From NCBI GenBank assembly GCA_016794485.1, contig JAEUHV010000405.1:1-38390 (forward strand): DNA of 38,390 nt, given 5' to 3'. Numbering within the stretch: position 1 is the first letter of the stretch; each line of letters begins with the position of its first letter. The notes below the pieces were generated by a model. The model worked only from the letters and a program-made list of their open reading frames with translations. It made no database searches and had not been told where the DNA came from. This stretch comes from Planctomycetota bacterium. Lineage in GTDB: Bacteria > Planctomycetota > UBA1135 > UBA2386. Both the position numbers and the translations under genes were made by a program. This document shows, in pieces, positions 1 through 38,390 of the stretch.

Positions 1-1
1 C

Positions 2-385
2 TCGGGCCTGAACACGCGCATCGACCTGATCGACTCGCCGTTCCTGTGGCTGATGTGCGGTGCGGTGCTGGTCGCCGCCGTCGCGGGCAAGGGCGCCGCC
101 TGCTGGCTCGCGGCGCGCGCCACCGGCGTGCCGAACCGCGAGGCGCTCGGCATCGGCATCCTGATGAACGCACGCGGCCTGATGGAACTGATCATCATCA
201 ACATCGGCCTGCAGCGCGGCGTCATCACGCAGGGCCTGTTCGCGACGCTGGTGATCATGGCGATCGTCACCACGCTGATGGCGAGCCCGATCTTCGACCG
301 CCTCGTCGGCAAGGGCTTCAGCAGCGAGCCGCTCGCGCACGACGACGGCCGCGATCCCGCCGCCGGGGTTCGCGCCGGCTCATGA
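2..385 (+). CDS. Cation:proton antiporter (CPA2/Kef-type), C-terminal part
   Basis: Only the last 127 residues lie in the window; the gene begins upstream. The visible part is mostly hydrophobic and contains the stretch GILMNARGLMELIIINIG, which is characteristic of the last membrane helices of monovalent cation:proton antiporters of the CPA2 (Kef/NapA) family. A further helix (LFATLVIMAIVTTLMASPIF) follows, then a short hydrophilic tail. Members exchange Na+ or K+ for H+ across the cytoplasmic membrane. No TrkA-N/RCK regulatory domain follows, so the protein ends soon after the transporter core. The stop codon overlaps the start of the next gene as ATGA, suggesting co-transcription. The family call is solid; the transported ion cannot be told from this fragment. 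Confidence 0.85.
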   Translation, partial: SGLNTRIDLIDSPFLWLMCGAVLVAAVAGKGAACWLAARATGVPNREALGIGILMNARGLMELIIINIGLQRGVITQGLFATLVIMAIVTTLMASPIFDRLVGKGFSSEPLAHDDGRDPAAGVRAGS

Positions 386-2178
386 ACGCCACCTCCACGG
401 CGGCGACCGCATGGGCCTGGCGCGGGCTCTGGGCCGCAGCGCTCGGGATCGGGGCATGGCTCGCTGTGAACGCCTGCTACCGCGCCGACGACTTCGGCCT
501 CTTGCGCGAGGCCTGGGCGGACGGCGACTTCGGTGCGGCGCTCGCGCACTGGTGGCGACTGCACGTCGAACCGCGCGATCCTGGCGCGTGGCCGAAGTTC
601 TATCGCCCGGCATGGCACGCGACGTTCCTCGTCGATGCCCATCTGTTCGGCGCGACCGCGGCATGGTCGGCAGCGCTTTCGTGGAGCCTGCACGTCGCCA
701 ACGTCGGCCTCGTCGCGATGTTGACCCGGCGCTTCGTCGGAACGGGCATCTGGCCGCTGTTCGCCGCGTTCCTGTGTCTGCTGCCCGGCGCTGCGATGCA
801 GGCACCGACCTGGATCGCCGCTCGGTGCCAGGTGCTGGCCACCACCGGCACGCTCGCCGCGATCGCCTTCGCGACGGCCACGAACCTGCGCCCGGGGCCA
901 CGCGCGGTCGGCACCACGGTGGCGGTGCTGGTCGCCGCGGGTGCACACGATTTCGGCGCCACGGCCGGGCTGCTGGCGGCCTTCGCCGCCTGGGTGCAGA
1001 GCCGCGGATCGACGACGCGTACCGCGTGGCCGGCCACGATCGCGCTGCCGACGGTGCTCGCAGTCGCCTGGCTCGCCTGGCGTGCGTCTCGCCTCGGTGT
1101 CTGGATCGGCGGCTACGAGGCTTCGGGCAACGTCGCACCGTTCCGCCTGCTCGACACGCTGGCCACGGGCATGGGCGCACTGGTCTTGCCCGGCGACGGC
1201 ACCCTCTCCTTCGGCCTCACCGCGGGCGTCGGCACCGCCGCCCTGCTGGCCTTGTGCGTCGCGAGCCTGCTGCCGCACCGACGTCGCGCCGCGGCGGGCA
1301 TCGCCGCGGCGACGATCCTCCTGTCGTTGGCGCCTGCCGTCGGCAACTCGTTCCGCGGCAGTGAACTCGTGAACGGCCGCTACCTCTACACCGCACACTG
1401 CGCCTGGGTTCTCGGGCTGGCAGCGTTGCTTTCCGTCTGCGAAAGCGGGCGCGGCCGCCGGCTCGCGCATGGCCTGGCGGTGATCGCCGGCGGCGCCACG
1501 ACCGCCGGCTTCGTCTCCGTCACCCACGGGCTGCAGCACACCTTCGACACGACGCGGGCCGTGTTCGCCGCGATCGACGAACTGCCGGCCACGCCGACGG
1601 TTCTGCTCGGACTCCCCGACGCCGACGGCCCGCACCTGATCGGGCGCAACGCACTGCCCGCGGCGCTCGGGCCGCCGTTCCGCCGGATGCAGCCGCACGT
1701 CCTCGGCTGGGCGACGGAGTTCGATCTGCAGCACGGATTCGTGCTCGGCGTCGCGACCGTTTTCGACGCAGCCCCCGACGCTGCGGCGCGGCACTGGAAC
1801 GGACCCACCCGCACGTTCGTGGCCGTGCACCCCGACCCTCCGCCGCTTTCGACATCACCCTCGACGCGCCCGCAGCTGCTGCCGCCGGTTGCCCCAAACG
1901 ACGCGACCTGGACCTTTCGCGGATCTCCAGGCGACGGCGTGGTGCTGCTCGCCGGTGACGTCGCGTGCGAGCTCGACCTCGGCGCCGCCGGCCGGCTGGG
2001 CGTGGCCAAGGCGCAGCGTCTGCCGATCGGTGTCGCCGACGCCGCCGGCGCCCTGCGCTTCCAGCTGCCGGCGACCGCACTCGCCGCGCGACGGCTCCAG
2101 GCCGTGGCCATCCGCGGCTTCGGCCCGAGCATGCATTTGTCGAACCTGCACGAGCCGGCCGCCGGATCGGGTCGCTAG
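382..2178 (+). CDS. Polytopic membrane protein, possible GT-C-type glycosyltransferase
   Basis: This 598-residue protein starts with ATG overlapping the antiporter stop (ATGA). The first membrane helix spans about residues 13-35 and is followed by an acidic loop, YRADDFGLL. About ten hydrophobic segments follow to roughly residue 390, then a soluble C-terminal region of about 200 residues. A first extracytoplasmic loop with paired Asp residues, then a YRPAWHATFLVDAHLFG motif before the next helix, resembles GT-C membrane glycosyltransferases and the TMTC/PMT-like 'RP..H..N..LFG' pattern. That would place catalysis on the outer face of the membrane with a lipid-linked sugar donor. The glycosyltransferase call rests on topology and short motifs only; 'uncharacterised integral membrane protein' is the safe label. 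The next gene begins 10 bases downstream. Confidence 0.55.
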   Translation: MNATSTAATAWAWRGLWAAALGIGAWLAVNACYRADDFGLLREAWADGDFGAALAHWWRLHVEPRDPGAWPKFYRPAWHATFLVDAHLFGATAAWSAALSWSLHVANVGLVAMLTRRFVGTGIWPLFAAFLCLLPGAAMQAPTWIAARCQVLATTGTLAAIAFATATNLRPGPRAVGTTVAVLVAAGAHDFGATAGLLAAFAAWVQSRGSTTRTAWPATIALPTVLAVAWLAWRASRLGVWIGGYEASGNVAPFRLLDTLATGMGALVLPGDGTLSFGLTAGVGTAALLALCVASLLPHRRRAAAGIAAATILLSLAPAVGNSFRGSELVNGRYLYTAHCAWVLGLAALLSVCESGRGRRLAHGLAVIAGGATTAGFVSVTHGLQHTFDTTRAVFAAIDELPATPTVLLGLPDADGPHLIGRNALPAALGPPFRRMQPHVLGWATEFDLQHGFVLGVATVFDAAPDAAARHWNGPTRTFVAVHPDPPPLSTSPSTRPQLLPPVAPNDATWTFRGSPGDGVVLLAGDVACELDLGAAGRLGVAKAQRLPIGVADAAGALRFQLPATALAARRLQAVAIRGFGPSMHLSNLHEPAAGSGR

Positions 2179-2187
2179 GCTGTCGGG

Positions 2188-3147
2188 ATGCGCGGCCCAG
2201 CCTGCCTTCTCGTTCCCCTCGCCTGCACCAGCGTCGCCTGGGCGCAGTCCCTCGAATCGCTGCGCCAGCAGCTGCGCACCGACCTGCGCCAGGCCCACTT
2301 CGCCCAGACGATGCTCGGCCTCGTGCTGCTCGCCGACGAACTGGAGCTGTCGGGCGCCAGCTACGAGATCGACAACGCGACCAATACCGAACTGCAGACC
2401 GTTTCGATGCCGTTCCATTCACGGCAGTCCGACGGCGACGGCCCGCGCCTCTACTACGAGGGCACGCTCGGCTTCGCCCAGGCCAAGGAACGGGTCGACG
2501 ACATCTACCAGGGCACGTCCCCTGGCAACGAAGCCGCCATCACCACCCGCTGGCGCACCTACGGCGTGCTCGGCGGCCTCGGCGTCGAACTGCCGGTGGC
2601 CGCGGAATGGACTGCGACCCCGATCGTCGACGTCGGGGTGGGCCGCATCGAGAACGACACCGACTACGCCGGTCCAGGCTCCGCCGCGATCCGGGCCCTC
2701 GCCGACGGCATCGCGTTCAATTGGGACGCACTCGCCGCCACTGGCGGCCTCGCCGGGCGCGTCGACTGGCGGCACACGATCGACGACGAACGCCGCCTCG
2801 ATGTCATCGCGCGCTACGACATCCGCTGGACGGACACGTTCGACGCCGACGATTCGGCCCAGGAATTCACGGCGCGGTCGCAGCTGTTCACGCTGCACGG
2901 CGACCTGACCGGGCCGACCGGCATGCTGGTGCAGGAGAAGCCGGTGCAGTGGCAGGCCTCGGCGGCGTTCCGCGCGTTCCCGGAAGGCGACCTGTTCGGC
3001 GTCGACCACTACGTGCAGTTCGGCGGCGCCCTGCTGGTGCCGACCGGCGACCGCATCCCGTACGGCTCGGGGCTCGCGTTCAGCGCCGCGGTGATGCTCG
3101 GCGAGGACTTCTTCGGCTGGACGATCGGCGGCCGGCTGATGTTCTGA
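2188..3147 (+). CDS. Secreted protein, probable outer-membrane beta-barrel
   Basis: This 319-residue protein has a clear Sec signal peptide: a hydrophobic core, then AWA-Q at about residues 18-20. The mature part has no long hydrophobic helix. It is rich in alternating polar and aromatic segments typical of beta strands and ends in GWTIGGRLMF, with a terminal Phe as in the C-terminal strand of many outer-membrane proteins. The neighbourhood of short lipoproteins and another exported protein fits an envelope role. I do not recognise a specific family, and a soluble periplasmic beta protein remains possible. It begins 10 bases after the preceding stop and is probably in the same transcript. Confidence 0.6.
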   Translation: MRGPACLLVPLACTSVAWAQSLESLRQQLRTDLRQAHFAQTMLGLVLLADELELSGASYEIDNATNTELQTVSMPFHSRQSDGDGPRLYYEGTLGFAQAKERVDDIYQGTSPGNEAAITTRWRTYGVLGGLGVELPVAAEWTATPIVDVGVGRIENDTDYAGPGSAAIRALADGIAFNWDALAATGGLAGRVDWRHTIDDERRLDVIARYDIRWTDTFDADDSAQEFTARSQLFTLHGDLTGPTGMLVQEKPVQWQASAAFRAFPEGDLFGVDHYVQFGGALLVPTGDRIPYGSGLAFSAAVMLGEDFFGWTIGGRLMF

Positions 3148-3280
3148 CCGGCGCCGCCACGACCGGGCACGCCCTCCGCCGCAGCGCCCCATCGGCTGGG
3201 TGCCCGACTCGAGGCGCGTATGGGCCCATGTGCCCACGCGAATGCGGCGCGTTCGCGGCGTACTCGCCGGCAGGTGAACC

Positions 3281-4768
3281 ATGCAACCGATCCACCGCCT
3301 GCTTCTCGTCGGAACCCTCTGTGCCGCGCCGATGGTCGCCCAGTGCGCGACCCCGTGGTCGACGCTCGGCGGTGGCCTCGACGACCTGGCGTGGACCCTC
3401 GTGCCGATGCCCGACGGCAGCATCGTCGTAGGCGGTGACTTCCACCTCGCCGGCGGCTCGGCGGCGGGCCACCTTGCCCGTTGGAGCCCGGGTGCCGGCT
3501 GGTCGACGTTCGCCAATGGCGTCGACGACATCGTGCGCGGGCTCGCCGTGACGACCAACGGCGATGTCTACGTCGGTGGTTGGTTCACGCACGCGGGTGG
3601 CGTGGCCACGAGCCGCATCGCGCGATGGAACGGCACGGCGTGGTCGCCATTGGGCTCCGGCCTGGGCAACGGCCTGGCCAACGTGCTGCTCGCGGAAGCC
3701 GACGGCAATCTGCTCGTCGGCGGCATGTTCGCCACCGCGGGTGGCGTCCCGGTCAACCATGTCGCGCGCTGGAACGGCACGTCGTGGTCGGCACTCGGCT
3801 CGGGCATCGTGAACGCCGGAGTGGTGCGCGCGTTGGCGGTCGCCGCGAACGGCGACGTCTATGCCGGTGGCCTGCTGTCCGTCCCGGGCTCGCTCGGCAT
3901 CGCGCGCTTCGACGGCACGACCTGGCAGCCGGTCGGCTCCGGCGTCTCGGGCACCGGCTTCTCGGTCGTGCTCGCACTGCAGGCCCTGCCGAACGGCGAC
4001 GTCGTCGCCGGCGGCTCGTTCACGATGGCTGGCGGCGTTTCCGCCCCCGGCATCGCGCGCTGGAACGGGACCAGCTGGTCGCCCCTCGGCACCGGCATGG
4101 ACGGGCCGGTCAACACGCTGCAGCTCCTGCCCGACGGCGATCTGGTCGCCGGCGGCGTGTTCACCACGGCGGGCGGCGTCAGCGCCCCGTTCCTCGCCCG
4201 GTGGAACGGCACGACGTGGGCGTCGCTGGACGCCGGGCTCGATGCCGCGGTCGAAGCACTGGCGGTGCGGCCGAACGGGGACATCGTCGTCGCCGGCCGA
4301 TTCACGACCGCCGCTTCGGCACCTGCCGCACACATCGTGCTGCGCTCGACGACCTGCCCGGCGAACACGGCGAGCATCGGCACGGGCTGCGTCGGTTCGG
4401 CCGGCATGGTGGCGCTCGCGCCGACGACGGCGGCGTGGCTCGGCGGCACCGCGCGCGCGCAGGCCACGGGACTGCCGCTCGACGCGCTCGCCGTCGGCGC
4501 GTTCGGCTTCGGCCAGGTCACCGTGCCGATGCCCTCCGTGCATCCGCTCGGCGTGCCGGGTTGCGCACTGTTCGTCAGCGACGAGATCCTGCTGCACTTC
4601 CCGACGGGAACCGGCGACGTATCGACGGCGCTGGCGATCCCCGACACCGCCGCGCTCGTCGGGGCGACGTTCCACCACCAGGTCGTGGTCGTCGAACGCG
4701 ATGCCCTCGGCCATCTCGCGGCCCTGACCGCCAGCAACGGCCTGTCGTTCACCATCGGGACCCTTTGA
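3281..4768 (+). CDS. Secreted beta-repeat protein with C-terminal surface domain
   Basis: This 495-residue exported protein has an N-terminal signal peptide ending near AQC. From about residue 25 to 345 it carries six to seven repeats of roughly 48 residues. Each has a core ARWNGTSWSPLGSG, a segment like LPNGDVVAGG and then FTTAGGV. This is the pattern of secreted 'kelch/delta-60-like' beta-propeller proteins common in Planctomycetota and Myxococcota. The last 135 residues start at a Cys-containing linker (CPANTASIGTGC) and form a separate beta-rich domain, similar in plan to the tails of the secreted proteins ending at 27973 and 30830. A role at the cell surface is inferred; ligand or substrate is unknown. 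Its stop overlaps the next start as TGATG. Confidence 0.7.
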   Translation: MQPIHRLLLVGTLCAAPMVAQCATPWSTLGGGLDDLAWTLVPMPDGSIVVGGDFHLAGGSAAGHLARWSPGAGWSTFANGVDDIVRGLAVTTNGDVYVGGWFTHAGGVATSRIARWNGTAWSPLGSGLGNGLANVLLAEADGNLLVGGMFATAGGVPVNHVARWNGTSWSALGSGIVNAGVVRALAVAANGDVYAGGLLSVPGSLGIARFDGTTWQPVGSGVSGTGFSVVLALQALPNGDVVAGGSFTMAGGVSAPGIARWNGTSWSPLGTGMDGPVNTLQLLPDGDLVAGGVFTTAGGVSAPFLARWNGTTWASLDAGLDAAVEALAVRPNGDIVVAGRFTTAASAPAAHIVLRSTTCPANTASIGTGCVGSAGMVALAPTTAAWLGGTARAQATGLPLDALAVGAFGFGQVTVPMPSVHPLGVPGCALFVSDEILLHFPTGTGDVSTALAIPDTAALVGATFHHQVVVVERDALGHLAALTASNGLSFTIGTL

Positions 4769-5154
4769 TGCACCACCCGTTGCTCGACCGCCGTGGTGCG
4801 AGCCACGCGGCGCGAACGGGCGCGCGCGCCACGATCTCGCTGTGGTTGGCCACGGCCGCATGTTCCCCGGGCTGGGCCTGGCGGCACGACCAGGTCGCCA
4901 CGGCTCCGCCTCCGTGCGCGGCACTCGCCACGCCCGGCACCAGGGCCGGGCTCGTGCAGGAACTCGACCAGCCGCACCGTGAGTTCCCAGCCGACCGGGT
5001 CGCCATGTGGCGCATGGTCGCAGTGGACGGCAAGTGCACCGCGGTGCCACGCGGCCCCGGCCCGCTGCCCCGCCGCGACTACACGCTCGTGGTCGAGTTC
5101 GACGCCTCGGACCGTGTGTCCCGCTGGTCCCTCGTGGAGGCCCTGTGGCACTAG
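4768..5154 (+). CDS. Small putative lipoprotein, BamE/SmpA-like (first of three)
   Basis: This gene encodes 128 residues and starts inside the previous stop (TGATG). A hydrophobic segment around residues 22-31 ends at Cys32 (LATAAC), a weak lipobox. The mature part has a helix-like RAGLVQELDQPHREFP, then MWRMVAVDGK and YTLVVEFDASDRVSRWSLV. That order, 'T/R-A-x-V-x-x-x-x-G/D-x-P', a W/Y strand and a 'hxVEFDxxxRV' strand, resembles the BamE/SmpA/OmlA fold of small outer-membrane lipoproteins. The similarity is by pattern only. The last codons overlap the GTG start of the next gene. It is probably an outer-membrane or periplasmic lipoprotein working with its two neighbours; function unknown. Confidence 0.5.
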   Translation: MHHPLLDRRGASHAARTGARATISLWLATAACSPGWAWRHDQVATAPPPCAALATPGTRAGLVQELDQPHREFPADRVAMWRMVAVDGKCTAVPRGPGPLPRRDYTLVVEFDASDRVSRWSLVEALWH

Positions 5155-5459
5155 GCCGCTGCATCACCTGCCTCGCATTCGCTGCCTGCGCGCCTTCCAG
5201 CTTCGAACCGGGCCGCGCCACCCGCGCCGACGTGCTGCTCGAATGGGGCGAGCCGGTCTTGTCGTTCGCGCGCGACACCGAACTCGTGTACGCCGGCGCC
5301 GGCAAGACCGACCACAGCTCCTCGCGGCCACCGGGCCACTTCTATTCCGGCAGCCCCCTCTCGCTGCGGGTCATGCTCGAGCAGCATCGACTCATGCGCC
5401 TGCCCAGGGCCTGCGTCTTCGTGTTCGACGCGAACGGGACGCTCGTGGAGAACCGATGA
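5145..5459 (+). CDS. Small lipoprotein, BamE/SmpA-like (second of three)
   Basis: The gene encodes 104 residues from a GTG that overlaps the upstream gene by 10 bases. No other start gives a signal peptide. The N-terminus is short and hydrophobic and ends in a lipobox, LAFAAC, at Cys15. It is followed by GRATRADVLLEWGEPV, very close to the 'GxTRxDVLxxLGxP' signature of BamE/SmpA-type lipoproteins and of small envelope proteins with the same fold. Then come a Tyr-containing strand (ELVYAGAG) and CVFVFDANGTLVE. It is likely lipid-anchored in the envelope. Its stop overlaps the next start (ATGA), so translation of the trio is probably coupled. Confidence 0.6.
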   Translation: MALGRCITCLAFAACAPSSFEPGRATRADVLLEWGEPVLSFARDTELVYAGAGKTDHSSSRPPGHFYSGSPLSLRVMLEQHRLMRLPRACVFVFDANGTLVENR

Positions 5460-5785
5460 ACCCACTCCACCGGTGGATCGCAATCGTCGTGGTCGCGGTG
5501 GCGGCAGCGGCCTGCTTCGCCCCGCCGATCCACTACACGGGCTACGTGACCGGAGTCGACGTCGTGGGCATGACTCGTCCGAACGTGATCCGCACGCTCG
5601 GCCTGCCCACCGCCGCCAGCGCGTCCGGCGATCTGCTGTACGCGATCCCGAGCGCCTTCTACCACTTCAACGGCGAACAACTCGTCTACCGGATCGTTCG
5701 CTTCGACGCCCGGGGAGTCGTCAGGGAAGCCTCGCCAGTCGTGCAGACGAGCCGTACGGTGGAGTCCCTCTGCACGAAGCTGTGA
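5456..5785 (+). CDS. Small lipoprotein, BamE/SmpA-like (third of three)
   Basis: The gene encodes 109 residues and starts at an ATGA overlap with the preceding gene. The signal peptide is a long Ala/Val helix ending in a lipobox with Cys20 (AAAACFAPP). The mature part has VVGMTRPNVIRTLGLPT, again the 'GMTRxxVxxxLGxP' element of BamE-like folds. It is followed by LLYAIP, QLVYRIVRFDARGVV and a C-terminal polar tail. The three adjacent lipoproteins share length, order of elements and overlapping boundaries, which suggests old tandem duplication with strong divergence. Only 12 bases separate its stop from the stop of the convergent leucyl-tRNA synthetase gene. Confidence 0.6.
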   Translation: MNPLHRWIAIVVVAVAAAACFAPPIHYTGYVTGVDVVGMTRPNVIRTLGLPTAASASGDLLYAIPSAFYHFNGEQLVYRIVRFDARGVVREASPVVQTSRTVESLCTKL

Positions 5786-5797
5786 CGCGGACCCGCG

Positions 5798-8413
5798 CTA
5801 CTTCACCACGAAGTTGACGAGCTTGCCGGGCACGACGATCTCCTTCACGACCGTCTTGCCCTCGAGGTGCGACGCCACCGCGGACCGCGCGGCGGCGATC
5901 GCGACGTCGTTCGCGCACTTGTTGGGCACCATCGCGCGGCCGCGCACCTTGCCGAGCACTTGCACCGCGATCTCGACCTCGTCGTCGACCAGCAGCGCGG
6001 CATCGACCGCAGGCCACGGCGCGTGCGTGAGCAAGCCCTGGCCACCGAGCCGTTCCCACAGTTCTTCGGCGAGGTGCGGCGCGAACGGCTGCAGGAGCTG
6101 CGCGAACCGCAGGAGCTGGCTGCGGCTGAGCTTGTCCACCGCCTTGGTCGCGTCGTTGACGAACACGATCATCGCCGCGATCGCGGTGTTGAACGCCAGC
6201 CGCTCGATGTCGCCGTCGACCTTGTGGATCGTGCGGTGCAGCGCCTTCTCGAGCGCCGGATCGTCCGGTCGGTCGTTCGCGAGCCAGGCGTGGATCGCGC
6301 CGTGCTCGTGGAACTCCGGCACCGCGAGGCGCCAGCTCCGCTGCAGGAAGCGGAACACGCCTGGAACGTCCTTCGGGTTCCACGGCTTGCTGTCGGCGAG
6401 CGGCCCCATGTACATCTCGTACAGCCGCAGGGTGTCGGCACCGTACTCGACGACCACGTCGTCGGGATTGACGACGTTGCCGTAGCGCTTGCTCATCTTG
6501 GTGACGATCTGCTTCAGCTTCTCGCCGGTCGCGGCGTGCACGACGTCGTCGCCCTGTTCCTTGACGTCCTTCATCGCCACGATCGCACCGCGCGCGTCTT
6601 CGTAGGCGAACGCCTGGATCATGCCCTGGTTGTAGAGCTTCCTGAACGGCTCCTTCTCGCGCACGAGCCCCTGGTCGTGCAGCACCTTGGTCCAGAATCG
6701 CGAATAGAGCAGATGCCCGACTGCGTGCTCGGTGCCGCCGACGTAGAGGTCGACCGGCAGCCAGTAGTCGCTGGCGGCCTTGGCGCAGAACTCGCGTTCG
6801 TTGCGCGGATCGCAGAAGCGCAGGAAGTACCAGCTCGAACCCGCCGCCCCCGGCATCGTGTTGATCTCGCGCTGCGCCGGACGGCCTTTCTGGTCCTTCG
6901 TCGCGACCCAATCCCGGGCGCGGATCAGCGGCGACTCCGGCACGCCGCCCGGCTTGAAGTCGTCCATGTGCGGCAGGGTCACCGGCAGCTGCGCGTCGGG
7001 CACGAGCTCGACGCCGTCCTGCGTGTGCAGCACCGGGAACGGCTCGCCCCAGTAGCGCTGCCGCGAGAACAGCCAGTCGCGCAGCTTGTAGGTGACCTTG
7101 GCCTGACCGCGGCCCTGCGCCACGAGCCAGTCGATCACCTTGCGCTTGGCCGCCGCCATGCCGAGGCCGGCGATCGACAGGGCGCCGTTCGTGTTGTGCG
7201 CCGCGAACGGCACGTCGTCACTGCAGCACTCCTCGCCCGCCGCGACGCGCGCGTCGCGCTGCGCGTCTCCGGTCGCCGGCGCGAAGATCCCGGGGATCGG
7301 CAGATGGAACTTCTGCGCGAACGCGAAGTCGCGTTCGTCGCCGGCCGGCACCGCCATGATCGCACCGGTGCCATAGGTGACGATCACGTAGTCGGCGATC
7401 CAGACCGGGATGCGGCCCTTCGGGTCGTCCGCTGCGAACAGCGGATTGTGCGCGTGGGCACCGGTCCACACGCCGGACTTGTCCTTGGCCAGATCGGTGC
7501 GCTCGAGCTCGCTCTTGGCGGCCGCATTCCTCTGGTAGGCCTCGACCGCGGCGCGCTGGGCTTCCGTGGTGATCTTGGCGACCAGCGGATGCTCTGGCGA
7601 CAACACCATGAACGACGCGCCGAACAGGGTGTCGGGCCGCGTCGTGAACACGCGGATCTTCGTGCCGGCGTGGCCGTGCACGTCGAAGTCGATCTCGGCG
7701 CCTTCGCTCTTGCCGATCCACTCGCGCTGCATCGTCTTCAGCGACTCGCTCCAGTCGAGGCCGTCGAGATCGGCGATCAGGCGCTCGGCGTAGTCGGTGA
7801 TCTTCAGCACCCACTGCCGCAGCGGCCGCCGTTCGCACGGATGGTCGCCGCGTTCGCTCTTGCCGTTGATGACCTCGTCGTTGGCGAGCACGGTGCCGAG
7901 CGCTTCGCACCACCACACCGGGGCATTGCTCTCGTAGGCGAGGCCGCGCGCGTGCAGCTGCTTCCAGATCCACTGCGTCCACTTGAAGTACTTCGGATCC
8001 GCGGTGCTGATCTCGCGGCTCCAGTCGTACGAGAAGCCGAGACGCTGCAACTGCCGCTTGAACGTCGCGACGTTCGCCGCCGTCGTCGTCGCGGGGTGCG
8101 TGTTGGTCTGGATCGCATACTGCTCGGCCGGCAGGCCGAACGCGTCCCACCCCATCGGGTGCAGCACGTTGCAGCCCTTGGCCCGCTTCCAGCGCGACAC
8201 GATGTCGGTCGCGGTGTAGCCCTCGGGGTGGCCGACGTGCAGGCCGGCCGCCGACGGATAGGGGAACATGTCGAGCGCGTAGAACTTCGGCTGCTTGGGA
8301 TCGAACCCGGGCTCACCGGGGTTCTTGGCGCGGAACACCTCGCGTTCGGCCCAGAAGCGCTGCCACTTCGGTTCGATCGTCGCGGGGTCGTAGGTCTGCT
8401 TCGGCTCGGCCAT
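5798..8413 (-). CDS. leuS: Leucyl-tRNA synthetase
   Basis: This 871-residue class I aminoacyl-tRNA synthetase attaches leucine to tRNA-Leu in the cytoplasm. The HIGH-type signature is HVGH at residues 59-62, preceded by the family-typical FPYPSAAGL. The KMSKR loop is at residues 639-643 followed by YGNVVNPDD. The CP1 editing domain, which removes mischarged amino acids, is present with the conserved TTRPDTLFGASFMVLSPEHP. Length and domain order match bacterial LeuRS. The ATG at 8413 gives the usual short N-terminus (MAEPKQTYDPATIEPKWQ). Longer in-frame extensions upstream have no coding character. The gene stands alone and converges on the lipoprotein trio. Confidence 0.97.
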   Translation of the reverse strand: MAEPKQTYDPATIEPKWQRFWAEREVFRAKNPGEPGFDPKQPKFYALDMFPYPSAAGLHVGHPEGYTATDIVSRWKRAKGCNVLHPMGWDAFGLPAEQYAIQTNTHPATTTAANVATFKRQLQRLGFSYDWSREISTADPKYFKWTQWIWKQLHARGLAYESNAPVWWCEALGTVLANDEVINGKSERGDHPCERRPLRQWVLKITDYAERLIADLDGLDWSESLKTMQREWIGKSEGAEIDFDVHGHAGTKIRVFTTRPDTLFGASFMVLSPEHPLVAKITTEAQRAAVEAYQRNAAAKSELERTDLAKDKSGVWTGAHAHNPLFAADDPKGRIPVWIADYVIVTYGTGAIMAVPAGDERDFAFAQKFHLPIPGIFAPATGDAQRDARVAAGEECCSDDVPFAAHNTNGALSIAGLGMAAAKRKVIDWLVAQGRGQAKVTYKLRDWLFSRQRYWGEPFPVLHTQDGVELVPDAQLPVTLPHMDDFKPGGVPESPLIRARDWVATKDQKGRPAQREINTMPGAAGSSWYFLRFCDPRNEREFCAKAASDYWLPVDLYVGGTEHAVGHLLYSRFWTKVLHDQGLVREKEPFRKLYNQGMIQAFAYEDARGAIVAMKDVKEQGDDVVHAATGEKLKQIVTKMSKRYGNVVNPDDVVVEYGADTLRLYEMYMGPLADSKPWNPKDVPGVFRFLQRSWRLAVPEFHEHGAIHAWLANDRPDDPALEKALHRTIHKVDGDIERLAFNTAIAAMIVFVNDATKAVDKLSRSQLLRFAQLLQPFAPHLAEELWERLGGQGLLTHAPWPAVDAALLVDDEVEIAVQVLGKVRGRAMVPNKCANDVAIAAARSAVASHLEGKTVVKEIVVPGKLVNFVVK

Positions 8414-8480
8414 GTTCGTGGGCGAACAGTATGCCGAGGCCCTGCAGGGGGCGGAACGGCGCAGCGGCCCGTTCCGGCCA

Positions 8481-8519
8481 TCCTTGCAAATCGTAAGTCC
8501 GACTGAGGATTTGCTTGGA
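8481..8519. repeat. Inverted repeat between leuS and the broken nucleotidyltransferase gene
   Basis: A perfect 7-base inverted repeat, GCAAATC (8486-8492) and GATTTGC (8508-8514), can be extended by TCC/GGA after two mismatches. The 15-base loop contains a small AGTC-C-GACT palindrome. It lies in an unusually AT-rich spot, 68 bases upstream of the leuS start and downstream of the nucleotidyltransferase gene. It could be a terminator for the upstream gene, an operator for leuS, or an insertion scar. No U-tract follows on either strand, so a classical intrinsic terminator is doubtful. Confidence 0.45.
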
Positions 8520-8574
8520 TGCTCCAGCGACGCGCGGCCGTGCAACCGACGCCGGCATCTGCCACACTGCGGTG

Positions 8575-9048
8575 TCAACCCTTCGGCAGGTGTTGGAGAT
8601 CGTCGAGGTCCTTCGGTCGTTCTGCTTCCTGCTTGGCCAGCCGAAGTTCCCGCAACCCGACGAAGTGCACAGGCACGACGCTGCTGCCCACTGTGATGCT
8701 TGCCTCGGCGCGCGTCTGCCAGGCGCGGTCGAACGGCACCGTGCGCAGGCTCGCAATCAGATCGATCCGGTTCGGTGGTCGCCCGAACTGGACGACGAGG
8801 TCGGGATTGGTGAGTTCAGCGGCGTCACCAACCGCCGGCACGGATCCGCCCCAGAACTCGACCAGAGCACTTCACAGACGGTGCGCATTGTCCAACGAAC
8901 AGTCGTACAGGAAATCGATTTCACCGGTGAGCCGCGAGTATCCGTGGTAGATCACGGCAGCGCCGCCGATCACCAGGTACCGCACCTCGTGCTTGGCCAG
9001 CAGCCGAAGGAAGTCCTGCGCGTCCTTTGAAAACAGCCGCTCGTTCAC
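8575..9048 (-). pseudogene. AbiEii-like nucleotidyltransferase gene interrupted by an in-frame TGA
   Basis: The reading frame runs 157 codons from GTG at 9048 and would encode a minimal nucleotidyltransferase. A conserved LVIGGAAVIYHGYSRLTG segment is followed by EIDFLYD, matching the 'GG...D-h-D' active site of the Pol-beta/AbiEii superfamily. The first catalytic Asp is Glu here. Codon 59 is TGA (8872-8874). The same frame continues with SALVEFWGG and good family-like sequence to residue 157 (VHFVGLRELRLAKQEAERPKDLDDL). A Trp codon (TGG) at this place would restore the protein, so one G-to-A change suffices. Its GTG overlaps the stop of the upstream small gene. Most likely a recent nonsense pseudogene; a sequencing error cannot be excluded. 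Confidence 0.75.
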
Positions 9049-9215
9049 TTCGCGCGCTCCGCCTCGCGCACGTCGGGTGCATCCGGGCCGTAGGCACGCT
9101 CGCGCAGGATGCTCGCGATCTCGATGCGTTCGTCGGGTGTCATCGCCCACATTTGCTCGCGATCCCACTTCTCCGCGTCCGCGAAGGAGTGCGCCTTGTT
9201 CGCTTCACGTTCCAT
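9045..9215 (-). CDS. Small acidic protein paired with the nucleotidyltransferase
   Basis: The gene encodes 56 residues, charged and without membrane segments: MEREANKAHSFADAEKWD, then MTPDERIEIASILRERAYG. It sits immediately upstream of the nucleotidyltransferase frame with a GTGA start/stop overlap. Short proteins with the 'D/E..WDREQ...MTPDERI' pattern are familiar as upstream partners of AbiEii-like nucleotidyltransferases, an arrangement often read as toxin-antitoxin-like. That role is inference; the family is uncharacterised as far as I know. The ATG at 9215 is chosen because further upstream codons lose coding character. The partner is interrupted, so the pair may be non-functional. Confidence 0.6.
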   Translation of the reverse strand: MEREANKAHSFADAEKWDREQMWAMTPDERIEIASILRERAYGPDAPDVREAERAK

Positions 9216-9285
9216 GCCCACGGATCGTAGCCGAAGCCCGATCCGATGGCAGCCTGAGGGGCAACCGCGTCGGTATGGTGCCGTC

Positions 9286-9588
9286 ATGCCGAACGCGCGC
9301 ACCTGCCACGTCGTGATGGCAACCCCCGCCGACCACGAAGCCGAGATCCGCAAGGCGGTTCGACGGCACGCCAGCGTGCGCTGGACGATCCAGTCGAGCG
9401 CTCGGAAGGGGGACTCGGTCGTCTTCTACCTCAAGGGGCCTCGTTCGTGCTTCCTCGCCGTCGGCATGGTCGAGAGCAAATCGGCCGAACGAGACGACGA
9501 TCGGCGAAGCCGCCCGATCACCGCGCGAACGTCGCCGCGACGTACGCCGCGTAGTCGTCGCCCATCGGCAGTTCGAGGTCGACGGTGA
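9286..9588 (+). pseudogene. Truncated gene: N-terminal fragment of a small (EVE/PUA-like?) protein
   Basis: From ATG 9286 the first 63 codons look like real protein: ARTCHVVMATPADHEAEI, then VRWTIQSSARKGDSVVFYLK and CFLAVGMVESKS. The 'KGDxVVFYLKGP...FLAVGMV' run is what one expects of a small beta-barrel such as an EVE/PUA-like domain. After about position 9475 the frame turns into Arg/Ser/Pro-rich nonsense (RRSRPITARTSPRRTPRS). It then runs antisense into the end of the Thg1 gene, overlapping it by 71 bases. I read this as the 5' remnant of a gene whose rest was deleted. The domain guess is weak; the loss of coding character is clear. Confidence 0.5.
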
Positions 9589-10276
9589 GCCGCCGCCGCT
9601 GCGCCTGCACCGTGCTGCCCGTACGCGGATCGGTCCCTTCGACCGTGACTTGCCGCCACACGGCCCCCACACCACGCTTCTGCCACGCGGGCAAACGGTC
9701 GAAGTTGACGCCGCGCGCGAACAGGAACTCGTGCTTCTGCGCCGTGCTCATGCCGACGAGCCGGTCGTGCGCCGCTTCCGGCGCGGCACCATCTCCGCGC
9801 AGGCTCCAGTAGCAGTGCGCGTTGAGCGCGTTCCGGCTCGCGTCCTCCTGGCGCCAGCGGAAATAGTCGGCCACCAGCGCCGCGGTCGGCAACTGGCTGA
9901 TCCGGCAATCGAACGCGACCGCTCGCTGGAACCGCAGGCTCGCCACGCCGCTCGCTTCGCCGGCGAGGATCGAGAGCAGTTTGCGTTCCTTGCGATGGAA
10001 CGCGTCGGTCGCCGGCGCCAGCAGCAGCGAGATCTCGTCGGACTGCGTGTAGCCGTAGACGCACTCGATGCCGCACTGCATCAGGTGCTGCACGACCGCC
10101 ACCATCGTGTCGCGGAAGCCGACGTCGAACGGCGCCTCGAACGACATCAGCTCCTTGGTCAGGCGCGTGAAGCCGCGGCCGTCGAGACGCGCCACCAGGA
10201 ACAGGCCCGGCAGCGCACAGTGGTCGTGGGCGGTCTCGAAGACGCGCATGCGCGCGTCGAGTTCGTCGAACTTCAT
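9518..10276 (-). CDS. Thg1-like protein (tRNA-His guanylyltransferase / 3'-5' polymerase)
   Basis: This 252-residue protein belongs to the Thg1/TLP family, the only known polymerases that add nucleotides in the 3'-5' direction. They act on tRNA 5' ends, either adding G-1 to tRNA-His or repairing 5'-truncated tRNAs. The metal-binding residues are visible: LDGRGF with Asp32 and YTQSDEISLLL with Asp80-Glu81. The family block WRQEDASRNALNAHCYW lies at about residues 141-157, followed by TAQKHEFLFARGVNFD. Bacterial members are usually repair-type TLPs, since bacterial tRNA-His has an encoded G-1. The start overlaps the stop of the upstream P-loop kinase gene (ATGA), implying a common RNA-related task. 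Confidence 0.93.
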   Translation of the reverse strand: MKFDELDARMRVFETAHDHCALPGLFLVARLDGRGFTRLTKELMSFEAPFDVGFRDTMVAVVQHLMQCGIECVYGYTQSDEISLLLAPATDAFHRKERKLLSILAGEASGVASLRFQRAVAFDCRISQLPTAALVADYFRWRQEDASRNALNAHCYWSLRGDGAAPEAAHDRLVGMSTAQKHEFLFARGVNFDRLPAWQKRGVGAVWRQVTVEGTDPRTGSTVQAQRRRLTVDLELPMGDDYAAYVAATFAR

Positions 10277-10713
10277 TCGCGCCAATCCTCCACGACGAAC
10301 TCGCCGGCGGCCATGCGCACGTAGTGCAACGCGTCGAAGCCCTCGGCCCGCGTCGGCAGTTCGAGCCGTCGCGCCATGTCGCGCACCGCGACGTCGGGAA
10401 CGCACGCCTCGCCGGAACGCGCGGCGTTGCGCGCCAGGCACTCGTCGACCTTCGACGCGAGGTAGTAGCCGACCACGCGGAACCGCGCCGCCCGCGCCGG
10501 CGCCACGAAGCGCGCCCGTTCGGCCACCGACACGTTGGTGTTGTCGACGACGAACGGCATCTGCACGCGCAGGCACGTGGCGAGGAACTCGGCCTCGCGA
10601 TGGCGCGTGCGCAGCATGTCGAGGTTGAGCCGCACGTGCGTGTCCGCGAACCGCCGCGCGCAGAACGTCGACTTGCCGCTCGCCGGGATGCCGATCAGGA
10701 GGACGCACTCCAT
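10273..10713 (-). CDS. P-loop polynucleotide-kinase-like protein (T4 Pnk-type, AAA_33)
   Basis: The gene encodes 146 residues: a minimal P-loop kinase. Walker A is GIPASGKST (residues 8-16, Lys14). A LNLDMLR segment at 30-35 matches the position of the general-base Asp of the T4 polynucleotide kinase group, and VDNTN at 57-61 corresponds to the 'DTN' element of that group. A lid-like Arg cluster (LARNAARS) follows near residue 93. There is no phosphatase domain. The likely reaction is ATP-dependent phosphorylation of a 5'-OH nucleic acid end. That fits the overlapping Thg1-like polymerase, which extends 5' ends of tRNA. The family also includes small-molecule kinases, so the RNA substrate is inferred from context. 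Confidence 0.75.
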   Translation of the reverse strand: MECVLLIGIPASGKSTFCARRFADTHVRLNLDMLRTRHREAEFLATCLRVQMPFVVDNTNVSVAERARFVAPARAARFRVVGYYLASKVDECLARNAARSGEACVPDVAVRDMARRLELPTRAEGFDALHYVRMAAGEFVVEDWRE

Positions 10714-10845
10714 CCAGACATGATGCCCGATGGGGTCGCGTCGCCCCACCGGGCTGCCGTTCGCCGGCTCGCGGCGATCCGGCATTTTCCGCGAACACGG
10801 CCCCGGACCGGTTCGCTGCCCCGGGCGAACCACGGAGCCACCGCC

Positions 10846-13041
10846 ATGAAGAGCCTGCTTCCCGCCCTGCTGTCCCTCGCATCCCCCACTCTGCTCCTGG
10901 CCCAACGGGCACCGGAGGCCCGCGGCTTCGACCTGGGTGCGGTGGCCGGCATCGTCGCCGACGCCGAAGGCACCCCGTGGGCGATCGGCGCCGACTACAA
11001 GGCGGCTTTGCTGCCGGGTGCCATCGAGTTCGTGCCGGCGCTCGGCAACGCCGTTCCGCACAACCGTTCGTTCGGCCTCCGCTTGCGGACGATCCGGCGC
11101 GGCGAGGTCCTTCTGCACACCCCCACCGCGGAGCTGCCGTTGCCGCACCTGCGCGGCAACGAGTTCACGTATGCGCGCGGTGACGTCGTCGAACACTGGC
11201 GCGTGGCGCCGCGCGGACTCGAACAGAGCTTCGTGTTCGCGACGCGGCCGGCCGGTGACGGCGACCTCGTCGTACGCAGTGACGTGCTCGGCGAACTGCA
11301 ACCCGAGACCCTGCCCGATGGCACCCTGCGCTTCACCGACGGTGCCGTCGGCGGCGTGCACATCGGCGCCGTCACCGGCATCGACGCCCGCGGCGAACGT
11401 TGCGCCGGCGCACTCGCGATCGTCGACCACCAGCTCGAACTGCGCCTGCCGGACGCGTTCGTCGACCGCGCGCAGTTCCCGCTCGTGCTCGACCCGTGGG
11501 TGAGCACGGCGAGCCTGGTCCCGACCGGCGCCGGTGACGACGGCATGGTCCGCGGCGCCTTGCGTCCCATCAACAACGGCCAGTTCGAGGTCTGGGCCTT
11601 CACCCGCACCTTCTCGGCCAGCGACAGCGACGTCTATGCCCTCAGCAGCGACTACCCGACGCCGGTGGTCGCGATCGCCAACACGCTGAACGTGCTCGAG
11701 ACGCTGCCGGCCCTCGGCATCCCCGACGCCGTGCCGTTCCCGGCCGTGGTCGCGTGGCAGGAGGCCGCGCAGGCGAGCGGTCCGTGGACGGTCAAGGCGC
11801 GCACCTGGTTCCCGGGCACGGCCCAGCCCGGCAACGTCGCCACGATCGCCGCCGCGGAGCGTCCGGCGCTGGCCAGCAACCGCAGCGGTGCTTCGCTCCT
11901 GCTCGCCTACCTGGAACCCGGCGTCGGCATCGTCGCGCGCACGTTGACGCCGGCCTTGTTCGCGGCCACCGCTCCCGTGGCGGGCCCGGCGAACACCGTC
12001 GCGACGCCGATCGGCGGCAACACGATCGTCGCCGGACCGCGGCTGTCCGACAGCATCGCGACCGGCAGCGCGGCTGCCCTGATCTACGAAACGAACGTCG
12101 CACTCACCAGCTCCAGCTCGTTGACGGTCCTGGCGCTCGCGCCGAACGGTGCCTTGCTCGGCAGTGCGGCCCTCGTCATCGCCAACGGGTCGGGCTTCGA
12201 TCCGGCGATCGGTGGCGATGGCAGCCACTTCCGCGCCGTGTTCACGCGGTTCGGCACGTTGCGCCAGCAGAACCTCACCTGGAACGGCACCACGCTGACG
12301 GCCCAACCGGACGCACTGCTCGATGCGAGCGGGCCAGGCAAGAGCCCGTCGGTCACGTGGTGCGGCGATCGCTACCTGACGGCCTGGGGCCGCGCCACGC
12401 CGGCCGCCGGCGACGACGAAGTCGTCGTGCAGGCGTCGCTGCCGGACGGCACGGTGCTCGGCGCCACCCCGATCCAGGTCGTGCCGACGGTGGCGCAGCC
12501 GAACCAGCAGAACCCGCACGTGTTGAGCGGCTGGGCCACGGGCAGCGACGCGCGGCGCGCCACCGTGGTGTGGAGCGAGACGCCGGTCGGCGGCGGGTCG
12601 AGCCGCGCCTGTTCGCGTACGTGGCTCGTCATGCAAGGCACTGCGCCGGTGAACCTCGGCGGCAGCTGCCTCGGCAACAGCTGCACCAGCCTCCTGCCGT
12701 GCAGCTATTCGCAAGGGCAGTTCGTGCCGGGCAACCAGGACTTCCAGATCCGTCTGCAGTACCAGGACCAGAGCGCGCCGTTCGCATTGCTCAGCCTGAA
12801 CCTCGGCGGCACCACGACGATCGGCTGCGGGCCGTGCGAGTTGCTACCGCCGCTCGTCAGCTACGTGCTGCCGAATGCACCGGGCGAACTCGTCTTCACC
12901 TGGCCGCTGCCGTTCAACTACGCGGCACTCGGCTTCCAGGTCGAGTTCCAGTGGGCGATGTTCGGCTCGACCAGCAGCCCTTGCCCGCTGCTGCCGAACA
13001 TCACCGCCTACAACCGCGTCCGGATCGTCTTCGCCGAGTGA
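10846..13041 (+). CDS. Large secreted protein of unknown function
   Basis: This 731-residue exported protein has signal peptide MKSLLPALLSLASPTLLLAQ and a GGAG Shine-Dalgarno-like sequence about 10 bases before the ATG. The first 230 residues form a beta-rich domain ending in PLVLDPWVS, a motif often seen where bacterial surface proteins switch from an N-terminal domain to a repeat or propeller part. The middle looks like a loose beta propeller (VVAWQEAA, LTAWGRA, TVVWSETP at intervals). The last 110 residues contain Cys pairs (GSCLGNSC, CGPCELL) and WPLPFNYAALG. The same general plan occurs in secreted proteins of this lineage. No catalytic motif is visible. It diverges from the kinase/Thg1 pair across 132 bases. 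Confidence 0.65.
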   Translation: MKSLLPALLSLASPTLLLAQRAPEARGFDLGAVAGIVADAEGTPWAIGADYKAALLPGAIEFVPALGNAVPHNRSFGLRLRTIRRGEVLLHTPTAELPLPHLRGNEFTYARGDVVEHWRVAPRGLEQSFVFATRPAGDGDLVVRSDVLGELQPETLPDGTLRFTDGAVGGVHIGAVTGIDARGERCAGALAIVDHQLELRLPDAFVDRAQFPLVLDPWVSTASLVPTGAGDDGMVRGALRPINNGQFEVWAFTRTFSASDSDVYALSSDYPTPVVAIANTLNVLETLPALGIPDAVPFPAVVAWQEAAQASGPWTVKARTWFPGTAQPGNVATIAAAERPALASNRSGASLLLAYLEPGVGIVARTLTPALFAATAPVAGPANTVATPIGGNTIVAGPRLSDSIATGSAAALIYETNVALTSSSSLTVLALAPNGALLGSAALVIANGSGFDPAIGGDGSHFRAVFTRFGTLRQQNLTWNGTTLTAQPDALLDASGPGKSPSVTWCGDRYLTAWGRATPAAGDDEVVVQASLPDGTVLGATPIQVVPTVAQPNQQNPHVLSGWATGSDARRATVVWSETPVGGGSSRACSRTWLVMQGTAPVNLGGSCLGNSCTSLLPCSYSQGQFVPGNQDFQIRLQYQDQSAPFALLSLNLGGTTTIGCGPCELLPPLVSYVLPNAPGELVFTWPLPFNYAALGFQVEFQWAMFGSTSSPCPLLPNITAYNRVRIVFAE

Positions 13042-13079
13042 ACGGGGCGGTCGCAGGATCGCGTTACGACGGGCACTGA

Positions 13080-13097
13080 CGCCGCTAGCTGGCGGCG
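13080..13097 (+). repeat. Hairpin directly upstream of a ribosome binding site
   Basis: CGCCGC and GCGGCG form a perfect 6-base stem around a TAGCTG loop. It ends just before the GAAGGA Shine-Dalgarno of the gene starting at 13110. It lies 39 bases after the preceding stop. It could slow read-through from the upstream gene or hide the ribosome site; no U-tract follows. Confidence 0.35.
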
Positions 13098-13109
13098 AAG
13101 GACCCGACC

Positions 13110-14585
13110 ATGAACCCCACCTGCCCCGCCGTCCGTGTCGCCATCGCGTTGCTCGGTTGCACGCCGAGTGCTTTCGCACAACTCCCCAACTACACGGCGG
13201 CGCCGGGCACCACGGTGCTCAACACCGTCTTCACCCAGATCACGACCAGTGCCGGGCCGATGAACGTGGCCGACGGTGTGTTCGTGTTCAACCAGGTGAC
13301 GATCCCGGTCGGCTCGGTCGTCGTCGGCTCCGGAAGCCGGCCCATGATCTGGGTCGTCAACACGATGACGATCGACGGCCACCTGTCGGCCGACGGCAAG
13401 GACGGCATGCGCGTGCAGACCATCGGTAGCGCCAACTTTCCCGTGCTCGGCGGCCTGCCTGGACCGGCGGGCGGCCTCGGCGGCGCCGGCAGTCCCCGGT
13501 CGACCACGCAGTCGTTCCAGGGCCAGGCCGGCTACGGCCCGGGCAACGTCGCCGGCGCTGGCGGCGGCGGCGGTTCGCTGGCACTGCTGGCCGGCAGCGA
13601 ACGCGGGTCCGGCGGCGGCGGCGGGGCGTTCGGCACGCAGGGCGATCCGTGGTTCCGCACTCCTGCCGGAACGGGAACGGCCTTCGTGCAGCGACTCGGT
13701 GTCGGCGGCTTCGGCGGCCTGGGTGCCAGCGGCAGCGCCACGCGCACGCTGCTGGGCGGTGCACCCGCGCTGACGCCGTTCGGCGACGGGCGCCCCGACA
13801 ACGACTTCTTCGGCCTGGGCTACGACGTCGCGAGCCAGCAGTTCGTCGTCGGCGAACTGTCGGGCCTGCTCGGCGGTTCGGGCGGCGGCGGCGGCGGCGA
13901 CGCTTCGAACGACAACATCGTGCTCAGCCCGAACTTCGTGCAGGACGACCAGGGCGGCGGCGGGGGCGGGGGCGGCGGCTGCCTCGTCGTCTACGCGCTG
14001 CAGACGATCGTCGTAGGACCGGGCGGCAAGGTGACCGCGAACGGTGGCCACGGCGGCGGCGGTGGGCTCGCCGGCTCGAACACGCGCGGTGGCGGCGGCG
14101 GCGGCGGCGCCGGCGGCCTGCTGATCCTCGCGGCCCACGGCGGCATCGACCTGCACGTGAAGGGCGAAACCTACGCCAACGCCGACTACGACTTCGTGCT
14201 GTCCGCCGACGGCGGCGTCACCACCACCGGGTTCTTCAGTCCACCCCTGGTGACTGGCAAGTACCCGGCGAACGGCCTGCCGACGGTCGCCGCGAACGTC
14301 TACGACAGCGCGCCGCTCGGCGGTTTCGGCGGCCTCGGCGTCGTGCAGCTGGTGACGCCGGCCGGCGTCGGCAACGCCGACGGCACCAACACGATCCTCG
14401 ACGACAACATCCGGCTGTTCCGCAACGGCCTGCCACTCCTCGGCGCGCAGAAGCAGCGCTACCTCGCCTGGCGCGGCTTCGCCAACGCCAACGGTGTCCG
14501 CGTCGACGACAGCGGCACGCCGATCGTGATCGGCAACGCCGAAGGCGACATCCGGCCGACGCCGCACCTGCTGCCGCTCTTCTGA
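13110..14585 (+). CDS. Secreted glycine-rich surface protein
   Basis: This 491-residue exported protein has a signal peptide ending in SAFAQ. After a beta-rich start (VNTMTIDGHLSADGKDG at about residues 87-103) it is dominated by long glycine runs at about residues 150-175, 255-270, 290 and 310-335, separated by hydrophobic segments such as CLVVYALQTIVVG and LLILAAHGGIDL. The layout resembles glycine-rich surface proteins of myxobacteria and planctomycetes, where 'GSGGGGGG' loops connect turns of a beta solenoid. A structural envelope or matrix role is likely, without direct evidence. A good Shine-Dalgarno (GAAGGA) precedes the ATG. The repeats are coded by GGC/GGN tracts with high slippage potential. 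Confidence 0.65.
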   Translation: MNPTCPAVRVAIALLGCTPSAFAQLPNYTAAPGTTVLNTVFTQITTSAGPMNVADGVFVFNQVTIPVGSVVVGSGSRPMIWVVNTMTIDGHLSADGKDGMRVQTIGSANFPVLGGLPGPAGGLGGAGSPRSTTQSFQGQAGYGPGNVAGAGGGGGSLALLAGSERGSGGGGGAFGTQGDPWFRTPAGTGTAFVQRLGVGGFGGLGASGSATRTLLGGAPALTPFGDGRPDNDFFGLGYDVASQQFVVGELSGLLGGSGGGGGGDASNDNIVLSPNFVQDDQGGGGGGGGGCLVVYALQTIVVGPGGKVTANGGHGGGGGLAGSNTRGGGGGGGAGGLLILAAHGGIDLHVKGETYANADYDFVLSADGGVTTTGFFSPPLVTGKYPANGLPTVAANVYDSAPLGGFGGLGVVQLVTPAGVGNADGTNTILDDNIRLFRNGLPLLGAQKQRYLAWRGFANANGVRVDDSGTPIVIGNAEGDIRPTPHLLPLF

Positions 14586-14614
14586 TCGCGGCGCGGCGCC
14601 CCTACGCTGCCGCG

Positions 14615-14905
14615 ATGCGCTTCCCGAACGACACGACGTTCCACCTGCGGATGGCGGCAGTGGTGCTCGCCGCACTGTTCCTGGAGCAGCTCGCCGCGAA
14701 GAACATCGCGCACTGGTCGGCGCCGAGCATCGGCATCGTGACGTTCGCCCTCGGCCTCGTCTGGGTGGCCATCACCGCGTGGCAGCACGCCAAGACGACG
14801 CAGGAGAAGGTGCGCGTGCTCGAAGCGAAGCTCGAACGGCTGCAGGCGCTGACCGATGCACTGGCCGACGAAACCCGGGCCCGCCGTTCCCTGCCCAAGC
14901 TGTGA
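14615..14905 (+). CDS. Small membrane protein with C-terminal coiled coil
   Basis: The gene encodes 96 residues: two hydrophobic helices at about residues 12-30 and 36-56, then a charged amphipathic helix (EKVRVLEAKLERLQALTD) likely to form a coiled coil. No enzymatic motif is visible. It starts 29 bases after the glycine-rich protein gene and ends 8 bases before the DinB gene, so the three are probably co-transcribed. GC-rich third positions support real coding. Function unknown. Confidence 0.6.
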   Translation: MRFPNDTTFHLRMAAVVLAALFLEQLAAKNIAHWSAPSIGIVTFALGLVWVAITAWQHAKTTQEKVRVLEAKLERLQALTDALADETRARRSLPKL

Positions 14906-14913
14906 GGCCACCG

Positions 14914-15456
14914 ATGGACGCTCTCGGCCCGATCCGCACCGAATACCAGCGCTACCGACGCCAGGTCGAACTGGCGCTCGAACAGGTCGCCGACGCCGAC
15001 CTGCACCGCACGCTCGATCCGGACGGCAACTCGATCGCCGTGCTCCTGCGCCACCTCGCCGGCAACCTGCGGTCGCGCTTCACCGATTTCCTCGGCAGCG
15101 ACGGCGAGAAGCCATGGCGCCACCGCGACGACGAGTTCGCGACCACGATCGCGACACGAACCGAACTGCTCGCCGCGTGGCACGACGGCTGGCGTGCGGT
15201 CGAACTGGCTCTCGCCGAGGTCGCCGCGGCCGGACCGGCGGTGTTCACGCGCCAGGTGACGATCCGCCAGCAGCCGCTCAGCGTGCTCGACGCGCTGCTG
15301 CGTTCGGTGGCACACACCGCGAGCCACGCTGGACAGATCGTGCTGCTGGCGCGCACGTTCGCGGGCTCGAGCTGGCGTTCCCTGTCGATCCCGAAAGGCG
15401 GCTCGGCCGCGTACGCCGCGAGCCCGACCCGCGAGAAGTCGCCGGACGGCCGCTGA
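14914..15456 (+). CDS. DinB-fold protein, DUF1572 family
   Basis: The gene encodes 180 residues forming the four-helix bundle of the DinB/YfiT superfamily, whose members often bind a metal and act as thiol-dependent transferases. The DUF1572 signature is clear: NSIAVLLRHLAGNLRSRF with His47, followed by DGEKPWRHRDDEF, and HTASHAGQI with His134 and His138. These three histidines are the expected metal ligands. The function of DUF1572 is not known. Related DinB proteins in other phyla use bacillithiol or mycothiol, but no thiol pathway gene is near. It ends 9 bases before the convergent methyltransferase gene. Confidence 0.85.
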   Translation: MDALGPIRTEYQRYRRQVELALEQVADADLHRTLDPDGNSIAVLLRHLAGNLRSRFTDFLGSDGEKPWRHRDDEFATTIATRTELLAAWHDGWRAVELALAEVAAAGPAVFTRQVTIRQQPLSVLDALLRSVAHTASHAGQIVLLARTFAGSSWRSLSIPKGGSAAYAASPTREKSPDGR

Positions 15457-15465
15457 CCGACGCGC

Positions 15466-16104
15466 CTACTTGGCGCCCCAGTAGCGCAGCACGAACGCCG
15501 GCGGCACGTTCCGCACGACCGGGCCGATGCGTTCGAAGCCCGAGAAGCGTTCCTGCATCAGGGCGCGGAAGCGGCGCGCGGCGCGCAGCCCGTAGGCGTG
15601 CACGTACTGGAACGTGCGGAAGTCGCCGTCGGTGCCGCGCAGCGACCAGACGATGCCGTCGATCACCGCGTCCTGGACGGCCGGCGGCAGGCTCGCGAAC
15701 GGCAGCCCCGAGAGGATCCGGCGCGGGCGCGGCAGGTTGCGGTCGGCGAGGATCTGCTTCACGTCGGCGGCGGAGCCGAGGTGGAACTGCATCGTCGGGA
15801 AACGCTCGGTCAGCAGCTTGTGGAAGCGTGGCTCGAGTTCGATGCCCAGGTACTGCGCCCCCTTGGGCAGCACGTCGCGCGCCGCCGCGGTCGCCGGACC
15901 GGTGCCGGGGCCGTATTCGACGACGAGTTCGCCTGGCGCAAGGTCGAGCCGGCCGACGAGGGCGCGCGACAGGTAGCGGGAGCTCGGCAACACCGCCCCC
16001 ACCGTGGTCGGACTGCGCAGGAAGCGGCCGAAGAACCCTAGGCCTTCGCGGATCGGTCGCCGTTGTCGGCCCGCGGGTTCACTGGTGGGGGTCGTCAGAT
16101 CCAC
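15466..16104 (-). CDS. Class I SAM methyltransferase, phospholipid N-methyltransferase-like
   Basis: The encoded protein has 212 residues from GTG 16104. The order RFLRSPTTVGAVLPSS, then LVVEYGPGTGPATAA (SAM-binding Gly loop), YLGIELEPRFHKLL (acidic ribose-binding position) and LSGLPFASLP matches PmtA-like phospholipid N-methyltransferases and related rRNA-dimethylase-like proteins. PmtA methylates phosphatidylethanolamine toward phosphatidylcholine at the inner membrane. An ATG at 16191 in the same frame would add 29 residues but overlaps the upstream ferredoxin gene by 17 bases, and those codons have weaker third-position GC, so I prefer the GTG. The precise substrate is uncertain. Confidence 0.8.
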   Translation of the reverse strand: MDLTTPTSEPAGRQRRPIREGLGFFGRFLRSPTTVGAVLPSSRYLSRALVGRLDLAPGELVVEYGPGTGPATAAARDVLPKGAQYLGIELEPRFHKLLTERFPTMQFHLGSAADVKQILADRNLPRPRRILSGLPFASLPPAVQDAVIDGIVWSLRGTDGDFRTFQYVHAYGLRAARRFRALMQERFSGFERIGPVVRNVPPAFVLRYWGAK

Positions 16105-16174
16105 GCGGGAACAGTGCCGCAAACCTTCACGCCCGACAAGCACGCACTTCACCGCCAGGCCAGCCGGTGGGCGG

Positions 16175-16474
16175 TCACCCGGCGACGGCATCCCCCGTCA
16201 CGGCGACCCGGCCGCGCTGCACCCGGGCCGAGCACAACAGCCGGCAATCGGCCGTGGTTCCCATGCGTTGCAGCGTCGACCGTTCCGGCTCGGCGGCCGG
16301 TTGCAGCTCCCCCGCGCCACAGTCGACGCGCCAGGCGTCGGTGCCGCACATGCCGCGCGTGCAGCCGGTGGCGACGTCGACTCCGGCCATTCCTGCAGCC
16401 GCGAGCAGCGTCGTGCCCGGCGGCACGAACACGGTCTTGCCGGCATCGGTGAAGGCCACCTCGACGAGGTCCAT
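16175..16474 (-). CDS. [2Fe-2S] ferredoxin-like protein with an unusual ligand set
   Basis: This 99-residue protein has the beta-grasp ferredoxin layout: VEVAFTDAGKTVFVPPGTTLL, then GCTRGMCGTDAW and RLLCSARV. In plant- or adrenodoxin-type ferredoxins the motif is Cys-x4/5-Cys-x2-Cys and a distal Cys. Here Cys38 and Cys43 are present, the third position is Asp46, and Cys52, Cys77 and Cys81 remain. Either Asp46 or Cys52 supplies the fourth ligand. The fold suggests a small electron carrier. It is followed by the methyltransferase gene on the same strand and diverges from the symporter gene. No partner reductase is in the window. Confidence 0.75.
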   Translation of the reverse strand: MDLVEVAFTDAGKTVFVPPGTTLLAAAGMAGVDVATGCTRGMCGTDAWRVDCGAGELQPAAEPERSTLQRMGTTADCRLLCSARVQRGRVAVTGDAVAG

Positions 16475-16579
16475 GCCTACAGCGAACCCGCGGCCGCGGC
16501 CCGGTGCAAGCGCACTGCGGCGGCGAATGCGGGACCCGCCGTGGCATCGCGCGGAGCCGCGGGCCAACATCCCCGCCGC

Positions 16580-18514
16580 ATGCACCTCGAACTGATCGAT
16601 TGGGCGATCATCGCCGGCTACTTCGTGCTGTCGCTCGGCATCGGCCTGTGGTTCAAGAACAAGGCCGGCGAGAGCTTCGTCGAGTACTTCGCGTCGGGGC
16701 GCAGCCTGCCGTGGTGGATCGCCGGCACGTCGATGGTCGCGACCACGTTCGCGGCCGACACGCCGCTCGCGGTCACCGGGCTCGTGGCCAAGAACGGCCT
16801 GGCCGGCAACTGGTTCTGGTGGGCCTGGGCGTTCGGTGGGATGTTGACCGTGTTCGTGTTCGCCAAGCTGTGGCGGCGCGCGGAGGTGATCACCGACGTC
16901 GAGCTGATCGAACAGCGCTACGCCGGTCGGCCAGCGGCGGCGCTGCGCGGCTTCCGTGCCTTCTACATCTCGGTGGTGATGAACTCGATCGTCATCGGCT
17001 GGGTGACGAAGGCGATGGCGGACGTGCTGAAGCAGACGGTGCTGCACGACGAGAGCCTGCCGCGACTGTTCGCGACGATGGCCTGGGCCGGCAGCGCGAC
17101 CACACCGTGGGCCCCAGCCGCCACCGCGATCCACGACACGTTGCGAATCACGGTGGAGACGTGGTGGCAGCACGCATTTCCCGACTACACCGACTTCTGG
17201 CTCGTCGCCGCGATGCTGGGTGCGACCGGGGTCTACTCGACACTCTCGGGCATGTGGGGCGTCGCGATCACCGACGTGATCCAGTTCCTGCTGGCGATGG
17301 TCGGCTGCGTGGCGCTCGCCGTCGTCGCGGTCGCACACGTCGGCGGCATCGACGCGTTGCACGCCGGTGTCGACAAGGCGTTCGCCGGCCAGGGCGACCC
17401 GCTCGCGTTCGTGCCCGACTTCTCCGTGGACAATCCGGTCATGGGGCTCGGCGTCTTCCTGGTCTACGTGCTCACGCAATGGTGGGCGACGTGGTACCCG
17501 GGCAACGAACCGGGCGGTGGCGGCTACATCGTGCAGCGCATGGCGTCGTGCAAGGACGAGAAGCACGCGGTGAAGGCGACGCTGCTGTTCCAGCTGGCGC
17601 ACTACTGCCTGCGGCCGTGGCCGTGGATCCTGGTCGCGTTCGCGGCGGTCGTGCTGCATCCCGAACTGCGCACCGCGAAGGACCCCGGCGTCGGCTACCC
17701 GATGCTGATCCGCGAACTGGCCCCGATCGGGCTGCGCGGCCTCCTGCTGGTCACGTTCGCCGCCGCGTTCATGTCGACGATCAGCACGCAGATGAACTGG
17801 GGCGCCAGCTACCTGGTGAACGACGTCTACAAGCGCTTCGTCGCACCGGACGCGGACGACCGGGCGATGCTGCGCGCGTCGCGCTGGGCGTCGGTACTGG
17901 TGCTGCTGCTCGGCGGCGCGGTCGCGTTCGTCCTGATCACGCGCGGCGTCAGCGTCGACGACGCTTGGGCGTTCCTGGCCGCGCTCGGCGCCGGCGTCGG
18001 CGGCGTGTTCCTGCTGCGCTGGTTCTGGTGGCGCATCAACGTGTGGAGCGAGATCGTGGCGATGGTCGGGTCGCTGGCAGTGTTCCTCGTGGTCAAGCTC
18101 TGGCAGGGGGCGCTGCCCGAAGGCGAACGCATGGCCACGGAGTACGCCAGTCTGCTGGTCGCCCTGGTCACGCTCGGCCTGTGGTTGTCGGCGACGATGC
18201 TCACGCAACCCGAACCGCGCGACCACCTGGTCGCCTTCTACCGCCGCATCCGGCCGGAAGGCCCCGGCTGGGGCCCGATCGCCGCCGCCGCCCCCGAAGT
18301 TCGAACCGACGGTGCCTTGGGCCGTTCGCTGGTGTGCGCCGTGCTCGGCACCGCCACGATTTTCCTCACCCTGCCGGGCATCGGTGCTTTGATCTTCGGC
18401 GACTACGGCAAGGGGGCCGGCCTGTTGGCCGGCGCCGCCGTGACCGCAGGTCTCATGCTGGGGCTGCACGGACTGGCCGCGCGCGGCGCTTCCCGCGCGC
18501 AAGACGCGAGGTAG
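16580..18514 (+). CDS. Sodium:solute symporter (SSS family)
   Basis: This 644-residue polytopic membrane protein has the SSS/SLC5 pattern: an N-terminal helix WAIIAGYFVLSLGIGLWF and a FVEYFASGRSLPWWIAGTSM segment that matches the family's '(F)AGRSL.WW..G.S..A' element. Further elements are TGVYSTLSGMWGVAITD and LRGLLLVTFAAAFMSTIST, where the Ser/Thr residues after 'AAFMST' correspond to the conserved Na2 site region. About 13-14 helices are visible, slightly longer than the usual 500-residue core. Substrate (sugar, amino acid, carboxylate or other) cannot be assigned. The ATG at 16580 places the first helix at the N-terminus. Confidence 0.9.
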   Translation: MHLELIDWAIIAGYFVLSLGIGLWFKNKAGESFVEYFASGRSLPWWIAGTSMVATTFAADTPLAVTGLVAKNGLAGNWFWWAWAFGGMLTVFVFAKLWRRAEVITDVELIEQRYAGRPAAALRGFRAFYISVVMNSIVIGWVTKAMADVLKQTVLHDESLPRLFATMAWAGSATTPWAPAATAIHDTLRITVETWWQHAFPDYTDFWLVAAMLGATGVYSTLSGMWGVAITDVIQFLLAMVGCVALAVVAVAHVGGIDALHAGVDKAFAGQGDPLAFVPDFSVDNPVMGLGVFLVYVLTQWWATWYPGNEPGGGGYIVQRMASCKDEKHAVKATLLFQLAHYCLRPWPWILVAFAAVVLHPELRTAKDPGVGYPMLIRELAPIGLRGLLLVTFAAAFMSTISTQMNWGASYLVNDVYKRFVAPDADDRAMLRASRWASVLVLLLGGAVAFVLITRGVSVDDAWAFLAALGAGVGGVFLLRWFWWRINVWSEIVAMVGSLAVFLVVKLWQGALPEGERMATEYASLLVALVTLGLWLSATMLTQPEPRDHLVAFYRRIRPEGPGWGPIAAAAPEVRTDGALGRSLVCAVLGTATIFLTLPGIGALIFGDYGKGAGLLAGAAVTAGLMLGLHGLAARGASRAQDAR

Positions 18515-18540
18515 GATCCCCGGCGCCACAGCTCGTCCCG

Positions 18541-19455
18541 ATGAGCAAGTCCGACTCCGAATTCAGCCGCACGGTGTACTCGCTTCCCCAGCAGAACGGG
18601 GGCAGCGGCGGTGGCGGCGCACCCCGATTGCCGGTGCTGGTGGTGTTGCGCGGCGCGCAGGTCGGCCGCCGCTACCTGCTCAACGAAAGCGGGCTCGTGC
18701 TCGGCCGCCGCCCGGACCGCGCCGACATCGTCGTGCCCGGCGACTCGCAGATCTCGAGCGTGCACTGCCGCTTCGAACGTGGCACCCTGCCGGAGTCGTG
18801 GCAGGTCGTCGACCTCGCCTCGACCAACGGCACCGTGATCGGCGGCGAACGGGTCGCGACGCAGGTGCTGCGCGACGGCGACCGCCTGCTGGTCGGTGAG
18901 ACCGTGCTGAAGTTCACCTGGCACGACGAGGTCGAAGAAGAGTTCCATCGTCAGGTCGACCACCTGATGAACATCGACGATCTCACCGGCCTGCCGGTGC
19001 AGCGCGTGTTCCAGCAGCGCTTCGCCGACGCCCTGCTCGCGTGCCGGCGCAAGAACCTGCCGATGGCCGTCTACATGATGGACATGGACGGCCTGAAGAA
19101 GATGAACGACACGCACGGGCACTTCGTCGGCGCCAACTCGATCGCCACGGTCGGGCGGCGGCTCGGCGCGCTCGTGGCCGACGCCGGCGGCGTGGTCAGC
19201 CGGTTCGGCGGCGACGAGTTCTCGGCGTTCGTGCCGAACGTGGACCGCGCCGCGGCCCTGGCCATCGGCGAACGCATGCGGGCCGCGGTCGGCGACCAGC
19301 CGATCGTGAAGGACACGATCACCGTGAACCCCACCATCTCGATCGGCTGTGCCGTGTTCCCCGAGGACGGTCAGCTCGCCGAAGAACTGACCCGCCACGC
19401 CGACGACGCGCTCTACCGCGCCAAGGCCGCCGGCCGCAACCGCGTCAGCGAGTAG
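18541..19455 (+). CDS. FHA-GGDEF protein (putative diguanylate cyclase)
   Basis: The encoded protein has 304 residues. An N-terminal FHA domain (about 38-128) keeps the phosphothreonine-binding residues: GR at 55-56, ISSVH with Ser72 and His75, and TNG at 95-97. A GGDEF domain (about 140-304) has DLTGLP, MMDMDGLKKMND and the intact RFGGDEF signature (GGDEF at 223-227), so it may make cyclic di-GMP. The RxxD inhibitory site expected five residues before GGDEF is absent (DAGG), implying no product inhibition. FHA input suggests control by a Ser/Thr kinase; a PknB-type kinase is encoded about 3 kb downstream on the other strand. It converges on the MinD-like gene with a 4-base gap. Confidence 0.92.
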   Translation: MSKSDSEFSRTVYSLPQQNGGSGGGGAPRLPVLVVLRGAQVGRRYLLNESGLVLGRRPDRADIVVPGDSQISSVHCRFERGTLPESWQVVDLASTNGTVIGGERVATQVLRDGDRLLVGETVLKFTWHDEVEEEFHRQVDHLMNIDDLTGLPVQRVFQQRFADALLACRRKNLPMAVYMMDMDGLKKMNDTHGHFVGANSIATVGRRLGALVADAGGVVSRFGGDEFSAFVPNVDRAAALAIGERMRAAVGDQPIVKDTITVNPTISIGCAVFPEDGQLAEELTRHADDALYRAKAAGRNRVSE

Positions 19456-19459
19456 AGCC

Positions 19460-20407
19460 TCACACGAACAGGCGGTGCTGCCGGAACCGGGCCTCGAGCC
19501 CCTGGTCGCCGGCGACCTCGCGCGGCCGCAGGCCGCCGCACTGGGCGTCGAGCCGCTGCGCCAGCGACGCGAGCACCTGCGGTGTCGCCGCCTCGGGCAT
19601 CGACGCGACCAGGGGCAGCTGGCCGAGGCGGTGCTGCATCACCGCGTCGTCGTCCGGGATCTCGCCGAGGAACCGCAGCTCGAGCCCGACGTGGGCCTTG
19701 GCGACCTCGGTGAGGCGCTGGAACGCGAGTTCCCCGCGGCCCGGCGTGGCGACGCGGTTGCAGACCACGAGCACGCGCGCGCGCGGGTTCGACTGCGCGA
19801 CGCACTTCACCACCGCGTAGGCGTCGACCAGGGCAGCGATCTCCGGCTGCGTCACCAGCACGATCCAGTCGGCGGCGAGCATCGTCAGCACGGTCGCGGG
19901 CGCGATGCCGGCGCCGAGGTCGAGCAGCAGCACGTCCTCGCGCGCCGCCAGCGTGCCGAGTTCACGCGCGAACCCGAGCAGGTCCTTGTCGGTCGGATTG
20001 GCCATGCGCCGCACGCCCGACGCCCCCGGCAAGAGCCGCGGCCCGCACGGCGACGTCACCAGCGCCTGGTCGAGCGTGCACTGGCCGGCCAGCAGGTTCT
20101 GCAGCGTCAACGTCGGCTTGACGCCGAGCAGCAGGTGGTCGCAGGCGAGGCCGAAGTCGCAGTCGACCAGCACCGAGCGCACGCCCTGGCGATGCAGCAA
20201 CACCGCGAGCGACGTGGCGAGGAACGACTTGCCGGTGCCGCCCTTGCCGCTCGCAATCGCGATCGACAGAGCCTCGCGTCGCACCGCGGGCGCACCGCGC
20301 AGTCCGTCGAACAAGCGCCCGAACAGGCCACGGCCACGTGGACCGAGCGCGCTCTTCGCCGCCGGTTTCGTCGCTTCGTGTTGCCGCCCAGGTGCCGTTC
20401 CGTCCAT
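19460..20407 (-). CDS. MinD/FlhG-like ParA-family ATPase
   Basis: The encoded protein has 315 residues. A polar N-terminal tail of about 45 residues precedes the deviant Walker A motif SGKGGTGKS (residues 53-61, Lys55 and Lys60). Next come VLVDCDFGLACDHLLLGV, LLLDLGAGI and a switch-like WIVLVTQPE. This order matches the MinD/FlhG (YlxH) group, which places structures such as flagella or other machinery at defined membrane sites. No flagellar or division gene is nearby, so the cargo is unknown; partitioning of a signalling or surface apparatus is one option. The start at 20407 is supported by a GGAGGG ribosome site 3-8 bases upstream. Confidence 0.85.
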   Translation of the reverse strand: MDGTAPGRQHEATKPAAKSALGPRGRGLFGRLFDGLRGAPAVRREALSIAIASGKGGTGKSFLATSLAVLLHRQGVRSVLVDCDFGLACDHLLLGVKPTLTLQNLLAGQCTLDQALVTSPCGPRLLPGASGVRRMANPTDKDLLGFARELGTLAAREDVLLLDLGAGIAPATVLTMLAADWIVLVTQPEIAALVDAYAVVKCVAQSNPRARVLVVCNRVATPGRGELAFQRLTEVAKAHVGLELRFLGEIPDDDAVMQHRLGQLPLVASMPEAATPQVLASLAQRLDAQCGGLRPREVAGDQGLEARFRQHRLFV

Positions 20408-20410
20408 GTG

Positions 20411-20416
20411 CCCTCC
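20411..20416 (-). promoter_or_regulatory. Ribosome binding site deciding the start of the MinD-like gene
   Basis: On the reverse strand GGAGGG ends three bases before the ATG at 20407. An earlier in-frame ATG (20443) lacks such a site, so the later start is preferred. Confidence 0.65.
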
Positions 20417-20516
20417 ACGGGGCGCGCGCGGCTGACCGGCCACGCAGGGGCGGGAGTGTCGCAGAAAACCCGGCGGATTGCAGACGACAATTTCCGCAGG
20501 TCCCGGCCGCCGCGCG

Positions 20517-22019
20517 TCAGGGCTTCAGCAGTTCGCGGGCGAACCGGATCGGCACGCCGAAGTTGCTGCCGCCGAACTCGAGCAGGATCGCGTAGTTGAC
20601 GCCGATCACCTCGCCGTTGCTGTCGAGCACCGGGCCGCCCGAACCGCCGTGGGTCGTGGCCGCGCTGTAGCCGAGCAGCCGTTCTTGCACGTTGCTGAGC
20701 ACGCCGTCGGTGATGATCGGCGCGATCTGGCCGGCGGCGGCGAGTTCGGTGATCGCTTCGGCCATCGTGGCGCCGCGCGTCTGCAGCCCTTCGACCATCG
20801 ACGCATCGGCCCGCGCGAGCATCGCGGAGAGTCCGGTCGGGTAGCCGACCACGATCGCCCGGCGGTCGTCGGGATCGAGCGCGCCGTCGTGCATCGGCAG
20901 GACGGGCACGCCCTCGATCGCGGCGACCGGCAACTGCACCACCGCGACGTCGAGCGTGTCGGCGCGGGTCGCGATCGACGCCACCGGAACGTCGACGGAC
21001 GGCTTGCCCGGAAACGTCGCGGTGAACCGCACGAACGTCGGCTCGGCGCCGCGTTCGACCAGCCGCATCACGGGCCCCATTTCCTCCCAGGGCCGCACGA
21101 CATGGCGGTTCGTGATCACGTGGCCGGCCGCCGTCGCCAGGAAGCCGGAGCCGGTGTATTCCACCTCGAACGGCTCCGCGTCGGGCTCGAACCACGTGCC
21201 GTCCGTCATCTTCAGCCGGAACACGCCGTGCAGCAGGCACACGCCCCGGCTGCTGTCGCGTTGGATGCGCGCGATCACCGCGTTGGCCCGCACCAGCCGC
21301 GCCAGCGCCAGCTGCTGTTCCTGTTGCGCCTTGCGCAGGGCCTCCATCTCGGCCGGCGGCACGGTGTTCGCCTGGGTCTGCTTCTGCGCCTCGCGCAGCG
21401 CCTCGAGTTCCTCGCGCGACACGCCCTGCGGTCGCCCGCCGAGCCAGCCGCCGAGCCACCCGGCCAGGAACGCGCCGGCGATCACCGCGAGCGGGAAGCC
21501 GATCTTGAGGTGCGGCGTCGCCTGCGTGAACAGGTCGCGGGTCAACGTCTGCGTCGCCGCCGCACCGCCGCTGACCTTCGCCACCGCGCGCGCGTCGGCC
21601 AGCATGCGGCGCACGGGCTTGCACACCGCACCGGCCGGGACGTAGATGCGGAAGCGCACCACCGGACCGCCGCTGCCGAGTTCGATCTGGTCGCCGTCCT
21701 GCAGGATGACCTCCTCGACCTCGGTGCCGTTCACGAACGTCTGGCCGTCGACCTTGCGCAGGTAGAACTGGCACTGCTCCTCGACGAACTCGATCTGCGC
21801 GTGCTTCTGCGCCACCACCGGCGACTCGAGCACCGCGTCGCGGTCGGGGGCGCTGCCGATCCGCACGCGCCGCGCTTCGTAGGTCACCGTGCGGCCACGC
21901 TGCGGGCCGGAGAGGTGGAGCAATTGCGCGCGCATCGCCGCACCATATTGCGCGGTGCGCGCAGCCGCCAATGCCTGTTCGCCGGGCGAACTCTCGTCCG
22001 GCCACGGCGCCGCGGGCAT
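20517..22019 (-). CDS. Membrane-anchored FHA domain plus trypsin-like serine protease
   Basis: The encoded protein has up to 500 residues. An N-terminal FHA-like domain (about 30-130) is followed by a membrane helix (about 172-195), a Gln/Glu-rich coiled coil (about 200-250) and a trypsin-like protease domain of the HtrA/S1C type without PDZ. The triad is intact: His306 (VITNRHVV), Asp357 (TLDVAVV) and Ser460 (GGSGGP). The FHA domain is atypical: the usual IGR Arg is Ser (RIGS) and the SRxH Ser is Ala (VAQKH), though NG is kept, so ordinary phosphothreonine binding is doubtful. With the FHA in the cytosol, the protease would face the periplasm. It begins 48 bases after the kinase gene on the same strand. 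ATG 21935 is an alternative start just before the FHA domain. Confidence 0.9.
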   Translation of the reverse strand: MPAAPWPDESSPGEQALAAARTAQYGAAMRAQLLHLSGPQRGRTVTYEARRVRIGSAPDRDAVLESPVVAQKHAQIEFVEEQCQFYLRKVDGQTFVNGTEVEEVILQDGDQIELGSGGPVVRFRIYVPAGAVCKPVRRMLADARAVAKVSGGAAATQTLTRDLFTQATPHLKIGFPLAVIAGAFLAGWLGGWLGGRPQGVSREELEALREAQKQTQANTVPPAEMEALRKAQQEQQLALARLVRANAVIARIQRDSSRGVCLLHGVFRLKMTDGTWFEPDAEPFEVEYTGSGFLATAAGHVITNRHVVRPWEEMGPVMRLVERGAEPTFVRFTATFPGKPSVDVPVASIATRADTLDVAVVQLPVAAIEGVPVLPMHDGALDPDDRRAIVVGYPTGLSAMLARADASMVEGLQTRGATMAEAITELAAAGQIAPIITDGVLSNVQERLLGYSAATTHGGSGGPVLDSNGEVIGVNYAILLEFGGSNFGVPIRFARELLKP

Positions 22020-22067
22020 GTTCCGTCGGGACGCCGAACGGCCTCGACCGCAGTTCCCGAGCCGCGG

Positions 22068-25000
22068 TCAGCGCAGGCCGCGCAGCAGCTCGGCCCCGGC
22101 CACCGGTGCGCGCATCGGCAGCGCCGCGGCAGCGCGGTCGAGTTCGGCAGCGCTGGCCATCGAACGGCCGCGCCGCAGGGCTTCGCGCAGCAGCACAGGA
22201 TCGTCGAGTTCCCGCGCGACGACGGCGAGCAGGTAGCGGCTGCGCAAGTCGTCGGGATGCCGGGCGAGGGTCGTGCCGAGGAGCTCGGCCGCCTGCCGCG
22301 ACCGCTGGGTGCGGTAGAGCACGATGGCGCGCAGGATGCGGGCTTCGCCGTTCTCCGGATCGGCCGCCAATGCGGCCTCGGCGCGCTGCAGCAAGAGGTT
22401 CGCCCCTTCGGGCGTGGCACACAGCACCTCCACGTGGCGCACCAGCTGCGCCAGCGACGCCTTGGTCGGGTCGGGCACGGCATCGAACCGCTCCTCGGCC
22501 GGCAACCGCGCCATCGCTTCGGCGGGCAACCAGCCACGGCGCAACGCGGCACGCACGGACGCATCGACGACGGTCGGGCCGTTGGTCGCGTCGGCATCGA
22601 GCCAGCGCAACGACGCCGCCGGCTCTGCTGCGTCGCGTGCGGCCCCCGCACTCGCGGCCGGCACGCCACTGGCACGCAACAGCACCGCCCGCTGCGCGGC
22701 GACGCGCGGCGCCAGCCGTTCGGCCGGCGAACCGAACTCGGCATGCAGCAGCACCTCGGCCGCTTCGGCCGTGCGCCCGGTGCGCTGCAGGATCCGGGCC
22801 CGCTGCAACTGCAGCTCCGGCAGCATCGCCGCCGCATCGGGGAACACCGACGGTTCACGCGCCAGCTGCACGAGCTGGGCGACCGCACGTTCGAGGGCCG
22901 CGATCTGCCGTTCGACGTCACCGACATGGCCGGCCAGATCGGCGGCGAAACGCCACGCGGCGACGAGGCTCGGGTCGCGTTCCAGCGCCCGCTCGACCGA
23001 CTCGCGCGCCCGCTGCGAACGTCCGGCGGCGAGATGCACGCGCGCCCGCTGCAGGTCGACGATCGCGGCCCGCGCCGGATGGCGCGCCTGCAGTTCGTCG
23101 GCAGCCGCACGAGCATCCGCGTCCCGGCCGACCAACGCCAACGCGGTCACGCGATGGAACCCGGCCTCGAACGCCTCCGGCGTCGGTTGCAACACCCCGT
23201 CGAGCAGCTGCAGGCCGAGCCCCGCGAACGCCGCGGCGAACTCGGCGCGCACCGGCAGCACCGCGATCGGCGAGAACTCGGCCCCGAACGACACCGGCCC
23301 GGCCAGCTGCGTGCCGCCCTCGGCCAACGCCAGCAGCACGCGGGCCGTCAGCACGTGCACCCACGCCGGCGCATCGCGCAACGTCTCCTGCACCTTCGCC
23401 ACCGGCGCGCCGAGGTCGTCGGCGGTCTTCGCTTCGAGGCAACGCAACGCCGCCCACAACAACGCCGCCGTTCGATAGCGCGGGCGAAGGGCCGCCGCCT
23501 GGCCGAGGTCGTCCTGGGCGGCGCGCAGGTCGAGGTTGTCGGGGCACGTCAGGGCCCAGCCGCGGTGCAGCAGCGCGTAGTAGCGCAGTTCCGGGTCGAG
23601 GTCCGGATCGGCGAGGGCCCGGCCGAAGTACGCGACGGCGGCGGCGTACTGCTGCTGGTCCTGGGCCGCGAACGCGCGCCAGTACCACTCGTCGGCGGTC
23701 GGCGAGCCGGTGGCGACGGGCACGGCTGCGGCCGTTCCGTTGCGGTTGGCCCACACGGCCGCCATCACCCGGTCCGCGGCGGTCGCATCCGCATGCGCCA
23801 GCACCGCGTCGACCGCCGCGGCCGTCGCCACCGGATCGTCGCCGACATCGAGCCGCGCCCGCGCCCGCGCCCGCAACACCACCAGGTCGTCCGGGTGGCG
23901 CCGCGCCAGTTCGTCGGCCAGATCGAGCGCCTGCTGCGCTTCCCGCGACCGCGGCTGCCGGTCGACCAGGTGGTCGCCGAGGCCCAACCGCGCGTAGAAC
24001 CGCAGCGACGCCCCGCCGAACGCGGTCAGGCGTTCGGGCGCACCGCCGAGCAGTTCGCCGATCGCATCCAGCCCCTCGGATCGGCGCAGGCGATGGGCCT
24101 CCGCAGCACTCGCGGTCGCCCACGACCACGCCAGCAGAGCCATCGGCAACAACAGGAGCACGGTGGCGGCCAAGGCGGCCACACCGGGGCGCCGACGGAT
24201 CTGCCGCAGCGAACGGTTCAGCACGCTGCTGCGCCGCGCGTGCACGCTGCTGCCGTCGACGAAGCGGCGCAGGTCGTCGGCCAGCGCCGCCGCCGAGGGA
24301 TAGCGCCGTTCCGGTTCCTTCTCGAGGCACTGCAGCGCGATGCGCGCCAGGTCCTCGGGCACCGAGGGCCGCAGGCGGCGCGGGGCGATCGGGTCCTGGT
24401 TGAGGATCGCGTCGATCACCCCGGCCAGCGGTCCGCTCGCGACCGGCGGCTGACCGCACAGGCACTCGTAGAGCACGGCCCCGAGCGAATACACGTCGCT
24501 GGCGGCGGTTCCATTCTGCGCGCCGCGCGCCTGTTCGGGCGCCATGTAGAGCGGCGTACCCAGCAGGTCGCCGCTGCGCGTCAGCGACGGCGCATCGTCG
24601 TCCCTGGCGGTCGCGAGGCCGAAGTCGAGCACCACCATGCGGCCGTCGTCGACGCACATCAGGTTCGCTGGCTTGACGTCGCGGTGCACGACGTTGTGAC
24701 GGTGCGCGAACTCGAGCGCATCGGCGGCGTCGGCGAGCGACTTCGCCAGTCGCCTGGAGTCGGAGAACAGGTCGCGGGCCCGCGGGTGGTCGACGTCGCG
24801 CGGGTCGGCGAACGCCGCCAGCAGCCGCTGCAGCGATCGACCCTCGACGCGCGCCATCGCCAGCCACGACGAGCCTTCGGTCTCGCCGAACCCCAGCACC
24901 GGCACGATGCCGGGATGCTGCAGTGCCGCCGCGGTGCGCGCCTCGCGCTGGAACCGCGCCGCGGATTGCAGGTCGCGCGCGACGTGCGGGTGCATCACCT

Positions 25001-25295
25001 TCAAGGCCACCCGCTGGCCGCTGCTGACCTGTTCGGCGTCGAAGACGACACCCATCGCGCCGCGGCCGAGTTCGCCCAGGACGCGGAAGTCGCCGAACCG
25101 GCGCGGCAGGTCGCGCGGCGGCGACTGGGTCGTCATCTGGTCGATCGCGGCCAACGCTTCGAGTTCGCGCAGGAACAGCGACCGCAGCGGTTCGGCCAGT
25201 TGGCGCGCGAACGCGCCGGGCAGCAGCGACGGCTCGGCTTCCTTGCGCACGAGCCAGTCGCCGATCGCCTGGTCCAACGCTTCGTCGTGGTTCAT
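22068..25295 (-). CDS. PknB-type Ser/Thr protein kinase with membrane helix and TPR-like region
   Basis: This protein has 1075 residues. The kinase domain spans about residues 70-345 and is complete: Gly loop GELGRGAMGVVF, VALKVM with Lys99, HRDVKPAN (204-211), DFGLA (224-228) and TPLYMAPEQ. A membrane helix lies at about 371-395. The remaining 680 residues are Ala/Leu/Arg-rich helical repeats of TPR character (such as YYALLHRGWALTCP), presumably outside the cytoplasm. Its start overlaps the stop of the ECF sigma gene (ATGA), so the two are translationally coupled. This sigma-kinase pairing is well known in Planctomycetota. By analogy the kinase senses an envelope signal and controls the sigma factor; the FHA protease downstream may be a further partner. 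Confidence 0.95.
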   Translation of the reverse strand: MNHDEALDQAIGDWLVRKEAEPSLLPGAFARQLAEPLRSLFLRELEALAAIDQMTTQSPPRDLPRRFGDFRVLGELGRGAMGVVFDAEQVSSGQRVALKVMHPHVARDLQSAARFQREARTAAALQHPGIVPVLGFGETEGSSWLAMARVEGRSLQRLLAAFADPRDVDHPRARDLFSDSRRLAKSLADAADALEFAHRHNVVHRDVKPANLMCVDDGRMVVLDFGLATARDDDAPSLTRSGDLLGTPLYMAPEQARGAQNGTAASDVYSLGAVLYECLCGQPPVASGPLAGVIDAILNQDPIAPRRLRPSVPEDLARIALQCLEKEPERRYPSAAALADDLRRFVDGSSVHARRSSVLNRSLRQIRRRPGVAALAATVLLLLPMALLAWSWATASAAEAHRLRRSEGLDAIGELLGGAPERLTAFGGASLRFYARLGLGDHLVDRQPRSREAQQALDLADELARRHPDDLVVLRARARARLDVGDDPVATAAAVDAVLAHADATAADRVMAAVWANRNGTAAAVPVATGSPTADEWYWRAFAAQDQQQYAAAVAYFGRALADPDLDPELRYYALLHRGWALTCPDNLDLRAAQDDLGQAAALRPRYRTAALLWAALRCLEAKTADDLGAPVAKVQETLRDAPAWVHVLTARVLLALAEGGTQLAGPVSFGAEFSPIAVLPVRAEFAAAFAGLGLQLLDGVLQPTPEAFEAGFHRVTALALVGRDADARAAADELQARHPARAAIVDLQRARVHLAAGRSQRARESVERALERDPSLVAAWRFAADLAGHVGDVERQIAALERAVAQLVQLAREPSVFPDAAAMLPELQLQRARILQRTGRTAEAAEVLLHAEFGSPAERLAPRVAAQRAVLLRASGVPAASAGAARDAAEPAASLRWLDADATNGPTVVDASVRAALRRGWLPAEAMARLPAEERFDAVPDPTKASLAQLVRHVEVLCATPEGANLLLQRAEAALAADPENGEARILRAIVLYRTQRSRQAAELLGTTLARHPDDLRSRYLLAVVARELDDPVLLREALRRGRSMASAAELDRAAAALPMRAPVAGAELLRGLR

Positions 25296-25900
25296 GCGGT
25301 CCCTTCGGGTTCGCCCATCGCCGCCTTCAGTTTGCGCAGCGCGCGGCTCAACAGCAGCGCCACCGCGTTCTTGGTGCGACCGATGCGCTCGGCGATCTCC
25401 TGCAGCGGCAGGCCCTGCACGCGCGCCAACGTGATCACCTCGCGGTCGTCGTCGGACAACGTCGCCAGCGCTGCGTCGAGCCGAGCCTCGGCTTCGCGAC
25501 CGACGCTGACCGTGCCCGGTCCCGGGCCGGCCGCCGCCGGCGTCACACCGCCGGGCACCAGCGTGCTGCCTTCGCCCTGCAGCGGGCGCTCCAGCCGACG
25601 ATCACGTTTGTGCGCCGCGGCCATGCGCTGCAGGTTGGCGAGCCGGTGCAGTGCCACCGTCGCGAGCCAGCGAAAGAACGAATCGGGCCCCTGGTAGGTG
25701 TAGTCGGGGAACTGCCGTACCGCTTCGACCCACGCTTCCTGCACCAGGTCGTCGAGCTCGACGGAACGCAACGCCGAGCCGCCCTTCAACGCGAGCAGAC
25801 GCCGCAATCGCGGCAGGCAACGGGCGAACAATTGGCCCAATGCCTGCTGGTCCCCGGCCGCGGCATCGGCGGCGAGGTGCTTGCTTTGGCGCGAGTCCAT
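25292..25900 (-). CDS. ECF-type RNA polymerase sigma factor
   Basis: The gene encodes 202 residues with the two-domain ECF layout. Region 2 covers about residues 15-95, with ELDDLVQEAWVEAVRQF typical of region 2.2 and FFRWLATVALHRLANLQR of 2.3/2.4. Region 4 covers about 140-195, with TLSDDDREVITLARVQGL, then LQEIAERIGRTKNAVALLL, the helix-turn-helix. The Gly/Pro-rich linker at 110-135 joins them. No anti-sigma factor gene is adjacent; the next gene is the kinase, overlapping by four bases. Such kinase-linked sigma factors are thought to be controlled by phosphorylation. It diverges from the DUF4394 protein gene. Confidence 0.95.
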   Translation of the reverse strand: MDSRQSKHLAADAAAGDQQALGQLFARCLPRLRRLLALKGGSALRSVELDDLVQEAWVEAVRQFPDYTYQGPDSFFRWLATVALHRLANLQRMAAAHKRDRRLERPLQGEGSTLVPGGVTPAAAGPGPGTVSVGREAEARLDAALATLSDDDREVITLARVQGLPLQEIAERIGRTKNAVALLLSRALRKLKAAMGEPEGTA

Positions 25901-26031
25901 GGCGACAGCTCGGGGAGGGAAGGTAAAGGCCGCGGCCAGGATGTCGGGGACTGCGGCGGGATTTCTCGCGGCGCGCGCGAAAGCCCGACACGAACGGCGG
26001 CCGCCGCACCTCACGGGGTTCCCCCCATGCA

Positions 26032-26036
26032 AAGGA
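26032..26036 (+). promoter_or_regulatory. Ribosome binding site deciding the DUF4394 gene start
   Basis: AAGGA lies five bases before the ATG at 26042. An in-frame ATG at 26027 has no comparable site and would place the AAGGA inside the gene, so 26042 is the likelier start. Confidence 0.6.
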
Positions 26037-26041
26037 ACTCC

Positions 26042-27973
26042 ATGCCGCTCCCCGCTCTCCCCGTCCGTTCCTGCTTCGCCGCCGCCATGCTGCCGCTGCT
26101 CGTGGCCCCGATCGCGGCGCAGACCATGCTCGGCCTCACCGCCGACAACCGCCTGCTGCCGTTGCGCGCCGGCTCCCCCGTGCAATCCGGCCCGGCCACG
26201 CCGATCACCGGCCTCGCGCCCGGCGAGAACCTGCTCGCGCTCGACTTCCGCCCGGCGAACGGCCGCCTCTACGCTCTGTCCGACCAGAGCCGCCTCTACA
26301 CCATCGATCCGTGGAACGGCACAGCGATCGCGGTCGGCGCGCCGTTCACGCCGGCCCTCGCCGGCAGCGAGTTCGGGTTCGACTTCAATCCCACCGTCGA
26401 TCGCATCCGCGTCGTCAGCGACAGCGGCCAGAACCTGCGCCTGCATCCCGACACCGGTGCAGTCGTCGCGACCGACCTGCCGATCGCCTACGCGGCGCAG
26501 GATCCGGGTGCGGGGCAGACGGCAGCCGTCGCCGCCAGCGGCTACACCAACAGCGTCGCGGGTGCCGTGACGACGACGCTGTACTGCATCGACGCCGCGC
26601 GCGACGTGCTGGTGACGCAGATCCCGCCGAACAACGGCGTGCTCAACACCGTCGGCCCTCTCGGCCGCGACGTCACCACGCTCGCCGGATTCGACATCGT
26701 GCCCGGCGGTGCCGCATGGGCCGCGTTCCACAGCGGTGCTGGCCCGACCCAACTGTTCACGGTCGACCTCGCCACCGGCGCCACGACCTGGCAGGGAACG
26801 TTGGCCGCGGCCGTCGGCGCCTCGCGCCTGCGCGGCCTCGCGGTGGTGCCGCCGCAACCCGACGCCGAAGCGGTCGTGCTGACCACCGACGGCCGCCTGG
26901 CGCGCTTCGAACTCGCGACTCCGTGGCTGGCGCCGGGCATCGCGGGCATCACCGGTCTCCAGCCGAACGAACAGGTGCTGGCGATCGATTTCCGGCCGGC
27001 CACCGGCCAGCTCTACGGGCTCGGCTCGTCGAGTCGGCTCTACACGATCGACGTCGCCACCGGGGCCGCGACCGCGGTCGGCAGTGGCTTCGCGACTTCG
27101 CTCGCCGGCAGTTCGTTTGGCTTCGACTTCAACCCGACCGTCGACCGCATCCGGATCGTCTCGGATGCCGACCAGAACCTGCGCGCCCACCCCGACACCG
27201 GAGCCGTGGCCGCGGTCGACCTGGCGCTCGTCTATGGCACGACCGATCCAGGCAACGGTGTCGATCCGGCGGTCACTGCGGCCGCGTACACCAACTCGCT
27301 CGGCGGCGCCACGAGCACCCTGCTGTACGCGATCGACACGACGCGCGACGTGCTGGTGACGCAGAATCCGCCGAACAACGGCGTGCTCAACACGGTCGGC
27401 TCCCTCGGCCGCGACATCGGCAGCACGAGCGGCTTCGACATCGGCAGCGACGGCCGCGCGTTCGCGGTGCTGCAGGACACGCTCGGCACCTTCCTCGTGC
27501 GGATCGATCTCGCGACCGGCCAGGCCACGAACGTCGCCGACCTGGGCCTCGCGCTGGGCTCGGGCGTGCGCGGGCTCGCGCTGCGCACCAACGGGCTCGC
27601 GGCGTTCGGCGCGGCGACGCCGGGCTGTGCCGGCCCGCTGTGGCTCGGCGCTGCCGGAACGCCGTTCGCCGGCAGCACGAACTTCGCGCTGGTCGCGCAC
27701 CGTGGCCCGGCCGGCGCGCTCGGGTTCTTCGTGCTCGCGGCCGATCGGCTGCCGGCACCGATGAACTTCGGCGGCCTGCAGTGCTGGCTCGACCCGATGC
27801 AGTTCATCACCATGCCGATGCGCACCAACGACGCCGCCGGGACCGCGGTGCAACCGTTCGCGCTGCAGGGCGCATGGTTCGGGCTCGACCTTTGGTTCCA
27901 GTGGGTCGGCGCGGATGCGTGCGGCCCGATGGGCCTCGCGACCTCGGCCGGCCTGCGCGTCACCGTGCAGTGA
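26042..27973 (+). CDS. Secreted protein with two DUF4394 units and a C-terminal surface domain
   Basis: This 643-residue exported protein has a signal peptide ending in APIAAQ. Two copies of a DUF4394 beta-propeller-like unit follow (about residues 30-277 and 278-520). Each contains LLALDFRPANGRLYAL-type, FGFDFNPTVDRIRVVS and PPNNGVLNTVG blocks. The copies are offset by exactly 744 bases (248 codons) and differ throughout, so the duplication is old. The last 120 residues form another domain starting at GAATPGCAGPLWLG and ending GLRVTV, similar in plan to other secreted proteins here. DUF4394 proteins are exported and of unknown function. Divergent from the ECF sigma gene, it could be one of its targets; that is speculation. 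Confidence 0.8.
   Translation: MPLPALPVRSCFAAAMLPLLVAPIAAQTMLGLTADNRLLPLRAGSPVQSGPATPITGLAPGENLLALDFRPANGRLYALSDQSRLYTIDPWNGTAIAVGAPFTPALAGSEFGFDFNPTVDRIRVVSDSGQNLRLHPDTGAVVATDLPIAYAAQDPGAGQTAAVAASGYTNSVAGAVTTTLYCIDAARDVLVTQIPPNNGVLNTVGPLGRDVTTLAGFDIVPGGAAWAAFHSGAGPTQLFTVDLATGATTWQGTLAAAVGASRLRGLAVVPPQPDAEAVVLTTDGRLARFELATPWLAPGIAGITGLQPNEQVLAIDFRPATGQLYGLGSSSRLYTIDVATGAATAVGSGFATSLAGSSFGFDFNPTVDRIRIVSDADQNLRAHPDTGAVAAVDLALVYGTTDPGNGVDPAVTAAAYTNSLGGATSTLLYAIDTTRDVLVTQNPPNNGVLNTVGSLGRDIGSTSGFDIGSDGRAFAVLQDTLGTFLVRIDLATGQATNVADLGLALGSGVRGLALRTNGLAAFGAATPGCAGPLWLGAAGTPFAGSTNFALVAHRGPAGALGFFVLAADRLPAPMNFGGLQCWLDPMQFITMPMRTNDAAGTAVQPFALQGAWFGLDLWFQWVGADACGPMGLATSAGLRVTVQ
26129..27616 (+). repeat. 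In-frame 744-base tandem duplication inside the DUF4394 gene
   Basis: Three anchors recur exactly 744 bases apart: ACC-(G/A)CC-GAC at 26138 and 26882, GACTTCAA at 26381 and 27125, and CCGCCGAACAACGGCGTG at 26624 and 27368. The unit encodes one DUF4394 domain of 248 residues. Ends of the copies are approximate. Confidence 0.8.
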
Positions 27974-28019
27974 ACGCGGGCACGGAATGGTGGAGCAATC
28001 GGGCCTGCCAAGGCACCAT

Positions 28020-28814
28020 GTGCGCGTGCCCGCCGCCGCCAACGTTCCGCTCGTGGTCGAGGTCGCCGTCGATTCGGTGGCCGGCGCCAAGGCCGCGGTG
28101 GCGGCCGGCGCGCATCGGCTCGAACTGTGCTCTGCGCTCGAACTCGGCGGACTGACGCCGAGCCTCGGCCTGCTCGAAGCGGTGGTCGCTTCGGTGCCGC
28201 GCACCGTGCCCGTCTGCGCGATGCTGCGGCCGCGCGCCGGCGACTTCCTCTACGACGCCGGTGAGCTCACGGCGATGCAGCGCGACGCCGAACGGTTCGC
28301 GGCGGCCGGGGCCGGGGGCCTCGTCGCCGGCGTGTTGCGCGCCGACGGCATGCTCGACCGCGATCGCCTGCAGGCGTTGCGCGCCGCAGCTCCGGCCCTG
28401 CCGTTCACCTGCCACCGCGCGTTCGACCTGTGCGTGGACGCATTCGCGGCCCTCGCGACCTTGCGTGAACTCGGCTGCGCGCGCGTGCTGACTTCGGGGC
28501 AGGCGGCGAACGCCGTGGCGGGCGCTGCGGCGATCGCGACCTACGTCGCCCGCGCCGGTGCGCACCTGACCGTGATGGCCGGGGCGGGCGTGCGCGCCGG
28601 CAACGTCGCCGAGCTGGTGCGAACGACCGGCGTGCGCGAAGTGCACCTGTCGGCGACGGCGTGGCTGACGAGCGGCATGGCGTTCCGCCGGCCCGGCGTG
28701 CCGATGGGAGCGACGCCGCCGGCCGACGAATACGTGTGGCGCACCACCGACGGCGCCGCCGTCGCCGCCGTGGTGGCCGCACTGCGCTCATTGCCGGCTC
28801 CGCCGCGACGGTAA
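28020..28814 (+). CDS. cutC: CutC family protein
   Basis: The gene encodes 264 residues forming the TIM-barrel CutC fold. The family hallmarks are VEVAVDSVAGAKAAVAAGA, HRLELCSALELGGLTPSLG, FTCHRAFD and RVLTSGQ. CutC was first linked to copper tolerance in E. coli, but that role is disputed and the enzymatic activity is unsettled. GTG 28020 follows an AAGG ribosome site (28010-28013) at good spacing; an in-frame ATG at 27987 would add 11 residues. No copper transporter or sensor is nearby. The GAF protein gene follows after 10 bases and may be co-transcribed. Confidence 0.92.
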   Translation: MRVPAAANVPLVVEVAVDSVAGAKAAVAAGAHRLELCSALELGGLTPSLGLLEAVVASVPRTVPVCAMLRPRAGDFLYDAGELTAMQRDAERFAAAGAGGLVAGVLRADGMLDRDRLQALRAAAPALPFTCHRAFDLCVDAFAALATLRELGCARVLTSGQAANAVAGAAAIATYVARAGAHLTVMAGAGVRAGNVAELVRTTGVREVHLSATAWLTSGMAFRRPGVPMGATPPADEYVWRTTDGAAVAAVVAALRSLPAPPRR

Positions 28815-28824
28815 GCTGCCGCGC

Positions 28825-29298
28825 ATGGCGAAGCCGAATGCCCTCGTCGACGCGCTGGCCCCACACCTGGCCGGCACCCCTCCCCACTGGCTGCCGATCC
28901 TCGATCTGCTGCTGCGCCACTTCGACTGTGTCGTGGGCACCGTGCACCTGCTCGGCGCCGACGGCGTCATGCATCTCGAAGCGCAGCGTGGCCTGCCGCC
29001 GCCCGTGCTCGCCAAGGTCGGCACGATCCCGATCGGCAAGGGCATGGCCGGCATCGCCGCCGAACGCAAGGCGCCGGTGCAGGTGTGCAACCTGCAGACC
29101 GACGCGAGCGGCGTGGCCAAGCCGGACGCGAAGCTGACCAGGATGGAAGGTTCGATCGCAGTGCCGATGCTCGACGGCGACCGCCTCGCCGGCGTGCTCG
29201 GCGTCGCCAAGCCGGTGGCCTACGACTTCACCGCCGACGAACAGGCACTGCTGCTCGACGTCGGCGCGCGCCTCGCGAAGCGACTGCTGCCGAAGTAG
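28825..29298 (+). CDS. GAF domain protein
   Basis: The encoded 157-residue protein consists of one GAF domain. The pattern CVVGTVHLLGADGVMHLEAQ, IPIGKGMAGIAAERKAPVQV, then GSIAVPMLDGDRLAGVLGVAK is typical of small stand-alone GAF proteins. It lacks any output domain, so it would act by binding a small ligand or redox signal and touching a partner. There is no free-Met-sulfoxide-reductase Cys set: Cys occurs at positions 35 and 93 only, unlike fRMsr. It begins 10 bases after cutC. Confidence 0.82.
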   Translation: MAKPNALVDALAPHLAGTPPHWLPILDLLLRHFDCVVGTVHLLGADGVMHLEAQRGLPPPVLAKVGTIPIGKGMAGIAAERKAPVQVCNLQTDASGVAKPDAKLTRMEGSIAVPMLDGDRLAGVLGVAKPVAYDFTADEQALLLDVGARLAKRLLPK

Positions 29299-29311
29299 CG
29301 CGCCGGAACGT

Positions 29312-29554
29312 TCACTCGGGCGGCATCAGGAACAGGCCGTCGCCCCACGCCAACGGCTTGTGCGGGTCCGCCGGGGCGCCGTTCACGAGACACGTGCACG
29401 CCACGCCGACGAACTGCGGCATGCGCTCGCGCAGCAGGGCGAGCACCCGATCGACGGTGCCGGGCGGTGGCACCTCGAGCCACGTCGTGGCACGGCCGGC
29501 GACCTGCTGCAGGCTGCCGAGGAAGGTCACTTCGACACGCAGCGTTCGGGCCAT
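29312..29554 (-). CDS. MoaD/ThiS-like beta-grasp protein without C-terminal Gly-Gly
   Basis: The gene encodes 80 residues with the ubiquitin-like MoaD layout: RVEVTFLGSLQQVAG, then a V-x-x-VLALLRERMP helix, TCLVNGAPADPHKPL and WGDGLFLMPPE. The match to 'VNxxxxxxxxxLxDGDxVxLxPPxxGG' is good up to PP, but the protein stops after PPE and lacks the terminal Gly-Gly that is adenylated and thiocarboxylated in sulfur carriers. It therefore cannot be a classical sulfur carrier unless processed or read through; a structural or regulatory role is possible. No molybdopterin or thiamine genes are near. It converges with the GAF gene. Confidence 0.65.
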   Translation of the reverse strand: MARTLRVEVTFLGSLQQVAGRATTWLEVPPPGTVDRVLALLRERMPQFVGVACTCLVNGAPADPHKPLAWGDGLFLMPPE

Positions 29555-29654
29555 GCGGCGATCATGCAGCACCTGGCGCGCGTGGCCGCGGCATTTCCGC
29601 AGCGGCCGACTTTCCCCCGCGGGCCCGCGGGCTGTGGCACAATCGCCGGCCCCC

Positions 29655-30830
29655 ATGCCGCGCCCGTCGACCACGATCTCCTGCCTGCTGGCCCTCGCCA
29701 GCGCGGTCTCGGCCCAGACCACGCACCTGGTCGGCCCAGGCGGCTTCGCGCAGATCCGCGACGCGCTCGCGATCGCCGCGCCGGGCGACGTGCTCGACGT
29801 GCAACCCGGAACCTACGCGCACTTCTCGGCGACGGTCGGCGTCACCATCCGCGCCCAGGTGCCGGGCACGGTGCTCGTCGAATTCGACCCGTCGCTGACG
29901 TCGCCCGGCTGCGCGAGCAATCCCGCGTGCGCCTTGGCCGAAGGCCCCACGCGGCTCGCGCCACCTGCCGGCCAGGTGGTGCACTGCATCGGCCTCGAGT
30001 TCCGGCCGACGGTGGCGGGATGGGCGCGCCACCGTGTCGTCGTCGGCAGCGGCACCGCCACCTTCGACCAATGCACCCTCCGCACCTCCGAACTCGACGC
30101 GCTGCGGGTCGAGAACGCCCGCGTGCACCTGCAGAGCTGCACCGTCGGCAGCTTCGGCACAGGCAGCGGCGGCTGCGCCATTTCGGCGACGTCGGCGGCG
30201 CTCACCGCGGTCGACTGCGCGTTCACCGGCGCCGCATCCGCGTCCATTCCCGGTCCTGCGGTGCGCCTGCGCACGGCGCAACTGCAAGGCAACCGGGTGA
30301 CCCTGACCGGCGGAGCGCAGTTGTTCGGCGGCCCCGCCGCCGCCGCGCTCGACCTCGACGCAACCTCCGCGGCATGGCTCGGCGACGCCCACTTGCTGAG
30401 CAGCAACACCGGCTGCGCGATCGTCGGCGGCGGCGGCGGTTGGCTGGCGCGCACCACGATCTCGCCCGGATTGCCGACCTGCGGCTCGCTGCCGTTCGGA
30501 ACGCTCGTCGGCATCGACTCCGGCACGCCGCTGCTCGCCGGCGCGCCGTTCGCCGTCGCCTTCCGCGGCGCACCCAACCAGATCGTGGCGGTCTTCGCGA
30601 GCGCAGGCCTCGGCCACCTGCCGCTGCCAGGCCTCACCGACCAGCCGCTGACGCTCGATCTCGGCAGCACGTGGCTCGCCGCCGCGGTGCTGACCGACGC
30701 CCTCGGGAACGCCGCAGTGCAATGGACGCTGCCGGCGGGTGCTGGCGGCCTGCCGCTGTTCGTGCTCGGCGCGGCGCTGCAACCGAACACGCTGGGGCTC
30801 AGCCCGCCGCTCGGCGGCGTGGTCCGCTGA
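29655..30830 (+). CDS. Secreted beta-helix-like protein with C-terminal surface domain
   Basis: The encoded exported protein has 391 residues. The signal peptide ends in SAVSAQ. It is followed by GGFAQIRDALAIAAPGDVLDVQPGTY, a right-handed parallel beta-helix start seen in pectate-lyase-like and NosD-like surface proteins ('I..AL..A..GD.I.V.PGTY'). Several coils follow (ALRVENARVHLQSC, AISATSAALTAVDCAF). From about residue 290 a separate tail (AGAPFAVAFRGAPNQ to the end) matches the plan of tails in the other secreted proteins. No catalytic residues are evident. It starts 100 bases from the divergent MoaD-like gene. Confidence 0.7.
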   Translation: MPRPSTTISCLLALASAVSAQTTHLVGPGGFAQIRDALAIAAPGDVLDVQPGTYAHFSATVGVTIRAQVPGTVLVEFDPSLTSPGCASNPACALAEGPTRLAPPAGQVVHCIGLEFRPTVAGWARHRVVVGSGTATFDQCTLRTSELDALRVENARVHLQSCTVGSFGTGSGGCAISATSAALTAVDCAFTGAASASIPGPAVRLRTAQLQGNRVTLTGGAQLFGGPAAAALDLDATSAAWLGDAHLLSSNTGCAIVGGGGGWLARTTISPGLPTCGSLPFGTLVGIDSGTPLLAGAPFAVAFRGAPNQIVAVFASAGLGHLPLPGLTDQPLTLDLGSTWLAAAVLTDALGNAAVQWTLPAGAGGLPLFVLGAALQPNTLGLSPPLGGVVR

Positions 30831-30882
30831 CGCCCGCGGCCGGGGCTGCGCCCTATCGCAAGGTGGCCGTCGGGACAAGGCA

Positions 30883-31539
30883 CTAGCGTTTCGTCGCGAA
30901 CTCGATCAGCGCCTGCATCAACTTCGTGACGGCCTGGATCAACGGTGCGGCCATCGGCTCGCGGGCCAACACCTCGAACGACGCCTGGCCGAAGTGCAGC
31001 CCACTCGGTGTCAGCATGCTGAGTCGCGTCATGCCCGCCGGCAACGGCGGGCGCGCACCCTCCCACGGCCCGATCCGGGCGGCGATCTTCGCCCCCTCGG
31101 CGACGACGGCGGCAACCAGATGCGCCATGCGGTCGTCCGGCGCGTCCCAGATCACCGCCGACCCCGTGTAATTGAGGTAGCGCGCCGAACCGTCCTCGTA
31201 GGCCGCGACGGTGTCGACGCCGGTCGCAACGGGAACGTCGACCACCACCCCGTAGACGTGCTTGCCTTCGGTCGCCGCAGGCGCGACACCGATCGACCGC
31301 AGACCGTGCCAGGCCTGCAGGTAATGGCGCGACTCCAGCCCCTTCTGCGGCAGGATCGCCTGCAGCACGCCGCGTGCGCTCGCGGTGTCCCCGTCGGCGA
31401 GGCTCCGGGCCGCGGCGGCGAACTGTGACCACGGGGTTGCGGACGTTGCCTTGCCCCACTGCTCGAGCGGAACGTCACCGAACAGGGTCTCGCGCAGTTC
31501 GGACGCAGGATTCCCGGAAGTCGACTGGGTCTTGGTCAT
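30883..31539 (-). CDS. Conserved hypothetical protein
   Basis: The encoded protein has 218 residues, mixed alpha/beta, with no signal peptide or membrane helix. It contains LRETLFGDVPLEQWG near the start, then ARGVLQAILPQKGLESRHYLQAW, and a second half with GSAVIWDAPDD and PAGMTRLSMLTPSGLHFGQ. I do not recognise a family. The codon pattern and the coherent sequence support a real gene. ATG 31539 gives the first hydrophilic start; upstream codons lose coding character. It is the last gene of the reverse-strand series but separated from the SRPBCC gene by 114 bases, so it may have its own promoter. Confidence 0.6.
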   Translation of the reverse strand: MTKTQSTSGNPASELRETLFGDVPLEQWGKATSATPWSQFAAAARSLADGDTASARGVLQAILPQKGLESRHYLQAWHGLRSIGVAPAATEGKHVYGVVVDVPVATGVDTVAAYEDGSARYLNYTGSAVIWDAPDDRMAHLVAAVVAEGAKIAARIGPWEGARPPLPAGMTRLSMLTPSGLHFGQASFEVLAREPMAAPLIQAVTKLMQALIEFATKR

Positions 31540-31653
31540 GGCTGTTGCTCGTTGCCAGGAGCATCCGGAATCGGCGCACTGCGTGGCAGGATCGCCCGGG
31601 TTTTCGCCACCGGTCGTCCGTGCGCCCGTCGACGCCCACACGGCGGCGCGACG

Positions 31654-32142
31654 TCAGCGGACGACATCGGTCACGAACTGCCGCCAGGCATCCGTTTCGG
31701 CGAGTTGCCGCAAAGCCTCGTTGCGCACCACGAGGAAGCCGCGGAAGTGCCGAGTCAGCCACAGCCATTCGGCGACGCGGCCGAGCGGGCCGAGCGGTGC
31801 GGCGAAGTCGAACACGTCGCGCATCACGGTGCCGCCGAGGCCGTCGGCCGTGAAGTGGTGGTCGTGGTCGAGCCGCGCCAGTGGGCCGCGCACCATGCTG
31901 TCGCGGAAGTGGTGCGGGCGATCGAACGCGGTGATGCGGCTCTGCAGGTGCAGGCGCAGGCCGAGGTGGCGCGCCCGCCAGGTGACCTCGTCGCCGAGTT
32001 CCATCAGGCCGGTGCGGCGGCCGCCGACGACTTCTTCGCCGGTGCCGCGCGCCGAGTGCAGGTGCGCCTCGATGCTGCGGGCGAGGTCGAAGCAACGTTC
32101 CACCGGTGCGGCGATCGCGAGCGTGAGTTCGATGCGGGCCAT
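31654..32142 (-). CDS. SRPBCC/START-like protein
   Basis: This 162-residue protein has the layout of the polyketide-cyclase/SRPBCC family. It begins with a strand ARIELTLAIAAPVERCFDLA, the usual 'h.h.h.I.APVE.VF.L' opening. GDEVTWRARHLGLRLHL and ITAFDRPHHFRDSMVRGPLA follow, which is the 'I..Y..P..F.D....GPF..W.H.H.F' block of the SRPBCC subgroup that also occurs in cell-division-inhibitor-annotated proteins. A long C-terminal helix closes the hydrophobic pocket. Members bind lipids or small hydrophobic molecules. The gene follows the preceding membrane-protein gene by three bases. Confidence 0.85.
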   Translation of the reverse strand: MARIELTLAIAAPVERCFDLARSIEAHLHSARGTGEEVVGGRRTGLMELGDEVTWRARHLGLRLHLQSRITAFDRPHHFRDSMVRGPLARLDHDHHFTADGLGGTVMRDVFDFAAPLGPLGRVAEWLWLTRHFRGFLVVRNEALRQLAETDAWRQFVTDVVR

Positions 32143-32145
32143 GGC

Positions 32146-32517
32146 TCAGGGCGAAGTGGGCACCGCACGCCGACGACCGCGCCCGAACCACGCGCCGAGC
32201 CCGGCCACCACCGCGAGCGAGACCTGGGATCCGGTCGGCAGGTCGGCGATGTGCGCGACGAAGAAGCCGAACGACGGATCCGCGGTGAACGGCCGGAACG
32301 TCGCCTCGACCGCGAGCGACGCGCCCACGGCGAGCAGCGCGGTGGCGATGCTCCAGACAATGCTGCGCGTGTGGGCCGCCGCGGCGACACCGAGTGCGGT
32401 GCCGGCCCCGACGGCGGCGAGCGCGTGGATGCTGCGCTGCAGCAGCAACCAGTAGCCCAGCGTACCGATCGCTGTGCTGGCGATGGCGCCAACGCTCCGG
32501 CGCAGGGTCTCGTTCAT
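32146..32517 (-). CDS. Small integral membrane protein
   Basis: The gene encodes 123 residues with about three to four hydrophobic helices (AIGTLGYWLLLQ, LAAVGAGTALGVAAA, IVWSIATALLAVGASLA, VSLAVVAGLGAWF) and a basic C-terminus (GRGRRRA). No family is recognised. The ATG overlaps the stop of the upstream lipoprotein gene (ATGA), indicating translational coupling. Confidence 0.6.
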   Translation of the reverse strand: MNETLRRSVGAIASTAIGTLGYWLLLQRSIHALAAVGAGTALGVAAAAHTRSIVWSIATALLAVGASLAVEATFRPFTADPSFGFFVAHIADLPTGSQVSLAVVAGLGAWFGRGRRRAVPTSP

Positions 32518-33146
32518 CGCGGCTCTCCCGCCGTTCCAACGGCCGGCCAGCCGAACTGCCGCACCAGCGGTTCGAGCAGGTCCTGTGCCCGCGCGTCCTG
32601 GTCCTTCGGCCACGTCATGCGGAACTTCACGAACCAGTCGCCGCACGCGAACAACCAGGCTTGCGACGCCACCTTGGTGTTGCGGAAGCCGAAGCGGGTC
32701 TCGTAGTCGAACGCGACGGCCAGCCCGCGCCGTTCCCCCACCGCGACTTCGCGGATCTCCCCGGCCACGGCCCCGGGATGGTGTGCCTTCACTTCCTCGA
32801 CGACGCCGCGCAGGTGCGGCTCGGGTTCGAGCGGCGGTCGCTGCGCGCGCGGGTAGATGTAGACCGTCGCGAACAAGGTCGAGCCGCGCAGGTCCTGGTA
32901 GGTGGCACCGATGTCGGCTTCGCCGGGCGCATAGGCCGTGATCGTGCCGCGGCGACAACCGGCGAGGACCTCGGGGAACACCGCACCGGTCGGGGTGTGG
33001 GTGTACGGGCCCTGCACGACGATTTCGCGTGGCCCCGAGTGGCCGGCCGGCTCGACGCGCCAGACCTTGAACGGCTTGCACGCCGCTGTGCCGAACAGGA
33101 GCACGCCTGCGGCAACGGCGCCGCGCATCGCCAACGGGATGTTCAT
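32514..33146 (-). CDS. Putative lipoprotein
   Basis: The encoded protein has 210 residues. The signal peptide ends in a lipobox, FGTAAC, at Cys23. The mature protein is beta-rich: REIVVQGPYTHTPTGAVFP, YQDLRGSTLFATVYIYPR, then GLAVAFDYETRFG and SQAWLFACGDWFVKFRMTWP. Together with its C-terminal helix this suggests a small envelope domain, perhaps binding a partner. No known family is assigned. It lies in a long reverse-strand run of membrane and envelope genes and precedes the small membrane protein with which it overlaps. Confidence 0.65.
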   Translation of the reverse strand: MNIPLAMRGAVAAGVLLFGTAACKPFKVWRVEPAGHSGPREIVVQGPYTHTPTGAVFPEVLAGCRRGTITAYAPGEADIGATYQDLRGSTLFATVYIYPRAQRPPLEPEPHLRGVVEEVKAHHPGAVAGEIREVAVGERRGLAVAFDYETRFGFRNTKVASQAWLFACGDWFVKFRMTWPKDQDARAQDLLEPLVRQFGWPAVGTAGEPR

Positions 33147-33192
33147 CGACTGCCTCCGGATTCCTGCCTCGTCGCGAATGGACCTGCGCAGC

Positions 33193-33507
33193 CTACCGCA
33201 GGGTCGGATTGTCGCGCGTGTCGTCGTGAAACTCGTCGCGCGCCCGCCGCTCCTGTTCGTCGAGGTCGACGAACCAGATCGAGCGGACGGGCCCGCCATG
33301 GAACTTCGCGCGGCTCACCACGGCCCGCCGCAGCAGGTACGGCAGCAGCCCCGACTCGGTCGCGAACCACAGCAAGACCGCGGCCAGGACCAGGACGCCG
33401 GAGCCGGTAGACAGGCCGAGCTCGAGGACGCCGAAGATCGCCCCGAGGCATGCGGCGAGCACCGCGCAACGCAGCAAGAAGCTCGGGCGGACGCGGCGGC
33501 GGTTCAT
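33193..33507 (-). CDS. Small membrane protein
   Basis: The gene encodes 104 residues: a basic N-terminus, two hydrophobic helices (about 12-30 and 34-52) and a charged cytosol-like tail (RSIWFVDLDEQERRARDEF). Function unknown. It starts within the stop of the upstream gene (ATGA) and is followed after 46 bases by the lipoprotein gene. Confidence 0.55.
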   Translation of the reverse strand: MNRRRVRPSFLLRCAVLAACLGAIFGVLELGLSTGSGVLVLAAVLLWFATESGLLPYLLRRAVVSRAKFHGGPVRSIWFVDLDEQERRARDEFHDDTRDNPTLR

Positions 33508-33974
33508 GCGTCGTGCCCCGGTGCGACGAGATCCCGCCGCAACCACCACGCACCTACGAGGCCGATCGGGAAGGTGACGAACCCGAACCGGACGCACACC
33601 AGCGGGCCGAAGGCCGCACCCGCGATTCCTTCCAGAAACGCTGCCGTCAGTGGCAACCTGCCGTCGAAGTACCGTTCGACGAACATCCACGCGAAGCCGA
33701 AGTACGCCGCCGCGACCAGCGGCAGTCCGAGGCCGCCGACGACGATCCAGACGCGTCGTGGCCGCCGCAACACGGCGACCAGTGACCAGGCCGCGAGAAT
33801 CGACGCCGCGACGAAGACCGCAGCGAACCAGACGTTCAGGAACCTCGTGTCGAGGCACAACGGCGAGATCAGCAGCGCGCACGCCCCGAGACCGATCGCA
33901 GCCGCCTTGCCGAAGAACGTCCCGGGCAAGCGATGGGGCGATGCCGCACACGTTCGTTCCGCCATCGCGTTCAT
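33504..33974 (-). CDS. Integral membrane protein
   Basis: The gene encodes 156 residues with about four hydrophobic helices: AAAIGLGACALLISPL, VWFAAVFVAASILAAWSLVAV, VWIVVGGLGLPLVAAAYFGFAW and FGFVTFPIGLVGAWWL. No family is recognised. Its start and stop both overlap neighbouring genes by four bases (ATGA), so it is translated as part of a chain. Confidence 0.6.
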   Translation of the reverse strand: MNAMAERTCAASPHRLPGTFFGKAAAIGLGACALLISPLCLDTRFLNVWFAAVFVAASILAAWSLVAVLRRPRRVWIVVGGLGLPLVAAAYFGFAWMFVERYFDGRLPLTAAFLEGIAGAAFGPLVCVRFGFVTFPIGLVGAWWLRRDLVAPGHDA

Positions 33975-34945
33975 GGCTCGGCCAACCCGCGCAGGATGTC
34001 GAGCCGGTTCGGCGGCGCGTCTGGCGCCAGGAAGTCCGGGATCGTGCGCGCCGTGCGCCGCGGGCGACGCAAGAACTCGACCGGCCACTCGGTGCGGCGC
34101 GGCTCGCGCACGTGCACGTATTGGCCGGGTGCCGGCTCGTCGATGCGTTCCTCCTGGAGCACGAGCGCCAACGGCTCCTCGGCGCCGGGCGTCTGCAGCG
34201 CGAACGTGCGCGCCTCGGCCCAGGTCGCGAACGGTTGGTACCAATCGGAACCATCGGCCAGGTCCGGGGCGCCGCGGTGCGGGTGGCACCAGACGCGGTA
34301 CTCGAGCACCGCGTCCCACACGTAGCCGCCGCCCGCGCCCGACTGCGCCGGCCATGTTCCGACGAGCGCACGATCGAGCACGTCGGGCGGCGTGAACCCC
34401 AACTCGGGCACGCCGGATTCGAACGCCTCGCCCTGCATGCGCGCCACGAACGTCGCCGCCATGCGGTCGTGCACACTGCGCGCCCCACCCGTCCACGCCG
34501 CCGCGGCGAGCCAGCCGAGCGCCATCAGGTTGGCGACAGCGAGGCCGGTGCCCTGCGACAGCGGGAACGTGTCCCACCCGGCCGGCCACAGGAACGCCAC
34601 CGCGTGCGTGGTCTCCCACGGCAGCAACTTCCACGCGGTGCGCTGTAGCGCCTGCCGCAGCGGCGGTGCGCCGCCGACTTCGGACACGACACGCAGACCG
34701 AACCACCGCTTGCCGAACGTGTGGCCGCGCGCGTCGCTGCACGTGAAGTAGGTCCAACACGGGATGGAGAACGTCACCACCAACGCCCACCAGATCTCGG
34801 CGCCCTGCTCCGGCCGCAGGTCGAGCAGCCACATGCCGAGGAACGAGCACGGCGCGCAGACCGCGAACAGCAGCACGACGTCGAGCGCGTAGGCGGCGAC
34901 GCGGCGCACGAGCAACGACGGAAGGGTCAAGCGCGCACCGCTCAC
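33971..34945 (-). CDS. RDD family membrane protein with C-terminal soluble domain
   Basis: The encoded protein has 324 residues from GTG 34945, which overlaps the upstream stop (GTGA). The RDD domain shows LLVRRVAAYALDVVLLFAVC ('RR..A...D'), HTFGKRWFGLRVV ('T.GK...G.RV') and SVHDRMAAT ('HDR...T'), with about four helices. After about residue 190 comes an extra domain of some 130 residues with Trp- and Tyr-rich strands (YVWDAVLEYRVWCHP, DWYQPFATWAEARTFA) and no helices, probably cytosolic; I do not recognise it. RDD proteins are thought to transport or help transport small molecules or cations. Confidence 0.8.
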   Translation of the reverse strand: MSGARLTLPSLLVRRVAAYALDVVLLFAVCAPCSFLGMWLLDLRPEQGAEIWWALVVTFSIPCWTYFTCSDARGHTFGKRWFGLRVVSEVGGAPPLRQALQRTAWKLLPWETTHAVAFLWPAGWDTFPLSQGTGLAVANLMALGWLAAAAWTGGARSVHDRMAATFVARMQGEAFESGVPELGFTPPDVLDRALVGTWPAQSGAGGGYVWDAVLEYRVWCHPHRGAPDLADGSDWYQPFATWAEARTFALQTPGAEEPLALVLQEERIDEPAPGQYVHVREPRRTEWPVEFLRRPRRTARTIPDFLAPDAPPNRLDILRGLAEP

Positions 34946-35208
34946 CGCACCACGTAGCGGGACAGGCCGGGCGCCACCGAAAGCAGCAATGCGCCGATCG
35001 CGACGATGAGCACGTCGCCGTACACGACCCGCACTTGCAGGTCGCGCGCCATTCCGTCCACGGCGACGAACTGCCCGAGGCCCTCCCAACTTCCCGCACT
35101 CGGCATCGCCAGCAGCGCGTAGCACCCGAGGCTCAGGCGAATCACGCCGAACACGCAAATCGCGATCGCGAGCAGACGCAGGATGGCGCGAGCCAGGGCT
35201 TCACTCAT
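34942..35208 (-). CDS. Small membrane protein, first gene of the reverse-strand chain
   Basis: The gene encodes 88 residues with two hydrophobic helices (about 8-33 and 62-80) around an extracytoplasmic loop. Its stop overlaps the GTG start of the RDD gene. The 90 bases upstream, up to the oxidoreductase stop, may hold the promoter of the chain; no clear promoter boxes are seen. Function unknown. Confidence 0.55.
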   Translation of the reverse strand: MSEALARAILRLLAIAICVFGVIRLSLGCYALLAMPSAGSWEGLGQFVAVDGMARDLQVRVVYGDVLIVAIGALLLSVAPGLSRYVVR

Positions 35209-35298
35209 GGTTCACTTCCGTCGGGCGACGGGCAGACCTGCTCCCGCCGACCGCACCGTAACGCGCGGCGCCATGCCGGCAAAGCCGGCGAACGCCAC

Positions 35299-36609
35299 TC
35301 AGACGTCGAAGCCCGCGCGCGCCGGCGCAGCGAGCAGCGCGTTCGCCGCCGCATCGTCGGTGCGCAGCGCCGCCGCATCCCAGGAGAGCTTCTTGCCGCG
35401 CGCCGCGCGCAACGCGACGTTCGCCAGCAACACCGTCTCGGTCAGCGGCGCCGCGTAGGCGAACGGCGTCGACGTCGTCGAGCGCAGCGCACAGGCGCGA
35501 ACCCACTCCTCGTGGTGGCCGATCGACTTCGCCAGCGACGGCGGCGGCGCCTTCCATTCCGCGGCGCGCGCGTCGGGGCCGACACGGTGCTTGTTGTAGT
35601 CGCTGATGAGCCAGCCCTGGTCGCCGACGAACAGCACGCCGTTGCGCCATTCCTGCAGCCCGCGGCTCGCCAGCGCTTCGGCCGGCCGGTCCGAGCCCGC
35701 GTGCCAGCGCAGGGTCACCGCCGGCCGGTCGCCGCGCGCCGGGAACGCGTACTCGCAGCGCATGCCGCGCGGCGCGCAGTCCGGATGCGGCGCGTCACCG
35801 TCGGCGGCGAGCGACGTCGGCGCGTCGAGTTCGAGCGCCCAGAACGCGAGGTCGACGAAGTGGCACGCCATGTCCGCGGTGGTGCCGCCGCCGAACGCCC
35901 AGTAGCGCCGCCAGCCGGCGGGGTGGAAGCCTTCGGCGTACGGCCGTTCCGCTGCCGGCCCGAGCCAGAGATCCCAGTCGAGGTCGGCGGGTGCCGCCGA
36001 GGGCTTGGGCAGTTCGGTGGCCGACCAATCGGTGCCGTTCACGAACACCACCACCTCGCGCACCGTGCCGACCGCGCCGGCCCGCACCGCTTCGACGACG
36101 CGGTGGTAGTTCTCGTTGGCGTGGATCTGGATGCCCATCTGCGTGATGCAGCCGTTCGCCTCGGCGGTGCGCAGCAGCGCCCGCGCCTGCGTGACGGTGT
36201 GCGTCAGCGGCTTCTCGCAGTAGACGTCGAGCCCCTGCCGCAGCGCGAGCATCGCCGGTGCGAAGTGCGTGTGGTCGGGCGTGCTGACCACGACGCCGTC
36301 GAGGTCGCGGCACGCGACCGGGTCGCGCAGGATCTCGCGGAAGTCGAGCACCGTGCGCGCGCCGGGGAAACGTTTGGCGACGTCGCGCAGGCGGCCGCGG
36401 TCGACGTCGCACAGGACGCGGATGTCCTGCTTGGCGACGGCGTTCAGGTTGTCGCCGCCGCGACCGCCGACGCCGACGACCATCAGCCGCATCGGTTGCG
36501 CCGGATCGCGCGGCAGTTGCACGCGGCGCGTGGCCGCACACGACGGCAGGACGAGGGAACCCGCGGCCGCCGCGGATGCGGCGAGGAACGAACGACGAGT
36601 CGAGGCCAT
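35299..36609 (-). CDS. Gfo/Idh/MocA family oxidoreductase with Tat signal
   Basis: The encoded protein has 436 residues. The N-terminus STRRSFLAASAAAAGS is a twin-arginine signal, and LPSC at 21-24 may be a lipobox, so the protein is exported folded and may be lipid-anchored. The NAD(P)-binding fold follows: MRLMVVGVGGRGG (about 40-52), then VVVSTPDHTHFAPA and VYCEKPLTHT, the family's catalytic-lysine motif. The second domain contains GGGTTADMACHFVDLAFWAL. Such exported members are abundant in Planctomycetota and act on sugars or polyols; the substrate is unknown. ATG 36609 is chosen over an upstream ATG because it puts the Arg pair at the N-terminus. Confidence 0.92.
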   Translation of the reverse strand: MASTRRSFLAASAAAAGSLVLPSCAATRRVQLPRDPAQPMRLMVVGVGGRGGDNLNAVAKQDIRVLCDVDRGRLRDVAKRFPGARTVLDFREILRDPVACRDLDGVVVSTPDHTHFAPAMLALRQGLDVYCEKPLTHTVTQARALLRTAEANGCITQMGIQIHANENYHRVVEAVRAGAVGTVREVVVFVNGTDWSATELPKPSAAPADLDWDLWLGPAAERPYAEGFHPAGWRRYWAFGGGTTADMACHFVDLAFWALELDAPTSLAADGDAPHPDCAPRGMRCEYAFPARGDRPAVTLRWHAGSDRPAEALASRGLQEWRNGVLFVGDQGWLISDYNKHRVGPDARAAEWKAPPPSLAKSIGHHEEWVRACALRSTTSTPFAYAAPLTETVLLANVALRAARGKKLSWDAAALRTDDAAANALLAAPARAGFDV

Positions 36610-36685
36610 CGCGCCATCATTCCCTTGGCAATCGGCGCACACCAGCCGCACTTCCGTCACGCTTTCGTGTGGCTACGCTGCGCGC

Positions 36686-37147
36686 ATGAGCCAGAGCCTG
36701 CAGGAACGGTTCGCCCCGCGCGGTGCGTGTTTCGGCTGCGGCCCCGCCAACGCCGACGGCCTGCGCATCCGCAGCTTCGTGCAGGGCGACGAGGTCGTGT
36801 GCACGTGGCAGCCGAAGACCATGCACGAGGCGTTCCCCGGCATGCTGAACGGCGGCATCGTCGGCGCGCTGCTCGACTGCCACTGCAACTGGACCGCGGC
36901 GCACGCCCTGATGCAGAAGCTGGGTGGCGCGGCGCCGCCGTGTACGGTGACCGCCGAGTACGCGATCAAGCTGCGGCGGCCGACTCCAACCGCTGGCCCC
37001 GTGCTGCTGCGGGCCAAGGTAGTCGAACTCGGCGACGACCGCGCCCGCATCGCCGGCACGCTCGAGGCCGATGGCAAGGTCTGCGCGACCTGCGACGGCC
37101 TGTTCGTCGCGGTGAAGGAAGGCCACCCCGCCTTCCACCGCTGGTGA
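36686..37147 (+). CDS. PaaI-like hotdog-fold thioesterase
   Basis: The gene encodes 153 residues. ACFGCGPANADGLRIRSF near the start is followed by HEAFPGMLNGGIVGALLDCH, the hotdog active-site region ('H.G..GG...A..D'), then TVTAEYAIKLRRPTPTAGPV and ARIAGTLEADGKVCATCDGLFV. This matches PaaI-type acyl-CoA thioesterases with an N-terminal 'CFGCG..N..GL' motif. It presumably hydrolyses an acyl-CoA in the cytoplasm; the acyl group is unknown. It diverges from the oxidoreductase gene across 76 bases. Confidence 0.88.
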   Translation: MSQSLQERFAPRGACFGCGPANADGLRIRSFVQGDEVVCTWQPKTMHEAFPGMLNGGIVGALLDCHCNWTAAHALMQKLGGAAPPCTVTAEYAIKLRRPTPTAGPVLLRAKVVELGDDRARIAGTLEADGKVCATCDGLFVAVKEGHPAFHRW

Positions 37148-37154
37148 CCACACT

Positions 37155-37171
37155 CTCGCCACATTGGCGAG
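37155..37171 (+). terminator. Hairpin just after the thioesterase stop
   Basis: CTCGCCA and TGGCGAG form a perfect 7-base stem with a 3-base loop, starting 8 bases after the stop codon. The following bases are not a T-tract, so termination may be weak or need Rho. Confidence 0.45.
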
Positions 37172-37203
37172 TAGAGCCCCTTGGCGACGCTGCGACGGCC
37201 GCT

Positions 37204-37323
37204 ACCATCCCTCGCTCCCGACGTTCTCGGTTCCGGCACCAGGGATGGTGCTGGCTGCGGGTCCCTTGCCCCGCGGCCGCGGAGTTGAGGTTTTCTGGTT
37301 ACCGGGCGGTGTGTGCCGTCCGG
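37204..37323 (+). other. Possible structured leader RNA upstream of the PLP enzyme
   Basis: The 224 bases between the thioesterase and the PLP enzyme gene contain several compatible and competing stems. ACCATCCCT (37204-37212) pairs perfectly with AGGGATGGT (37241-37249) around a small inner hairpin (37218-37230). The right arm can instead pair as CCGGCACC (37233-37240) with GGTGCTGG (37247-37254). A 12-base palindrome CCGCGGCCGCGG lies at 37271-37282. CCGGGCGG (37302-37309) pairs with CCGTCCGG (37316-37323). The arrangement could be a riboswitch, an attenuator or a small RNA; I recognise no known family. Such stems also arise by chance in GC-rich DNA. Confidence 0.35.
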
Positions 37324-37371
37324 GTTTGTGTCGAGCTCCAGGGGATCGGGGGCGTCGGGTCTCTTCCTCGC

Positions 37372-38376
37372 GTGAGCACTGCAGCCCCGGCCCCCGTTTC
37401 GTTCCCGCCGGTCGCGGCGATCCAGCTCGCCCGCCGCGAACTCGGCACGTCGGTGCGCGAGACGCCGTCGTGGTCGTGGCAGGGCCACCGCATCGATGCG
37501 GCGAAGCCACCCGGTTCGACGGTGTGGCTCAAGCTCGAGATGCTGCAGCACACCGGCTCGTTCAAGGTACGGGGCGCGCTGCTCGGCATGTCGCGGCTAG
37601 ACGCCGAACGGCGCGCGCGCGGCGTGACCGCGGTCAGCGGCGGCAACCACGCGATGGCGGTCGCGTTCGCGGCCAAGGCGGTCGGCACGCACGCCAAAGT
37701 GGTGATGCCTGCCACGGCCAACCCGGCGCGCATCGAAGCGTGCAAGGCACTCGGTGCCGAAGTCGAACTGGTCGCCGACGTCGCCGCGGCGTTCGTGCGC
37801 GTGCGCGAGATCGAAGCCGGCGAAGGCCGCTTCTTCGTGCACCCGTTCGACAGCGAGCCCATGGTGCTCGGGGCGGGCACGCTCGGCATGGAGTTCCTGC
37901 GCCAGACCGGCCAGCTCGACGCGCTGTTCGTCGCGATCGGCGGCGGCGGCCTCGCGGCCGGCGTGGCCTGCGCGGTGAAGCAGCTGCAGCCGCGCTGCCG
38001 CGTGTTCGGGGTCGAGCCGACGGGCGCCGACTCGATGCACCGCAGTTTCGCCGCCGGCAGCCCGCAACGCATCGAGGCGGTGCGCACCATCGCCGACAGC
38101 CTCGGCGCGCCGATGGCGCTCGATTACACGTTCGGCCTGTGCCGCAAGTTCGTCGACGAGCTGGTGCTGGTCGACGACGACGCGATCTGCCGCGCGATGT
38201 GGCTGTTGTTCGCCGACGGCAAGGTCGCGGTCGAGCCGGCCGGTGCGGCGGCGCTGGCGGCGATGCTGCAGCTGCGCGACCGGCTGGCCGGGGCGCGCAT
38301 CGGGCTCGTGCTGTGCGGCGCGAACGTCGACCACGCGACGTTCGCGAAGTGCCTCGAACGCGGCGCGCCGCGGTGA
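37372..38376 (+). CDS. PLP-dependent threonine/serine dehydratase-like enzyme
   Basis: The encoded protein has 334 residues and belongs to fold-type II PLP enzymes. WLKLEMLQHTGSFKVRGA contains the PLP-binding Lys65. AVSGGNHAMAVAFAAK is the substrate loop, IGGGGLAAGV binds the cofactor phosphate, and VLCGANVD near the C-terminus matches the 'SGGN' site of threonine dehydratases. There is no C-terminal ACT regulatory domain, so it resembles catabolic threonine dehydratase or serine/threo-hydroxyaspartate dehydratase. The start is GTG 37372; no strong Shine-Dalgarno is visible, and the long upstream leader may carry control. Confidence 0.88.
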   Translation: MSTAAPAPVSFPPVAAIQLARRELGTSVRETPSWSWQGHRIDAAKPPGSTVWLKLEMLQHTGSFKVRGALLGMSRLDAERRARGVTAVSGGNHAMAVAFAAKAVGTHAKVVMPATANPARIEACKALGAEVELVADVAAAFVRVREIEAGEGRFFVHPFDSEPMVLGAGTLGMEFLRQTGQLDALFVAIGGGGLAAGVACAVKQLQPRCRVFGVEPTGADSMHRSFAAGSPQRIEAVRTIADSLGAPMALDYTFGLCRKFVDELVLVDDDAICRAMWLLFADGKVAVEPAGAAALAAMLQLRDRLAGARIGLVLCGANVDHATFAKCLERGAPR

Positions 38377-38390
38377 TCCAAGTGGCCAGA

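Follow-up and report, generated by a model that had tools for sequence, protein, structure and literature searches.

An overlapping pair of polynucleotide-kinase-type and Thg1-like genes in a Planctomycetota genome, a probable two-enzyme module of RNA 5'-end repair

The stretch of DNA analyzed here (the window, 38,390 nucleotides, contig JAEUHV010000405.1) belongs to a Planctomycetota MAG of 5.9 Mb that is 83% complete (GCA_016794485.1). It carries on its minus strand, at 9518-10713, exactly where the preliminary description had placed them, two genes encoding a polynucleotide-kinase-type P-loop kinase and a Thg1-like 3'-5' polymerase (TLP). Their coordinates and catalytic positions are given in Table 1. 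The two genes have four bases in common, ATGA, which join the stop of the kinase to the start of Thg1 and bear out the translational coupling that had been proposed. We found the pair at the corresponding place in the genomes of two further members of the genus, with the same upstream genes in both and with LeuRS adjoining in one, and contamination or a recent assembly join is therefore unlikely. Rfam matched no RNA family in the window, PADLOC found no match to a defence system, and gene calls in the window, together with Pfam scans beside the pair, recognized neither a MACRO nor an RNA ligase gene. Between Thg1 and LeuRS, on the minus strand (8578-9168), lie the remains of a gene that looks nucleotidyltransferase-like by eye and is broken by a stop or frameshift; these remains have no Pfam match, and no gene is called at the matching place in a sister genome. 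Opposite the 3' end of Thg1, on the plus strand (9316-9588), there is also a small ORF, PUA/EVE-like by eye and with no Pfam match.

Table 1. Position of the two genes and of their main sequence features in the window
Feature	Coordinates	Strand	Remarks
Polynucleotide-kinase-type P-loop kinase, 146 aa	10273..10713	-	AAA_33; closest to PNKP kinase domains by sequence and by fold
Kinase Walker A GIPASGKS, residues 8-15	10669..10692	-	G13 and K14 invariant in 63 kinases; aligns with T4 Pnk GSGKS
Kinase D32	10618..10620	-	Invariant in 63 kinases; aligned with the T4 Pnk general base
Kinase DNTN motif, residues 57-60	10534..10545	-	Invariant or nearly so; alignment with T4 Pnk
Kinase lid RNAAR, residues 95-99	10417..10431	-	N96 and R99 invariant; R99 aligned with the T4 Pnk lid Arg
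ATGA overlap, kinase stop / Thg1 start	10273..10276	-	4 bases common to both ORFs
Thg1-like 3'-5' polymerase (TLP), 252 aa	9518..10276	-	Thg1 and Thg1C domains; M. acetivorans TLP 5axk is the closest solved structure
Thg1 DGR, residues 32-34 (D32, metal-binding carboxylate)	10175..10183	-	Equivalent to BtTLP D30 / hTHG1 D29 (PMC3701042, alignments)
Thg1 A48, at the site of the ATP-positioning activation lysine	10133..10135	-	BtTLP K43 / ScThg1 K44; PMC3701042 for the function of K43
Thg1 D80-E81, remaining catalytic carboxylates	10034..10039	-	Equivalent to BtTLP D75/E76; 97% and 100% conserved

The kinase matches AAA_33 in Pfam with 62 bits and, against NCBIfam, its best partial match is the kinase domain of PNK-3'Pase (E 1e-14), the kinase domain of bacterial Pnkp being also among the best. 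With a profile of 63 homologues, the matches were mammalian PNKP (E 3e-23), Clostridium Pnkp (2e-13), PSTK (3e-10), and T4 Pnk (1e-5). The AlphaFold model (pLDDT 96.6) again gave mammalian PNKP as the top match in Foldseek (query TM 0.84, E 7e-12), followed by Clostridium Pnkp, the seryl-tRNA kinase PSTK, and T4 Pnk, and, lower in the list, by small-molecule P-loop kinases (gluconate kinase, PFKFB). Five residues are invariant among the 63 homologues (K14, D32, D57, N96, and R99), three of which, i.e., K14, D32, and R99, match catalytic positions of T4 Pnk in an alignment to the T4 record. In T4 numbering, we take the general base aligned to D32 to be D35 and the lid arginine aligned to R99 to be R126. 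The protein is thus like the kinase domains of mammalian PNKP, Clostridium Pnkp, and T4 Pnk in its Walker A, general-base Asp, DxTN motif, lid Arg, and fold. On the contrary, it is stand-alone and minimal, with neither a phosphatase nor a ligase domain, and it differs from the three by a family signature, TRHRE, located after the general base. The minimal T4-Pnk-like P-loop kinase of the preliminary description is in this way confirmed, membership in the polynucleotide 5'-kinase (Pnk) family is well supported by sequence and by the model, and phosphorylation of 5'-OH ends is the predicted activity.

The second protein matches PF04446 (Thg1, 97 bits) and PF14413 (Thg1C, 51 bits), both above the cut-off, and its profile matches the TLPs of M. 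acetivorans (E 4e-49) and B. thuringiensis (BtTLP, E 5e-35). It has in common with these two TLPs the Thg1 domains and the three catalytic carboxylates (D32, D80, and E81), it appears to be of the TLP type and not of the tRNA-His type, and its membership in the Thg1-like family, with a predicted 3'-5' polymerase activity, agrees with what had been claimed. It is unlike them in being linked to a kinase, in having a longer loop before PFD, and in carrying A48 instead of the K43/K44 lysine. In BtTLP, adenylylation drops about tenfold on K43A substitution, with no change in guanylylation (PMC3701042). With Ala48 at this place, ATP-dependent activation may be weak in the window TLP, and the loss of the lysine predicts a GTP-led activation. 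This lysine is conserved in the characterized Thg1/TLP members and is not required for family identity; we found it in 4 of the 88 kinase-linked TLPs versus 13 of the 28 other TLPs. An interpretation of its loss as a direct mark of kinase linkage had to be toned down, since the kinase-linked TLPs of Deinococcus and Embleya keep the lysine, and the loss marks one large clade. Indeed, as most kinase-linked sequences form one clade, it corresponds to one or a few evolutionary events and not to many.

We examined how general the pairing is. In the class of the host, 8 of 154 Planctomycetota genomes encode Thg1, and the kinase is found in exactly those 8, always adjacent to Thg1 (Fisher p 1.5e-13 over the 154 genomes, before correction for shared ancestry); the two genes overlap in all these pairs but one, in which a few bases lie between them. 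In an even sample of the phylum, Thg1 is present in 25 genomes including the host and the kinase adjoins it in 18, one of them with only a partial match, while in the seven others the kinase was not found elsewhere in the genome either. Cyanobacteria carry 12 Thg1 genes in 11 of 244 genomes, with the kinase adjoining 9 of the 12, and a Pseudomonadota sample gave a single matching genome out of 398, namely the seed genome. We also took the 80 genome loci closest to the window Thg1, a set that covers at least seven phyla and is biased towards close relatives, and found the kinase directly upstream of Thg1 in 73. Rare adjacency in other genomes, which the preliminary description had named as an outcome that would speak against its proposal, is thus not what we observed. 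Of the 97 pairs measured, 91 overlap by 1-20 nt (mostly 4, 11, or 14 nt), and the kinase and Thg1 trees are correlated (r 0.58, for a permuted maximum of 0.42). The pairing is not due to chance. Solitary TLPs with no such kinase annotated nearby were nevertheless encountered in phages and plasmids.

Other RNA-repair genes are found around the pair. Within the fetched flanks of the same 80 loci, Hen1/Pnkp, RtcB, or an Rnl-type RNA ligase is present at 15 (Hen1 at 9 and Pnkp at 7), and most loci have no ligase in the flanks examined. Four cyanobacterial loci show the order Hen1-kinase-Thg1-Pnkp with all genes on the same strand, and in one of these a further gene follows Hen1; one Planctomycetota MAG carries Hen1, two RlaP genes, the kinase-Thg1 pair, and Pnkp in a single run. 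On a mobilizable plasmid of Deinococcus, Hen1 and two RlaP genes come after the overlapping pair; two Planctomycetota loci associate the pair with an RNA ligase and an HD protein; and, in the Thiodictyon plasmid pTs417, Thg1 overlaps RlaP, with the BREX defence gene brxD a few kb away. In a Marinicella locus, a gene with a cREC (cyclic-phosphate processing receiver) domain lies at 4839-5477, near the pair.

The kinase-Thg1 pair and the Pnkp/Hen1 RNA repair system thus share operons in Cyanobacteria, in a Planctomycetota MAG, and in an unclassified bacterium, whereas neither Hen1 nor Pnkp is seen in the gene list of the window. As Pnkp already contains a kinase domain, the small kinase is an extra one. 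Because this dedicated kinase persists beside that of Pnkp, its product would seem to be meant for Thg1 and not for ligation. On another contig, the host genome carries together the genes of a Ro60-like protein, RtcB, and RtcA. The idea of a compact repair system with no ligase in sight, put forward in the preliminary description, stands for the window but neither for the genome nor for related loci, and we rejected the generalization that the system works without a ligase, on account of this RtcB and of the ligases beside related loci.

Elsewhere in the host genome, RlaP genes in tandem lie downstream of a carbohydrate-kinase-like gene, an arrangement conserved in two other genomes of the genus. 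In the class, RlaP is present in 8 of 8 genomes with the module versus 21 of 146 others (p 7e-7; 29 of 154 overall), and, counted by genus, in 5 of 5 with the module versus 15 of 82 (p 4e-4), a co-distribution that may partly reflect genome size or lifestyle; in these module genomes, RlaP lies on other contigs than the kinase-Thg1 pair. The association with RtcB is weak (7 of 8 module genomes versus 74 of 146 others; p 0.04 by genome and 0.12 by genus).

The bacterial and archaeal TLPs characterized so far start from a 5'-monophosphate end, which they activate, or from a triphosphate end, and prefer 5'-truncated tRNA, and the natural substrates of the bacterial TLPs remain to be identified (PMC3701042 for the former, PMC6471195 for both). 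Since TLPs need such an end, a kinase restoring the 5'-phosphate is a natural first step. We consider it likely that the two enzymes together form a module of RNA 5'-end repair. The kinase would phosphorylate, in an NTP-dependent way, the 5'-OH of a damaged RNA, presumably a tRNA that has lost part of its 5' side; the TLP, whose translation is coupled to that of the kinase on one mRNA, would then activate the new 5'-phosphate with a purine NTP and, with the intact opposite strand as template, restore the lost nucleotides in the 3'-to-5' direction without the need for a ligase. The order of these reactions, the tRNA substrate, and ribonuclease damage as the trigger are inferred. Ribonuclease toxins, invoked in the preliminary description, could be the source of the 5'-OH ends; no toxin gene is named in the window. 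In many other bacteria, the pair would act alongside sealing systems (Pnkp/Hen1, RtcB, RNA ligase) as well as the nucleotidyltransferase RlaP, and its part in a broader RNA repair is probably the replacement of nucleotides on the 5' side. A more tentative extension, which we find conceivable but doubtful, makes the pair the 5' half of a gap-filling pathway, in which kinase and TLP would replace what a break has removed on its 5' side, RlaP would restore the 3' side, Pnkp/Hen1, RtcB, or Rnl would seal, and the main-clade TLP, deprived of the ATP-positioning lysine, would start with GTP and not with ATP.

Other explanations have to be weighed against this module. The family name, and the annotation of solved Thg1 homologues as tRNA-His guanylyltransferases, evoke the addition of G-1 to tRNA-His, the kinase being incidental. 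However, the tRNA-His gene of the host already encodes G-1 opposite C73, on either side of the acceptor stem GTGGCTG/CAGCCAC, so that the maturation of this tRNA does not need Thg1. We thus rejected G-1 addition as the main role. Moreover, 146 of the 154 class genomes have no Thg1 and the kinase co-occurs perfectly with it, and we give this explanation hardly any credit. It is also very improbable that the kinase acts on a small molecule or an aminoacyl-tRNA instead of an RNA 5' end: gluconate kinase, PFKFB, and PSTK do appear in its fold list, but below the PNKP-type kinases, which come first by sequence (E 3e-23) as well as by fold (E 7e-12), and the kinase is strictly linked to an RNA polymerase of the Thg1-like family and to RNA-repair genes.

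The same two reactions could serve a housekeeping control of tRNA 5' ends, on tRNAs shortened by decay or faulty processing and not by toxin or stress cleavage. In its favour, repair by TLPs in vitro has been shown for 5'-truncated tRNA of several species, and mitochondrial 5' editing for a slime-mould TLP (PMC6471195); we nevertheless hold this reading to be unlikely, as the patchy distribution (8 of 154 genomes in the class, and only the seed among 398 in the Pseudomonadota sample) better suits a conditional or conflict-related function, and the neighbours are stress-type repair genes. Alternatively, the TLP would add no nucleotide and would leave activated 5' ends (5'-App or 5'-Gpp RNA) for a ligase, the kinase supplying the phosphate. 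Ligases adjoin the pair in several lineages, and ligation through 5'-App is named as an alternative by Anantharaman et al. 2010 (PMC2904730). On the other hand, the window TLP keeps R30, K99, and R125, the strongly conserved residues of nucleotidyl transfer in our alignment, while the residue it has lost is the ATP-positioning lysine for adenylylation, and most loci are devoid of a ligase in the flanks examined. The ligase families found near the pair also use their own activation chemistry, and this alternative seems improbable to us.

The association itself is not new. In the main text of Anantharaman, Iyer and Aravind 2010 (Biol Direct 5:43, PMC2904730), the most persistent neighbour of bacterial Thg1 is a kinase of the polynucleotide-kinase family, proposed to supply the 5'-phosphate for Thg1, a prediction made from a few genomes. 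The logic of a kinase feeding Thg1, as given in the preliminary description, thus holds up as a proposal and had already been published. The window has the same two families, the same adjacency, and the same proposed division of labour; it differs from a subset of the neighbourhoods described there, which contain MACRO and RNA ligase genes, a trait of subsets and not a defining one. Hence, the pair is a well-behaved new case of the system predicted in 2010. What we add, and did not find in the main text of that article, are the counts, the translational overlap and its geometry, the RlaP co-distribution, and the Hen1-kinase-Thg1-Pnkp operons; the links with Hen1, Pnkp, and RlaP may have been reported earlier elsewhere. 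The lysine observation is a further addition. A dedicated co-translated kinase offers a concrete two-enzyme reaction for the bacterial TLPs, and the Hen1-kinase-Thg1-Pnkp operons and the co-distribution with RlaP point to a bacterial RNA repair that may put back lost nucleotides besides resealing breaks.

Some Thg1-like genes depart from the common arrangement. Two of the seven kinase-less Thg1-like proteins of the phylum sample have degenerate active sites, with catalytic Asp replaced by Glu, and by Pro or Glu, and they are possibly catalytically dead paralogues. In two viral contigs (98 kb and 66 kb), Thg1 comes before the kinase, i.e., in the reverse of the bacterial gene order. Finally, a contig from a viral collection carries the kinase-Thg1 pair with genes that look HipB/HipA-like by eye directly upstream (2722-4271 of the fetched locus).
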